From positions 62,001 to 126,000 of the forward strand of contig JAGXKT010000002.1 in NCBI GenBank assembly GCA_018335035.1: a stretch of DNA of 64,000 bases, read 5' to 3'. This document shows positions 1-64,000 of this stretch, piece by piece. The position numbers were made by a program, and so were the translations under genes. The notes below the pieces were generated by a model, which was not told the origin of the DNA, searched no databases, and worked only from the letters and a program-made list of their open reading frames with translations. Within the stretch, counting starts at the first letter, position 1. Each line of letters opens with the position of its first letter. This DNA is from Phycisphaerae bacterium. GTDB lineage: Bacteria > Planctomycetota > Phycisphaerae > SM23-33.

Positions 1-129
1 CCGGCGACCGTGACGCTGGAAGCGCCCATGCGCGACGCCGTCGGCAAGCGGCGGGTTCGGACGATTACCCTTGCGCCCGGCTCAGGCGCGGTGCTGATCC
101 GACCGGACCGGGACGAGGCGGGCCCATAG
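1..129 (+). CDS. C-terminal fragment of an unidentified protein truncated by the window start (…RTITLAPGSGAVLIRPDRDEAGP*)
   Basis: Frame 1 is open from base 1 to a TAG at 127-129; no family recognised. Confidence 0.45.
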   Translation, partial: PATVTLEAPMRDAVGKRRVRTITLAPGSGAVLIRPDRDEAGP

Positions 130-140
130 GCCCCCGGCGC

Positions 141-323
141 TCAGGCGACCGCGTGGACGTGGAACAGGGCCCCGCATCGCCCGGGCGCGTCGTCATGATC
201 GGCCAGACGCTGACGCAGATGGCGGACGGAATCGAGTTGCGCGTCACGCTGCCGAGCCAACGTTTGGTCGCTGGGCCTGTCCAGTTGGACTGCCATGCCG
301 CTGGATGTGTGGTAGGTTGTCAT
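141..323 (-). CDS. Possible 60-aa small protein (MTTYHTSSGMAVQLDRPSDQTLARQRDAQL…)
   Basis: ATG at 323 inside the 141..626 minus ORF; fills an otherwise empty gap; weak RBS and no family. Confidence 0.3.
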   Translation of the reverse strand: MTTYHTSSGMAVQLDRPSDQTLARQRDAQLDSVRHLRQRLADHDDAPGRCGALFHVHAVA

Positions 324-616
324 CGTGTTCACTCGCTTGATGTGGGACCTTGTCAGTGGTGGGGTCCGGTAAGCCGCATCGCCGCGTCTATAGTGTGTAT
401 CGTTCTTCCCGCCGTTCGGCCTTGAGCCCGTTTGCCCCGGCTCGCTGAGGGCCGCTGAGGGCTCGCCCGGCTCGGTCGCGGCATGTTGGCGCCGGGGCGC
501 TGTCGGGGGCATCGCCGCGGGGCTCTGCCCGCCGCGAAAGGTCGTGCTTGCGACCGCGAGCGGTGTTTTCCGCCGGCGTGCTTGCTCCGGCTGGGGCGAC
601 ATGGTTGAATATCCCC

Positions 617-1237
617 GTGAAGGCACGCCTTCGGAAGGACATGCAGCGGATGCTGGCCGGGATGCCGGCTGACGTGGCCGCCGCCAAGAGCCGCACCGCC
701 TGCCGCAACCTGATCGAGCTTGACGCGTTTGACCGCGCCGAGGTCATCATGGTGTACCTGCACATCCCGGACGAGGTCGATACGACGGACGTGGTTCTGG
801 CGGCCTGGCAACACGACAAACGCGTGGTGGTTCCCGCCGTCGATTGGCAGCGCCGCCGGATGCAGCCGGTGGCGTTGCATTCTCTGGCCGAGGAACACCT
901 GCACGAGGATGCCTACGGGCTTCGGACCCCGGCCGGTGCGACGCCGGTCGCACCCGCCAGCGTCGACCTGATCGTCGTGCCGGCGCTGGCGTACGACAGG
1001 CGGGGCAACCGCCTCGGGCGCGGAGCCGGGTTTTACGATCGCTTCCTCGCCTGCACGGACGTGCGCGCCGTCGCCTGCGGGCTGGCCTTCGCCGAGCAGG
1101 TCGTCGCGAGCGTGCCGATTCGCGCGAACGACTGGCCGGTGGACATACTCGTGACGGATACGGACGTGTGGACGGTTCCGTCACCCGGACGCCGCGCCGT
1201 TGCGGGCGCACCCCACCCCGTGGAGAAGGACGCATGA
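617..1237 (+). CDS. 5-formyltetrahydrofolate cyclo-ligase family protein
   Basis: RxxLGRGAGFYDRFL-type motif, IVVPALAYDRRGNRLGRGAGFYDRF, conserved N-terminal KxxLRxxM; GTG start at 617 inferred. Confidence 0.85.
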   Translation: MKARLRKDMQRMLAGMPADVAAAKSRTACRNLIELDAFDRAEVIMVYLHIPDEVDTTDVVLAAWQHDKRVVVPAVDWQRRRMQPVALHSLAEEHLHEDAYGLRTPAGATPVAPASVDLIVVPALAYDRRGNRLGRGAGFYDRFLACTDVRAVACGLAFAEQVVASVPIRANDWPVDILVTDTDVWTVPSPGRRAVAGAPHPVEKDA

Positions 1238-2316
1238 GACGCAGACAGCGAAGACGGTTGCTCTGGCTGACCGGCTTGGGCCTCGTAGCGGTGGCCGTGG
1301 TGTTGATCGTGACCGTCGTCGACGGTGACGACCCTCCGACCGAGGCCGATGACAACACCACCGAGAATACGGAGCCCAAGGAGCTGGCGCACGTCGACAG
1401 CGGTGGCAGACCGAACGGCCGGGATGATGGCGGCACGACGGAACCGGCGCCGACGCCGTCGCCGACGGTTCCGCCCGCTGATCCGCCGCTGGACGCCGCC
1501 AAGGCGCGCCGGTCCTTCGAGCAGGGCTTGGCGCTGGTCGAGCGTGAGCAGCTCGTCGCGGCGCGGACGCTGCTCTCGGCCGCCGTCTTCTCCGAGCACC
1601 TGTCCGACGATCAGGCCGACGAAGCACGCCGCGTGTTGTGGCGGCTGGCCCAGCAGACGATCTTTTCGCCCCGCGCGTATCGGGATGACCCCTACACGCT
1701 GATGCATCGGTTCGAGCGGGGCGATCGCCTCGCGGACAAGCGCGTCAACGGCAAGACCGTCCCGGGCATCGTCAATGGACAGGACCTGCGCGTCCCGTCG
1801 ACGGCGATTCTGATGGCCAACGGTGTCTCGGCCAAGGAGCTCCAGGCAGGCAAGAGCTACAAGCTCATCCGCGGTCCGTTCCACGTGACGGTTCACAAGG
1901 ACGCGTTCGTCATGGACGTGTTCCTGCAGCGTGCGGGCGAGGATTGGCCGCGGACGTTCATCCGGCGGCTGCCGGTCGGGCTGGGCAAGAACGGCTCGAC
2001 GCCGGTCGGCTCGTGGCTCGTCGACGACAAAAGCCGCCGGGCGACGTGGTACCCGCCGCCGGAGACGAAGCTGCCCAGCCCGATTCGCTATGGCCACCCG
2101 GAATACGCTTTCGGCCGCAAGGGGCTGTGGATCGGCATGAAGGGCATCGACGCCAACACGCGCACTCATGACGGCTATGGCATCCACAGCACGAATGATC
2201 CCGAGAGCATCGGGACGGAAAGCTCACTGGGGTGCATCCGACTGGCCGACGGTGGCATCGAGTTCGTTTACAATGTGCTCTACGAGGGCCACTCGACGGT
2301 CTACATTCGCCCCTAG
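1234..2316 (+). CDS. L,D-transpeptidase (YkuD) with N-terminal TM and LysM-like region
   Basis: ATG overlaps the upstream stop (ATGA); TM segment, low-complexity linker, GYGIHSTNDPESIGTESSLGCIRL active-site motif. Confidence 0.88.
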   Translation: MRRRQRRRLLWLTGLGLVAVAVVLIVTVVDGDDPPTEADDNTTENTEPKELAHVDSGGRPNGRDDGGTTEPAPTPSPTVPPADPPLDAAKARRSFEQGLALVEREQLVAARTLLSAAVFSEHLSDDQADEARRVLWRLAQQTIFSPRAYRDDPYTLMHRFERGDRLADKRVNGKTVPGIVNGQDLRVPSTAILMANGVSAKELQAGKSYKLIRGPFHVTVHKDAFVMDVFLQRAGEDWPRTFIRRLPVGLGKNGSTPVGSWLVDDKSRRATWYPPPETKLPSPIRYGHPEYAFGRKGLWIGMKGIDANTRTHDGYGIHSTNDPESIGTESSLGCIRLADGGIEFVYNVLYEGHSTVYIRP

Positions 2317-2455
2317 GCCGTCTGCCCCGCGTGAGGGCCTTGGGCGCGGCGACGTTCCCCCGGGGTTTCGTGTTTGGGATTCGTTGCCCAGCTTGACCGT
2401 CTGCACGTCCGAATGGGATACTTGAGCCCCCGCGCCGTCGGCCCGGTGGACCGAT

Positions 2456-5400
2456 ATGTTCGGATTCCTAAGCAAGGCGTTTGTTAAGCTCATCGGCGGG
2501 ACGCGCAACGAGCGGATCACGCGCGCCAAACTGAGCTACGTACGCGAGCGCATCAACCCGCTCGAGCGGGAGATGCGCGCGCTGAGCGACGAGCAGCTCC
2601 GCGCCAAGAGCGACGAGCTGCGCTCCCGCCGCGCCGGCGGCGAAAGCCGGGAGCGGATCAAGCCCGAGGCCTTCGCGCTGATCCGCGAGGCGTCGTGGCG
2701 CGCCCAGAAGCATCGCCATTTCGATGTGCAGCTCGTCGCCGGGTTGATCCTCGACGATGGTTGGATCGCCGAGGAGGCCACCGGTGAGGGCAAGACCATC
2801 GCGTGCTATCCTGCCGTCTACATGGCGGTGCTGGAGGGCATGCACGTCCACGTGGTTACGCCGAACGACTACTTGGTGAAGGTCGGCGCGGAGTTCGCCC
2901 GTCCGGTGTTCGACATGCTGGGCGTGACGGTGGGGTACATCACGTCGGACATGCCCTCGTTCGGCGACGGGGCCGAGCAGCGCCGCCGGGCCTACGCTTG
3001 CGACGTGACGTACGGCATGAACAGCGAGTTCGGCTTCGATTACCTTCGGGACAACATGAAGCTGTCCGTCGCCGACCAGGTCCAGGGCTCGCTGGACTTC
3101 GCCATCGTCGACGAGGTCGACAGCATCCTGATCGACGAGGCCCGCACGCCGCTGATCATCTCCGGCATGAGCCACGGCGAGACCGGGCGGTACAAACAGG
3201 CCGACGACGTCGCCCGCGAGGTCATCCGCCGCAATCGCCCGTGGGAGCAGGCCAACCAGCGGGTCGAGTCGCTCAAACGGCAGGTCAAGGCGCTGGAAGG
3301 CGAGTTGGACAAGGCCGGCAAGGGCGACGAGACGCGCCGCAAGGCGCGACAGCAACTCGACGAGACGCGGCGGAAGTTGGAGGACGCCGAGCGCGACCTC
3401 GCCGAGCGGACCAAGCTCTACGAGGTCGAGCTGGACCGCAAGTCCGTCCACATGACGCACGAGGGCATCGGCGTCGCTCAGGAAATCGCCGGCGTCGGCA
3501 GCTTCTACGTGGGCTCGAACATGGAGTGGCCTCACCTGATGGAACAAGCCCTGTGCGCCCGACTGGTGCGCGAGCGCGACAAGGATTACGTCGTCCAGGA
3601 CGGGCGTGTGGTGATCGTCGACGAGTTCACGGGGCGTCTTCTGGAAGGGCGCGAGTGGGCGGACGGGCTCCACCAAGCAATCGAAGCCAAGGAAAACGTT
3701 CCCATCAAGCAGGAGACGCAGACCGAGGGGACGATCACGTATCAGAACTTCTTCAAGCTCTACACGAAGCTCGCCGGCATGACGGGCACGGCGATGACCG
3801 AAGCGGCGGAATTCGCCAAGTTCTACAAGCTGGACTGCGTTTCGGTGCCGACCAACCGTCCCGTCAATCGCGTCGACCACGACGACCGCATTTACGGCGA
3901 AGTGGAGGGTAAGTACAAGGCGCTCGTCGAGGAGGTGAACCGGGTTTCCAAGCAGGGCCGGCCCGTGCTGGTCGGCACGACCAGTATCGATAAGTCCGAG
4001 AAGATCTCCACCATGCTCCAGCGGACGTACGGCCTCGAGCACGAGGTGCTCAACGGGCGGGTGGAGAACGCCACGCGCGAGAGCTTGATCGTCGCCAAGG
4101 CCGGCCAGCAGAGCCCGCTGAAGCAGGGCTCCGACCAGATGGTCGGCAACGTGACGATCGCGACGAACATGGCCGGGCGGGGCACGGACATCCGCCTCGG
4201 CGAGGGCGTGGTGTATTCCAAGTGTAAAGTGCCGTCGGACGAGCAGTTGCGCGACATGGGCCTGGAGCCGGACCCGCTGTACCCGGCCGGCGTGACGAAA
4301 TGCTGCATCCACTGTGAGCAGTATGACCCGTCCACGAATTGCGCCCACTGCTTTAAGCCGAAGCTGGATTCGGACTTTCCCACGCGGGGGCGGACGGCGT
4401 GCCGGCAGGAGGTGCCCTGCGGGCTGCACATTGTGGGTACGGAGCGTCATGAGGCGCGCCGCATCGACAATCAGCTCCGAGGCCGGGCGGGGCGCCAGGG
4501 CGATCCGGGCTCCAGCCGGTTCTTCGTGTCCATTCGCGACGATCTGATGGCGGTCTTCGCCGGTCCGTGGACGCTGAAGGTGCTCGGCTGGCTGGGGCTC
4601 CAGGGCGATCAGTCCATCGAGCACAAGCGCGTCAGCAAGGGCATCGAGCGCGCCCAGCGCAAGGTCGAGGAGCGCAACTTCGAGACGCGCAAGAACCTGC
4701 TGGAATACGACGAGGTCATGGACTACCAGCGCCGCGAGTACTACGCTCAGCGGCAGCAGGCGCTGGAGGGCCGCGGGCTGGAGCGGCTCGTGCTGGACTT
4801 CGTCCACACGTCGATCAGCGAAGCGGTCGCCACCTACCTCGGGGGCGACTACGCCAAGCGCTGTATGGCCGAGTGGGCCCGCCAGCAGCTTCAGGTGCCC
4901 GTCGAGCCGGAGCAGATCGACGCCGAGACGCTGGACGACCTCGACACCCTCGAGCGGGACCTCCGCGACCGAGCCAAGGATGAGGCCGCGACGACCATCT
5001 CGATCACCCTCGGCGAGTACATGGACGAGGACCTCGACCGCCGCGAGTGGGACCTCAAGGGGCTCAGCAGTTGGGCCATGAGCCGCTTCGGCGTGAACCT
5101 CTCGCAGAACAAGCTGCGGAACATGTCGCCGCCCGACGTGGAGGAGCAGCTCACCGCGGCCGCGCGCGAACGCATCGACGCGATCGACCTCGACCCGATC
5201 GGGACGTACCTCGCCGAGGGCTTCGCCGGCGACGCCCTGGCCGAGTGGGCCAGCGCGCGGTTCGAGATCGACGTGACGGCCGAGCACGTTTCCGGCGAGT
5301 CGCCGGACGTTGAGGCGTGGCTGATCGAGCGGGTGGACGCGGCCTACCGGCGGCGGGAGATCGAGTACCCGGTCGAGTATGCCATGGAGATGACGCTCGG

Positions 5401-6166
5401 CCAGGGCGGGCCCGACAACGTCTATGCCTTCAACAATCTGGCCGAATGGGCGAATCGCAAGTACGACGCGGACCTGAGCGGCGAATCGCTGCGGGCAATG
5501 GACGCCGGGGCGATCCGCCGGCACTTGGTGGAACTCAGCGAGGCGTGGCTGACCGGCGACCGACTGGATACCTGCATTCGCGACAGCGTCGGCGCGTCAC
5601 CGGATCCCGAGCCGGCCGCGCAGTTGGCCGCCGAGCGGTTCGATACGACGCTCGAACCGGACGACTTGGGCGACGACGTGTTCGCGGCGTTGCGGGAGGC
5701 CGGCCGGCGATTCCTGCGGCGCGAGATGACGGAGCTGGAGCGGTTCGTACTGCTCCAAATCCTCGACAGCTCGTGGAAGGACCACCTGCTGGCGATGGAC
5801 CATCTCAAGAGCGGCATCGGCCTTCGGAGCTACGCCGAGCAGGACCCGCGGGTGGCCTACAAGCGCGAGGGCTCGCGCCTGTTCACCGAAATGCTCGAAG
5901 GCGTCCGCGAGAAGGTCGCAGACACGATCTTCAAGGTCCGCCTGACGGCCGAGGCGCGGATGCAGAGCGTCTACCAGGTCTCCAACATGGTCCACGAGCA
6001 GCTCAGCGCGTACGACACGGTCACGCAGCAGATGGACCGCCAGCAGACCGGCGGGCCGACCAAGGCCTCCACCATCGTCCGCGAGCAGCCCAAGGTCGGG
6101 CGAAACGACCCGTGCCCGTGCGGCTCGGGCAAGAAGTACAAGAAATGCTGCGGGAAGAACGCATAG
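2456..6166 (+). CDS. secA: Preprotein translocase ATPase SecA, enlarged (1236 aa)
   Basis: TGEGKT Walker A, DEVDSILIDEARTPLIISG, GTDIRL, GTERHEARRIDNQLRGRAGRQGDPG, C-terminal SEC-C zinc motif [17 protein letters not shown]. Confidence 0.97.
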   Translation: MFGFLSKAFVKLIGGTRNERITRAKLSYVRERINPLEREMRALSDEQLRAKSDELRSRRAGGESRERIKPEAFALIREASWRAQKHRHFDVQLVAGLILDDGWIAEEATGEGKTIACYPAVYMAVLEGMHVHVVTPNDYLVKVGAEFARPVFDMLGVTVGYITSDMPSFGDGAEQRRRAYACDVTYGMNSEFGFDYLRDNMKLSVADQVQGSLDFAIVDEVDSILIDEARTPLIISGMSHGETGRYKQADDVAREVIRRNRPWEQANQRVESLKRQVKALEGELDKAGKGDETRRKARQQLDETRRKLEDAERDLAERTKLYEVELDRKSVHMTHEGIGVAQEIAGVGSFYVGSNMEWPHLMEQALCARLVRERDKDYVVQDGRVVIVDEFTGRLLEGREWADGLHQAIEAKENVPIKQETQTEGTITYQNFFKLYTKLAGMTGTAMTEAAEFAKFYKLDCVSVPTNRPVNRVDHDDRIYGEVEGKYKALVEEVNRVSKQGRPVLVGTTSIDKSEKISTMLQRTYGLEHEVLNGRVENATRESLIVAKAGQQSPLKQGSDQMVGNVTIATNMAGRGTDIRLGEGVVYSKCKVPSDEQLRDMGLEPDPLYPAGVTKCCIHCEQYDPSTNCAHCFKPKLDSDFPTRGRTACRQEVPCGLHIVGTERHEARRIDNQLRGRAGRQGDPGSSRFFVSIRDDLMAVFAGPWTLKVLGWLGLQGDQSIEHKRVSKGIERAQRKVEERNFETRKNLLEYDEVMDYQRREYYAQRQQALEGRGLERLVLDFVHTSISEAVATYLGGDYAKRCMAEWARQQLQVPVEPEQIDAETLDDLDTLERDLRDRAKDEAATTISITLGEYMDEDLDRREWDLKGLSSWAMSRFGVNLSQNKLRNMSPPDVEEQLTAAARERIDAIDLDPIGTYLAEGFAGDALAEWASARFEIDVTAEHVSGESPDVEAWLIERVDAAYRRREIEYPVEYAMEMTLGQGGPDNVYAFNNLAEWANRKYDADLSGESLRAMDAGAIRRHLVELSEAWLTGDRLDTCIRDSVGASPDPEPAAQLAAERFDTTLEPDDLGDDVFAALREAGRRFLRREMTELERFVLLQILDSSWKDHLLAMDHLKSGIGLRSYAEQDPRVAYKREGSRLFTEMLEGVREKVADTIFKVRLTAEARMQSVYQVSNMVHEQLSAYDTVTQQMDRQQTGGPTKASTIVREQPKVGRNDPCPCGSGKKYKKCCGKNA

Positions 6167-6254
6167 CTTTCGGCGATCAGCGGTCCCGTTGCTTTGCCGG
6201 CAGCCAACGAGCCGAAAGCTGCATGCGGACAGTTGACCGCTGAAGGACGCTACC

Positions 6255-6485
6255 ATGGCGCGCGATCGAATTGGTGACAGGTACGGCAAGCGACAGAAAA
6301 AGCGGAAACTCGGCGACCTCGCCCGCGGCGCGCGGAGCATCGACGATATCGAGGCCGAGGAGGAACTGCTCGAGAAGACCGACAAGGTCGACCCCCTCCA
6401 GGCGGACACCGCGCCCGGCCGAAACGACCCCTGCCCGTGCGGCTCGGGAAAGAAGTACAAGAAATGTTGTGGAACAGACGGCTAG
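6255..6485 (+). CDS. 76-aa SEC-C motif protein
   Basis: Basic N-terminus plus terminal [19 protein letters not shown], nearly identical to the SecA tail just upstream. Confidence 0.85.
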
Positions 6486-6585
6486 CGGACGGCGATTGCT
6501 CTGAGCTGGCGCCGGCTGGGCAGTTCCATCGCCGCGCGCGGCTCGCGCCTATAATGGGGCAATTGATCGAACAGGGAGAGCAACC

Positions 6586-7167
6586 ATGGCCTTCACACTG
6601 CAGATTGGCGAGACGGCGCCGGACTTCCAACTACCGGGCGTGGACGGAAAGACGTATTCGCTGGCGGACTTCGCCGACGCGAAGCTGCTGGTGGTCGTGT
6701 TCACGTGCAATCACTGCCCGTTCGTGGTCGGCTCGGAGGATCGCATGATCGAGTTGCACAGCGACTATGCCGACAAGGGCGTGGCGATGGTCGGCATCAA
6801 CGCCAACGAGACGGACAACCATCCGACCGACGACTTCGACCACATGGTCGCACGGGCCCGCGAGAAGGGCTTCCCCTGGCCGTACCTGCGCGACGAGAGC
6901 CAGGACGTCGCCCGTGCGTACGGGGCGCTGCGGACACCGCACTACTTCGTCTTCGATGCGGAGCGCACGCTCCGCTACACGGGGCGGATGGACGACAACC
7001 CCCGCGAGCCGGGCAAGGAGACCACCCGCGAACTGCGCGACGCGCTGGACGCGCTGCTGACGCACGAGGCGCCGCCCGTCGCCGCGACGAACCCCATCGG
7101 CTGCAACGTCAAGTGGAAGGGTCAGGACGAGCACTGGATGCCCCCGGAGGCGTGCGACTTGGCCTGA
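6586..7167 (+). CDS. Thioredoxin-fold redoxin (AhpC/TSA-like) family protein
   Basis: [41 protein letters not shown]. Confidence 0.88.
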
Positions 7168-7242
7168 AAACCTTCGGGGGCACCTCGGCTTTCGGGGCGC
7201 CGCACGGCACATCGCGGCATCAAAAGCCGTTGCACGCGCGGT

Positions 7243-7262
7243 CGGCATTGTGGACAATGCCG
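7243..7262. promoter_or_regulatory. Perfect palindrome CGGCATTGT-GG-ACAATGCCG upstream of nifJ (operator candidate)
   Basis: 9-bp arms and a 2-nt centre in the intergenic gap between redoxin and nifJ. Confidence 0.5.
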
Positions 7263-7373
7263 GGTTCCTGGCGCTGCGCGCGGAGGCGGGAGACACGGTG
7301 GAGCCCGGCCGCCGGCGCCTGGTCCGTAAGCCCCGACGATCCGGCGTTTTCCGCAAACGGAAGGAAGCGACTC

Positions 7374-10934
<3,561 letters not shown>

Positions 10935-10965
10935 GATCGGCCGGTTGTCGCGCGACCGCTTTGAC

Positions 10966-10994
10966 AAGCCCCCGGACGAGGTCCGGGGGCTTTT
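10966..10994 (+). terminator. Rho-independent terminator after nifJ
   Basis: GCCCCCGGAC-gag-GTCCGGGGGC stem (10 bp) followed by TTTT. Confidence 0.85.
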
Positions 10995-11000
10995 CGCGCG

Positions 11001-13376
11001 CTACGGTGCGGCGCGTGTGGTTGGTCGTGTGGCGGGCTGCGTCGCCGGGCGTGTCGCGGGGCGCGTCGCCGGGCGTGTCGCGGGGCGCGTCGTCGGGCGT
11101 CGCGGCGCGGCGAACTCGAGCAGCGCCGTCATCAGCCGAACGCACGTGTCGGGCGTGTAGCCGCGCACGTCGAAGCCGGGATAGCCGACCAGCCCGGCCG
11201 TCAGGTCGTCGCGGCTGAAGACCACGGCCAGTCGGGGGCGCCCGTCCCGGCCGGCGGCGTACACGCCTTCAAGCCGGCGGCGGTCGGCACCGGCGTCCAG
11301 CGATTGGGCATAGGCCTTGCGCAGCCGTAGGGGCCCGGCGGCCCGGTAGATCGCGTGATCGCTCGCCAGCGGCTCCAGCCGACCGCCGGGCACGAGCTTG
11401 GGCAGCTGCTCTTGCGCCGCGTCGGCAAACGCCCGCGTCCCGCCGGCCGCGTCGACGATCAGCGTGCCGCCGGCATCGATGAACCGCCGCAGCGCGGCCA
11501 GCTGCTCGTCCGTCCATTCGAAGCCCTCTGTGCCGGTCATCACGGCGACGGGGCGCTTGGCGGCGTCGAGTTCAGCCGGCGGAATCGGCGTGGTCACGTC
11601 GAGGGCGATGCCCTCTGCCGCCAGGAGCAGCGCCAGTCGCCGCCAGGCCAGCGGCTCCGGGTTGCAGTTACCGTCGTGCCGCACGCGCGCGATTCGCACT
11701 GCGTGGGTCGGCATGCGCCGTGCCGGCTCGGGCCAGCGATCCGCGCCGCGCGGCAGCAGCGCGCCGCGACCCGTGGCCAGCAGGTAGACGTTGCCCAGCA
11801 GGTCGAACACGGGGCGGTTGTCGTCGGAGTGCGGCCCGAGTTGCAATGCCATGGACAGCTCGCGCGGGGCGTGGATCGCCAGCGGGCGGATACCATTGGA
11901 CACGGCGACCAGGCCCCAGCGGGATCGTCGCGTCTCCGGCTCGGCGTGACCGCCGCGGAGCGTGAACACGGGGTGGTCGTCGTCGATGCGTTCCAGCGAC
12001 CAGTCGGGGAACATCCGCTGATACAAACGGCGCATGTCGAGCGTGAAGCTGCCGCTGTTGCACGCGGCCTCTGAGAGGATCAACCCGCCGCCAAGGGCGA
12101 AGCGTCGCAGGCGGGCGACCTCGTCGTCCGTCAGTTCGCAGGGCCCGGCGCCGGAAATGTAGCAGATCGGGGCCTCGCGCCAGTCTTCGGCGGGTGCATC
12201 GGCTGGCAGAACCTGCCAACCCAGCGAGCGCTCGTACGTCCTGCTCAGCCAGCGAGCCAGCGTCGCCGCGTCGCGCGGACGGGGGTTCCACAGCCCGTCG
12301 TATTGCAGCTTCGTCACCACGACGGGCGCCCGCCCGCGCGCCAGAAACAGCAATGCCAGACCCGTCGGTTCGGTCCGCTGGGCGGCGTCGCCTTCGCCCC
12401 AGCTCCCGTCGGGGTTCTGGCGGGCCAGCAGGGCGGTTGCGGCGCTGGCATACCAGTCGTGTTCGCCGAAGTATTTGTACCCGCTGGCGCGCCCCACGCG
12501 CGCGGCGCAGAACAGCCAGTAGTAGTACCACTGCACGCCCTTGGCCGGGTTCTCGGCGGCGGCGAAGTGCTCGCCCAGCCACCCGTGGGCTTGCGCGATC
12601 GGCTCGTATTGGGGCTTGCGCCGGCAGCGGACGTAGTCCTCGGCATGCAGCGCGTCAAAGCAGGTATACAGTGTCGCCAGCCCCGCGGCCGTCATCGATC
12701 CGTACGGGCGCGTCCGTACGGCACCGGGGGGGATCCGGTAGCCCCAGCCGCCGCCGGCCTGCTGCTCATCCAGCCAGTGCTGTTCCATCGCGCGCCAGTA
12801 GCGTTTGGGGATCTCCGGTCCCCGCTCGGCCGCATGACGCATTGCCATCGCCGCGATCTGCGTGCAGGAGTTGTCGTACGCCGCGTCGGGCTCATTACGC
12901 GGCGTATACGAGTAGGCGCCGTCCGGCCCGGCCGCCTCCAGCAGCCAGCGGGCATCCTGCAGAAGTACGTCGCGATAGCGGTCCGCCCGCGTCTGAGACA
13001 TCGCACACACCCGCAGCGCGACGGAATACGTCCCGTCGAGCCGCGCCGCGGTCAACCATCGAAGCGCGCGGGGCATCGGTTCGGTGGCTTCATCGTCGCC
13101 GACGGACAGAAGCGCATACGCCGCCAGTGCCGTCCGCCCGCCGTGCAGGCCTCGCGGCGCGTCGGGCGCATACTCGCCGCGGCACTTGCCGTCCGGGCCG
13201 ATGCGTCCGCGAAGAAAGCCCGCCGCCCGATCGATGGCGGCTCGAACCCGGGCGGGATCGGGCGGCTCCGCGGCGCACTCGGCCGCCGGCGCGATACACA
13301 GGCACGCGACCGCCAGCGGCACCACGGCGCGGCGGAGGTCGATGGCGGCCCGTGGCGGCGTCACCGGGCCTTCCAC
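11001..13376 (-). CDS. DUF4159-type protein with N-terminal prenyltransferase/squalene-oxidase-like toroid region and signal peptide
   Basis: Signal-like N-terminus; QNPDGSWGEGDAAQRTEPTGLALLFLARGRAPVVVTKLQYDGLWNPRP; C-terminal TRPA repeats. Confidence 0.75.
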   Translation of the reverse strand: MEGPVTPPRAAIDLRRAVVPLAVACLCIAPAAECAAEPPDPARVRAAIDRAAGFLRGRIGPDGKCRGEYAPDAPRGLHGGRTALAAYALLSVGDDEATEPMPRALRWLTAARLDGTYSVALRVCAMSQTRADRYRDVLLQDARWLLEAAGPDGAYSYTPRNEPDAAYDNSCTQIAAMAMRHAAERGPEIPKRYWRAMEQHWLDEQQAGGGWGYRIPPGAVRTRPYGSMTAAGLATLYTCFDALHAEDYVRCRRKPQYEPIAQAHGWLGEHFAAAENPAKGVQWYYYWLFCAARVGRASGYKYFGEHDWYASAATALLARQNPDGSWGEGDAAQRTEPTGLALLFLARGRAPVVVTKLQYDGLWNPRPRDAATLARWLSRTYERSLGWQVLPADAPAEDWREAPICYISGAGPCELTDDEVARLRRFALGGGLILSEAACNSGSFTLDMRRLYQRMFPDWSLERIDDDHPVFTLRGGHAEPETRRSRWGLVAVSNGIRPLAIHAPRELSMALQLGPHSDDNRPVFDLLGNVYLLATGRGALLPRGADRWPEPARRMPTHAVRIARVRHDGNCNPEPLAWRRLALLLAAEGIALDVTTPIPPAELDAAKRPVAVMTGTEGFEWTDEQLAALRRFIDAGGTLIVDAAGGTRAFADAAQEQLPKLVPGGRLEPLASDHAIYRAAGPLRLRKAYAQSLDAGADRRRLEGVYAAGRDGRPRLAVVFSRDDLTAGLVGYPGFDVRGYTPDTCVRLMTALLEFAAPRRPTTRPATRPATRPATRPATQPATRPTTRAAP
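11041..11100. repeat. 24-bp tandem repeat (gtcgccgggcgtgtcgcggggcgc), 2 perfect copies plus a partial third
   Basis: Copies at 11041-11064 and 11065-11088, degenerate partial at 11089-11100; encodes (TRPA)n on the minus strand. Confidence 0.9.
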
Positions 13377-14461
13377 ATGAACAGGATTCGCGGCGTCTGG
13401 ATCTCGTCGAAGGTCTTGCCGTCGATATGGATTCCCGGGGAGGTCTCAAAGCCCATACGCTCGCGCAGTGTCTGGCGGCGGTAGTATTGCTTGACGTGCG
13501 GTTCATCCAGCCCGGCCAGGACTGCCGCTCGATCAATCGCCTTGTCGCGGTAGCCGAGGGTATCGATCAGCCCGAGCGTTCGGGCCTGCTCGGCGACGTA
13601 GACCTTGCCGTTGAAGGCGGCATACTCGGGCGGCGGGCGGTTGGCGGGCTGTTCCGGCACGGGGCCGCGATACGGCGCCAGTTTGTGCCCGCGCCCCTCG
13701 ACGACAACCTGCTCAAACCGATCCTGCATCGCGTCCAGCAGATCGCGCAGGTGGCGTCGCTGCTCGTCCGAGGGCTCGCGCCACGGGCTCATTTCGTCTT
13801 TCCACTGCTCGGCGTGCGACGATTTCAACACGATCATCTTCGCGCCGAGTTTCTCCAGCGTTCCGGACAGCACCGGCCACTGCGCGATGACGCCGATGCT
13901 TCCGGTAATGGTCGTCGGCTCGGCGACGATCTCGTCTGCGCCGGCCGAGATGTAGTACCCGCCACTGGCCGCCAGGCCGCCCATCGAAACCACCACGGCC
14001 TTGCCGGCGTTCCGTATGCGGCTGATTTCCTGGTGGATCTGGTTGCTGGCGGAGACGCCTCCGCCCGGCGAGTTGACGCGGACGACGACGGCTCGAACGT
14101 TCTGGTCGTTTCGCACCCGGCGCGCGAACGTGCGGAACAGGCCGGCCTGCTCGTCGTCGATCACGCCGGAGACCGTAAAGACCGCGACGACCTGCTCCTC
14201 GTCACCCGCGCGGAGAACCTGCGAGGCCAGCCCCGATTCCATCTGCAGCGCCGTCAGAAGCACCAGATAGACGTTCAGCATGACGGAACCGACCAGCAGA
14301 AAGGCCAGCACACCGATGGTCAGGCGTCCCAGAAGTCGGCTGCGAGGGGCCTTTCGGCCCCGGTCCGCCCCGGCCGGTGGCGCAGGAGGCATCGCCGGTG
14401 CGGCGCCCGACACCGCAACGGATTCGGTGGCGTGTTCGGCTGATTCGTCGTTGGTGGTCAT
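13361..14461 (-). CDS. sppA: Signal peptide peptidase SppA-like, S49 family
   Basis: N-terminal TM; VRVNSPGGGVSASNQIHQEI; MGGLAASGGYYISAGADEIVAEPTTITGSIGVI. Confidence 0.88.
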   Translation of the reverse strand: MTTNDESAEHATESVAVSGAAPAMPPAPPAGADRGRKAPRSRLLGRLTIGVLAFLLVGSVMLNVYLVLLTALQMESGLASQVLRAGDEEQVVAVFTVSGVIDDEQAGLFRTFARRVRNDQNVRAVVVRVNSPGGGVSASNQIHQEISRIRNAGKAVVVSMGGLAASGGYYISAGADEIVAEPTTITGSIGVIAQWPVLSGTLEKLGAKMIVLKSSHAEQWKDEMSPWREPSDEQRRHLRDLLDAMQDRFEQVVVEGRGHKLAPYRGPVPEQPANRPPPEYAAFNGKVYVAEQARTLGLIDTLGYRDKAIDRAAVLAGLDEPHVKQYYRRQTLRERMGFETSPGIHIDGKTFDEIQTPRILFMWKAR

Positions 14462-14554
14462 GACGTTCTCCCATTGGGGTACCGGACCCCGCGCTGCTCG
14501 TTAGTGTATCACGCTCGGCGGCACGTGCCCATGGGCGGCCGCACCGCGACGCTG

Positions 14555-14582
14555 TTGGCATCGCGCCGCGTGGTCGTATAAT
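14555..14582 (+). promoter_or_regulatory. Sigma70-like promoter TTGGCA-N16-TATAAT
   Basis: -35 at 14555-14560, -10 at 14577-14582, 34 nt before the ATG at 14617. Confidence 0.55.
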
Positions 14583-14616
14583 GGCCGCACAGGCAACCAC
14601 GGGAGACGCAACAGAC

Positions 14617-15108
14617 ATGACGCACGCAACACGAATCGGTTTGGCGGTGGTTGCGGTCGCGGCACTGCCCTTGGGCTGTGAGCCGAGCGAGCTGTACCGC
14701 AACACGCGCCAGTTCACCGAGGACACGCTCGCGCCGCGGTCCGAGTGGCAGGCGCGGGGGCGGGGATTCGACGCCCCGCCTCACGCGATCGACTCGAACA
14801 CGCAGACCGTCGCCCGGACGCGGCGGGGTTACGGCGACGCGTCGCTGACGCTCGATTTGGGCGACGTGTGCCTGTTCAACATGGTGATACTCGATCACGG
14901 CTCGGCCGGCGAGATGGGGTTCGCCGGGCGCGTGGCTGTGCTGACGAGCATTGACGGAAAGACGTTCACGCGGTGCGCCGCGGCGCCGGGGACGCGCCGG
15001 ATTACGCTGATTCCGGTCGTGACGCCGACCTTGGCCCGCTACGTGCGCATTCAGGCGGTCAGCCCGGGCGGGCGCCCGTGGTCGATTGCGGAGGTACACT
15101 TGCAGTGA
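14617..15108 (+). CDS. Lipoprotein with F5/8 type C (discoidin)-like domain
   Basis: Lipobox ALPLGC; AIDSNTQT…ASLTLDLGDVCLFNMVILDHGS…ARYVRIQA. Confidence 0.7.
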   Translation: MTHATRIGLAVVAVAALPLGCEPSELYRNTRQFTEDTLAPRSEWQARGRGFDAPPHAIDSNTQTVARTRRGYGDASLTLDLGDVCLFNMVILDHGSAGEMGFAGRVAVLTSIDGKTFTRCAAAPGTRRITLIPVVTPTLARYVRIQAVSPGGRPWSIAEVHLQ

Positions 15109-15151
15109 CGACACCGATGCGGCGTGCGAATAAAAATCGGGAGCTTGGCAC

Positions 15152-15574
15152 ATGAATGGCGACAACACGAGCAGCGACGCAAGCGGCCGCGACACGCCGT
15201 ACATCGTCATCGTCGGCATCCTGGCGGCGATGATCGTCGTCTGCCTGGCGACGCTGTGGCTGATGGAGCGCAACCGTCGCGTCAAGGCGCAGCGGCGGCT
15301 TGCCGAGGTCTCCGCGCAGCGCAACAGGCCGTTGGAGCAGTTGCTTGGAGCGTCGTACGCGCGGTCGGGCGACTCGTTCGCGCCGGCCGGCGCCGTCCGC
15401 CCGCTGCAGGCGGCAGACATCGTGCATATGGAGACTGCCGACGACACGCGCCGGCTGAAAGTGTCCGCCGAGGCGGGTCGGCGGCTGGGCTTCCGCGCCG
15501 GCGACGTGATCCAGGTCGTTGAGGCGACGACGAGTCGTCCGGGCGAGCCGCCTGCCGACACGCCGGATCGGTGA
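15152..15574 (+). CDS. Hypothetical single-TM protein
   Basis: N-terminal hydrophobic helix, consistent codon bias; no family recognised. Confidence 0.65.
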   Translation: MNGDNTSSDASGRDTPYIVIVGILAAMIVVCLATLWLMERNRRVKAQRRLAEVSAQRNRPLEQLLGASYARSGDSFAPAGAVRPLQAADIVHMETADDTRRLKVSAEAGRRLGFRAGDVIQVVEATTSRPGEPPADTPDR

Positions 15575-15618
15575 TCGCGGCGGTCGAATTTCAGTTTATG
15601 GCGCCCGGCGCGTGTGCT

Positions 15619-15644
15619 ATTCTACCGTCAAATCGCGGTAGAAT
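15619..15644. promoter_or_regulatory. Perfect inverted repeat ATTCTACCG-N8-CGGTAGAAT upstream of the hydrolase/GH3 operon
   Basis: 9-bp arms; overlaps a TATTCT (-10-like) hexamer; 17 bp before the ATG at 15662. Confidence 0.55.
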
Positions 15645-15661
15645 TTGAACGAGCCGAGTGC

Positions 15662-16432
15662 ATGAAACACGAGACGTTGGAACGTGGCCGGGGGGCGCCA
15701 TTGCTGATGCTTCACGGCATGATGGGCGAACCGGGCAACTGGTCGCGCTTGAGCGACCACTTGCCCGAGTCATGTCGTATGATTGCGCTGCGGTTTCCCT
15801 TCTTTGAGGACGGACACAAGCTTAACAGTGTCCCGGCCGTGACGGATTACGCCCAGGACTACGTCGAACAAGCCGGTCTGGAGCGATTTGCCGTCTGCGG
15901 CAACTCCCTGGGCGGGCACGTGGCGATTGACCTGGCGATTCGCATGCCGCAGCGCGTCTGCGGGCTCGTGCTCAGCGGGTCGAGCGGGCTGTTCGAGCGG
16001 ACCTTCGGCACGGTCGTGACGCGCCCGCCGCGGTCGTGGGTGCGCGAGAAGATACGCGAAATCTTCCACGACGACGAGCACGTGACCGAGGAAATGGTCG
16101 ACCGCGTCATCGGCGTGATCTCCAGCCGGCGCAACGTGCGCACGCTGATTCAGATCGCCAAATCCGCCAAGCGGGACAACGTCGCTGAACGGCTGCGGTC
16201 GATTCAGTGCCCGGCGTTGCTGATCTGGGGCCGCCAGGACGAAATCACGCCGCCCAGCGTGGCCGAGGAATTCCATCGCAACCTGCCCAACAGCGAGCTG
16301 CACTGGCTGGAGGCGTGCGGGCACGCACCGATGCTCGAGTACCCGGAGCAGTTTGCCCAGGCGCTGGGTCGATGGTGGCGAGGGCACATCCATCCAGACA
16401 CATCCCGTCGGCAGGACGGAGTCGCCACGTGA
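15662..16432 (+). CDS. Alpha/beta hydrolase
   Basis: MLHGMMGEPGNW, VCGNSLGGHVAIDLA nucleophile elbow, WGRQDEITP, CGHAPMLEYPEQF. Confidence 0.9.
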   Translation: MKHETLERGRGAPLLMLHGMMGEPGNWSRLSDHLPESCRMIALRFPFFEDGHKLNSVPAVTDYAQDYVEQAGLERFAVCGNSLGGHVAIDLAIRMPQRVCGLVLSGSSGLFERTFGTVVTRPPRSWVREKIREIFHDDEHVTEEMVDRVIGVISSRRNVRTLIQIAKSAKRDNVAERLRSIQCPALLIWGRQDEITPPSVAEEFHRNLPNSELHWLEACGHAPMLEYPEQFAQALGRWWRGHIHPDTSRRQDGVAT

Positions 16433-17964
16433 GCGCGCTGGCCGCGGCGCTGAACGTCTGGAGCAAGGTCGTCCAGCGCCGCATCCGTCGAGCGCGGCGG
16501 GATCCCGTCGGCATGCAGCGTCGCGTCTTCGAGCGCTTGCTGCGCAAGGGGCGCCGGACCGCGTTCGGCCGGCAGCACGGATTTGACCGCATCCGCACGC
16601 CCGATGACTTCGCGCGCGCCGTTCCGGTCGCCGATTACGTAGGGCGCCTCGAGATGTTCGAGCGCATCGTTGCCGGCGAACGGGACGTCGCCTGGCCCGG
16701 GCGAGTCCGCGTGTTCGCGCAGACCTCCGGCACGACGGCCGGCGACAAGCGCATCCCGCTGACGCGCGAGATGATGCGCGCCAACCGCCGGGCCGCGATG
16801 CGGATTTTCGCCTACTACGACCGGCGGCAGGGCGTTCGCGCCGGGGATCTGTTCCGGGGGAAGCTGCTGTTTCTCGGTGGCTCGACGGACCTGACCCGCA
16901 CGGAAAGCGGTGCGCTGATCGGCGACCTGTCCGGCATTGCGACGCGGTCGATCGTCTGGCCGATCAGCCGATGCTATGAGCCGGGAAAGGACCTGGCGCT
17001 GATCGACGATTGGGAGCAGAAGGTTCGGCGCGTTGCCGAGCGGACGGTACGGCGCGACGTGCGCTTCGTCACCGGCATGCCGAGTTGGGTCAAGGTGTTG
17101 TTCGACCGTTTGTGCGAGCTGCGCGGGGTGGCGCCGGAGGGGGGGATCAGCCGGATCTGGCCCAACCTGCGCCTCTTCGTCCACGGCGGGGTCAATTTCG
17201 CGCCGTATCGACGGAGCTTCGAGCGGTATTTCGCCGCCGGCGCGGCGCCGGAGTTCCTGGAGGTCTATCCCGCCAGCGAGGGCTTCATCGGCATCCAGGC
17301 CGAGCGCGATCGGCCGGACCTGGACCTGCTGACGGACAACGGCCTGTTCTACGAGTTCGTTCCGCTCAGTGAGTGGGGCCGCGACGACGCCCCGCGCCTG
17401 ACGGTCGGGCGGGTCGAGCCGGACGTGCCGTACTGCGTCGTGCTCAGCACGTGCGCCGGGCTGTGGGCGTACGACCTGGGCGACGTGGTGCGGTTCACGA
17501 GCGTCCGCCCCCCGCGGCTGGTGTTCGCCGGGCGCAACAAGCATTTCATCAACGCGTTCGGGGAGAACATCATTGGCGAGCAGGTCTCGGCCGCCGTCGC
17601 GGAGGCCGCCGCGCACACCGGCGCCGAGGTTGCGGAGTTCACGGCTGGGCCTATCTACGCCGGCGCGGGCCGGCCGGTCGGTGCCCATGAGTACGTGGTG
17701 GAGTTTTCCCAGCCCCCGGGCGAGGGGGTCGAGGCGTTCGCCGCCGCAATCGACGACGCCCTGAAGCGTCTGAACCATGACTACGCCGTTAAGCGCGGCG
17801 GCGACGTGGGCATGACAGGCGTGGAGGTCACGCAGGTGCCGCGGGGGACGTTCTACGCGTGGATGAAGCAGCGCGGCAAGCTCGGCGGGCAACACAAGGT
17901 GCCCGTCTGTGCCAATGATCGCACGGCAATCGACGCGCTGCGCGCGGCGGGCGGGCTGGCGTGA
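16429..17964 (+). CDS. GH3-family acyl-adenylate/amido-synthetase-like protein
   Basis: GTG start overlapping the hydrolase stop (GTGA); FAQTSGTTAGDKRIPLT; YPASEGFIGIQ; YDLGDVVRFT; INAFGENI; KRGGDVGMTGVEVTQVPRGTFYAWM. Confidence 0.88.
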   Translation: MSALAAALNVWSKVVQRRIRRARRDPVGMQRRVFERLLRKGRRTAFGRQHGFDRIRTPDDFARAVPVADYVGRLEMFERIVAGERDVAWPGRVRVFAQTSGTTAGDKRIPLTREMMRANRRAAMRIFAYYDRRQGVRAGDLFRGKLLFLGGSTDLTRTESGALIGDLSGIATRSIVWPISRCYEPGKDLALIDDWEQKVRRVAERTVRRDVRFVTGMPSWVKVLFDRLCELRGVAPEGGISRIWPNLRLFVHGGVNFAPYRRSFERYFAAGAAPEFLEVYPASEGFIGIQAERDRPDLDLLTDNGLFYEFVPLSEWGRDDAPRLTVGRVEPDVPYCVVLSTCAGLWAYDLGDVVRFTSVRPPRLVFAGRNKHFINAFGENIIGEQVSAAVAEAAAHTGAEVAEFTAGPIYAGAGRPVGAHEYVVEFSQPPGEGVEAFAAAIDDALKRLNHDYAVKRGGDVGMTGVEVTQVPRGTFYAWMKQRGKLGGQHKVPVCANDRTAIDALRAAGGLA

Positions 17965-18019
17965 AGGCCGTGGTTGCTCCCCTTTGCCCCCGGCGGGTAC
18001 CATAGACCCGGCTACAGCC

Positions 18020-19021
18020 ATGCGACGCCGATTCGAGCTATCCAAGCAGCACGTCCTGGTGGGGTTGGCGTGCCTGTGCGCTGTGGCGGCGGCGGCGACG
18101 ACGTTCGCCCCGCGGCTCGGCGGCACGGTGCGCGCGGCGGCGGGGACGGTTCTGGCCCCGTTCGCCGATGCGGGCATGTACGTCACGGCTACGGCGCGCA
18201 GGCGTATCGGGCGCCCGGAGATGGTGCCCGCCGTCGAGCATGCCGCGTTGCGTCGACGGGCGGATTACCTGTTGGCGCAGGTGGACCATCTTCAGAAGCG
18301 CCTCGCTGACCAGCGGGACCGCTTTCGACAGGCGAGGGCGTTCGCCCGTCTGTTCGGCGACCGGCCTGCGGAGCAGATTCCCTTCAAGCTCATTCCGGCA
18401 CGCGTGGTGATGCGCCAGGCGTTGCCGTACGGGCAGGGGGGGGCGTTGAACGTCGGCGGCGCCGGCGGAGCGGCTGTCGGCGCACCGGTGACGATGCGAT
18501 CGCTCCTGACCGGTGAGCCCAAGGAATTGCTTCCGGAACGATGGGGCGTCGTTCGCGGGACCGTGCTGGTGGGGCGCATCAGCGCCTCGTGGGCATTCGG
18601 TGCGCGCGTGGCGCTCGTGACGGACCCCTCGTGCAAGGTTCAGGCGCAGGTGCGTCGGGTTATTCGCGACCCCGATAACCCGCGCCAGGTCCGCATCGTG
18701 CGCGAGGGATTCGCGCGGACGGTCAAGCTCTCGCCGGACTACAACGATCCGATTGACGTCATCGCCACCGGCGGCGACGACGCCCGAAGCGTCGTCATCC
18801 GGCAGGTCAAGGCCGACCACAACATCCTGCCCGGCGACGTGGTCGTCACGCGGGCCGATGGCGTCTGCCCCGAGCGCCTGCTGATCGGCGAGGTGGCCGA
18901 GGTCGTCGCCGACGCCGAGCACAGCGGCTTCGTGTGGCTACGCGTCGATCCGGCGGCCGAACTGGACGCGCTGCGGCGCGTGTATGTTGTCAAGCCGGTC
19001 TGGACGAAAGCGAGCCGCTGA
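18020..19021 (+). CDS. mreC: Rod shape-determining protein MreC
   Basis: N-terminal TM, coiled coil, GAPVTMRSLLTGE…LVGRISASWAFGARVALVTDPSCKVQAQV, next to mreD. Confidence 0.85.
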   Translation: MRRRFELSKQHVLVGLACLCAVAAAATTFAPRLGGTVRAAAGTVLAPFADAGMYVTATARRRIGRPEMVPAVEHAALRRRADYLLAQVDHLQKRLADQRDRFRQARAFARLFGDRPAEQIPFKLIPARVVMRQALPYGQGGALNVGGAGGAAVGAPVTMRSLLTGEPKELLPERWGVVRGTVLVGRISASWAFGARVALVTDPSCKVQAQVRRVIRDPDNPRQVRIVREGFARTVKLSPDYNDPIDVIATGGDDARSVVIRQVKADHNILPGDVVVTRADGVCPERLLIGEVAEVVADAEHSGFVWLRVDPAAELDALRRVYVVKPVWTKASR

Positions 19022-19575
19022 TGCGCTGGGTGGCGTTTGCGATTCTGGCGTACGTCGCCGTCCTGCTGCAGACGACGGTGACCGGACTGATTCGCATCGG
19101 TGGGTTCGCGTTCGGCGGCATTCGCCCGGATCTGCCGGCCACGCTGGCCGTGTTCGTCGCGTTGCGCGTACGGGACGGCACGGACGCGATGCTTGCGGCG
19201 CTGGTGCTGGGTGCGGCGCTGGATATGACGGTCGTCGGCGGGCCCGGCGGCGAGACGGCCCTCGGTGTGCTGCCGCTGACCTACGTTCTGGGTGCCGCGG
19301 TCGTCTATTACGTGCGCGAGGCGCTGTTCGCCGAGCGCATCACGACGCAGGTGATCCTGGCGCTGGGGTTCGCCCTGCTGGTCCATGCCGGGTGGGTCTC
19401 GGCGCAGGCACTGCTCAACGCCGGGACGATGACGTGGGCGGCGTACCGGGCGATGCTCCTGCAGGCCGTCGGCGTGGCGGCCTACACGGGTGCCGTCATG
19501 CCGCTCGTCGTTGCGGCGCTTCGCCGGTGTGAGCGATGGATCGTGCCGGCTGCACCCCTGCGTCGCGGGTCGTGA
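19021..19575 (+). CDS. mreD: Rod shape-determining protein MreD
   Basis: Polytopic; RPDLPATLAVFVALRVRDGTDAMLAALVLGAALDM; position between mreC and PBP2. Confidence 0.82.
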   Translation: MRWVAFAILAYVAVLLQTTVTGLIRIGGFAFGGIRPDLPATLAVFVALRVRDGTDAMLAALVLGAALDMTVVGGPGGETALGVLPLTYVLGAAVVYYVREALFAERITTQVILALGFALLVHAGWVSAQALLNAGTMTWAAYRAMLLQAVGVAAYTGAVMPLVVAALRRCERWIVPAAPLRRGS

Positions 19576-19605
19576 CGTCCAGGCGCGTGAATCGAGAGGA
19601 GTGCG

Positions 19606-21642
19606 ATGTACAAGCGGCGGATGGTGATTTTCATGGGGCTGGTCGGCGTCGTGTTCCTCGTGGTGGTGGCACGGCTGGGCCATCTCCAGCTTATCGCGGG
19701 GGCCTCCTACCGTCGCCAGGCCGCCGCGGCCCTGCGGTCCATCGAGCTTCTGCCGACGCGTCGCGGGGAGATTCTGGATCGCAAGGGACGAATTCTCGCC
19801 TTGGACAACCCGTGCTACCAGTTCTGCCTGGACTACCGCTTCCTGACGCGCGATGCGAAGTACGTGCTTCGCCAGAAGCGCCGGATCGCCCTTCGGAACG
19901 GGGTGTCCATGCTCCGGGCGGCCGAGATATACCGCGACCGCCAAGCGCGGACGTGGCGCCTGGCGGCACACATCGGGGACGTCTCGCCGCAGGAACTGCG
20001 CGACAGGGCTCAGAGCATTATCCGGCGCGTCCGGCGCATTCGCGACATCGTCGGTACGGATGTGCGTGAGCAATTTCAGACCCACCCCGTTCTGGTGGGG
20101 CTGGACGAAGCGGCCGCGACACAATTCGAGGCCAAGCTCGATGACATGATCGGCGCGCAGGTGCGCCCCGGACACATGCGGTGGTACCCGCGTGGCGAGA
20201 CGGCCTGCCACGTGATCGGCCTGACCGGCGAGGTGGGCTCGGAGGATTTGCGGCGCAAGGGGTCGCGCGGCGAGACGCTCTCCGAGCGGCTGGATGAGTA
20301 CCTCGCCGGCGATACCATCGGGCGAATGGGCATCGAGAAATCGTGCGAAGCGTTCCTGCGGGGGCAGCGGGGCTATCGAAAGCTCAAACGGCGCGTCGGC
20401 AAGGCCCCGGAGGTGCTCGAACAGCGCCTGGGCGAACCGGGCGGCACCGTTCGCCTGGCGATCGACATCGAGCTTCAGGAGATACTGACGCAGTTGTTCT
20501 GCGAGTTGACCGCGCAGCGCAATGCTGTGACGGGTTCGTGGCGCGGCGCCCGCCCGTCCAACGGCGCCGCGGCGGTGGTGTCCATCCCCGAGGGCGACGT
20601 TCTGGCGCTGGTCTCGATTCCCACCTATGACCTCAACACGTATGGGAAGCGCTTTGACGAACTGCGCGACGCGTCGGTCGAACTTCCTTTGCTGAATCGT
20701 GCCGTGACGCGTCGCTATCCCATCGGCTCGACGGCCAAGCCGATTACCGCCGTGGCGGGCCTGGAGACGCGGTTGCAACCGCCGATTACGCCGCAAACAC
20801 GGTTCACGTGCCACGGGCGGATTCGCGTCGGCAACACGCATCTGCATTGCTGGACGCACTCCCATGGGATGCCGGGCCACGGGGCGCTCGATCTCGTCGG
20901 CGCCCTCATGCACAGTTGCAACGTGTATTTCTACAGTGTGGGGCGGCGCGTAGGCCTGGAGCAGCTCTGTCAGTGGTTCGCGCGTTTCGGGTTTGCTCGC
21001 CCGCCCGTGGCGTCGCTGCCGGCGGCCGTGAGCGGACACGTGCCCACCCGCCGCTGGCTGGCTCAGCACAAGCCCGGCTACCGGGTCGCCCGTCCCTTCG
21101 ACGCCTGCCAGGTCGCCATCGGGCAGGGCTTTCTGGGCGCCACGCCGCTGCACGTGGCGTCAGCGATGGCGACGATCGCCCGCGGCGGCGTGGTTGTCAC
21201 GCCCCGACTGGTGTTGCGGGGTCCGACCTTCGAGCGGCACCAGGAGGACCTGGGCGTTCCCGCAGCGCACATGACGGCGATCCAGCGGGGGTTGTACAAG
21301 GTCGTCAACGAGCGGGGCGGCACGGCTTACAAAGCGTTCCACGTGACGGGCACCCCGATTTCCGGCGTGGACGTCTACGGCAAGACGGGCACGTCGACGG
21401 CGACGCCGCCGGACCTCAATGGGGATAACAGACTCGACGCGCGCGAGCGCCGGCTCAAGGAGATGTCATGGTTTGCCGGCTTCGCCGTGCCGCGCAGCGG
21501 CGGCAGCGTGACGGGCCGTCGCGGCGTTTCCGTCGCTGTCGTCGTCGAATACACCACCGGCGGCGGGTCGCGCAACGCCGCGCCTGTCGCTCGCGAGGCG
21601 ATCCGCGCCTGCCGCGAGATGGGCTACATTCCGGACCCGTGA
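19606..21642 (+). CDS. mrdA: Penicillin-binding protein 2
   Basis: LPTRRGEILDRKGRILA; GSTAKP (SxxK), HSCN (SxN), YGKTGTS (KTG). Confidence 0.93.
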   Translation: MYKRRMVIFMGLVGVVFLVVVARLGHLQLIAGASYRRQAAAALRSIELLPTRRGEILDRKGRILALDNPCYQFCLDYRFLTRDAKYVLRQKRRIALRNGVSMLRAAEIYRDRQARTWRLAAHIGDVSPQELRDRAQSIIRRVRRIRDIVGTDVREQFQTHPVLVGLDEAAATQFEAKLDDMIGAQVRPGHMRWYPRGETACHVIGLTGEVGSEDLRRKGSRGETLSERLDEYLAGDTIGRMGIEKSCEAFLRGQRGYRKLKRRVGKAPEVLEQRLGEPGGTVRLAIDIELQEILTQLFCELTAQRNAVTGSWRGARPSNGAAAVVSIPEGDVLALVSIPTYDLNTYGKRFDELRDASVELPLLNRAVTRRYPIGSTAKPITAVAGLETRLQPPITPQTRFTCHGRIRVGNTHLHCWTHSHGMPGHGALDLVGALMHSCNVYFYSVGRRVGLEQLCQWFARFGFARPPVASLPAAVSGHVPTRRWLAQHKPGYRVARPFDACQVAIGQGFLGATPLHVASAMATIARGGVVVTPRLVLRGPTFERHQEDLGVPAAHMTAIQRGLYKVVNERGGTAYKAFHVTGTPISGVDVYGKTGTSTATPPDLNGDNRLDARERRLKEMSWFAGFAVPRSGGSVTGRRGVSVAVVVEYTTGGGSRNAAPVAREAIRACREMGYIPDP

Positions 21643-21646
21643 GACG

Positions 21647-22948
21647 ATGCTCGAGGGCCTGCGACAATATTTCCGCCTGACCACGTGGCTGATCCTGCTG
21701 GCGATGCTGGGCCTGATGATTGTCGGCATGTTCGCCATTCGTGCCTCCGAGGCGGCCGAGGGGGACCCGCCGGGCTTCGTGATGCGCCAGTTGATCGCAG
21801 GCGGCGTGGGTCTGGCGGCGTTCGCCGCGGCCGTGGCGATTCCCTACCGGCAGTTCGGCAGGGCGGCCTATCCGCTGTTCGCGGTGACGCTTGGGCTGCT
21901 GGCGCTGGTCCTCTTCCTGCCGCCGATTCGCTATTCGCACCGGTGGATCGCCGTTGGACCGCTGCAGTTTCAGCCGTCCGAACTGGCCAAGCTCAGCTTG
22001 ATCCTCATGCTCGCGTGGTACCTGCGATATCGCAGCAACTATCGACGGCTTCTCGGCCTGGCCGTGCCGTTCGCGCTGACGTTCGTGCCCATGGTACTCA
22101 TCCTGCGCGAGCCGGACCTCGGCACGGCATTGCTGTTTCTGCCGACGCTGTATGCCATGCTCATGTTGGCCGGGGCGCGGTGGGTGCATCTGCTGGGCAT
22201 TGTCGCGGTCGCCACGGCGCTGGTGCTGCTGCCCGTGCCTCGCCCGGTGCCCGAGAATGCCGATGGCGCCGCGGACGGGCGCCAGGCGCTGGCGTACGCC
22301 ACGGTCCGCGTCGGCGGGCAGCGGTATGCCCTGACGGCCGCCCCGTTGATCGTCGTGGCCAACCACCAGGTCGAGCGGATCGATGGCTGGCTGCGCCAGG
22401 GGGATCCGTCCGTTGCCATGGACCAGGGCTACCAGCTTCATCAGTCCAAGACCGCCCTGGCGTGCGGTCAATTGGCCGGAAGTGGCAACTGGGCCGACGC
22501 CGACCTTCAGTTGTCACTGCTGCCCGACGATCACACGGACTTCATCTTTGCCGTCGTCGGCGGGCAATGGGGGTTTGTCGGCTGCGTGGGCATCCTTGCG
22601 CTATACGGCGTGATCTTCCTTGTCGGCATCGAGATCGCCACCGCGACGTACGATCCGTTCGGGCGCCTGCTGGCCGTCGGCGTCCTGGGGCTGCTCCTGG
22701 CGCAAATCTTCATCAACGTCGGCATGACGATGGGACTGATGCCGATTACCGGCATGACGCTGCCGTTCGTCAGTTATGGCGGCTCGTCGCTGGTGATCAA
22801 CTGCGTGGCGATGGGGCTTTTGGTCAATGTCGGCCTGCGCCGGCCGATCCTGCTGGGCAGGCACCCCTTCGAACACGGGCAGAAGCGTGAACGGCCCCTG
22901 GCGGTGCGCAAGATGCACGCGGGGAGTCGCGCATCGCACGAGGATTGA
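21647..22948 (+). CDS. rodA: FtsW/RodA/SpoVE family SEDS glycosyltransferase
   Basis: Ten-TM pattern; VGPLQFQPSELAKL; REPDLGTALLFLP; LPDDHTDFIFAVVG; LPFVSYGGSSL. Confidence 0.93.
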   Translation: MLEGLRQYFRLTTWLILLAMLGLMIVGMFAIRASEAAEGDPPGFVMRQLIAGGVGLAAFAAAVAIPYRQFGRAAYPLFAVTLGLLALVLFLPPIRYSHRWIAVGPLQFQPSELAKLSLILMLAWYLRYRSNYRRLLGLAVPFALTFVPMVLILREPDLGTALLFLPTLYAMLMLAGARWVHLLGIVAVATALVLLPVPRPVPENADGAADGRQALAYATVRVGGQRYALTAAPLIVVANHQVERIDGWLRQGDPSVAMDQGYQLHQSKTALACGQLAGSGNWADADLQLSLLPDDHTDFIFAVVGGQWGFVGCVGILALYGVIFLVGIEIATATYDPFGRLLAVGVLGLLLAQIFINVGMTMGLMPITGMTLPFVSYGGSSLVINCVAMGLLVNVGLRRPILLGRHPFEHGQKRERPLAVRKMHAGSRASHED

Positions 22949-23001
22949 CCGTCTCGGCGCGCCGGGCGACACGGCTTCGAGGACAACGCGCCGGTGGCAC
23001 G

Positions 23002-23415
23002 CTACAGGCGACCGTAGTAGAGAAACCAGATGACCGACAATGCCGCGTACACGCCGCACAGCGCCCAGCAGGCGATCTCCGCGATGCGGCGGCGTCGCAG
23101 GACAATGAGTATCGCGGCGGCCGAACCGGCCAGAATCAGCTTGAAGGCGATCAACCGTTCGGGATGCGTCAGAAGAGAGCGGGCGATCGGATTCGCCTCG
23201 ATGAATCGTTCCTGCGTTGCCGACAGGAAATACGCATGCGCCATCAGCGTCAGAACGAGATCAAAGACATTCATGAGCACCAGGCACATCACAAGCAGGA
23301 TGACGCGCCCCGACCGACCGCCGAAGCGCACGGCCGCAAGCTTGGACAGACGCCCGGGCAGTTGTGCCCCTTCGACCCGGCTCGCCTTGCATGATGCCAG
23401 GACGTTGATTGGCAT
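23002..23415 (-). CDS. DUF5658-like small membrane protein
   Basis: NVFDLVLTLMAH…IEANPIARSLL…FKLILAG. Confidence 0.65.
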   Translation of the reverse strand: MPINVLASCKASRVEGAQLPGRLSKLAAVRFGGRSGRVILLVMCLVLMNVFDLVLTLMAHAYFLSATQERFIEANPIARSLLTHPERLIAFKLILAGSAAAILIVLRRRRIAEIACWALCGVYAALSVIWFLYYGRL

Positions 23416-23460
23416 TATCGCGCTTATCGACGGTTACAACAGAGGCCTTCAACAGGGAGT

Positions 23461-24378
23461 GTGAAGATCGTCCCCCTTTGCGACAAGACAGGTCGCCCGG
23501 CGCGCGAGGACCTGATCGGCTCGCGGCCCCTGCGCGAGACGTTGCCGCTCGGCGACGGATACGAAGCGGGTCTGTTCATTCACCGCGCGCCGGACCCACG
23601 CGGGTTGCCCGTGGTGTACCTGCACGGGGTCCAGTCGCACCCGGCGTGGTTTTTCGCCTCGGCGGCGGCGGTGGCGAGGAGCGGCCGCGACGTGTATCAG
23701 CCGACGCGGCGCGGCAGTGGCGCCGGGCCGGAGCCGCGCGGGGATGCCCCGTCCGCGCGGCAACTGCTCGCCGACGTCGCCGCGGCGTGTGCGGTCGCTC
23801 GCGACCGGTCGCAGGCCCCGGCGGTACATCTGGCGGGCGTGAGCTGGGGCGGCAAGCTGGCGGCCGCGTTCGTCGCGACCTGCGCCCAACGCGAGCCGGT
23901 CGCTTCGCTGACGCTCGTAGCCCCCGGCATCGTGCCGCGCGTGGACGCCTCGACGGCGACGAAGCTGGGCGTGGCGGCGTGTCTGCTGGTCTGCCCGCGG
24001 CGCCGGTTCGCCATTCCGCTCAACGATCCCGCGCTGTTCACCGACAACGAGCCGATGCGCGCTTACCTGCGGGCGGACCAATACCGCCTGCATCGCGCGA
24101 CGGCGCGGTTTCTGTACGTGAGCCGGCGGCTGGATCGTTTTCTGGCGCACGCGGCCGACGGCGCCATCCGCACGCCGACGACGCTCATCCTCGCGCGGCG
24201 CGATCGCATCATCGATAACGCCGCGACGCGCACCGCGATGGATCGCCTAACCGATGGGCGCGCCGCGACGGTCGAGTTGGACGGCGCTCATACGTTGGAG
24301 TTCGAGCCGGACCCGACGCCGCTGTGCGACGCGCTCGTCGCGGCCCTGCGTCACGGCGAGAATGCCGGCGGCGTCTAG
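23461..24378 (+). CDS. Alpha/beta hydrolase
   Basis: YLHGVQSHPAWF, HLAGVSWGGKLAAAFV, ILARRDRIIDNAAT; stop codon lies in the left arm of the 24376-24535 element. Confidence 0.82.
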   Translation: MKIVPLCDKTGRPAREDLIGSRPLRETLPLGDGYEAGLFIHRAPDPRGLPVVYLHGVQSHPAWFFASAAAVARSGRDVYQPTRRGSGAGPEPRGDAPSARQLLADVAAACAVARDRSQAPAVHLAGVSWGGKLAAAFVATCAQREPVASLTLVAPGIVPRVDASTATKLGVAACLLVCPRRRFAIPLNDPALFTDNEPMRAYLRADQYRLHRATARFLYVSRRLDRFLAHAADGAIRTPTTLILARRDRIIDNAATRTAMDRLTDGRAATVELDGAHTLEFEPDPTPLCDALVAALRHGENAGGV

Positions 24379-24535
24379 AGCAGTTTAACTTTTTCTGAAA
24401 CGTTTGGCCTACGTGCGGCGTCGCCATGCTGCGTCCCCCTGGCCGTACGGCCTAAGGCATCGGCTGCTTCGGCGTCCTTGCCTGGCTTGTCCTCGGCGAC
24501 GGCCGATCCGCTACATAAAAAGTTAAACTGCTCTA
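24376..24535. mobile_element. 160-bp MITE/REPIN-like element with perfect 19-bp terminal inverted repeats (or bidirectional terminator)
   Basis: TAGAGCAGTTTAACTTTTT (24376-24394) and AAAAAGTTAAACTGCTCTA (24517-24535) are exact reverse complements; internal palindrome ggccgtacggcc. Confidence 0.6.
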
Positions 24536-25744
24536 AGCCGCCTTGCCCTCATGGTCGGGCGCGGTGCGTCCGGCGTTGTAGCTGGTTCCGCGCCAGGTCA
24601 GGCGGGCGCCGGGGCGGAGTTTGCCCAGCGCCCACAGCACGACGCCCGCGGCGATGAGAGACCCCAGCGGGTAGGTCCAGAACACGCATCGCCGCGCGCC
24701 GGTTAGGGCGTAAAAGCGGTAGATCACGCTGAGTTGCATCGCGGCCGCGGCGGCCGCCGTCAGCCCGCAGGCCCACCACGCCGCCGTTGCCTCGGCGCCG
24801 GTCGCCGCCAATGTCAGCGCGATCGCCGCGACGCCGTAGGGCACCAAGCCCAGCAGCAGCATGCCCAGAGACGCCAGAAGCCGCCCGGGTGTGCGGAAGG
24901 CCCCGTGAAAGATGCGGCACCAGCCCGCGAGCGTGCCGGCCAGCGTGCGGTACATGCGCACGCGGTAGATGCCGCTGCCCTGGACGACCCGCAGTGTTCG
25001 CCCGGCCTGCTTGACCCGCCGAGCCAGTTGAAGGTCCTCCATGACCTCGCCGCGGATGGCCTCGTGCGTGCCGACGGCGTCATAGCACTCGCGGCGAATG
25101 AGCATGAACGCTCCGTTGGCGTAGGCGGTCCGGCGACTCGCGTCGTTGACCTTGTCGGGATTGAACCAGATCATCATCACCCCGGAGCACACGGGTTGGA
25201 TGACCTCCTCCCAGAACCCACCGGTCTCCATCATCGGCAGCACGCTGAGCATCTCGGCGCCGGTGTCCCGCGCGTGGCGCATGGCAACGGACAGCGCGCG
25301 AGGCGTCAGCAGGCGACAGTCGGCGTCGACCGTCAGCAGCCAGTCGCCGTCGGCGGCGTCGGCCCCGCGGCGAATCGCGTGATTCTTGCCGCACCAACCG
25401 CTCGGCAGCGTCTCGATGTGCAGCACGCGCAGACGACCGTCTTCGCCGGCAAGACGCTCCGCGATCCGGCCCGTGGCGTCCGCGCTGCGATCGTTGCAGA
25501 CGATGATCTCGACATTCGGGTAGTCCTGCTGCAGAAGCGACCGGAGGCAGGACTCGATGTTCTCGGCCTCGTCCTTGGCGGCGACGATCACGGAGATGCG
25601 CGGTGCGGGCGCCCGGACAGGGGGGGCGTCTGAGCCCAGACCGGCGCCGCGCCCGCGCTGGCGCGAAATCAGGATGTGGCGACTGACCCACAACAGCAGG
25701 ATCAGCGCCATCGTCCCCGTCAGTGCGATTGCCGTGGCGGCCAT
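24533..25744 (-). CDS. Family 2 glycosyltransferase, membrane-anchored (HpnB/CrtQ-like)
   Basis: ISVIVAAKDEAENIESCLRSLLQQDYPNVEIIVCNDRSADATG; TVDADC; C-terminal TM helices. Confidence 0.88.
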   Translation of the reverse strand: MAATAIALTGTMALILLLWVSRHILISRQRGRGAGLGSDAPPVRAPAPRISVIVAAKDEAENIESCLRSLLQQDYPNVEIIVCNDRSADATGRIAERLAGEDGRLRVLHIETLPSGWCGKNHAIRRGADAADGDWLLTVDADCRLLTPRALSVAMRHARDTGAEMLSVLPMMETGGFWEEVIQPVCSGVMMIWFNPDKVNDASRRTAYANGAFMLIRRECYDAVGTHEAIRGEVMEDLQLARRVKQAGRTLRVVQGSGIYRVRMYRTLAGTLAGWCRIFHGAFRTPGRLLASLGMLLLGLVPYGVAAIALTLAATGAEATAAWWACGLTAAAAAAMQLSVIYRFYALTGARRCVFWTYPLGSLIAAGVVLWALGKLRPGARLTWRGTSYNAGRTAPDHEGKAA

Positions 25745-25747
25745 GGG

Positions 25748-26188
25748 CTAGCCGCCTCCCGCGTGCGACGCGTCCAGATTGACGACCAACTCGATGCGGC
25801 CGACCGCGATGCCCAGGCGGCGGGCGATGTCCTCGCACGCGACGCCCTGGCGGGCCAGGCGGAGGATCTCGGTCCGCGCGGTGTCGGATGGCTCGCTCAA
25901 CGGCTCTTCGACCGGCGGCGCGTCGCCGACATCCGCCAGGCACGCGATGCGGTCGTCGGCCTCAGCAATGAGCCGCTCGAGCCGCTCGGCTTTGCGGTTG
26001 AGCTCAGCCACGACGTCCTCGGCACGCCGCACGGACGGCTCGACGGCGTCGTGCGCCCCCAGCGGGACGTCGCGCGCGTCGCGCCGCCGTCGGCGGTGAA
26101 GCCCCCACACCAGCGCGGCGCCCATTATCAGGAACACGGCGCCTGCGGCGATGAGCCCCGTCAGCGCCTGAAGCGACAGCGAGATCAT
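25748..26188 (-). CDS. Membrane-anchored hypothetical protein with C-terminal HTH-like segment
   Basis: N-terminal TM; EILRLARQGVACEDIARRLGIAVGRIELVVNL. Confidence 0.65.
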   Translation of the reverse strand: MISLSLQALTGLIAAGAVFLIMGAALVWGLHRRRRRDARDVPLGAHDAVEPSVRRAEDVVAELNRKAERLERLIAEADDRIACLADVGDAPPVEEPLSEPSDTARTEILRLARQGVACEDIARRLGIAVGRIELVVNLDASHAGGG

Positions 26189-27372
26189 CGTGCGCCCTCC
26201 CGCAAGGCGGCCTGGGCGGCGGCGAGCACCTCGCGCGGTGCGACGTGATGCGTCTCGGCGGCGGCGAGACAGTCGGCAAATTCCGGCGCGACGGTCACGA
26301 CCTCGTTGCCCAGCCGGCCCAGCTTGACGCGCACCGGCCCGTAGCGCGTCTCGACCGTCTGGAAGCTTCGGGCGAGCTTCGTGCGGCTGGCCGCGCGCCG
26401 CCGGATGCCGAACGTCGTGGTCTGGCGGAAGATGATCTGCTCGGCTCGGGTCACGTCCGACGGCGCCGCCAGGGCGCACAGCATCCAACCCGGGCGCGAG
26501 CGCTTCATCGTGATGGGCAGGACCCAGGCATCGAGGCACCCCACGGACAGCAGTGCGTCGATCGTCGCGCCGATCCATTCGCCCGTGCAATCGTCCAGAT
26601 TGGCCGTCAGCTCCACCACGGTGTCGGCGGTGCCGGCATCGCCCGGTTCGCCGAGGTACACGCGAAGGAGATTGGGCATCGGCCCGTCGTCGCGGCTTCC
26701 GGCGCCGTAGCCGACGGCGCGGACGTCCAGCTCGCACAGCGGGCCGAACGTCTCGGCCAGCGTGGTCAGCACGGCCGCCGCTGTCGGCGTGGTGACCTCG
26801 CGCGGCACATCCGCCGAGACTGTCCGCGCCCCGCTCAGCAACAATGCCGTGGCGGGCGCGGGTGCGGGCATCGTGCCGTGGGCGCAGTGAATCGTGCCGT
26901 GCCCGATGGGGATCGGCCCGCACACGAGCCGATCGACCTCCAGAAGCTCCAGAGCGACACACGCCCCGACGATATCGAGGATGCTGTCGGCCGCGCCGAT
27001 CTCGTGAAAGTGAACCTCGTCGCGGGCGATGTCGTGGGCCCTCGCCTCGGCGTCCGCCAGCCGCGTGAAGATGCGCTTGGCCCGGTCCGCCGCACGGGGC
27101 GCCAGTCCGGCCGACGCGATCATCGCCAGGATATCCGTGAGGTGTCGCTGTGGCGCGCCGCTCGCCGTGGTCGGCGATTCCGCCAGGTCCACGTGGAACT
27201 TCGTTCCGGCCAGCCCCTGCCGCGTGACCTTCTCGGCACGCAGCGCGTAGTCCGTCAGCGGCAGCTTGGCAAGGTCGCTTCGCAGCGCATCGAAATCGCA
27301 GCCGGCATCCAGCAGAGCGCCGACGATCATGTCTCCGGCCGCACCGGAAAAACAGTCCACGTGCAGGAGCAT
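26185..27372 (-). CDS. larC: Nickel-pincer cofactor biosynthesis protein LarC
   Basis: MLLHVDCFSGAAGDMIVGALLDAG; EVHFHEIGAADSILDIVG; GYGAGSRD; LTANLDDCTGEWIG. Confidence 0.9.
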   Translation of the reverse strand: MLLHVDCFSGAAGDMIVGALLDAGCDFDALRSDLAKLPLTDYALRAEKVTRQGLAGTKFHVDLAESPTTASGAPQRHLTDILAMIASAGLAPRAADRAKRIFTRLADAEARAHDIARDEVHFHEIGAADSILDIVGACVALELLEVDRLVCGPIPIGHGTIHCAHGTMPAPAPATALLLSGARTVSADVPREVTTPTAAAVLTTLAETFGPLCELDVRAVGYGAGSRDDGPMPNLLRVYLGEPGDAGTADTVVELTANLDDCTGEWIGATIDALLSVGCLDAWVLPITMKRSRPGWMLCALAAPSDVTRAEQIIFRQTTTFGIRRRAASRTKLARSFQTVETRYGPVRVKLGRLGNEVVTVAPEFADCLAAAETHHVAPREVLAAAQAALREGAR

Positions 27373-27765
27373 CCGGTATCCTTGGTCCTCGCCAGCGACA
27401 GCAGTGTAGGCCCGCGACGGGGCCCATGCAAGGGTCACGACGGCTGGCGGGGGACGCGGCGTGTCGGCCGCTGCGCTGTCGCGCGAGGCGACACCTGGTT
27501 CGGGGGCACACGCGCGGGTGCGCGAATCACAGAAAATTGTGACGAACGGCATTTCCCCAGATGGCTGTCGTTGCGTTGGTTACACAGACGCCGTGCGTCG
27601 CGCCGTTGTGACGCGCCGCCTCGTGCCGACGCGGGGCAACTGTGGGGGCTATAATGTGCGCTGAACGGCGGCGGGGGCACAAGCGGGCGGAACGACGCGG
27701 GGCCGCCGGGTGCCGGGCGCTTCCGGCATGCGACGCTGAGGATTCGACAAAGGAAAAGGTCCCTA

Positions 27766-27850
27766 AATTAAGTCGGCTCCCAATCCCACCGATAGCAGCA
27801 CAAGGCATTGGGCATGTGCGGGTTTCGTGGTGTCGGTACACGACTTAATT
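27766..27850 (+). ncRNA. Candidate structured leader / cis-regulatory RNA upstream of the 108-aa glycogen-binding-like gene
   Basis: AATTAAGTCG (27766-27775) pairs with CGACTTAATT (27841-27850); internal CCCAAT/ATTGGG, GCACA/TGTGC and ACCGA/TCGGT complements; AT-rich against a GC-rich background. Confidence 0.35.
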
Positions 27851-27863
27851 CAAGGATGATGCG

Positions 27864-28190
27864 ATGGTTACCGTTCATGGTCAGTGGGCAGAGTTTCGGT
27901 TTTTCCGTCCGGCGGCGGACCGCGTCGAATTGGCGGGGGACTTCAACGACTGGCGTGAGGGGCAGTTGCCCATGAGCCGCGAAGACGACGGGTACTGGAC
28001 GGCGAGAATGCGCCTGCCCGTCGGCGAGTTCCGCTTTCGCTACCGCGCGGACGGGCAGTGGTTTACGGACTACGCCGCCTTTGGCGTTGAGCCGGGCCGG
28101 TTCGGATTGGACAGCATCGTGCGCGTGCCGCCGGCGTCTGTGCCGTTTGCCGGCGCGCCCGCGCGCGACGCCGACTACGCCGTAGCATAG
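27864..28190 (+). CDS. Stand-alone CBM48/AMPK-type glycogen-binding domain protein
   Basis: AEFRFFRPAADRVELAGDFNDWREGQLPMSREDDGYWTARMRLPVGEFRFRYRADGQWFTD. Confidence 0.85.
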   Translation: MVTVHGQWAEFRFFRPAADRVELAGDFNDWREGQLPMSREDDGYWTARMRLPVGEFRFRYRADGQWFTDYAAFGVEPGRFGLDSIVRVPPASVPFAGAPARDADYAVA

Positions 28191-28259
28191 CAGCCCAGGG
28201 CATTCCGTCCAGGCAGATCGGCCCGACGCGCCGTGATGAGACCGCCTGGCCGGCTTGCG

Positions 28260-29042
28260 TTACGGCTCGCAGCGCGGCGCGTCCTGCGGGGTGTCTCCGG
28301 CGGTTGCGTCCGATGGTTTCGGCTCGTTCGCGGCGTCCGGCCCGTGGTCCTGCTCGTGCGGGTCGTTGCCGTCCTGATCGGATGTGGCCCCGGTGTCCGT
28401 TTCGTCGGGCGGTGGCGCGGCGTCCGCGTCACTTGCGGGCGGTGCGGGCTTGCTCCGTTCGGCCGGTATGCGCAGTTCCTCGGCGCGGGGCAGGTCGTCC
28501 AAGCTCGCCAGCCCGAACACCTCCAGGAACCGTCGCGTTGTTCCATACAGCATGGGCCGTCCAAGGACGTCGGCGCGCCCGACGATCTTGACCAGTTGCT
28601 TCTCCAGCAGCCCGCGAAGCACCTCGCCGCAACTGACGCCGCGGATGACCTCGATATCGGCCCGCAGTATGGGTTGGCGATAGGCCACGATCGCCAGCGT
28701 CTCCATTGCCGCCTGTGACAGGCGGGTCTGGCTGCGCGATTGGAAGAGTCGCTCCAGTAGCCCGTGGTACTCCGGGCGCGTCAGCATCTGGTAGCCGCCG
28801 GCAATTTCTTCGATGCGGAAGCTCGCGCCGTGCTCGTCGTAGCGGGCGTTGAGGGTGTCGATGGCTTGGCGGACGGCCTTGCGCCCGGGCAGGTCGGCGA
28901 CGCGGGCGATCTTCTCCGGCGTCAACGGGCTGTCGGTCGCGAACAGGACGGCCTCGACCCGCGTTTCGGGCTGCGAGACGGCCTCGCCGTCGGCGTGTTC
29001 GGCTGTCATCGCGGACGGCGAGTTATCGTTCGTCTGGGTCAT
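28260..29042 (-). CDS. scpB: Segregation and condensation protein B
   Basis: VEAVLFATDSPLTPEKIA; LSQAAMETLAIVAYRQPILRADIEVIRGV; VGRADVLGRPMLYGTTRRFLEVFGL. Confidence 0.93.
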   Translation of the reverse strand: MTQTNDNSPSAMTAEHADGEAVSQPETRVEAVLFATDSPLTPEKIARVADLPGRKAVRQAIDTLNARYDEHGASFRIEEIAGGYQMLTRPEYHGLLERLFQSRSQTRLSQAAMETLAIVAYRQPILRADIEVIRGVSCGEVLRGLLEKQLVKIVGRADVLGRPMLYGTTRRFLEVFGLASLDDLPRAEELRIPAERSKPAPPASDADAAPPPDETDTGATSDQDGNDPHEQDHGPDAANEPKPSDATAGDTPQDAPRCEP

Positions 29043-29148
29043 GGACTACACCGGCGCGATTGACACGCACACGCATCGCCGACGGCGGTGGCGCCGTGGG
29101 CGTTGACGGCGCACGGCGGCGCACTGTAGCGACGCAGACAGCGAGACG

Positions 29149-30867
29149 CTACTCGAACTCCTCTTCGTTAATGGGCTCGTCGTCCGGTTGGGTCGTCGGT
29201 GCGCCCACGGGCAGGCCGGTCGGCGGCAGAGGATCGTCCGCCGGTGTATCGTCCGAGGCCCCGCCGTTGTCTTCGGCCGGCGCCATGTCGGGGCGATCCG
29301 GCCGAATCGGTGCGAAATCCTCGTCCGGCTCCTCGCCGGGGGCCTCGCTTGGTGTGTCGGCCTCGACGGGCTCGACCTCGACCGGCTGGCTGTCGATCGG
29401 TTCGGTCTCAGCCGGCTCGATTTCGATCGGCGGCAGCGCTTCGATCGGCGAGCCGTCTTCAGCCGGCGCCGCGCCCTCGGTCCCGGCTTCCGTCTCGGAC
29501 TGTGAATCGCCTGCCGGGCGGATTGGTCGTGGCAGGGCCCCGGGGTCGCTCGGCGCCTCGGCCGGCGGGGTGTAAGGCGCCACCGTCGGCTCGGGGGGCG
29601 TTGTCAGTGTGACATCGTCGGACAAGGCGACGATCTCGCCAACTTCGACGACGTTGACTTCCAGGCCCTCGTCGTATCGCATTTCGCCGACGAGGCCCAC
29701 CTCTTTTCCGACGTACTCGGTCCAGGCGACGGTCCCCTCGCTGCATTGGGCATACGCGCGAATCGCCAGCGTGTCCGGATTGCGGACGACGTAGCGTTTC
29801 GGGCGGCCGCCACCGCCGCGGAAGACGGCGCTCGGCACGAGCACGCCGCGTGCGACATAGTCGGGCTCGGCCTGCTTCGGCGTGAGGACCTCGATCTTCG
29901 CGCGGCTGCTTTCGAACTCCTTCTGCTTCCGTCGCGCCTCGCGGATGAGTTCGTCGGCCTCCTGGCGCTCGGCGCGGCGGCGGATGGCGATTTGCAGAAA
30001 GCGGATGCGGCTGTCGATGTAGGGCTTCAGGAAGCTGTCCTCCCCGGCGTCCATCCGGCGGTAAGCCGTCAGGAGCTTGCGCAGGTCGCGCTCGGCGGGG
30101 GGCTTGGCGAATTCCGCGTACAGGGTCTCCTCGACGTTGTTGAAGGCCTTCAGCGCCGCGTTGACGTCTTCCATTTCGGCATCGGTCACCACGCTGGCGT
30201 CCGCACCGCTATCGCCCCCCGCGTCGGCACCCGTTGTGGCATCGGACGCACCGGTATCGCCCGCCGTCTCGGCACCCGTTGTGGCATCGGACGCACCGGC
30301 ATCGCCCGCGTCCGCACCCGCCATCGCGGGGTCGGTTTCGCCGACGGTCCGGTCGGCGCGCTTGACGTACTGCCGCGTGATGTAGAAATGGACGCCGGCG
30401 GGCGGCTTGATTCGGTAGAAGTCGCTCTTCTCGGCGAGGATCACGATCTTGTCGCCGCGGTCCAACTGGGTCTGTACGTGCCAGTGATTGGCCAGCTCGC
30501 CCCAGTCGTGGACGCGCGTCCCGGCGCGGATGTTGACGTTCCGGGCGACGACTGTTCCGGTCTTGCCGTCTGCACCGGCTCGCACGAGATCGTCGCGGTT
30601 GCTGATGATGCTGAACGCACCCGCCGGCGGCTGAATCTTCAGCCACTTCTCGATCTCCCCGACGACCGTGACCTTCGCCGGGCGGCTCAAACGCAGACAT
30701 TCGTACGACGCGTGCTCGGTCGGGCTGGACCGGACGTTGACGTCTCTGGCCGTGACCTGCCCGACCCACGGGGTGTATGCGTCACCCGCGGCGTCGGCGA
30801 GGGGCTGGGCTCCGGCGACGCTTGTCAGCATTACGACGGTTGCCAACGCGAATGTGACTGTTCTCAT
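29149..30867 (-). CDS. Secreted SH3-like domain protein with Ala/Asp/Thr repeat linker and Pro/Glu-rich C-terminus
   Basis: Signal peptide MRTVTFALATVVMLTSVAGAQ; VTARDVNVRSSPTEHASYECLRLSRPAKVTVVGEIEKWLKIQPP; second SH3-like block VVARNVNIRAGT. Confidence 0.75.
   Translation of the reverse strand: MRTVTFALATVVMLTSVAGAQPLADAAGDAYTPWVGQVTARDVNVRSSPTEHASYECLRLSRPAKVTVVGEIEKWLKIQPPAGAFSIISNRDDLVRAGADGKTGTVVARNVNIRAGTRVHDWGELANHWHVQTQLDRGDKIVILAEKSDFYRIKPPAGVHFYITRQYVKRADRTVGETDPAMAGADAGDAGASDATTGAETAGDTGASDATTGADAGGDSGADASVVTDAEMEDVNAALKAFNNVEETLYAEFAKPPAERDLRKLLTAYRRMDAGEDSFLKPYIDSRIRFLQIAIRRRAERQEADELIREARRKQKEFESSRAKIEVLTPKQAEPDYVARGVLVPSAVFRGGGGRPKRYVVRNPDTLAIRAYAQCSEGTVAWTEYVGKEVGLVGEMRYDEGLEVNVVEVGEIVALSDDVTLTTPPEPTVAPYTPPAEAPSDPGALPRPIRPAGDSQSETEAGTEGAAPAEDGSPIEALPPIEIEPAETEPIDSQPVEVEPVEADTPSEAPGEEPDEDFAPIRPDRPDMAPAEDNGGASDDTPADDPLPPTGLPVGAPTTQPDDEPINEEEFE
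30215..30310. repeat. 45-bp tandem repeat inside the SH3-like protein gene (GASDATTGAxxxGDx)
   Basis: cggcacccgttgtggcatcggacgcaccgg occurs at 30225-30254 and 30270-30299. Confidence 0.88.
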
Positions 30868-30988
30868 GGCATGCTCCTTCCGCAGAAGCATCGTCCCGGC
30901 GGCGGCCGCGCAAACGCCCGCCGTCACGCTCCTGAGCGCTTGATCCAAGACCGCGACGCTATCATCCGCCGTGGGGGGCTGTCAACGG

Positions 30989-32059
30989 TTATCCCGCGCG
31001 ACCTTCCAGCGCCTGCCCATGGCTGCAGGCGGGATCGGCGGCGAGAAAATCGCCTGTGGCGGCATAGGCGCGGGCTCGGCATCCGCCGCAGACGTCGCGA
31101 TAGGCGCAGCGCCCGCAGGCGCCGCCCAGGCGATCGGTGTCTCGCAGGGCGGTCAGAACCGGCGCATCGCGCCACAGTGCCGCCAGGCCCGCGCGGCGCA
31201 CGTTTCCGCAGTCGATCGGAAGGTACCCGCACGGACGCACCGTGCCGTCCTGGCCGACGAACACCACCGCTCGACCGCCCAGGCAACCGCGGTCACGTAC
31301 CGGCAGCCCGCGCTGCCGGGCCACACGGTGGTAGTGGGGGGCGCAGGTGGCCCGCAGTTCCAGTCCGGTCTCGCCGTCGTCACGGCGGTCGCACAGCCAG
31401 TCCAGGACGCGCTCATAGTGGTCGGGCGGCAGTTGCTGCGTCTCGGCCAGCGCGGCGCCGCACCCGACCGGCACGAGCAGGAACAGGTGCACCGCTTCGG
31501 CACCGATGGATCGAGCCATCGCGAGCACGGTGTCGAGCTGTGCGACGTTGCGCCGTGTGATCGTTGTGTTGATTTGCACGGATTGCCCCGCGCGGCGCAG
31601 CGCGCTGAGGCCGGCCAGTGCGGCGTTGAAGGCGCCCGTCCGTCCGCGCAGCCCGTCGTGCGTTTCGGCATCGGCGCCGTCGATGCTGACGGCAACGCGT
31701 CGAAAGCCGGCCGCGGCGATACGACCGGCCAAGGCGTCGTCGATGAGCGTGCCGTTGGTCGCCAGGGCGGTCGGCAGGCCGCACCGTTGCGCCGCGGACG
31801 CCAGGGCCTCCCAGTCGTCGCGCAGCAGCGGCTCGCCGCCGGAGAAGACGACCACGGGTCGATCCGCGCCGTTCGGCGTGCCCAGTGTCGCCGCATCGGC
31901 GAACATGGCGCCCGCCTCGGCGAGGGACAGTTCATCCGCGGCGCCGTCGCCCGTACGCCGGCAGTGGGCGCAGTCCAGATTGCACCTGGGCGTCGTTTCC
32001 CAGAAGAGCATCCGCAGGGGCGGCGGGCCTGATGTTGGCGCGTCGGCGTGTTCAAACAT
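30989..32059 (-). CDS. Radical SAM/SPASM protein, AhbD/NirJ-like (putative heme synthase)
   Basis: TPRCNLDCAHC; FSGGEPLLRDDWE; C-terminal CGRCAYRDVCGGCRARAYAATGD. Confidence 0.75.
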   Translation of the reverse strand: MFEHADAPTSGPPPLRMLFWETTPRCNLDCAHCRRTGDGAADELSLAEAGAMFADAATLGTPNGADRPVVVFSGGEPLLRDDWEALASAAQRCGLPTALATNGTLIDDALAGRIAAAGFRRVAVSIDGADAETHDGLRGRTGAFNAALAGLSALRRAGQSVQINTTITRRNVAQLDTVLAMARSIGAEAVHLFLLVPVGCGAALAETQQLPPDHYERVLDWLCDRRDDGETGLELRATCAPHYHRVARQRGLPVRDRGCLGGRAVVFVGQDGTVRPCGYLPIDCGNVRRAGLAALWRDAPVLTALRDTDRLGGACGRCAYRDVCGGCRARAYAATGDFLAADPACSHGQALEGRAG

Positions 32060-33218
32060 CGCGGTTCGGGTCGATTTCTGCGTCGGTGAGGTAGCAGGCC
32101 GGGTCGTCGCCCCAGGGGTCTCCGGCTGCCTCGGCGCGGGCGCGGAGATTGCCGTTGCACACGTCCAGCCATCGGCAGCGGCTGCAGCGACCGGTGAGTC
32201 CGGCCGGTCGTGCCCGCAGCGCGGCCAGCAGTGGTTGCCGCGCGTCGGACCAGATCGCGCTGAAGGGCCGCCGGCGGACGTTGCCCACCGCGCGCGTGCG
32301 CCAGAAGGGGTCCGGATGCACGTCCCCGCGCCAACCGATGCAGGCGATCCGCTCGCCGCTGGCGTTGCCGCCCTGGCGGCGCAGCAGCGCCAGAGACCGT
32401 TCGGCCGCGTCCGGATCTTCACGCCGCAGGCGGAGGTACGCGTAGGGCCCGTCGGCGTGGTTGTCCACTGTGAGCACTTCCGCGGGCCTGTCGGTGCGGT
32501 GGGCGCTGACGGCCGCGTCGATCAAGGCATCCAGCACGCGGCGGGTTCCGCTGTGGCTAAGCGAGCGGGCATCCAGCGCGGCGCCGCGGCCGGTCGCGAC
32601 GAGGTGGTAGAAGCACAGGCGATCAACCCCCTCGCGACGGGCGAGATCGAACATCGCCGGCGCGTCGGCGGCATTGTCGCGCGTGAGCGTGAACCGCAAC
32701 CCCACGCGCACATTCGCCTGCCGGAAATGCCGGAGCCCCGCTGTGGCCGCGTCGTAGGCGCCGCGCGCCCCCCGAAAGGCGTCGTGGGTGGCAGGCGTTC
32801 CGTCGAAGCTGACGCCGGCGTAGCTGAGGCCCGCTTCGCCCAGGCGCTGCGCCAGGTCGGTCGAGGCGAGCGTGGCGTTCGTGGACAGGGCCGTACGCAA
32901 CCCCGCATGCCGCGCGTGCGCGACAAGCTCAACCAAATCGCTCCGCAGCAGCGGCTCGCCGCCGGAGATCAACAGGACCGCCGCACCGAAGCCGGCGAGA
33001 TCGTCGATCAGGGTGACCGCCTCGTCGGTGGTCAGTTCCCCGTCGGCTGGCGCATCGTCGCTGTCGGCGTAGCAATGGGCGCATCGCAGATTGCATCGCC
33101 GGGTGGCGTTCCACACCACGACGGGGCGTCGCGGGCCCTGAGCGCACTGGGCGGTGCCGTAGCGCAGCGCATCGCCCGGCGCGTCGGTCAGGCCGTACAG
33201 CTTGGAGAGGTTTATCAC
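32052..33218 (-). CDS. Radical SAM/SPASM protein, AhbC/NirJ-like (putative didecarboxysiroheme deacetylase)
   Basis: GTG start, VINLSKLYGLTDAPGDALRYG; TRRCNLRCAHCYADSDD; ISGGEPLLRSD; C-terminal CSRCRWLDVCNGN. Confidence 0.78.
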   Translation of the reverse strand: MINLSKLYGLTDAPGDALRYGTAQCAQGPRRPVVVWNATRRCNLRCAHCYADSDDAPADGELTTDEAVTLIDDLAGFGAAVLLISGGEPLLRSDLVELVAHARHAGLRTALSTNATLASTDLAQRLGEAGLSYAGVSFDGTPATHDAFRGARGAYDAATAGLRHFRQANVRVGLRFTLTRDNAADAPAMFDLARREGVDRLCFYHLVATGRGAALDARSLSHSGTRRVLDALIDAAVSAHRTDRPAEVLTVDNHADGPYAYLRLRREDPDAAERSLALLRRQGGNASGERIACIGWRGDVHPDPFWRTRAVGNVRRRPFSAIWSDARQPLLAALRARPAGLTGRCSRCRWLDVCNGNLRARAEAAGDPWGDDPACYLTDAEIDPNRDV

Positions 33219-33282
33219 GGTATCGGCTCGCAGCCAGGAAGGGCGGCGGGATGCATTGTAGCGCGCCGTTGCCGGCGGCGCC

Positions 33283-34290
33283 TCAGAGTGTCGGGGCGCG
33301 CCGCTTCCGACCATACTTGTTCACGAGGCGACGCAGGTCCTCCTGTTGCGGTCGGATCTCCAGCGACCGGTGCCACGCCTGCAAGGCGCGATCGCGCAGC
33401 TTCGTTTGCCGGCGGTCCTGAACGTACTGCGTCATGCAAACCGCGCCGAGTCCGCGGTGGGCGTCGGCGTTGTCGGCGTCGGCGCGAATGGCGCGGTTGT
33501 AGGCGTCTACGGCCTCTGGGTAGCGCTGAAGGTGGTAGAGGCACATGCCGATCTGCACCCACGGCTCGCTGCTGTCGGCAAGCAACTCCGCGGCATGCTC
33601 GTACGTTCGAAGGGCGGTCTCGTACCGTTGTTGGCGGACGTACGTCGAGGCGAGGTTCATCAGAAGATGCGGCTGGCGGTTGTCCAGTTCGAGCGAGGTC
33701 TTGTAGGCGCGGACGGCTTCGTAGAGGCGGTTCTGGCTGTCGTAGATGGCGCCGAGGTTGGTGTAGGCCTGTGGGCTGTCGCGCCGGGCTTCGATGGCGG
33801 CCCGGCAGTACGTCTCGGCCAGCTTGTACTTGCCCATCTGGAAGTAGCAGGCGCTGAGGTTCAGATTGGTCTCGAAGTCGTCCGGTTCGATCTCGGCCGC
33901 TCGCAGGAAGACCATGACCGCTTGGCGGAGCAACTCCTCGTTCGCGCCGGGTCCCTGTGTGGCCAGTGTCTGATACGTCACGCCGAGGTTGTAGTGAGGG
34001 CGGAAGGCGTACGGGTTTGTCTGGCAGGCCTTTTCGTAGGCGCGGCGCGCCAACTCGTGGCTGCCCTCGCGGCGGTAGATGTCGCCGGCGGCGGCATGCG
34101 CGGCCGACAGCTTCGGATCGGCCTGAACGGCCTTTGACAGTTCCGCCAGCGCGGTGTCGTACTGCCCGCGCTCGGCGAGCATCTGCCCCTCGACGTAGTG
34201 ATCGACGGCGGCCTGTTGGCGATACTCCTCGATGCATCCGCCGCCCAGTGCGGATGCCGCCGCGCACGCTACCAGCACACGTCCGAGCAT
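33283..34290 (-). CDS. TPR-repeat lipoprotein
   Basis: Lipobox-like SALGGGC; multiple TPR units (AYTNLGAIYDSQNRLYEAVRAYKTSLELDN). Confidence 0.82.
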   Translation of the reverse strand: MLGRVLVACAAASALGGGCIEEYRQQAAVDHYVEGQMLAERGQYDTALAELSKAVQADPKLSAAHAAAGDIYRREGSHELARRAYEKACQTNPYAFRPHYNLGVTYQTLATQGPGANEELLRQAVMVFLRAAEIEPDDFETNLNLSACYFQMGKYKLAETYCRAAIEARRDSPQAYTNLGAIYDSQNRLYEAVRAYKTSLELDNRQPHLLMNLASTYVRQQRYETALRTYEHAAELLADSSEPWVQIGMCLYHLQRYPEAVDAYNRAIRADADNADAHRGLGAVCMTQYVQDRRQTKLRDRALQAWHRSLEIRPQQEDLRRLVNKYGRKRRAPTL

Positions 34291-34397
34291 TGCCGTCTCC
34301 TTGAACACGCCGTTGTAGCCGAGTGGAGCGGCGGGGTCAAGAGCGGCTGGCGGGCGGTGAGGACGGCGGATATGATTGACAGCGGAAGGCATGACGC

Positions 34398-34757
34398 ATG
34401 GACCGCAGCGCCCCAAAGCGCTTCCGGGTTACGAGGCGAAATGACATCGACCGCATTTTCCGCGCCGGCCGACGCGCCAATGACGCGCGGTTGACGCTTC
34501 TGGCCGCGCCGAACGGACTGGATCGCTGCCGATGCGGCGTGGGCGTGTCGCGCCGCCATGGATCGGCCGTGCGACGCAATCGCGCCAAGCGCCTCTGTCG
34601 GGAGGCCTTCCGGTTGAGCCGGGCGGAGCTTCCGACCGGGTTCGACTTCATGCTTGTGCCGCGCGTCGGCGCCGAGTTGACGCTGTCCGGCCTGCAGGAG
34701 TCGCTGGTGCGCCTGGCGCCGCGCGTGGCGCGGCCGGCGAAGGAGGCCGCGGAATGA
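34398..34757 (+). CDS. rnpA: Ribonuclease P protein component
   Basis: [42 protein letters not shown]. Confidence 0.92.
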
Positions 34758-34996
34758 ACGCGTCGCTGCGCGGCATCGTGACGATCCCGGCGACCGTGCT
34801 CGTGCTGCTGGTGCGCGTGTATCAGCTCACGCTGTCGCCGATCCTCGGTCGGCAGTGCCGATTCGTCCCCACGTGCAGCCAGTACGCCATAGAGGCCCTA
34901 CGCAAACGCGGCGCTGTCCGTGGGACGTGGCTGGCGCTGTGCCGCATCTGCCGGTGCCATCCCTTCAGCCGTGGGGGCTACGATCCCGTCGACTGA
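34754..34996 (+). CDS. yidD: Membrane protein insertion efficiency factor YidD
   Basis: [32 protein letters not shown]…[17 protein letters not shown] overlap with rnpA. Confidence 0.95.
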
Positions 34997-35020
34997 TGGC
35001 TCGCGCACGCGCCGGGCCCG

Positions 35021-36187
35021 TCAGCATCCCTCCCATGGCAGTACCCAGCCGCGCTCGTCCAGCAGCGGCGCGACGACGGCGCGAAAGCCCTCGTCGAACC
35101 GGGCCGGGCTGAAACGTTCGGCCTGACGCCGCAGCGCGATCGGATCGATGCGATCCACCATCCCGTCGAACCGTTCGACCGCCGCGGCGAGTGCCTCGGG
35201 CGTCTGCGGGTGAAACCAAAGCCCCGTCGGCTCGCGCTCGTGAGGCGCGCCGGCGTCGCGGACGGTCTCCAGCGCCCCGCCCTCGCCGTAGGCAATGACC
35301 GGCGCCCCGCAGGCCATCGCTTCGACCGGGACGATGCCGAAGTCCTCCCGCTGCGGAAAGATCACCGCCCGGCAGCGGCGATAGTGGTCGCGCACCGTGT
35401 CGGCGTCGCACCAGCCGAGAAGTTCCACGTTGCGCGGCGCCGCGCGGCGCAACACGCCCAACGGCGGGCCCGTGCCGATCACTTTCAGCGGCCGGCTGAG
35501 CTGTGCGAATGCCTCCATCGCCATCGCGACGCGCTTGTAAGGCGCCAGGGCCGTGACCATGAGGTAGAACGCTTCGCGCGGAACGTCCGCCGGGGTGTAG
35601 AAGCCCACATCGACCGGCGGATGCACGACGGCGGCCTCGCGTCCGTACGCGCGGGCGATGCGCCCGGCTACGCAGGCGCTATTGGCGACAAACCGGTCCA
35701 CGCGCCCGGCGGTGCGGCGATCCCACGCGCGCAGGAACGGGCCGGCGGCCCGCAGCGCCAGCCCCGCCGGTCCCAGTTGCCGCGCGTAGTCGTCGGCGGC
35801 TTCCCAGGCGTACCGCATGGGCGTGTGACAGTAGCAGACGTGGACCTGTCCGTCTCGTCGCCCGCCGATGCCCTTGGCGGCGCAATGCGAACTGCTGACG
35901 ATCAGGTCGAACTGCTCGACGGACATCCGCTCGGCCGCCGGGAGCATCAAGCCAAGCAGGTGGCGATAGCCGCGTCGCACGCCGGGCAGGTCGCTCAGCC
36001 AGCTTGTGTGGATGGGGCGCCGTTCGATATCGGCCGTGCACGAGCCCGGAACGTGGACCAGCGTGAACAACTCGGCGCCCGGCAGGAGCCCCAGAAGCCG
36101 CTGGAGGACCTTTTCCCCGCCGCGCGTGCCCGTCAACCAGTCGTGCACCAGTGCGACGCGCGGCATCCTGACCGAAGGGGCGTTCAT
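35021..36187 (-). CDS. Family 4 glycosyltransferase
   Basis: VALVHDWLTGTRGGEKVLQRLL; FPQREDFGIVPVEAMACGAPVIAYGEGGALETV. Confidence 0.88.
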   Translation of the reverse strand: MNAPSVRMPRVALVHDWLTGTRGGEKVLQRLLGLLPGAELFTLVHVPGSCTADIERRPIHTSWLSDLPGVRRGYRHLLGLMLPAAERMSVEQFDLIVSSSHCAAKGIGGRRDGQVHVCYCHTPMRYAWEAADDYARQLGPAGLALRAAGPFLRAWDRRTAGRVDRFVANSACVAGRIARAYGREAAVVHPPVDVGFYTPADVPREAFYLMVTALAPYKRVAMAMEAFAQLSRPLKVIGTGPPLGVLRRAAPRNVELLGWCDADTVRDHYRRCRAVIFPQREDFGIVPVEAMACGAPVIAYGEGGALETVRDAGAPHEREPTGLWFHPQTPEALAAAVERFDGMVDRIDPIALRRQAERFSPARFDEGFRAVVAPLLDERGWVLPWEGC

Positions 36188-36238
36188 GGCGCGGATTGTA
36201 CGCCGCAACGGCGCGCGCGACAACGTGCCGCCGGGTCG

Positions 36239-36979
36239 CTAGCGGCTGCGGCGTCTTGCGGCGCGGCGCGTGGGTTGACCAACGACCGTGCCCTCGCCGG
36301 TGCGCGCTGCCGACACGGCCTCGTCCGGCGACTCCTCGCAGGCCTGCTGGATGACATCCGCGGCCTCGTCGAGGTCATCCGTGATTGTGAACAGGTCCAC
36401 ATCGTCGTCGGAAATTTTGGCCGGTTCGGCGTCGCGCATGTGTGCGCGAATCCACTCGGCCAGCGGCTGCCAGAAGTCGTTGCCGATCAGGATCACGGGG
36501 AAGCGCTCGGCCTTCTGTGTCTGGATCAGGGCCATGGAGTTGAAGAACTCGTGCAGCGTGCCGTAGCCACCGGGAAAGCAAACGAAGGATCGGGAATACT
36601 TGACGAACATCACCAGGCGGGCGAAGAAGTAGCGGAAGTCCAGCACCACGTCGGCATAGGGGTTGACGCGCTGTTCCGTCGGCAGCGTGATGTTGAGCCC
36701 TACGGAGGTTCCGCCGGCCTCATGGGCGCCGCGGTTGGCGGCTTCCATGATGCCCGGTCCGCCGCCGGTGATGACGGCGATGTCGCGCTGGGCCAGACGC
36801 CGTCCGAGCGTGCGGGCACGACGGTAGTCCTCGTGGCGGCCCGGGACCCGCGCCGAGCCGAATATGCTGACGGCCGGGCCGATCTGCCCCATGGTCTCGA
36901 AGCCCTCGACGAACTCGGCCATGATGCGAAAAACCCGCCATGTGTCCTTATGGGCGAAATCCGGTTCATTCATTGGCAT
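36239..36979 (-). CDS. LOG family (TIGR00730-like) protein
   Basis: VSIFGSARVPGRHEDY; ITGGGPGIMEAANRGAHEAGG; FPGGYGTLHEFF. Confidence 0.9.
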   Translation of the reverse strand: MPMNEPDFAHKDTWRVFRIMAEFVEGFETMGQIGPAVSIFGSARVPGRHEDYRRARTLGRRLAQRDIAVITGGGPGIMEAANRGAHEAGGTSVGLNITLPTEQRVNPYADVVLDFRYFFARLVMFVKYSRSFVCFPGGYGTLHEFFNSMALIQTQKAERFPVILIGNDFWQPLAEWIRAHMRDAEPAKISDDDVDLFTITDDLDEAADVIQQACEESPDEAVSAARTGEGTVVGQPTRRAARRRSR

Positions 36980-37095
36980 GGTGTCCTTGGCGATGCGGCG
37001 GTTAGCGCCGCCGCGGCATCGCTTGTATATCACCCGGCGACGGGTTTGACAAATCCTCGCCGTTGTCGCCTAATGGCGTCGGGAGCGTTTCGACT

Positions 37096-37917
37096 ATGCG
37101 ACGATTACTTTTGCCGTTGGCGGCGTTGGCGATTGTGTCGGGCTGCGGGGGGCAATACATCGTCACGGCGCCGGACCAGATCGCGCCGGTCGGGGGACGG
37201 GCATCGGTGGTGGCGCGGCTGACGCGCAACGAAATCAGCCGGCTGGACGTCCCGGTCAAGCGGGCTGCGCTGGAGTTCACCGTGCCGGACAGCGACGCGC
37301 TGCGCGCGGCGTTTACCGATTCCGACGGTTTCGCCGGCGCGATAGTGCCCGCCCCTGACGCCGCCGGGCTCTACGAGGTCTGCATCCGCCACCAGGACGT
37401 CTGGGGCGACCGATGCCAGGGCGCGGCGCGCCTGTTCGTGTGGGAGCCGGACCGGCCGGCGGTGGCCGTGGACGTCGCCGCGCTGCCGGCGCCGGATGAA
37501 GCCGAGGCCGGCGTCGCGGTGCGCGCGATGAAGCGCATCGCCTCCGAAGCCAACATCCTCTACTTCACTCAGGACGGCGTCGCGGATCATGCCGAGCTGC
37601 GGACTGCGTTGCACCTGGCGGGCTACCCCGACGGTCCGGTTCTGCCGTGGCTCAAGCGACGGTGGCGCCTGACGCGCGAGGGGCGGTGGTCCTGGCCGCG
37701 GCTGACGTTCGACCCGCGGATGGTGGGCCCGCTGCAGCAACTGCGCGAGGCGATCCCGGCGTTGCGTAGCGGCATCTGCGTCGCGCCCGCCGCGGCCAAG
37801 GCATTTACCGGCGCCGAGATGCAGGTCGTCGCCGTCGGCGAGGCGGATGATCTGCCCGGCGACGCGCGGCGTACCTCCTGGGCCGAGATCGCGCGCACCG
37901 GACTCGGCGCCCCGTAA
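37096..37917 (+). CDS. Lipoprotein of unknown function
   Basis: Signal peptide with lipobox IVSGC. Confidence 0.65.
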   Translation: MRRLLLPLAALAIVSGCGGQYIVTAPDQIAPVGGRASVVARLTRNEISRLDVPVKRAALEFTVPDSDALRAAFTDSDGFAGAIVPAPDAAGLYEVCIRHQDVWGDRCQGAARLFVWEPDRPAVAVDVAALPAPDEAEAGVAVRAMKRIASEANILYFTQDGVADHAELRTALHLAGYPDGPVLPWLKRRWRLTREGRWSWPRLTFDPRMVGPLQQLREAIPALRSGICVAPAAAKAFTGAEMQVVAVGEADDLPGDARRTSWAEIARTGLGAP

Positions 37918-37943
37918 CGGGCCGATGCCGCGCAGCTTCCTGG

Positions 37944-37949
37944 TACAAT
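37944..37949 (+). promoter_or_regulatory. -10-like TACAAT 6 nt before the heptosyltransferase ATG (possible leaderless start)
   Basis: ctggTACAATccgctcATG; no SD-like sequence between -10 and ATG; -35 not convincing. Confidence 0.35.
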
Positions 37950-37955
37950 CCGCTC

Positions 37956-39059
37956 ATGGCGCAGCATAACGGCACCGACATTCTCGTGCTGCTTCCCACC
38001 TGGATCGGCGATGCCGTGATGGCAACACCCACGCTGCGCGCGCTGCGTGCAGCCCGGCCGAACGCCCGCATCACGCACATGGGCTCGTCGGCGACGCTGG
38101 ACGTGCTGGCGCCCGACCCGTGGGCCGACGACGTGTTGACGGACACATCCCGCCAGCGGCCGCGGCTGGCGAACTTCCATCGGATTGCCGCGCGGTTGCG
38201 TCGCCGGCGGTACGCGACGGGGCTTCTGCTGCCCAACAGCTTTCGCACGGCGGCGCTGGTCCGCGCCGGCGGCGTGACGCGCGTGGTCGGCTACGACCGC
38301 GACGTTCGCGGCTGGATGCTGACCCGCAAGCTCGCCCCCCCGCGCGACGCCGACGGCGAGCTGGCGCCGGTCCCCGCGATCGACTACTACCTGGACCTGG
38401 CGCGGCTTGTGGGCGTGGGATGCGATGGGCGGGTGCCGTCGCGCCGGATGGAGCTGACGGTCTCGCCGGAGCAGGCCGCCGACGCCGACGCTGTGCTGGA
38501 CGAGGCGGGGATCGACCCGGGACGCCCGCTGGTCATGCTGAATCCGGGCGCGGCGTTCGGCCCGGCGAAGATGTGGTCGCCGCACCGCTACGCCGCGCTG
38601 GCCGACCGGCTCGCCGCACGCGGCGCACAGATCATCGTCAACGCCGCCCCGAGCGAGCGAACCGTCGCGGGGCACGTCGTGGCGGAGATGGGGACGCGAC
38701 CGCTGCTGGACTTCTCGCGACGAGACAACACCCTGGGACGGCTCAAGGGGCTGCTGCGGCGGTGCGACCTTCTGGTGACCAACGATACCGGCGCGCGACA
38801 CGTCGCGGCGGCGCTGGGCGTGGGCGTGGTCACGCTGTTTGGTGCGACCGATCCACGCTGGACGCGAATCGACTGCCCCCGCGAGCGGATCCTCTGCGTC
38901 GACGTGGCCTGCGGGCCCTGCCAGCGGAAGATCTGCCCCCTGCCGGCGGGCCCGGCGTACCATCAGTGCATGAGTCATATCACCGTCGAGATGGTCCTGG
39001 ACGCCTGCGGCGAACTCTTGGAGCAGCGGTCGCCGACCGCGGGGAGCGAGCGACCGTGA
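37956..39059 (+). CDS. waaF: Lipopolysaccharide heptosyltransferase II-like (GT9)
   Basis: ILVLLPTWIGDAVMATPTLRALRAARPNARIT; NPGAAFGPAKMWSPHRYAALADRL; TNDTGARHVAAALGV. Confidence 0.88.
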   Translation: MAQHNGTDILVLLPTWIGDAVMATPTLRALRAARPNARITHMGSSATLDVLAPDPWADDVLTDTSRQRPRLANFHRIAARLRRRRYATGLLLPNSFRTAALVRAGGVTRVVGYDRDVRGWMLTRKLAPPRDADGELAPVPAIDYYLDLARLVGVGCDGRVPSRRMELTVSPEQAADADAVLDEAGIDPGRPLVMLNPGAAFGPAKMWSPHRYAALADRLAARGAQIIVNAAPSERTVAGHVVAEMGTRPLLDFSRRDNTLGRLKGLLRRCDLLVTNDTGARHVAAALGVGVVTLFGATDPRWTRIDCPRERILCVDVACGPCQRKICPLPAGPAYHQCMSHITVEMVLDACGELLEQRSPTAGSERP

Positions 39060-39859
39060 TTGTGGCCGATTGGGTGGATGACGGGCTGCGGGACGCCCTG
39101 ACCGCTGCCGGGCTCGACACGGTTGCCGGCGCCTGGGCCTACGCCGGCGGCGCCGACCTGGACAAGCCGGGGCTCGGTCGGCGGCGTCGAACGCGGCTGG
39201 AGCTGACCGACGCATCGGGGCGCCGCCATCAGCTGTACCTGAAGCGCTACGGCCGGGAGGCGGTCTCGGCGCGGCTTCGCCGCGCGTGGACGCACGGGTT
39301 CGGTCGCGGCCCGGCGCGCGTGGAGTACGAGAACGTCGTCGCCGCGCGCGCCGCCGGCGTGCCCACGATGCGCCCGGTGGCCTGCGGCGAACGCGATGGC
39401 TGTGGGTGTCTTCTCGTCACGGCCGTGCCCGGCGATGCGCTGGAACGCTGCGGGGCGGGCTTTCTGGCGCAGCACGCCGACGCCGCGCAACACGTGACGG
39501 CGGCGCTGGCGACGCTCGTCCGCGCCTTGCACGGGGGCGGGTACGTGCACCGCGACCTGTACGCCTCGCACGTGTTCCTGGATGTCTCGCAGGGCAACGT
39601 CGCCCTGTACCTGATCGACCTGGCGCGGATGTTTCGCCCACGGTGGCGCCGCCGGCGGTGGGTCGTCAAGGACCTGGCCGCGCTGCGATACTCCATGCCC
39701 GCCGAGTGGGTCGGTGGGCAGTGGGAGGCCTTTGTGGCGGCCTACGCGAGGGAGATGTCCGCAGCGCGGCGCCGGGCTCTCGCCACGGCCGTTGGGCGCA
39801 AAGCGCGGTCCATCGCCCGCCACGCCGCGCGTCGTGCCGCCCGGGAGCAAGGCGAATGA
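39056..39859 (+). CDS. LPS-core/KDO-type kinase (RfaP/InaA-like)
   Basis: GTG start overlapping the waaF stop; LYLKRYGRE, ALHGGGYVHRDLYASHVFLD, LIDLARMF. Confidence 0.8.
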   Translation: MIVADWVDDGLRDALTAAGLDTVAGAWAYAGGADLDKPGLGRRRRTRLELTDASGRRHQLYLKRYGREAVSARLRRAWTHGFGRGPARVEYENVVAARAAGVPTMRPVACGERDGCGCLLVTAVPGDALERCGAGFLAQHADAAQHVTAALATLVRALHGGGYVHRDLYASHVFLDVSQGNVALYLIDLARMFRPRWRRRRWVVKDLAALRYSMPAEWVGGQWEAFVAAYAREMSAARRRALATAVGRKARSIARHAARRAAREQGE

Positions 39860-41028
39860 ACGTCGCGCTGGTCATCGAACGCATGGACCCGGCCCGCGGC
39901 GGGCGCGAGCGGTCGACGGCGCAGATCGCCCGCGCGCTGGCGGCGCGGGGCCATGACGTGGACGTCTTGTGCCAGAGCGGTGTCGAACTCGATGAGCTCT
40001 CGTCCGACGGGCCGGACGGCGGGACGGTCACGTGTCGCCCGCTGGGCCGACGTGGTGCAACGTACCCCCGCCGGCTCGAGCGGTTTGTCGCCGACGTGCG
40101 GCGCGCTACCGCGGACGGCGCCTACGGCGTGGTTCACGCCACGCTGCCGATTCCCGGAGCGGACGTCTACCAGCCGCGCGGCGGCACGGTTCCGGCTCAG
40201 GCGGCCGCATCGCTCCGTCGGCGGTGCCTGCCGGCTCGCGCGATCGCCCGGGCGACGAAGCCGCTCAACCGACGCCGCGCCGCCATGCGCCGGCTTGAGG
40301 CGCAGGTGATGGCCGATCCGCGCGTTGCGTGCCTGGCCGTCAGCCGCATGGTTGCCCGCGAGATGCGCGAGCATTACGGACGCCGCGAGAACGTGCACGT
40401 CGTCTATAACGCCGTGGACGCGCCCAACGCTGACGACCCGCGCCGCAGCGACTGGCGTCAACAGCTGCGCTTCCGCCTGGCGATGGCACCGCGCGATACG
40501 CTGTTTCTCACCGTCGCGAGAAACCTCGCGCTGAAAGGCGTCGACCGGGCCATCGAGGCCTTCACTCGCTGGCTGTACGCCGCCCCGCAGCGCGCGGGAC
40601 GCCTGATTGTCGTCGGCGGCGAGCGCACCGAGCGGTATCGCCGTCATGCCGGGCTGCGGGACGTGGGACGGTTCGTCGGCTTCGTCGAGCCCACGGAGAC
40701 GATCTTCCGCTGGTATGCCGCGGCCGACGTGTGCGTGCTGCTGAGCTGGTACGATCCGTGCAGCCGCGTCGTCCTCGAGGCCACCCGGTGGGGCATTCCG
40801 TCGATCACGACGGCCAGTAACGGTGCGGGCGAGGTGCTGACCGACGGTGCGGGAATCGTCGTCGATTCGCCCCGCGACGTGCGGGCCGTTGCCGAGGCGA
40901 TGGGCACGCTGTCGGATCGGGATAACCGCGCGGACTACGAAGCCGCCTGTCGCGCCGTCGCGCCGCGGCTGAGCACCGAGCGGCACGTCGACCGGCTGAT
41001 TGAGATTTATCGTCGCGGGAAGAGGTGA
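39856..41028 (+). CDS. Family 4 glycosyltransferase (RfaG/WaaG-like)
   Basis: MNVALVIERMDPARGGRERSTAQIARALAARGHDVDV; FTVARNLALKGVDRAIEAF; WYDPCSRVVLEATRWGIPSITT. Confidence 0.85.
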   Translation: MNVALVIERMDPARGGRERSTAQIARALAARGHDVDVLCQSGVELDELSSDGPDGGTVTCRPLGRRGATYPRRLERFVADVRRATADGAYGVVHATLPIPGADVYQPRGGTVPAQAAASLRRRCLPARAIARATKPLNRRRAAMRRLEAQVMADPRVACLAVSRMVAREMREHYGRRENVHVVYNAVDAPNADDPRRSDWRQQLRFRLAMAPRDTLFLTVARNLALKGVDRAIEAFTRWLYAAPQRAGRLIVVGGERTERYRRHAGLRDVGRFVGFVEPTETIFRWYAAADVCVLLSWYDPCSRVVLEATRWGIPSITTASNGAGEVLTDGAGIVVDSPRDVRAVAEAMGTLSDRDNRADYEAACRAVAPRLSTERHVDRLIEIYRRGKR

Positions 41029-41030
41029 TG

Positions 41031-41714
41031 ATGGCATTGCATCCGACCATTCTGTACGGGGCGTTTCCGCTGGGCGGCTATGCGCTGGGGTCCGTGCCCG
41101 TGGGGGTGTTGCTGGCCCGGGCGCGCGGCGTCGATTTGCGCCAGGTCGGCAGCGGAAACGTCGGGGCGACCAACGTCGCCCGTGCGTGCGGACGCCGGTG
41201 GGGCATCCTGTGCTTCTGCCTGGACTTCGCCAAGGGCTTCGTCCCGGCGCTGGTCGCGGGTCTGATCCTCCGCAGCGGTTCGGGCGCGGGGACCGCGCCG
41301 CCGGCGGCGCATCAGGCCGCCTGGCTGGCCGCGGGGTGCGGGGCGATCCTCGGGCACGTCTTCAGCGTGTGGCTGGGCTTTCGCGGGGGCAAGGGCGTGG
41401 CCACGTCCTTGGGCGTGGTCTGCGGCGTCTTCCCGTACATGACGCTGCCCGGGCTGGCGGCGCTGGCGGTGTGGCTGGCCGTAACGGGCGCGACGCGATA
41501 CGTCTCGCTGGGCAGCGTGCTCGCCGCCGTGGCGTTTGTGCCGCTGCAGGCGGGCCTCGCCGCGGTGCTGGGCTGGCCGGTGAGGCGGCTCTGGCCGCTG
41601 TTGGCGTTCGCCGCGGCGATGGCGGTTCTGATCCTTCTGCGGCACCGGCACAACCTGCGCCGCCTGCTGAACGGCACGGAGAACAAGATCGGCCGGCGGA
41701 AGCCCCCCGCATGA
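41031..41714 (+). CDS. plsY: Glycerol-3-phosphate acyltransferase PlsY
   Basis: GYALGSVPVGVLLARARGVDLRQVGSGNVGATNVAR; ILGHVFSVWLGFRGGKGVATSLG. Confidence 0.93.
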   Translation: MALHPTILYGAFPLGGYALGSVPVGVLLARARGVDLRQVGSGNVGATNVARACGRRWGILCFCLDFAKGFVPALVAGLILRSGSGAGTAPPAAHQAAWLAAGCGAILGHVFSVWLGFRGGKGVATSLGVVCGVFPYMTLPGLAALAVWLAVTGATRYVSLGSVLAAVAFVPLQAGLAAVLGWPVRRLWPLLAFAAAMAVLILLRHRHNLRRLLNGTENKIGRRKPPA

Positions 41715-41774
41715 CGCCCTCGGCGACGACCGGTGCGCCCCCGCGCGGGCGCCATGTGCCCGGCCGCGCGACGG

Positions 41775-42833
41775 TCAGTTGTCCTGGAGCAGGCGCCGCC
41801 GGATGAACTCGGCGCGGGCCTCGGCGCGCTGCTGGTCGTTCATCTCGTGTCCGCAGACGCGCTGGAGGTGGGCCGGCTGGCTCAGCAGGAACAACTCGTT
41901 GACGATGCGCAGGTCGATCTCCGGCAGCCGCCCGAGGTTCACGCCCAGCCGGACCAGCGACAGCAGGTGCATCGTCTCGTCCGAACTCATCAGCCGGGCC
42001 GCCCGAAGCAACGACAGCGCGCGGTGGATCTTGTCTTCGACGGCCGCCTTCTGGCTCTTCATCAACCCCTCGCGGGCGCGCCGTTCGTACTCGATGAAAT
42101 GCGGCATCGTTTGGCCGAAGAACTCGTCGACGATCTGCTGCTCGGTCTTGCCCAGCGTGGTCTGGTTGGAGATCTGAAAAAAATCGCCGCTGGCTTCGGT
42201 GCCTTCGCCGTAGAGCCCGCGAATCGCCAGGCGCATGTCGCGTGCGGCGCGGAAAACCTTCTGTATCTCGCCGGTCATCTTCAGTGCCGGAAGGTGCAGC
42301 ATCACGCTGACCCGCAGCCCCGTGCCGACGTTCGTCGGACAGGCCGTCAGATAGCCGTACTTGCTGTGAAAGGCGTATTCCACGCTCTGTTCCAGGCGAT
42401 CGTCGATTTGCGTAATCTCCTCGGCCGCTTCCGTCAGCCGGAGCCCGCTGCGCAGCACCTGGATGCGCAGGTGGTCCTCCTCGTTGATCATGATGGCGAC
42501 GGTTTCAGAGCCGCTGATCGCCACGCCGCGCGGGTGGTCGGCCTCGGCATGCTGGCGGGAGACCAGGTGCCGTTCGACGAGCAACTCGCGGTCCAAGGCG
42601 CCGGCCGCGGCGACATTCACGTAGAAGACGTTCTTGGCGATGCCGGCCGCCAGAATCTCGTCGCGAAGGCGCTCGGCGATCTCCCGCTGCTGGGTCGCAT
42701 TACAGCGTGACAGAAACGGTTGCGAGGCCAGGTTCCGCGCCAGGCGGGCACGCGACGAGATGACGACGTCGTGCATGGGTCCGGCGCCCCGAAGCCATTC
42801 ACCGGCGCGTTGCGTCAGGTCGGCGAGTTTCAT
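41775..42833 (-). CDS. mcsB: Protein arginine kinase McsB
   Basis: DVVISSRARLARNLASQPF; INEEDHLRIQVLRSGL; LTACPTNVGTGLRVSVMLHLPAL. Confidence 0.94.
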   Translation of the reverse strand: MKLADLTQRAGEWLRGAGPMHDVVISSRARLARNLASQPFLSRCNATQQREIAERLRDEILAAGIAKNVFYVNVAAAGALDRELLVERHLVSRQHAEADHPRGVAISGSETVAIMINEEDHLRIQVLRSGLRLTEAAEEITQIDDRLEQSVEYAFHSKYGYLTACPTNVGTGLRVSVMLHLPALKMTGEIQKVFRAARDMRLAIRGLYGEGTEASGDFFQISNQTTLGKTEQQIVDEFFGQTMPHFIEYERRAREGLMKSQKAAVEDKIHRALSLLRAARLMSSDETMHLLSLVRLGVNLGRLPEIDLRIVNELFLLSQPAHLQRVCGHEMNDQQRAEARAEFIRRRLLQDN

Positions 42834-43330
42834 TCCTTCTCCATCGCTTTGATGCGGTCTCGCAGGGCGGCGGCGGCTTCGTAATCCTCGCGGGCGACGG
42901 CGTCCTTCAACTCGCCGCGGAGGCGGAGGATCGCCGTTTGCTTCTTCTGCGTGCTGGCTGCGCGGCTGGGCACCTTGCCCAGGTGCTGGGTGGCGCCCTC
43001 GTGGGCGCGGGCCAGAAACGGCTCGAGCGCGGCTGAGAACGCGTCGTAGTCGTTCGGGCAGCCGAGCACGCCGTGCTTCCGAAACGTGTTGAAGCTCAAC
43101 CCGCAGGCGTCGCACACCAGGTCGCCGGCCTCGTCGTCGCACTCGGCGTCCGACGACTGGAGGATGAAATCCTCGAGAAGCTGGCTGATGGGGATGTTCG
43201 CCTTCACGGTGATCCCCTCGTTGGCGGCGCACTGCTCGCACAGATGCTTCTCGATCTTCTCACCGTCGATGATCTCCGTCAGATGGACGGTGGCGGGGCG
43301 GTTGTGGCATCTGTCGCACGGGTGCTTCAT
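42830..43330 (-). CDS. mcsA: McsA-like UVR-motif zinc protein
   Basis: CDRCHNRPATVHLTEI…HLCEQCA; CDACGLSFNTFRKHGVLGCPNDY; C-terminal UVR motif; overlaps mcsB. Confidence 0.93.
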   Translation of the reverse strand: MKHPCDRCHNRPATVHLTEIIDGEKIEKHLCEQCAANEGITVKANIPISQLLEDFILQSSDAECDDEAGDLVCDACGLSFNTFRKHGVLGCPNDYDAFSAALEPFLARAHEGATQHLGKVPSRAASTQKKQTAILRLRGELKDAVAREDYEAAAALRDRIKAMEKE

Positions 43331-43407
43331 GGCGGCGTCATCCTACCCAAGGGGGCTCGGCCTGGTCAACCTGCGACGGCTTGTCTCAGTATATCGCATT
43401 GCGACCG

Positions 43408-44136
43408 CTACTCGACGCGTCCGATGCGGATATCCAGGTCCTCCCGCCGTTCGAGGCGATCCTTGGCGCCGTCCTTGATCCAGAGGATGCGGTCGGATCG
43501 GGCGAGCATGTTGTGGTCGTGCGTGGCGGTGATGACGGTGACGCCGTGGTTGTCGCACAGCCCGCGCAGCGTATTGATGATTTCCTCGCCGGTGTGGAGG
43601 TCGAGGTTCGCCGTCGGCTCGTCGGCCAGCATGATCGTCGGGTTCATCGCCAGGGCGCGCGCGATGGCGACGCGCTGCTGCTGCCCGCCGGACAGCTCGC
43701 CGGGCCGGTGGTCGAGACGATGACCGAGCCCGACTTCGGTGAGGACCTCGGCCGCCCGGTCGGCGGAGGCCCTGTGGTTGGCTCCGCTGAGCAATACGGG
43801 CAGCATCACGTTGCGCAGGGCACTCAGCGCGGGAATGAGGTTGAACGCCTGGAAGATGTATCCGATGTGGTGATTGCGGATGTATGCCAGTTCCGCGCTG
43901 GACTTCTTCGTCAGGTCCACTCCCGAGATGGTCACCGTGCCTTCGGTCGGACGATCCAGCGCGCCGATCATGTTGAACAGCGTGCTCTTGCCCGAGCCGC
44001 TCGGACCCATGACCGAGAGGTACTCACCGTGACGGACGTCCAGGTCCATGTCCCGCAGGGCGTAGATCTCCTGCCCGCCCATGCGGTAGATCTTGCTCAA
44101 CTCGCGACACGCGATGATGACTTCGTTGCTGCTCAT
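43408..44136 (-). CDS. ABC transporter ATP-binding protein (LolD/MacB type)
   Basis: MGPSGSGKST, LSGGQQQRVAIARAL, ADEPTANLD. Confidence 0.94.
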   Translation of the reverse strand: MSSNEVIIACRELSKIYRMGGQEIYALRDMDLDVRHGEYLSVMGPSGSGKSTLFNMIGALDRPTEGTVTISGVDLTKKSSAELAYIRNHHIGYIFQAFNLIPALSALRNVMLPVLLSGANHRASADRAAEVLTEVGLGHRLDHRPGELSGGQQQRVAIARALAMNPTIMLADEPTANLDLHTGEEIINTLRGLCDNHGVTVITATHDHNMLARSDRILWIKDGAKDRLERREDLDIRIGRVE

Positions 44137-44143
44137 GATTTGC

Positions 44144-46165
44144 TCAGAACGGGATCTTGATAACCGCCTTGGCCAGGAAGTTCACGCCGACGCCCAGGAC
44201 GGTCACCAGACCCATGCCACAGGCGAAGCCGGCCGCGACGACCGGCACGTATTGGCGCCATTTCAGGCCCATCTTTCGTTCGAAATAGAACCGGCTGATC
44301 AGTGCGCCGATGAACTGCGGAATCACCACGTGCGGCAAGGTCTGGTTCAGCCCACGGACCACGCCGTAGACCAGCATGACCGGCAGGCGGATCATCCACA
44401 GGACCGCAAACAGCACCACGCCGAAGCCCAGGCCGCTGAGGAGGAAATCGGGGCGGAACGCCTTCTCGAACGCGCTGAACCGCCCCAGCGTGGAACTCTG
44501 GATAATGCACTGGTTGGCCGCCCACAACTCCCACATCCGCTCGGCGAACGGATACTCCGGTCCGGGCACCGGCGCCATCGCCCAGATGAACTGGCTGAAC
44601 AGCACGGAGGAGACGATGATGATCGGCACCAGCAGCAGGTCCGTCTTCCAGATCGACCAGAACCGCGTGCCCGTCAGCTCCGCCTGGCGATAGAACATCG
44701 TCCGCCGGCCGTAATCGGCCACCGGAACCGGCAGGAACCACACGTCCACATCGCCGCTGTAGCCGGAGAGGATAAACGCCGCCTCCTTGACCATGGGCAC
44801 CTGGACGACCTGCCCGGCCATACCCTCCAGCCGTGCCGTGACGTAGCTGATCAGGGGCGTGTAGAGGAACGCGAAGAAGAACAGGACGGCCATCACGCCC
44901 GGATGCCAGTCGATCAGGAACCCGCTGACGACGATGTAGGCCGTTGAGGTGAACAGGTAGGCGCCGATGATGGCCCAGGTGGGCAGGTCGCCGCGTCCTT
45001 CGGGAACCGTCGGCCCCGTTTCCTGAGACAGGCGCTGGTCGCGCTGCTCGCGGATCTGCTTGCGGCGCTTCCGAAGGGAGCGGAAGACCTGGTAGAAGCC
45101 GACCAGTGCCAAGGCCCCGGCTACGCCCAGTGTGAAGCTGAAGTAGAAGTCGATGTTCGCGCTGAACAGGGTCTTGACGGTGTCGTCGCCGGGCGACCAG
45201 GACTTGATGATGCCGGCGTTGTAGAGCGTCGGATTGAGGATGGCGGTGATGATGAAGCCCACGAAGCTGCCGACCATCGCGAAGAACGGCAGCACCATGC
45301 CGAGCATGAACTGCCCGAGGTTGAGACTGATTCCCGTCGCTACGGCCGGCAGGATGTTCGCCGTCTTGGGCGTCCAGTCGGCAAACGGGATGGGCAGGAT
45401 GGTGATCGGCGTGTCGAACAGCGCGCCCGTCACAGCCGGCAGGGCCATATACACCGCCCCGAACGCCAGGCCCAGCACGCCGCCGATGCTGAAGATGCGC
45501 CATCGCCAGTTGCCTTCGCGGCTGCGCCCCTGGGCGGTTTCCTCCGTCTGCTGTTCGGCCAGGGCGGCGATGCCCTGCGCCCCGATCGGGGCCATGGGGA
45601 ACGGCAGCTTCTCGATGTCGCTGGCCAGGCGGAACAGCCCGTAGGTCAGGAACGTCGAGTTGATCCGCCCCAAAACCGTGCGGAAGACGAACAGCCCGAT
45701 GGCGGCGTACCAGGCGGGGTGGAAGAAGTTCCGCTCGGCCAGCACGTCGCGGTCGCTGGGGGCGACCCACCAGGGAATGTGCTCGGCGACGCCCATGCCG
45801 GTGGCCGCATTGGACGTGCGGAAGAACTGGAACCACAGCAGCCCCTTCATGGGCTGGTTCATCACCATCGCGCCGCCCATGGCGGCACCGGCCATGTAGA
45901 ACAGAATGAAGATTTCCGGCAGCTTCAGGCGTTTATGGGCGCGGCGTGCGACCTCGATGAACAGGATGACCGTGACCCACTGGGCGGCGGGGCCGACGCC
46001 CTGGCCCGCCAGCAGTTGCATGTACATCGCGCCGGGGACCATCAGCAGGGCGATGAACAGCGCGCCGACCAGAGAGGTCCAACTGAAGCCCTCGCCAAAG
46101 GTCGAGGGCACCTCCATCAGGGAGCGGTACTGTTCGATCTCACGGTCGTATCGGGTGGTGCTCAC
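44144..46165 (-). CDS. Large polytopic membrane protein, DUF6785/OPT-transporter-like
   Basis: Many TM helices; GEGFSWTSLVGALFIALLMVPGAMYMQLLAG; PQFIGALISRFYFERKMGLKWRQYVPVVAAGFACGMGL. Confidence 0.72.
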   Translation of the reverse strand: MSTTRYDREIEQYRSLMEVPSTFGEGFSWTSLVGALFIALLMVPGAMYMQLLAGQGVGPAAQWVTVILFIEVARRAHKRLKLPEIFILFYMAGAAMGGAMVMNQPMKGLLWFQFFRTSNAATGMGVAEHIPWWVAPSDRDVLAERNFFHPAWYAAIGLFVFRTVLGRINSTFLTYGLFRLASDIEKLPFPMAPIGAQGIAALAEQQTEETAQGRSREGNWRWRIFSIGGVLGLAFGAVYMALPAVTGALFDTPITILPIPFADWTPKTANILPAVATGISLNLGQFMLGMVLPFFAMVGSFVGFIITAILNPTLYNAGIIKSWSPGDDTVKTLFSANIDFYFSFTLGVAGALALVGFYQVFRSLRKRRKQIREQRDQRLSQETGPTVPEGRGDLPTWAIIGAYLFTSTAYIVVSGFLIDWHPGVMAVLFFFAFLYTPLISYVTARLEGMAGQVVQVPMVKEAAFILSGYSGDVDVWFLPVPVADYGRRTMFYRQAELTGTRFWSIWKTDLLLVPIIIVSSVLFSQFIWAMAPVPGPEYPFAERMWELWAANQCIIQSSTLGRFSAFEKAFRPDFLLSGLGFGVVLFAVLWMIRLPVMLVYGVVRGLNQTLPHVVIPQFIGALISRFYFERKMGLKWRQYVPVVAAGFACGMGLVTVLGVGVNFLAKAVIKIPF

Positions 46166-49100
46166 GCGTCCGACTCCTGTTCGTCATTCTGGCGGGTCAG
46201 CGTGTCTGGCGAGGTGGGGGCGATGTTGTCCGCGTCGATGTGTTCCACGGGTAACTCGTCCCACGATTCGAGCGTCTTGCGGCGATAGCTCTCCGTGACG
46301 TCTTCAGGCAGGGACCGCCAGATCAGCAGTTGCTTGCGCAGATCGTTGATGAACACGCGATTGCTGCGCTGCCAGTCGCCGTTGGCGCCGCTGATGCGGT
46401 AGATGAGGATGCGCACTTCGTCGATGCCTTCAATCTCGCTGGGGCGGCTCAGCAGAACGAAGCGCTGGTTGACGCCCAGATCGAACGGCGCCAGGGCGAC
46501 GGTCGCGTCGAATGCGAGCATGTCGTTGTCCTGCTGGCGGAAGATGCGGCATCGCGTCGTGGCGAATTTGCCCAGCGAAGCGTCCCGATAATTGTCGAAG
46601 TGCTCCTTAAGGAAACTCACCACACCGGTAATGTCGTAGGCCGAAACCGTAAACGGGAATACCAGGTCGTAAAGGTTCCCGCTGGGCTTGGGGATGCGCC
46701 ACTGACGCTGAATCCCCGGATTCGCTGAGCGCGAGGCCTTCAGGGCGGGGTAGATCGTCGAGATCATCACCGTGCCCATCACGATCAGAATGGTTACGAT
46801 CGCGTTGGTCGAACTGTAATTCATCGTCGGAACGGCGACGTAGCCCAATTCCCCGAGGAAGCCCAGAACGCGCGCGACGAGCTGGCCCAGCAGGTAGCCG
46901 CCCATGCCCCCGACCACGGCGTAGATCGACGCCTCGGCGAAAAACAGTCCGGCCACGTGCGGCGGGGCCAGCCCCAGTGAACTGAACGTGTAGATCTCCT
47001 TCTCGCGGTCGGAGACGCTGCCCAGCATCGTCGCGAAAACGATCATGCCGCCGAGCACGACGGGAATAAACAGGTCGCGAACGCCGCTGGCCTCGGTCAG
47101 CGAGGTGAACAACAGGCGATGGACCGCGCCCTGCCGACCGGCATACGTCGGAATCTTGACGAGCTTGGCCGTCTCTTCGGCGATTTCCCGCAACGCGTCG
47201 GCCTCGTGCGGATAGAGGGTCATCGTGACGATCTTGTTGTCCATCTGACGCGCCGTCTCGGCGGGAATGACGGCAACCGTGTCCACGCCGTAGGGCAGGA
47301 ACTGGGCGCTTTCGGCCTGGGTGGTCTCAAACAGCGAGGTGGTGGGTTCCTCCTCCAGCGCCTCGGCCGAGCCGCCCGCCGAACTCTGGTAGTTGACCGG
47401 CAGCGAGCTGGTGCCGTCGAGCATCGTGTGTCCGGACAGGGCATCGGCGACCCTGCCGGCGAAGATCACACGCTGGTCGCCCAGGCGGACGGGCGTGCCG
47501 ATGTCGTCGTCGGTCAGCTTCAGTTCGCCGCAAATCGCAGTCGTGAAGAACGCCCCGCCCGCTTCCAGACGCCGGGCAAGCACCTCCTGGCGTGTCATTT
47601 CCGGCTTGTCTTCGGCCTGGCGTTGCCGGTTCTCATCCCGCTCGGCCTCGGTCAGCGCGAGGGGATCGAGCAGCCGCGCCAAGGCCGGCTGACGCATGAC
47701 GTCCCGGGCGTCGAGGCCCACGGCCGCGTTGAGCAGCACCCGCTGGTCCGTGCCCGCGACGTTGGCCTGGAACTCGTGGGTCGTCCCGCCCTGCATGGCC
47801 TTTCTGGCTTCGGCGGCTGTGGGGGAGACCCAGTAGCGGGGGACGACATCGGCCTGTCCGCGGAAGCGCCCGCGCAGCATGTCGAACGTGCCGCGGGCGA
47901 TGGGCCCGAGCAACTGGTTCCGGACGAGGATGCGCGGCGGACCGTTCAGCGGGCCCTCGTACGTCTCCCGGACGCCGTAACGCTTGCCGAACGAGGCGAA
48001 CGTCAGGATGGTGAACGTCAGCAACACGACGGTGGCCGCGGTCAGGAATGTCCGCAGGGGGCGCCGCCGCATCGTCGAGATGCCCATGTTCACCGCGGCG
48101 AGCATCGTGCTGAGCCGTGAGACATCGGCGCTGTGGACCGTGCTGGCCAGGCCTTGCATCCGCTTGATCTCCGTCTGGAGCTTGCGAACCATGATGAAAA
48201 TCACCAGGCAGCTCAGCAGGATGATCGCGAACGCCAGGAAGATGACAATCGGTGTCGACGCGATGCGAAACGCCGGGTTGACGAAGTACAGCACCGCGAA
48301 CGTCATAACGAAGAAGACGGTGAACCAGCCGATTTGTCGGTAGATGTGCGGCGTGCCGACGAGCAGACGCTCCAGGGCGTAGGCGAACGGCATCGCCAGA
48401 AGCAGCAGCAGCACGACGGCCGTGATGAGGTCGTTCAGCGTGTCGACGATGGGGGGGTAGGCACAGCGGCTTATTGCCGCTGAGGACGCCGCATCGCCGG
48501 CGATCTTATCGGCCCAGTGCGTCCGTTCGATCGTTCGGTATTCCTCAGGCACGTCCTCGCCGAGCGGCGCGTCCAAGCCGTGCTGATCGAGCCACTTCCG
48601 TGCCTTCAACGCCTTGTCGAGGCGGTCGTCGGCATCCTGCCAGATCTCCATGAGCGACGGTTGCTTGATATGGTTCGCTTCCAGCAAGCCGAACAGGCGA
48701 TAGCGGTTCAGGTTCAGCAGGTCCTCGGCCGTGGAGAACGGCGTGGACGGGTGGGCGAATTGGTCGGCGACGGTCATGCCGATGCCCTTGTGGCCCTTTT
48801 CGGTGTGCGAGTTGTTGAGGACGACGACGGCGGCCTTGTTGAAGACCTTCATGCCGTCGGCGTCGTAGGGGGCGTAGACGGTCACGATGTCGTCGAGCTC
48901 GCAGACCAGGTGGCGATCGGCGCGGAACGGGGCCGTCGAGCGGGCCCGCATGGCCTTGGTGGCGATGTTGCGCCGGCGGAAGCCGTAGCCCACGAACGAC
49001 AGGCCCCGGCAGTTGAACTGCACCACCTTCGACAGGTCGCCCTGAAGGACGGGGATGCTGTCCATTGCCGTCGCCGCCCGGATGATGCCACGCGACTGGT

Positions 49101-51741
49101 GCTGCTGCCTGGCTTCAGAGCCGGCCGTGATCGGCGGGCGGTCATAGCTGGCGGCGAAGACGACGCACTTCTCGTAGTAGTCCTGCAAGTGGACCGGCAG
49201 CGTGTACGTGCCGTTGATGCTGGTCTTGGTCACCAGCAGGTGGTTGTAGCCCGGGGGCACCTTTCCCAGCGCGCCGACGTTCCACTGACCCTCGACCCAG
49301 GGCACGACGGTGACCACGGCGTCGCGGACCGGCAGGTCGGCCATGGCGCTGCCCGCTCCGGCGCGCTTGATCGACGGGCCGGCGACGCGGTCCCTCTCGT
49401 CCCACTCGGCTTCCGCGTAGCGGGGATCGGGCGCGACCTTGGACTTCATTGCGGCGAGGCGCCCCGTGTTCGCCAGCTCGCCGGTCAGCCGCCCCAACTC
49501 CCGCACCTGCGGCGCCAAGCGGCCCAGGTCCATCGTTGGCAGCGTATCGACGGGCTGGCCCTCGCGCGCCCGGCGGTCCATGCTGGTGACGGCCACGACG
49601 TTCAAGACGCCGAAGATGCGCGCCGCGCTGCTCGCATCGGCGAATAGTGCCGGCGCAAACGTTCTGTTGGGGAACCGCCGCTTGAACGCGTCGTACTGGA
49701 GATGGTCGAAGGCGGTCGGGTCGGCTTCGTAGATCTCCTCGGCCACGTTGAACAGCACGTCGTACTCGCCTCGGGTGTCTCTGCCCAGCGGAAGGGAGTC
49801 GTCGCCGTGGACCAGCGCCCATTTCGTGCCGTCGTCGCCGAGGTTGACGCCGATGTGCAGAAGGACCGTATTGGCCGAGGTGCCGACGGCTTCGCGCAAC
49901 GCCACGCCCTGGCGCATGCGCTGCTGCGCCCGCTGAAGCACGTCACGTCGTTCGCGACACAAGCGGCGCGTGTGTACGGCGAGTTGATGGTAGCGCTGCG
50001 GCGTGCGCTCGAGCAGCGCGTCGCGGGTACGCTGTTCCTTGTGCCCCTCGAACATCTCGCGCCGCACGGCGACGTCGAGAATGTCACGCTCCTCGTGGAG
50101 GACGCGCTCGACACTGTTCCAGGCCAGGTCCTCGATGGACAGATCCCGCTCCTGTTCGGCCTTGTCGGCGATGGTCCGGTCGACGCGCTGAAGTTCCCTG
50201 TTCTTCTCGGCGATGCGCTGTGCGAGCCGATCGGCCTGCTCGCCCGCGTCGTCCGCCTGGTCGGCCTGCTGTTCCTGCAGGTCCGCGAGTTGCTCCTCGA
50301 TCTTGTTCCTGTCCTGCCGAAGTTCGCGGAGATCGACGCGCAGCGGGCGGAGCTGCTCGAGTACTTCGCCGTCGATGTTCTGCGCTTCGTCGCGGAGTTG
50401 CAGCAGGACACGGTGGTGCCGGTCGAGATTCTTCGACTCCTCGCTGAAGATGTACAACCGCGCGATCTCGTCGGTCAGCGACTGGGGTACCTCCTCGCCG
50501 GCGGCGCGCAACTCCTCGAGCCGCTCGTGCTTGTCCCATCGCTCGATCATGCGGGCGGCGATCGCGTCCAGCGCCGACCAGAACCCCAGCTCGCGATCGT
50601 ACATCTCAAGACGCTGTTCCAGCGTATCTTCGCCGACGCCCTTCATCTGCCGGTAAATGGCGCCGTAGAAGGCCCGCGCCCCGGCGAGGTTCTGCGCCAC
50701 GCCGTCGAAGAAGCATACGATCACGTCTCGCTTGGGGCGGTCCTGGCTGAGCGTCTCGATGATCGACAGCAGGGCGGCACAGTTCGACGCCGGCCGGGCG
50801 CCGGCAGAGCGTTCCGGCACCTCCGAGTAACTGTCCAGGGGGGCCGACAGCAGCAGCGCCTGGGGGCGTTCGTCGCCGAATTCGGGGGTTCGACCCCGCA
50901 AAACGCCCACCACGTTCCGCCCGAGAAGCTCCCGCCATTCACAGGCCGCCTTAATGGTCACCTGCTGCGCATCGCGCAGGCCGATTCGCTCGGCGACGGC
51001 ATGCGGCACGTAGAACCTCGGCAGGTTGGCCGGGACGTTGACGTGATGCCACGCCCGCCCGGCCGGGGTGTCGTCGTCCGGGCCGATGAAGATCACCGCC
51101 CGGGCCCCCAGCCCGAAGGCCGACAGCCAGCGATCCGCCGCATGGTAATCCATCACGACGATCTTGCCCTTGACCAGCCCCGGGTAGTCCTCCAGCTTGC
51201 CGCCTGCGACGTAGACGGCTTGGCCGGTCAGTCCCTCGGCCGGCGTGACCGACGCCTGCGTGACGTTCGGGCGGACGGGATGGATGTCGCCCATGCCGGC
51301 GACCTTTTGCCCGTCGATGTACAACTCGCACTGGGTCGTGACCGGCTGGACAACGGGGAACTCCTGGATGTAGACCTCGTCGATGCCGCTGGCCGTCAGC
51401 GCCTTCTCGACGTAGCGGCTGGCGCGGCGGCTGCCGTCTTCATAGCCGGCCAGACGGTGGGCGGCGCCGTCCATCAGCGCCCGCAGGTGCAACTGGAAGC
51501 GACGATGGTCGGGCGCGGCATCCTCGGGGACGGCCTGACGTATGGTCTCGGTCCAGGCCTCGCGGTTCAGCCAGTCCCGCGCGGCGGCGCGCTGCCGGGG
51601 GGTGATGCGGGCGGCCTCGACGGCGGCCTTGGCCGCTTTCTTCTGCTCCTCGGTCTGCTCGGCCGTCCCGCAGCCGGACAGGCCGGCACACGCGACGGTC
51701 GCTGCAAGGACCATGACGGCGGCTTTGAGCATCCTACGCAT
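46162..51741 (-). CDS. Lipoprotein-type M28-peptidase-like domain fused to FtsX-like ABC permease (1859 aa)
   Basis: Lipobox LSGC; PA/M28-like N-terminal region with degenerate motifs; long coiled coil; TM cluster; FtsX-like terminal module (RDLFIPVVLGGMIVFATMLGSVSDREKEIYTFSSLGLAPPHVAGLFFAEASIYA). Confidence 0.82.
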   Translation of the reverse strand: MRRMLKAAVMVLAATVACAGLSGCGTAEQTEEQKKAAKAAVEAARITPRQRAAARDWLNREAWTETIRQAVPEDAAPDHRRFQLHLRALMDGAAHRLAGYEDGSRRASRYVEKALTASGIDEVYIQEFPVVQPVTTQCELYIDGQKVAGMGDIHPVRPNVTQASVTPAEGLTGQAVYVAGGKLEDYPGLVKGKIVVMDYHAADRWLSAFGLGARAVIFIGPDDDTPAGRAWHHVNVPANLPRFYVPHAVAERIGLRDAQQVTIKAACEWRELLGRNVVGVLRGRTPEFGDERPQALLLSAPLDSYSEVPERSAGARPASNCAALLSIIETLSQDRPKRDVIVCFFDGVAQNLAGARAFYGAIYRQMKGVGEDTLEQRLEMYDRELGFWSALDAIAARMIERWDKHERLEELRAAGEEVPQSLTDEIARLYIFSEESKNLDRHHRVLLQLRDEAQNIDGEVLEQLRPLRVDLRELRQDRNKIEEQLADLQEQQADQADDAGEQADRLAQRIAEKNRELQRVDRTIADKAEQERDLSIEDLAWNSVERVLHEERDILDVAVRREMFEGHKEQRTRDALLERTPQRYHQLAVHTRRLCRERRDVLQRAQQRMRQGVALREAVGTSANTVLLHIGVNLGDDGTKWALVHGDDSLPLGRDTRGEYDVLFNVAEEIYEADPTAFDHLQYDAFKRRFPNRTFAPALFADASSAARIFGVLNVVAVTSMDRRAREGQPVDTLPTMDLGRLAPQVRELGRLTGELANTGRLAAMKSKVAPDPRYAEAEWDERDRVAGPSIKRAGAGSAMADLPVRDAVVTVVPWVEGQWNVGALGKVPPGYNHLLVTKTSINGTYTLPVHLQDYYEKCVVFAASYDRPPITAGSEARQQHQSRGIIRAATAMDSIPVLQGDLSKVVQFNCRGLSFVGYGFRRRNIATKAMRARSTAPFRADRHLVCELDDIVTVYAPYDADGMKVFNKAAVVVLNNSHTEKGHKGIGMTVADQFAHPSTPFSTAEDLLNLNRYRLFGLLEANHIKQPSLMEIWQDADDRLDKALKARKWLDQHGLDAPLGEDVPEEYRTIERTHWADKIAGDAASSAAISRCAYPPIVDTLNDLITAVVLLLLLAMPFAYALERLLVGTPHIYRQIGWFTVFFVMTFAVLYFVNPAFRIASTPIVIFLAFAIILLSCLVIFIMVRKLQTEIKRMQGLASTVHSADVSRLSTMLAAVNMGISTMRRRPLRTFLTAATVVLLTFTILTFASFGKRYGVRETYEGPLNGPPRILVRNQLLGPIARGTFDMLRGRFRGQADVVPRYWVSPTAAEARKAMQGGTTHEFQANVAGTDQRVLLNAAVGLDARDVMRQPALARLLDPLALTEAERDENRQRQAEDKPEMTRQEVLARRLEAGGAFFTTAICGELKLTDDDIGTPVRLGDQRVIFAGRVADALSGHTMLDGTSSLPVNYQSSAGGSAEALEEEPTTSLFETTQAESAQFLPYGVDTVAVIPAETARQMDNKIVTMTLYPHEADALREIAEETAKLVKIPTYAGRQGAVHRLLFTSLTEASGVRDLFIPVVLGGMIVFATMLGSVSDREKEIYTFSSLGLAPPHVAGLFFAEASIYAVVGGMGGYLLGQLVARVLGFLGELGYVAVPTMNYSSTNAIVTILIVMGTVMISTIYPALKASRSANPGIQRQWRIPKPSGNLYDLVFPFTVSAYDITGVVSFLKEHFDNYRDASLGKFATTRCRIFRQQDNDMLAFDATVALAPFDLGVNQRFVLLSRPSEIEGIDEVRILIYRISGANGDWQRSNRVFINDLRKQLLIWRSLPEDVTESYRRKTLESWDELPVEHIDADNIAPTSPDTLTRQNDEQESDA

Positions 51742-52582
51742 TCTCCTGGCCTCCGATGGAACCGGCCTCGACGGTGACTTCGTCGCGGTTGGCCAGACGT
51801 TCGATCATGCCGTCGCGAATCCACATGATGCGATCGGCCATGCCGATCAGGCGATGGTCGTGCGTGACACACAGGACGGTCACGCCGCGCTCGACGTTCA
51901 ACCGGCGCAGGATCTTGTGGATCTCGTCGCCGGTCTTGAGGTCCAGGTTGCCCGTCGGCTCGTCGCACAGCAACACGCTGGGCAGGTTTGCCATGGACCG
52001 GGCGATCGCCGTACGCTGTTGCTGACCGCCGGACATCTCGATGGGCTTGTGAAACCAACGTTCCTTCAGGCCTACGAGGTCGAGCAGTTCGAGCCCGCGC
52101 TCGCGGGCCTCGTCGGCGTCGACGCCGGCAAACGCCATCGGAACGGTCACATTTTCCAGGCAGGTCATGTACTGAACGAGGTTGTACGTCTGAAAAATGT
52201 ACCCGATCTTGCGGCAGCGGAGAAACGCCAGCTCAATGGCGTTGAGTTGGGCGACGTCGACTTCGTCGATGAACACGCGGCCTTCGGTGGGGCTGTCCAA
52301 CCCGCCGACCATGTTGAAAAACGTGCTCTTGCCCGAGCCGGAAGGCCCCAGAATGATGATGAACTCGCCGCGGTACAGTTCCACGTCGATGCCCTGGAGG
52401 GCGTGCGTGACGACTTCGCCCATCCGGTAGGACTTCTTCAGCCCGCGCGTGCGGATAATGACGGCGCGCTGCGAGGCGTCGTTCGCCTGCGGCGGCGTGT
52501 GGGACTTCGGCGTCTGCGTCTCCGGTCCGGCGGGAATGTCCCGGGACGAGTCGCTCGGCAGGTTGGTGTCGGGGTCAGGCAT
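51734..52582 (-). CDS. ABC transporter ATP-binding protein (LolD/MacB type)
   Basis: LGPSGSGKSTFFN, MSGGQQQRTAIARSM, CDEPTGNLD. Confidence 0.94.
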   Translation of the reverse strand: MPDPDTNLPSDSSRDIPAGPETQTPKSHTPPQANDASQRAVIIRTRGLKKSYRMGEVVTHALQGIDVELYRGEFIIILGPSGSGKSTFFNMVGGLDSPTEGRVFIDEVDVAQLNAIELAFLRCRKIGYIFQTYNLVQYMTCLENVTVPMAFAGVDADEARERGLELLDLVGLKERWFHKPIEMSGGQQQRTAIARSMANLPSVLLCDEPTGNLDLKTGDEIHKILRRLNVERGVTVLCVTHDHRLIGMADRIMWIRDGMIERLANRDEVTVEAGSIGGQENA

Positions 52583-52603
52583 TCCTGTGATCCACAAGCT
52601 CGA

Positions 52604-55336
52604 TTACTCGATGCGCATCGCCTCCATCGGGGCCAGGCGAGCGGCCACCCAGGCGGGGTACACCGCCGCCAGTGCCGATATCACCACGCCGATGACAAAG
52701 GACAGCCCGGCCGTGGCCAGAAGGTCCACCGCCGGCAACTGCTGCAACGCCGTCGTGCCGTATTGAAGCGCGGTTCGCAAGATGCCCAGAACCAGTCCAA
52801 GCACCAGGCCGATGATGCTGCCGGCGACCCCTTGCAGGCACGATTCCAGCACGAAGTTAATCATGATGAACCCGTCCGTGGCACCGAGGCACTTCATCGT
52901 GGCGATTTCGCGGAATCGTTCGGTGACGCTCATCAGCATCGCGTTGGCGATTCCCACGACGCAGACGATGAAGCTGACGACCAGCAGCCAGATCGTGCGT
53001 GCCGAGAAGCCCATGAAGCCCGTTTTGACCGTCAGGGCGGAGACCTCGGCCTCCGTCTCGGCCAGTTCGCGTGCGGCCAATTGCCGCTCGGCGACCTGTT
53101 CGACCCGCTCGGCGGTCAGGCCCAACGGCTTCAGCGAGGCGACTTTGCCGAGCAGGTCGTTGACCCACTCCGCCTCGGCTTTGTCCGTCGCGACACGCAT
53201 CAGCGCATCGGCGGTGACATCGTCTTCGGACAGGTCGTTCCTGTGCTTGGCCAGCTCCTCGCGCAGCAACGGAGCCGTCACGAGCGTGCGCAGGCGCTCG
53301 GCGTCGCGCTTGAGCCCGACGTGTTCCTGTATCTTCCGGAGGTCCTTGTCGCCCATGTGAAATTCGGCGCGAGCCAGGGCGGCCTGTGCCTTCTCGTCGG
53401 CGGCCGCCAGCAGGTCCACGGGCGAACGCTCGGCAAGCAGCGCCGGTTCATCGGACGCGGCATCGCCCCGCAGGGCGGCGATGGCTTCGGCATGGCCGGC
53501 TGCAATACGCGCGTGCAGTGCCGGCGCGCGGCGGCGATCGTCGAGGTAGTGCTCGAACAGCCGATACCCCGCCTCCTGCGGTACCGCCGCGCCGAGCCAC
53601 CTCTCGGCGAAGCGTACGTGTTGCGCCATCCAGCCGGGCAGCGGCAGTGTCACGCCCTGCTCGCGCAGGGCCTCGCGCAGCGCGGCGGCGGGATCGGCGG
53701 CCGGGAACGCACCGTAGTTGTCCAGGTGTTGTTCGGGCGTCATGGACGCGAGAAAATCCAGATAGCTTTGCGTCCGCGCCGGCAGCTTGACGAGCAAGGT
53801 CATCTGCGCGTCGGTCAATTCGCCCCAGTTCCGGTATTCGCGGCGTTCAGCGTCGCCCAACGATCCGGACGTGAACCGCTCGGCGACCTGGTCGGCCGTG
53901 AGCGGCTTGCAAAGCCGCAGTATCCAACGGCGGAACGTTTTCGCCGTGTCGGTGGCGGGGGGAGTGTCCGGGAGCATCTCGAAAAGAATCTGCCCCGGCT
54001 CGACGGTGTCGCCCTCGGCCGCGTGCCAGGAGATGATCGTCCCCTTGCTCATCGTGTTGACCTTGGTCATGACGACGGGCACGACGTTCTCGGGCCGAGC
54101 GGCTTGCCGCGCCGCGTCCGCCTCGAGTGACTCGAGGTACGCCTCGACGCCGGCGTCACTCTCGCTCAGGTAGGCGACCGGCTCATGGACGGCGACGGTC
54201 TGTCCGGCGCCGGCGACGATCTTCGCCAGTCGCCCGCGCCGTGCGGCTTCGACCGTAACGGCGGCCTTGTCCGTCTCGGTCAGGGCGGCCTGGTGAATCC
54301 GCTCGGTGGAGAGGGACGCGCCGCCAAGGCCGCGCGCCTTGTCGGTCAAGGAAACAAGCCAGTCGGCGCCGCTCGACGAACTGACCTCCTCCAGTAGCGA
54401 CCGGGCGTTGACCTCGTGCGGTTCGATATTGCGCCGCTCAGCGAGCCGTGCCTTGAGCAGAGACGAGTTTAACGCCGCTTCGATCCGCTGGGCGTCGTGG
54501 GCGTAAGCGGCCTCGCGCTGCACCGTCTGCAGGTCTTCCCGCTGGATGCGGAAGCCCACCGCGTCGGCCGACAGCGCCGCGTGCAGCGCGTCGGCATCCG
54601 TCGTGGCCAGAACATCGAGCGGCTCGCGCTCATGGAGAAGCCGGCCGGGCTGGTTGAGCGTTTCGATGGCCTCGGCGTGTCCGGCGATGACGCGTTCGCG
54701 CCACGCGCGGGTGGTCCACCAGTCGCGGAGGAAGCCCTCAAAGGCGTCGAGCGACGTCGGCAGCGGCTTGCCGATCTCGGAGAGGTAGTCCGTCATCCGT
54801 TTCAGCGCGTCCTCGTTGAGCCGCGCGGTGTCGGCGTCGGACGCCTCGTGATCGATCAGGGCGCCGAACATGCGCGGTCCGCTGTGCCGGGTTCCGTTCA
54901 GGGCGCGGCGGCGGCGGGCCTCGGTCATCTGCGTGAAGAACGTCAGGTACGTCTGCTGGCGACGGGCGACATCGTGCAACTGCCCGAGCTGCTCGTCGTT
55001 CAGTTCCGCCCAGGCGCGCATCTCGTTCCAGCGCGGCCCGCCGCGCTCGGCACGGGCGATCGTGCCGCTCAATTCCGCCAGGTTCGGCGGTTCGGCGAGC
55101 CGGCCCACCCAGAACTGCAGCATCTTCCGCGGGGCGACCTCCGCCTCAAGTGCATCGGCCACACGCCGCGTGATCACGCTCTCGGAGAGCATGGTCATCA
55201 GAAACGCGGTCGCCAGCGCGATAATGCCCACCGTGATGGCCGCCCGGAACAGGCGGTACTTGACGCCGCTGAGCACGAGCTCCACGCAACGCCGTAGCGG
55301 GGGGCGGTGCTGCCGTTTGACCTCGACGGACTTCAT
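52604..55336 (-). CDS. FtsX/MacB-like permease with a very large duplicated extracytoplasmic region (910 aa)
   Basis: N-terminal TM; C-terminal FtsX module (IANAMLMSVTERFREIATMKCLGATDGFIMINFVLES…YPAWVAARLAPMEAMR). Confidence 0.88.
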   Translation of the reverse strand: MKSVEVKRQHRPPLRRCVELVLSGVKYRLFRAAITVGIIALATAFLMTMLSESVITRRVADALEAEVAPRKMLQFWVGRLAEPPNLAELSGTIARAERGGPRWNEMRAWAELNDEQLGQLHDVARRQQTYLTFFTQMTEARRRRALNGTRHSGPRMFGALIDHEASDADTARLNEDALKRMTDYLSEIGKPLPTSLDAFEGFLRDWWTTRAWRERVIAGHAEAIETLNQPGRLLHEREPLDVLATTDADALHAALSADAVGFRIQREDLQTVQREAAYAHDAQRIEAALNSSLLKARLAERRNIEPHEVNARSLLEEVSSSSGADWLVSLTDKARGLGGASLSTERIHQAALTETDKAAVTVEAARRGRLAKIVAGAGQTVAVHEPVAYLSESDAGVEAYLESLEADAARQAARPENVVPVVMTKVNTMSKGTIISWHAAEGDTVEPGQILFEMLPDTPPATDTAKTFRRWILRLCKPLTADQVAERFTSGSLGDAERREYRNWGELTDAQMTLLVKLPARTQSYLDFLASMTPEQHLDNYGAFPAADPAAALREALREQGVTLPLPGWMAQHVRFAERWLGAAVPQEAGYRLFEHYLDDRRRAPALHARIAAGHAEAIAALRGDAASDEPALLAERSPVDLLAAADEKAQAALARAEFHMGDKDLRKIQEHVGLKRDAERLRTLVTAPLLREELAKHRNDLSEDDVTADALMRVATDKAEAEWVNDLLGKVASLKPLGLTAERVEQVAERQLAARELAETEAEVSALTVKTGFMGFSARTIWLLVVSFIVCVVGIANAMLMSVTERFREIATMKCLGATDGFIMINFVLESCLQGVAGSIIGLVLGLVLGILRTALQYGTTALQQLPAVDLLATAGLSFVIGVVISALAAVYPAWVAARLAPMEAMRIE

Positions 55337-55351
55337 GCTCTGTCGCTTTCC

Positions 55352-55750
55352 TTACTTCGTGCCCACGATGGCCACGAGGCCGCGCTGAGTCAACTGCTTC
55401 AGGAATGTCGTCACCGATAGCTGCGCTTCGCGAAACGTTAGCTTATGGACGGCGGCGAACTTTTCAATGATTTCCTCCACGGTGCGCCGTCCGTCGCACA
55501 GCTCCAGGACCTCGCGACCGGGCGCGTCCAGTTCCACCTGCCGATGCGACGAGAACGGGATGATCCAGCTGATCGGCGGCACGAGCCACTTCGGGCGGTT
55601 CAGCGGCACGCGCACGCGACAGCCGCCGTCGCGGAAATCGTGAACCTCCATCGCCTCATTGCGGTACGCCACGGCCGCCAGAAGTTGCTCGGCGGGGTAA
55701 GCCGTCTTGGCCTTCGCGCTGGCGCGATTGTCTCGTCGGCTGCGCTTCAT
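55352..55750 (-). CDS. PqqD-like protein
   Basis: VELDAPGREVLELCDGRRTVEEIIEKFAAVHKLTFREAQLSVTTFLKQLTQRGLVAIVG. Confidence 0.78.
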   Translation of the reverse strand: MKRSRRDNRASAKAKTAYPAEQLLAAVAYRNEAMEVHDFRDGGCRVRVPLNRPKWLVPPISWIIPFSSHRQVELDAPGREVLELCDGRRTVEEIIEKFAAVHKLTFREAQLSVTTFLKQLTQRGLVAIVGTK

Positions 55751-56637
55751 GGGGCGGATGTTACCACATCCGGGACGTCCCGGCAGCAGCGGACCTCCAG
55801 TGCGCCGGGGAGCGTCAGCTCCGCCTGGCGCCGAATCTGCGTGAGCACGATGTGATAGACGCGCCCTTCGGAAGGGCACTGCCACGCCTGCTCGTACCGC
55901 ACGCGCTTGTACCCGCGCAGCGACGCGATCGGCGTGACCTTGGCCCAACTGAGCAGCTCGTAGCCGCGATGACCGTTGACGTGCACCAGCCCCTCGCGCG
56001 CCAGCCGGTGGTCTTCCGGCTTCTGGCCGCGCAGCCAGTCGCGCAGCGACCCGTCGAGCCAGTGCTCGGGCATCGCCAGGCGCTCGACGGTCAGTTCCGG
56101 GCTGCGTCGCTCGGACGTTTGGAACTCCCACGTCACCCGCCCGACGTCCGCGCGGCATTCGTGCAGGCCGAACTGCCGATCCAGCGTGATGCTCAACCCC
56201 ATCGCCTGCCAGAGCCGCGGGTCCGCGTCACGGGCCTCGGCCTCGAACGACTCGAGAACACGACGCTGGAGGGCGTCGTCGCGTGTGTCCGGCCAGATGA
56301 GGACGGCCTCGACGAGCCAGCGGCGGTCGTTGAAGAATCGTGCGACGTGGACGACTTGTCCGTCGGGCGCGTCACGGACGATGCCGTGCCACGGATCGGG
56401 GGGATTGGGCAGGTCTCGGATCTCCGTACGCGTCTGCTTGCTCGTGCGGCGGCGGTGCTTGTCCAGCATGCCGTCAAGATTGGGCTTGCGCGTCAATTGC
56501 AGCCACTTGACATCGAGCCGGTGGTATCGTCGATCGGAGAAGGTCAGCCGCGCCGGTTCGTTGGGTCCGCTGATCCGCGCCAGTTCCCACGCGGCCGGGT
56601 GGTCCAGCGCCAGCCCGCGCCAGCACGTGCGGTCCAT
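55747..56637 (-). CDS. Hypothetical protein (~296 aa) overlapping the PqqD-like gene
   Basis: 4-bp overlap with the PqqD-like start; MDRTCWRGLALDHPAAWELARISGPNEPARLTFSDRRYHRLDVKWLQLTR; no family recognised. Confidence 0.75.
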   Translation of the reverse strand: MDRTCWRGLALDHPAAWELARISGPNEPARLTFSDRRYHRLDVKWLQLTRKPNLDGMLDKHRRRTSKQTRTEIRDLPNPPDPWHGIVRDAPDGQVVHVARFFNDRRWLVEAVLIWPDTRDDALQRRVLESFEAEARDADPRLWQAMGLSITLDRQFGLHECRADVGRVTWEFQTSERRSPELTVERLAMPEHWLDGSLRDWLRGQKPEDHRLAREGLVHVNGHRGYELLSWAKVTPIASLRGYKRVRYEQAWQCPSEGRVYHIVLTQIRRQAELTLPGALEVRCCRDVPDVVTSAP

Positions 56638-56804
56638 GCGCGCCGCGCCGGGGGGGTGCGGGGCGGCGCCATGGTGTGTCGGGTCTGTTGCAGATCGCCT
56701 CATGCCGGGGTGGCTTCCTGTTCGCTCGCGGGGCTCGGTGCGGCGGCGGGCGCGCCGCGTCCGCCTGCGGACATGGTGCCAACGTCCGCCGTGCCGGCTG
56801 CGCC

Positions 56805-58115
56805 CTACAGGTATGCGTTGACGATGTTCTCGAGCATCTCGACGCGCCCGGAGGCGTTGGCGTCGGGGGTGCCCTTGGCGGCCATGTACTCGGCCAGCTC
56901 GGCCATCGTCTTGTTGCCCGCCTCGATCTCGGCGCCGAGCCCGCTATCCCAGCTAACGTAGCGGTCCTTGACGAACGCGTCCAGAGCGCCGTCGGCGCGA
57001 ATCGCCGCGGCGATCTTGAGCCCGCGGGCAAAGGCGTCCATCGCCCCGACGTGAGCGTGGACGAGGTCGATCGGTTCAAAACTTTCCCGCGCGACGTGCG
57101 CGTCGAAGTTCAGCCCCCCCGTGGTAAATCCGCCGGCCGAGAGGATCGTCAGCATCGCCCGCGTCGCCTCGTATAGGTCCGTGGGGAACTGGTCGGTGTC
57201 CCAGCCCAGAAGCAGGTCACCCCGGTTGGCGTCCACGGACCCGAGAATGCGATTGGCCGCGGCATACTCAAGCTCATGCTGGAAGGTATGCCCCGCCAGC
57301 GTCGCGTGGTTCGACTCAATGTTCAGCTTGAAGTGCTCCACCAGGCCGTACTTCTGGAGGAAGGCGTAGCACGCGGCCGCATCGCTGTCGTATTGGTGCT
57401 TCGTCGGTTCCTTCGGCTTCGGCTCGATGTAGAACTGCCCCTCGAAGCCGATGGCATGCTTGTGCTCGACGGCCAGATGCAGCAGCCGGGCCATGTGGTC
57501 CAGCTCCCGGCCCATGTCGGTGTTCAGCAGCGACTTGTATCCCTCGCGCCCGCCCCAGAAGACATACCCCTGTGCGCCGAGCCGCTTGGCGACCTCCATC
57601 GCCTTGGCGATCTGCGCCGCGGCGTAGGCGAACACGTCGGCGTTGGGGCTCGTGCCCGCTCCGTGCATGAAGCGCGGATTGGCGAACAGGTTGGCCGTGC
57701 CCCACAGCGGCGTGATGCCCGTGCGTTCCTGCTCGGCCGCCAGCAGCGTGACGATCTCGTCAAGGTTCTCGTTGGTCTCGGCGAGCGTGTCGCCCTCGGG
57801 GGCCACGTCGCGGTCGTGGAAGCAGTAGAACTGGACGCCGAGCTTCTCGCACAACTCGAAGCACGCGGTGACCTTGTTGCGCGCGGCTTGCATCGGGTCG
57901 TCGTCCGCCCACGGCATCTGCCGCGTCTCCGTGCCGAACGGATCGTCGCCGCCGTTGCAGAAACTGTGCCAGTAGGCGACCGAGAACCGCAGGTGCTCCC
58001 GCATGGGCTTGCCCTCGACGCGTTCGTCGGGGTTATAGTGCTTGAACGCCAGCGGCTTCTTCGACTCGGGCCCCTCGTAGGCCACCTTCTCAACGCCGGG
58101 AAACGCGCGATCCAT
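56805..58115 (-). CDS. xylA: Xylose isomerase
   Basis: [77 protein letters not shown]. Confidence 0.97.
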
Positions 58116-58388
58116 TAATGCTGCTCCTGGTCAGGTTTTGCGTTAAAGCTTGGTCGAAACGTGGCCGCGGCATTGTAGCGGAACGCTCATGTCGGGACAA
58201 GGCGGCGACGGACCCAGAAGCAATAAAGGAGGCACTTTTTTGAAATGCGGGACAAATAGTAATTCCAAAGCGGCTCACCCCGGGGGCTCGTGTGTTGCGT
58301 GGGGGGGGTGTCCGTGCGCACGTCAGGTTTCCTGCGCTTCGGGTTTGCCCGCCGTTGCCTGGGGGGCTACACTCGGTGCATCGTGGAG

Positions 58389-60044
58389 ATGCCTTATCTT
58401 CAACGCCGGTACCTCGTCAGCTTCGAAGGCCACCGCCTGCCGCACATCGTCACCGACGTGCTGATCATCGGCGGCGGGATCGCCGGGCTGCGCGCCGCGC
58501 TGGCCGCCGCTGAGTATGGCCGGGTGATCGTTGCCACCAAGGGCGATTTCCATGCGTCCAACAGCTACTACGCTCAGGGGGGGCTGGCCGCGGCGCTCGA
58601 CGAGGCCGACACGATCGAGGCGCACGTGGCCGATACCGTGGCGACCGCGGCCGGGCTGGGCGACGAGCAGGTCATCCGCCGCGTCATCGGCGCGGCGCCC
58701 GAGGCGATTGCCGAGCTGCGCGACTGGGGCGTGCCGTTCGACACGAACGACGAAGCTGCCGCTGCGCCGCTGCGCCTGGGGCGCGAGGGCGGTCACGGTC
58801 ATGCGCGGATCGTCCACGCCAACGGCGACGCGACCGGCGAAGCGGTCACGGAGGTGCTGCTGCAGCGGGTTGGCGGACGCAGGGACGTCAAGCTCTTCGA
58901 CCGCTGCTTCGTGATCGATCTGGCAACCGATCCACCTGCCGGCGGACCCGATTCGGCGGTGGTCGGTGCCCTGACGTACCACCCGCGATACGGGGTGCAG
59001 ATGATCTGGGCGCGGCAGACGATCCTCGCCGCCGGCGGCGCGGGCATGCTCTGGCGGGAGACGTCGAACCCCTCGGGCGCCACGGCCGACGCGATTGCGC
59101 TGGCGTTCCGCGCCGGTGCCGCCGTCGCCGACGCCGAGATGATGCAGTTTCACCCGACCACGCTGTATGTCGCCGGGTCCACGCGATCGCTGATTTCCGA
59201 GGCCGTCCGCGGCGAGGGCGCCCGCCTGCTCGATCGCCACGGGCGACGTTTCATGAGCGACTACCACGATATGGGCGAGCTGGCCCCGCGCGATACCGTC
59301 AGCCGCGCGATCCACCGGCAGATGGCCGAGACCGGCTCCACGCACGTCTACCTGGACGTGCGACACCTCGGTGCGGCCGCGTTCGCCGAGCGGTTCCCGC
59401 GGATCGACGCGCTGTGTCGCCAGTTCGGCATCGATCCGGGCAACGATCTGATCCCGGTTCACCCCGCCGCCCACTACATGATCGGCGGGGCGCGGGTGGA
59501 CGGCGACGGACGGACGAGCTTGCCGGGGCTGCTGGCCTGCGGCGAGGCGGCGGCCAGCGGGCTGCACGGCGCGAATCGGCTGGCGTCGAACAGCTTGCCC
59601 GAGGCGCTGGTGTTCGGTCGGCGTTGCGGTGAACTGGCCGGTCAATCCGCCGGCGCCGCGGGCGGTCGGCCCGTCCCGGCCGACATCGACTGGTTCAACA
59701 ACCCGTCCGAGCGGACCGCCCTGGACCTCGGCGACATCCGCAGCTCGCTACGGTCGCTGATGTGGCGCAACTGCGGCATCGTTCGCCGCGGCGAGCGTCT
59801 CGCCGAGACGCGAGAGATCATCTGCTTCTGGGGGCGCTACGTGCTGGACAAGGAATTCTTCGACGATCCGGACGGCTGGCAGATACAGAACATGCTCACG
59901 GCGGCGTTTGTCGTTTCCGAATGCGCCCTGCGTCGCGAGGAGACTCGCGGCGTGCACTATCGCGAGGACTTCCCCGAGACCGACCCGGGCTGGGCGCGCC
60001 ATCTGCTGGTCCGGCGCAGCGACGACCGGCTCATCGTCGAGTAG
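58389..60044 (+). CDS. nadB: L-aspartate oxidase
   Basis: DVLIIGGGIAGLRAALAA; SNSYYAQGGLAAAL; MQFHPTTLYVAGSTRSLISEAVRGEGARL; HPAAHYMIGG. Confidence 0.95.
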   Translation: MPYLQRRYLVSFEGHRLPHIVTDVLIIGGGIAGLRAALAAAEYGRVIVATKGDFHASNSYYAQGGLAAALDEADTIEAHVADTVATAAGLGDEQVIRRVIGAAPEAIAELRDWGVPFDTNDEAAAAPLRLGREGGHGHARIVHANGDATGEAVTEVLLQRVGGRRDVKLFDRCFVIDLATDPPAGGPDSAVVGALTYHPRYGVQMIWARQTILAAGGAGMLWRETSNPSGATADAIALAFRAGAAVADAEMMQFHPTTLYVAGSTRSLISEAVRGEGARLLDRHGRRFMSDYHDMGELAPRDTVSRAIHRQMAETGSTHVYLDVRHLGAAAFAERFPRIDALCRQFGIDPGNDLIPVHPAAHYMIGGARVDGDGRTSLPGLLACGEAAASGLHGANRLASNSLPEALVFGRRCGELAGQSAGAAGGRPVPADIDWFNNPSERTALDLGDIRSSLRSLMWRNCGIVRRGERLAETREIICFWGRYVLDKEFFDDPDGWQIQNMLTAAFVVSECALRREETRGVHYREDFPETDPGWARHLLVRRSDDRLIVE

Positions 60045-60052
60045 GCCCGCGG

Positions 60053-60850
60053 CTACAGGCGGCTCGGCGCCACGCCCAGCACGCGCTTGAAGACGCGCGA
60101 GAAGTGGAACGGGTCGTCGAAGCCCACGCGCCGGCCCGCCTGGCGGACCGACAGGCCCTCGCCTCGCAACAAGCGGTGCGCCCACAGAACGCACTCGCGG
60201 TGGACGTACCGCGTCGGCGTCGTGCGGAGCTCCTGGCGGAACAGGGCGTTGACGTACTGCGGCGTCAGGCCGAACGCCTCCGCCAGGTCGCGACGCGTGG
60301 GGTGTTCGGCGAGGTGCTCGCGCAAATACGCCACCATCCGTCGCATGCGCGGCGAAAGCCGGCGACCGCCCGGCTCGGCCCACTGCCGCGACAGACGCAC
60401 GTAGACCTCCTTGACGATCGTCGAGACCAGCTCGGCGCGGAACCGCCCATAGCCGCTGAACGTCTCGGCCGCTCGGCGAAACAACGCGGGTACCTCCGGA
60501 TCGTCGGACACGTCGGTCAGCGGCTGCGGCGCCGGGTCCAGCCGATACGTCCCGTCCGCGAAACGCCGCCCGGCGAGCGGCTCGTGGTGGATGCAACTGA
60601 AGAACGCCTTCTCGCAATCGCCGGCCACGCGATACACGTGGAATCGCCGCGGCGGAATCAGCAGCACCTGCCGCGGCCGGTGGATCAGCCGCCCGACGAC
60701 GTCGTCGAAATACTCGAAACGCCCCTCCACGGCGAGGATGAGTTCGACGTCGGCGATCGTTCGTCCGCCCCATTGGCGAACGGGGCCGACCGCGTGGTAA
60801 TTCGCCATCGCGACACGCGGGTCGATCTCGTGCGGGTGGCACAGACGCAT
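60053..60850 (-). CDS. AraC family transcriptional regulator
   Basis: C-terminal RRDLAEAFGLTPQYVNALFRQELRTTPTRYVHRECV…QAGRRVGFDDPFHFSRVFKRVLGVAPSRL; cupin-like N-terminus. Confidence 0.92.
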   Translation of the reverse strand: MRLCHPHEIDPRVAMANYHAVGPVRQWGGRTIADVELILAVEGRFEYFDDVVGRLIHRPRQVLLIPPRRFHVYRVAGDCEKAFFSCIHHEPLAGRRFADGTYRLDPAPQPLTDVSDDPEVPALFRRAAETFSGYGRFRAELVSTIVKEVYVRLSRQWAEPGGRRLSPRMRRMVAYLREHLAEHPTRRDLAEAFGLTPQYVNALFRQELRTTPTRYVHRECVLWAHRLLRGEGLSVRQAGRRVGFDDPFHFSRVFKRVLGVAPSRL

Positions 60851-60992
60851 GGGACCACTCCTTTGCTATCTTACGATTGTACATTGTATTGCTCGAATCG
60901 TCCATTCACAGCCGTAACGCGGGCGGTACAATGGACCCGCCGGTTTACGAACAATCATTGTGGCCGCCATCCGCGGCGAGAAGAGGGCAATC
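60851..60992. promoter_or_regulatory. Divergent control region between the AraC regulator and the URO-D family gene
   Basis: Locally AT-rich; ACAAT-C-ATTGT palindrome (60951-60961), repeated ATTGTAC/TACAAT, CGATT…AATCG pair. Confidence 0.45.
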
Positions 60993-62123
60993 ATGGCCGA
61001 CGCGACGCCGTGCCGGGACAAGTGGGCCTCCGAGATGACCGACCGCGAGCGGTTCCGCCGCCAGATGCATCACGAGCCGGTGGATCGCTGCTTCAACATG
61101 GAATTCGGCTACTGGCGGGAGAACTTCCAGCAGTGGCCGATCTTCCGCGACAACGGCATCACGAACAACGATGAGGCACACCGGTTCTTCAACTTCGACG
61201 TGATGCACGCCGTCGGCGAGCCGTGCGGCGCGTGGATGCACCCGCCGTTCGCCGAGGAAGTCATCGCCGAGACCGCCACCAAGAAGGTCATCCGCAACGG
61301 CGACGGACTGACGGCCGAGGTGTTCAAAGATGCCCACAGCAGCATTCCGCACTTCTCCGACTCGTCCATCAAGACGCCGGACGACTGGCAGCGCGTCAAG
61401 GACGAGCGATTCCGTGTGGACGACCCGGCCCGTACGGTCGACGTGGACGAGATCAAGCGGGCCCATCCGCCGGACCGCGACTATCCGCTGGCCGTGCATT
61501 GCGGCTCGATGATCGGCAAGGTCCGCGACATGCTGACGATCGAGGGCCTGGCCTACGCCGCGTTCGACTACCCCGACATGGTCGAGGACATGGTTGAGAC
61601 GTGCTGCCAACTGGTCGAGCGGTTTCTCGATCAGGTCCTCGGCGCGGTCGACTTCGACCTGGCCGCGGGGTGGGAGGACATCTCCTGCAACACCGGCCCG
61701 CTGGTGTCGATGGACTTCTTCACGAACGTCGTGGTGCCCCGCTACAAGCGGATCGGCGCCAAGCTCCGCGCCGGCGGCGTCGACATCTGGTACACGGATT
61801 CCGACGGGGACGTGCGCCCGCTGATTCCCGGCTTCCTGTCGGCCGGGCTGAACACGATGTTCCCGTTCGAGATCAACGGCTGCGGGCACCCGGGCGCGGT
61901 GTTGGACACGTACGGGCCGGAATTGCGCATCATGGGCGGGATGGACAAGATGAAGCTCCGCGCCGGGCGCGACGCGACGAAGCAATACCTCGAATCGCTG
62001 GTCCCGTACGTCAAGCGCGGCGGGTTCATCCCGTTCTGCGACCACCGCTGCCCGCCCGACGTGGACCCGGACGACTATCGCTACTACCTCGATCTCAAGG
62101 AAGACCTGCTCGGGATGCGGTAG
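60993..62123 (+). CDS. Uroporphyrinogen decarboxylase (URO-D)-family protein
   Basis: RFRRQMHHEPVDRCFNMEFGYW; C-terminal YVKRGGFIPFCDHRCPPDVDPDDYRYYL. Confidence 0.8.
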   Translation: MADATPCRDKWASEMTDRERFRRQMHHEPVDRCFNMEFGYWRENFQQWPIFRDNGITNNDEAHRFFNFDVMHAVGEPCGAWMHPPFAEEVIAETATKKVIRNGDGLTAEVFKDAHSSIPHFSDSSIKTPDDWQRVKDERFRVDDPARTVDVDEIKRAHPPDRDYPLAVHCGSMIGKVRDMLTIEGLAYAAFDYPDMVEDMVETCCQLVERFLDQVLGAVDFDLAAGWEDISCNTGPLVSMDFFTNVVVPRYKRIGAKLRAGGVDIWYTDSDGDVRPLIPGFLSAGLNTMFPFEINGCGHPGAVLDTYGPELRIMGGMDKMKLRAGRDATKQYLESLVPYVKRGGFIPFCDHRCPPDVDPDDYRYYLDLKEDLLGMR

Positions 62124-62195
62124 CGCAACGCCGCGCGTGCATTGGAGCGGCGGGCTGTTGTCATGGTGCGGCCGGCGGCGTACGATGCCGGCCTT

Positions 62196-62930
62196 ATGCC
62201 ATCGCAGGATTCACAGCCCGATGCCGGCGCGCCGTCGCTGAGCGTGTTCTTCCCGTGCTACAACGAGGCGGGCAACGTCGAGCGCGTCGCGGGCGCGGCG
62301 CTGGAGGTGCTGCCGACGCTGGCGGACGACTGGGAGGTCATCCTGGTCGACGACGGCTCGGCCGACGCGACCGGCGAGATCATCGACCGCCTCGCCGCCG
62401 GGCACGAGCGGATTCGCGCGGTGCATCACCAGCGCAACGGCGGCTACGGCGCGGCGTTGCGCAGCGGCTTCGCGGCCGCGACGAAGGATTACGTGTTCTA
62501 CACCGACGGCGACGGGCAGTTCGACCTGACCGAGCTGGGCAAGCTCCTGGCGCTGCGCGACCCGGGCGTGATCGTCAGCGGGTACCGCGCGCGGCGGCGG
62601 GACGGGATCGTCCGCCGGCTCAACGCGCGCTGCTGGGGCTGGCTGGTCAAGCGGATGCTGGGCTTCCGCTGCCGCGACGTGGACTGCGCGTTCAAGCTCT
62701 ACCCGCGCGAGCTGTTCGGCCGCATCGAGCTCAAGTCCACCGGCGCGCTGATCGACGCGGAGGTGCTCGCGCGGGCGGCGCGACTCGGCTACGAAATCCG
62801 CGATGTGCCGGTCACGCACCTGCCGCGCACGGCGGGCGAGCAGACCGGCGCGAGACTCGGCGTCATCGTCCGCGCGTTCCGCGAGCTGCGCAAGCTGCGG
62901 AAGGACATTCGAAAGCCGAAGCCCGCATGA
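62196..62930 (+). CDS. Family 2 glycosyltransferase (dolichol-phosphate mannosyltransferase-like)
   Basis: LSVFFPCYNEAGNVERV; VDDGSADATGEI; NGGYGAALRSGF; YTDGDGQFD. Confidence 0.9.
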   Translation: MPSQDSQPDAGAPSLSVFFPCYNEAGNVERVAGAALEVLPTLADDWEVILVDDGSADATGEIIDRLAAGHERIRAVHHQRNGGYGAALRSGFAAATKDYVFYTDGDGQFDLTELGKLLALRDPGVIVSGYRARRRDGIVRRLNARCWGWLVKRMLGFRCRDVDCAFKLYPRELFGRIELKSTGALIDAEVLARAARLGYEIRDVPVTHLPRTAGEQTGARLGVIVRAFRELRKLRKDIRKPKPA

Positions 62931-63031
62931 CGCCTATACCGGCGGCCGTATGGCCGAAACGAATCCGAAGCGCGAAATCGGAAGCGGCCCAGGTGTAGGG
63001 CAGGCATGTCGAAGATCCGTATGGGCCCGCG

Positions 63032-64000
63032 CTACGAATCGTCGCGCAGTGCCTTGACCGCTGCGGCGTCGCGGGCGGACAGGTCCGGATAGTCCGGGTC
63101 GCTGCCGACGTCCGGGCGGCGCTTCCAGCTTCGTTCGCAACGGGCGTAGCGCTGGCGGGCGTCGAGCACGTCCACGTCGACGATCTCGCCGTCGGGCAGG
63201 TCCTCGGCCGCCTCGATTCGCGCATGACCGACGCCCAGCATGTCCTCCAACTCGCCGCGGTAGGTCTCGCAGAAGTGCTTCGCGGCGTCGTTGCCGGGCG
63301 CGACACGGAAGACCGCCTCGGCATCCAGCGGGTTCTTGACGCCGGTCTCGCGCAGGGCCTCCAGCTTGGCCAGGCCCGCCTGGCGGAGGTCCAGCAGGCG
63401 GTCCCAGATCCACTGCGGGCCGGCCTCGAGATGGTCGGCGCTGAATTGCGCGATGTCGGGGTTCACGGGGCGCAATTCTTCGGCGGCGTCCAGCAGTCCG
63501 GCGTCGAAGGTCGGCAGATCGGCCAGGTGGACGCTGTCCGGCTCGCCGGCGGCGCGGAAGGGCACGAGTTTCCAGGCCTCCTCGGCCGTGTGCGGCAGGA
63601 TCGGCGCCAGCAGCTTGACGAGCGTCACCAGCAGCTCGTGGATCACCGTCTGCGTCGCGCGGCGGCGGTCGGAGTCCGGCAGCTCGCAGTAGAGGCGGTC
63701 CTTGACGGCCGAGAGATACACGCTCGAGGCCTGCGTGGTGCAGAACTCGTAGATCAGCCGGGTCGCGCGGTGGAATTCGTACGCGTCGTAGGCCGCCCGC
63801 ACGTCGCGGATCAGCCCGTGCATTTCCAGCCGCATCCAGCGGTCGATCGAATGGGCATCCGGCTCGGTCGCGTGGTGGGCCGGGTCGAGGTCCGCGCACG
63901 CGCCCATGCAGAACCGCAACGTGTTGCGGATCTTCCGATAGGCGTCCTCGGCCTGGGCGATCAGCCGCTCCGAGCAGCGGACGTCGTCCTGGTAGTTCTG
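63032..64000 (-). CDS. ileS: Isoleucyl-tRNA synthetase, C-terminal part (truncated by the window end)
   Basis: Reads QNYQDDVRCSERLIAQAEDAYRKIRNTLRFCMGACADLDP…KDRLYCELPDSDRRRATQTVIHELL…LAPILPHTAEEAW; terminal RCERSWKRRPDVGSDPDYPDL. Confidence 0.9.
   Translation of the reverse strand, partial: QNYQDDVRCSERLIAQAEDAYRKIRNTLRFCMGACADLDPAHHATEPDAHSIDRWMRLEMHGLIRDVRAAYDAYEFHRATRLIYEFCTTQASSVYLSAVKDRLYCELPDSDRRRATQTVIHELLVTLVKLLAPILPHTAEEAWKLVPFRAAGEPDSVHLADLPTFDAGLLDAAEELRPVNPDIAQFSADHLEAGPQWIWDRLLDLRQAGLAKLEALRETGVKNPLDAEAVFRVAPGNDAAKHFCETYRGELEDMLGVGHARIEAAEDLPDGEIVDVDVLDARQRYARCERSWKRRPDVGSDPDYPDLSARDAAAVKALRDDS

Follow-up and report, generated by a model that had tools for sequence, protein, structure and literature searches.

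What kind of machine would bring together two unlike FtsX-type permeases, two ATPases, a PqqD-like protein and a member of the OPT superfamily within a single run of genes? The question is raised by the genome of an uncultured planctomycete, Phycisphaerae bacterium (GTDB SM23-33; assembly GCA_018335035.1, contig JAGXKT010000002.1), of which positions 62,001-126,000 of the forward strand were analysed as one stretch of 64,000 nt, here called the window. An earlier note on this DNA had regarded the cluster as an undescribed system, and the literature search bears this out, as no paper was found on this gene set or on DUF6785/6784, a family that enters the argument below; the system is thus apparently new to the literature.

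The locus and its seven genes

The open reading frames of the window include seven adjacent genes at positions 43408-56637 of the minus strand, in the order Unk1-PqqD-FtsX-ATPase-M28/FtsX-OPT-ATPase (Table 1). Overlaps of 4 bp (ATGA) at 55747/55750, 4 bp at 46162/46165 and 8 bp at 51734/51741 join three of the pairs, and the remaining intergenic gaps measure 6-15 bp; the near-gapless arrangement and the three overlap sizes were as the earlier note had given them. Its assignments to the FtsX, ATPase, PqqD, OPT and M28 families likewise stand at the Pfam gathering cut-offs, with both permeases above the FtsX cut-off and two ABC_tran matches in the operon. For ATP1, the ATG at 52582 is a more likely start than the TTG at 52597.

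Table 1. Genes and domains of the operon, in window positions.
Feature	Position	Strand	Length	Basis
Unk1 (U)	55747..56637	-	296 aa	
PqqD-like (Q)	55352..55750	-	132 aa	Pfam PqqD 5.7e-10
FtsX-type permease F ('LipFtsX')	52604..55336	-	910 aa	Pfam FtsX 1.4e-16
Lipoyl-domain-derived segment of F, residues 354-457	53966..54277	-		identity to same genome's E2
ATP1, LolD/MacB-type ATPase	51734..52597	-		intact ATPase motifs
M28FtsX (M)	46162..51741	-	1859 aa	Pfam FtsX + M28
PA + M28-like pseudopeptidase domain of M28FtsX	50617..51504	-		profile matches
M28FtsX cytoplasmic C-terminal domain, hallmark APFDLGV domain	46165..46728	-		AF2 pLDDT 91
OPT-superfamily membrane protein (O)	44144..46165	-	673 aa	Pfam OPT 2.4e-9
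ATP2, LolD-type ATPase, paralogue of ATP1	43408..44136	-		intact ATPase motifs

Gene order and co-occurrence

The order of the seven genes is kept in about ten genomes of the same GTDB family, where the flanks are unrelated. Each of the seven is matched in 10 to 17 of 17 relative loci and the flanking XylA and McsB have a homologue in none of the 17, so the cluster is not a product of chance. Beyond this family the operon parts into two modules, Unk1-PqqD-FtsX-ATP1 and M28FtsX-OPT(-ATP2), which recur in some ten phyla, including the Planctomycetota, Armatimonadota, Poribacteria and Omnitrophota. Of the 75 loci with room for it, 56 have the OPT gene immediately after M28FtsX, and OPT or DUF6785 is found near M28FtsX in 75 of 80 loci, two of the other five being truncated. 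In 21 loci PqqD is the next gene after Unk1, and in one locus (L067) the two are fused.

A survey of 392 planctomycete genomes, with the C-terminal APFDLGV domain of M28FtsX as marker and with absences taken as provisional, placed M28FtsX in 36. Among the matches listed, the operon's OPT clade occurs in 35 of these 36 and in none of the 356 others (p 3e-49), Unk1 in 26 against none (p 9e-33; unmatched in the other 10), and DUF6785, a second OPT-like family, in 34 against a single marginal match (p 2e-45). Within one GTDB family DUF6785 accompanies 14 of 14 M28FtsX-positive and 4 of 21 negative genomes, figures that become 17/17 and 1/18 once fragments of M28FtsX at the ends of contigs are included. 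One genome (G124) lacks the OPT clade, yet there DUF6785 adjoins M28FtsX, and every genome in which an unlinked Unk1-PqqD-FtsX-ATPase operon was found also carries M28FtsX. As order is conserved across the family and the modules co-occur even when unlinked, the view that the seven genes constitute one system, which the earlier note had drawn from gene order, is well supported at the level of sequence comparison. Mirror-tree correlations of 0.66-0.96 were left out of the evidence because shared species history alone gives such values.

Permeases and ATPases

Permease F has exactly four predicted transmembrane segments (residues 32-50, 784-802, 834-852 and 872-890), with a large extracytoplasmic region between the first and second. 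This region is a tandem duplication (80/273 identical, z=32), and between its two copies lies a segment with 57 of 104 residues identical to the tandem-lipoyl E2 of the same genome. The lipoyl motif had been a candidate for a built-in MacA/HlyD adaptor; this was rejected, as the segment is an E2 lipoyl-linker insertion specific to the window and absent from relatives.

M28FtsX comprises a lipobox N-terminus, the PA and M28-like domains, a coiled coil, a beta-rich region, three transmembrane segments, an FtsX permease, in which one of the last three segments falls under the hydropathy threshold, and a cytoplasmic C-terminal domain whose weak fold matches are helix-grip/PsbP-like. The M28 domain scores 24.8 bits against a Pfam cut-off of 21.3, and profile comparison links it to aminopeptidases (5.7e-19) and to nicastrin (1.2e-7). 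A metallopeptidase of this family requires the zinc-binding residues HxD...D...EE...H, and in all aligned relatives HxD is reduced to xxD and there is no EE. An active peptidase was rejected on this ground, and the domain is a catalytically degenerate, nicastrin-like pseudopeptidase. Nicastrin is itself an M28-like fold devoid of zinc ligands that serves as the substrate-contacting ectodomain of a membrane complex; the likeness to nicastrin/nicalin and the M28 aminopeptidases extends to the combined PA and M28-like fold, whereas the operon's head is bacterial and fused to an FtsX permease. LysM-like inserts, recognised by pattern only, are present in some of the M28FtsX heads.

In ATP1 the Walker A, MSGGQ, Walker B and H-loop motifs are all intact, as are the motifs of ATP2. 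The ATPases that follow OPT (ATP2) form a clade of their own in the tree (19 of 21 tips, support 0.92), and ATP1 and ATP2 are distinct, old paralogues in fixed positions. The presence of two permeases and two ATPases had been considered anomalous, but in LolCDE itself one ATPase dimer carries a pair of dissimilar FtsX-type permeases, and both permeases persist in loci that have only one ATPase. Given this precedent, the fixed positions of the paralogues and the single-ATPase loci, one LolCDE-like heteromeric complex, and not two complexes, is the simpler reading.

The operon shares with type VII ABC systems (LolCDE, MacB, FtsEX, YbbAP-TesA) the FtsX permeases of TM1-ectodomain-TM2-4 design and separate LolD-like ATPases with intact motifs, and with LolCDE the heteromeric permease pair. 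It departs from them in its 1,859-aa permease with a pseudopeptidase head, three extra transmembrane segments and a cytoplasmic C-terminal domain, in its seemingly obligatory OPT-superfamily partners, PqqD and Unk1, and in the lack of LolA/B, MacA, TolC, EnvC and TesA. It is not LolCDE: F matches the lolCE model (5.7e-15) at 55 bits against an equivalog cut-off of 362, the ATPases score 237 and 217 bits (217 for ATP1) against the LolD cut-off of 307.75, and the operon holds no LolA/B. Nor is it a MacB tripartite pump, as the ATPases are separate and no HlyD/MacA or TolC gene occurs in the operon.

OPT-type proteins and Unk1

The operon OPT protein scores 36.9 bits against the Pfam cut-off of 25.8, and the model matches 14 of the 23 members of its clade, which drew no NCBIfam hit. 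In this domain and its size of about 670 aa it resembles the OPT/YSL transporters, which take up peptides or metal chelates by proton coupling, and differs from them as a separate clade always tied to an ABC-type complex. The list of seven genes in the earlier note was correct as far as it went, but it overlooked the unlinked DUF6785 family, which is more informative than any other part. Most DUF6785 genes are not linked to the rest, and the family is multi-copy, with from 1 to at least 27 members per genome and two in this one; it is probably a distant relative of OPT, as indicated by one profile alignment of about 200 columns (hhalign 95%, E 3e-8).

Unk1 has neither a signal peptide nor a Pfam match. 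Its AlphaFold2 model (pLDDT 93) best matches TplEi in Foldseek (2.4e-5), followed by PsbP (2.7e-4) and DcrB/EagT6/SciW (2e-3 to 3e-3), and it is predicted to be a cytoplasmic protein of tandem PsbP/Mog1 fold.

A proposed mechanism and its alternatives

Starting from the conserved order, the co-occurrence, the pseudopeptidase, the intact ATPases and the predicted fold of Unk1, we tentatively propose, with chances somewhat short of even, that the operon encodes one inner-membrane type VII (LolCDE/MacB-type, mechanotransmission) ABC complex that acts with OPT-superfamily membrane proteins. F and M28FtsX would heterodimerise, with ATP1 and ATP2 together driving the movement; in loci that lack ATP2, an ATP1 homodimer would take this part. 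M28FtsX would contribute a giant extracytoplasmic head, in which the dead aminopeptidase fold binds a ligand without cutting it, along with the cytoplasmic C-terminal domain; Unk1 and the PqqD-like protein may form a cytoplasmic adaptor. The operon OPT protein and, usually, several unlinked DUF6785 paralogues would be obligatory partners, presumably in physical contact with the complex, and ATP-driven movement of the FtsX stalks would be coupled to capture or release of substrate by the head and to its passage through the OPT-type partner. Transport itself, together with any direction or substrate, is something we infer. Several points weigh against the proposal: OPT proteins, as secondary transporters, normally work without an ATPase, no substrate gene shows consistent linkage, the homology of DUF6785 to OPT comes from a single alignment, co-occurrence is not proof of contact, and both the 10 genomes without an Unk1 match and the five loci without an OPT/DUF6785 neighbour are exceptions to it.

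An improbable alternative is that the complex inserts, folds or extracts the polytopic OPT and DUF6785 proteins, in which case Unk1 would play a part akin to that of the EagR chaperones, which hold transmembrane segments (PMC7773334). The likeness of Unk1 to EagT6/SciW and DcrB/PsbP would fit, as would the amplification of DUF6785 and its confinement, one marginal match aside, to genomes with the machine; however, the resemblance is modest and PsbP/Mog1 a generic fold, in other systems OPT proteins fold unaided by a factor of this kind, and the one-to-one pairing of M28FtsX and OPT genes looks subunit-like. Equally improbable is an envelope regulator that signals conformationally, at the expense of ATP, to peptidoglycan or envelope enzymes, with OPT and DUF6785 as structural elements and not transporters. 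FtsEX belongs to the same ABC type (PMC11627006), most of 14 Armatimonadota-type genomes have Unk1 flanked by a RodA/FtsW gene on one side and a secreted TPR protein on the other, and the LysM-like patterns in some heads would agree with such a role, but the RodA link is limited to one lineage, there is no linked hydrolase or adaptor, and up to at least 27 DUF6785 paralogues would go unexplained. Slightly less credible still is that the giant head extracts a lipid, lipoprotein or hydrophobic compound in the manner of LolCDE or YbbAP, or senses peptides as BceAB does; F is similar to LolC/E, as the ATPases are to LolD, and YbbAP-TesA, of the same ABC type, extracts hydrophobic compounds (PMC12646458), yet the operon contains no LolA/LolB, TesA, MFP, outer-membrane factor or two-component gene, and the OPT/DUF6785 partners would have no explanation.

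It is quite improbable that the system exports a ribosomally synthesised peptide whose leader is bound by PqqD in the role of an RRE protein. The PqqD-like protein does match its family (39.8 bits against a cut-off of 23.4) and an M28-like domain adjoins an exporter-type permease, but the radical SAM enzyme and precursor that accompany PqqD/RRE domains in RiPP systems are lacking: as the earlier note had observed for the operon itself, neither is evident there, no ORF with the radical-SAM motif (CxxxCxxC) lies within 10 kb of any of the 80 loci, and the flanks hold no small ORF that is conserved. Moreover, this is the only PqqD in the genome, many M28FtsX-OPT loci have no PqqD nearby and the peptidase is dead, so the link to peptide maturation suggested by PqqD is not supported. 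That the genes are unrelated and adjacent by accident can practically be discarded, since it is contradicted by the constancy of gene order and by the co-occurrence of unlinked genes (p down to 3e-49), nothing was found in its favour, and for the pairing of M28FtsX with OPT and with Unk1 it is already refuted.

A shared energising module?

Returning to the proposed ABC complex with OPT-type partners, the distribution of DUF6785, unlinked, amplified and found with M28FtsX, fits an energising module of the ECF type. Group II ECF transporters also combine one conserved ABC module and two ATPases with membrane partners that are numerous, unlinked and amplified and occur only alongside the module; there is, however, no sequence relation, FtsX-type permeases standing in place of EcfT and OPT-type partners in place of S components. 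Because the FtsX-type complex always occurs with OPT-type proteins, including many spare copies scattered over the genome, a single ATP-driven engine may be shared by a whole range of interchangeable transporters. The full form of this idea, one FtsX-type ABC engine with a nicastrin-like head common to many scattered, interchangeable DUF6785 components, as an ECF-like arrangement evolved independently and present in some ten phyla, is a bolder claim that we regard as rather unlikely. If true, it would mean that major uncultured phyla have a novel means of powering transport. Even if the grouping alone holds, two membrane protein families without a known joint role, an ATP-driven FtsX-type complex and OPT-type transporters, are now linked, DUF6785, an amplified family of unknown function, gains a concrete partner, and a multi-phylum envelope machine is defined that can be tested in the few cultured hosts.

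As to what might be carried, the genes near DUF6785 include, among the matches listed, GH57, MGH1-like, GH5-like, sulfatase, BNR, acetyl xylan esterase and aldolase-SDR, and the far control has fewer such carbohydrate genes among its listed matches; the numbers are small, and as a clue to substrate these neighbours offer only a hint.

Conservation of the operon

The seven genes run head to tail, with the overlaps claimed in an earlier note present as stated. Each named family among their products scores above the Pfam cut-off; Unk1, the 296-aa first product, has no Pfam match. Both ATPases (ATP1 and ATP2) retain Walker A, signature, Walker B and H-loop. The operon's edges are sharp, as homologues of the flanking XylA and McsB are found in none of 17 relative loci. 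Two antisense open frames opposite the operon, at 51542-54130 (+; 862 aa) and 49702-51777 (+; 691 aa), are probably shadows of opposite-strand coding sequence.

Coordinates of the operon and associated features
Feature	Position	Strand	Remark
Seven-gene operon	43408-56637	minus	genes head to tail
Lipoyl-like segment of permease F, with linker	53966-54277		between diverged ectodomain copies; 55% identical to the linker-plus-lipoyl unit in the genome's own tandem-lipoyl E2
Xylose isomerase (XylA)	56805-58115	minus, as operon	~170 bp upstream
McsA-like (UVR motif) and McsB (protein arginine kinase) pair	41775-43330		downstream of operon
DUF6785 copy L142	G000:C39:223092-225152		unlinked, window's genome
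DUF6785 copy L143	C66:6381-8390		unlinked, window's genome

Among 60 related genomes searched and 17 loci fetched, the seven-gene order is kept whole in about ten genomes of the window's GTDB family and also in one class-level relative. Most genomes in the analysis are MAGs, and genes in relatives were called as ORFs. A wider scan, taking one genome from each species and the C-terminal half of M28FtsX (the 1859-aa M28-like/FtsX fusion) as query, gave 264 confirmed matches, and the best 80 carry labels of Phycisphaerae, other Planctomycetota, Verrucomicrobia, Lentisphaerae, Kiritimatiellae, Armatimonadota, Zipacnadia/WS1, Poribacteria, Latescibacterota, Omnitrophota, Elusimicrobia and TA06. In the gene maps of these 80 the operon comes apart as two blocks, [Unk1-PqqD-FtsX-ATP1] and [M28FtsX-OPT(-ATP2)], either of which may come first; OPT directly follows M28FtsX in 56 of the 75 loci with room, and OPT or DUF6785, a second OPT-like family, lies close to it in 75 of the 80.

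Co-occurrence across genomes

Of 392 planctomycete genomes with a completeness of at least 85%, 36, under 15 family labels, carry the marker, the M28FtsX C-terminal domain. The OPT clade is found in 35 of these and Unk1 in 26, neither appearing among the remaining genomes; few candidates were scored per genome, so that absences in this large sample, above all of Unk1, are provisional and the counts are lower bounds. Where planctomycete Unk1 lies away from M28FtsX, Unk1-PqqD-FtsX-ATPase usually forms its own operon in the same genome, and in other phyla Unk1 was found elsewhere in 15 of 20 genomes whose M28FtsX locus lacks it.

DUF6785, a functionally uncharacterised Pfam family, adjoins M28FtsX in several loci and, by profile comparison with OPT (95%, E 3e-8), is a predicted distant OPT relative. 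It is present in 34 of the 36 M28FtsX-positive genomes, with one marginal match elsewhere among the 392. In the window's family it occurs in all 14 M28FtsX genomes and four others; one of these four is 69% complete, and the other three have contigs that end in a fragment of M28FtsX. In G124 the OPT clade was not found, and DUF6785 sits beside the M28FtsX copies. With 1-19 copies per planctomycete genome, and at least 27 in each of three Zipacnadia/Armatimonadota-type genomes, DUF6785 is amplified and essentially confined to M28FtsX-bearing genomes. At L191:4186-6306, L196:2004-4823, L201:4086-6158 and L187:3949-5586 its neighbours include carbohydrate genes of aldolase-SDR, GH5-like, acetyl xylan esterase and BNR type, which, from so few cases, may hint at a substrate.

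A probable single system and its possible mechanism

The earlier note's reading of one system is borne out by the conserved order and by blocks that co-occur even when unlinked; very probably the operon proteins, together with the OPT clade and DUF6785, form one functional system. Two dissimilar permeases with two ATPases had seemed unusual in that note; by analogy, two unlike FtsX permeases and two ATPases are instead what a single LolCDE-like complex would require. ATP2 forms a separate clade, positioned after OPT, and single-ATPase loci still have both permeases.

M28FtsX begins with a lipobox (LSGC), PA and M28-like domains, a coiled coil and a beta-rich stretch, followed by three TMs; the FtsX unit comes next, and after it a conserved domain in the cytoplasm. 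The PA and M28-like region has profile matches to aminopeptidases and nicastrin/nicalin. No aligned relative has intact zinc-ligand motifs here; the bridging-position Asp is retained by many relatives and lost from the window protein. By eye, the heads at L052:2614-8343 and L054:6626-12541 carry, within the M28-like domain, an insert resembling two LysM repeats, which bind peptidoglycan. A 1048-aa ORF with LptC- and LptD_N-like matches (L048:3296-6442) lies directly upstream of M28FtsX.

Tentatively, and with somewhat less than even confidence, we suggest that ATP would drive movements of the FtsX permeases, and that these would be coupled both to the dead-peptidase head, which would bind a ligand, and to the OPT-superfamily partners, which would provide the passage. 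A single engine alongside many unlinked putative partners recalls the layout of ECF transporters, although the sequences are not alike. As rivals to this coupled passage, the system might help to assemble OPT-type proteins, regulate the envelope as FtsEX does, or act as a Lol/YbbAP-like extractor.

Accessory proteins and local variation

In other phyla the counterparts of permease F (910 aa) are bare four-TM proteins, about 240-330 aa long; the permease has a helical ectodomain in Phycisphaerae and Verrucomicrobia/Kiritimatiellae (about 490-590 aa). In the window the ectodomain is duplicated (29% identity between copies, z 32), and the linker-plus-lipoyl-like segment was not seen in relatives; duplication and segment are a local oddity outside the core.

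The high-confidence predicted model of Unk1 (pLDDT 93) has two PsbP/Mog1-type domains, a fold common to PsbP, DcrB and EagR chaperones, and the protein lacks a signal peptide. Unk1 and the PqqD-like protein probably act jointly in the cytoplasm, since Unk1 immediately precedes PqqD in 21 loci and the two are fused in L067. In Armatimonadota-type genomes (L144-L155), a different arrangement is conserved in most of 14 cases: a gene trio with Unk1 in the middle, flanked by RodA/FtsW and a secreted TPR protein, a lineage-specific hint of the cell envelope.
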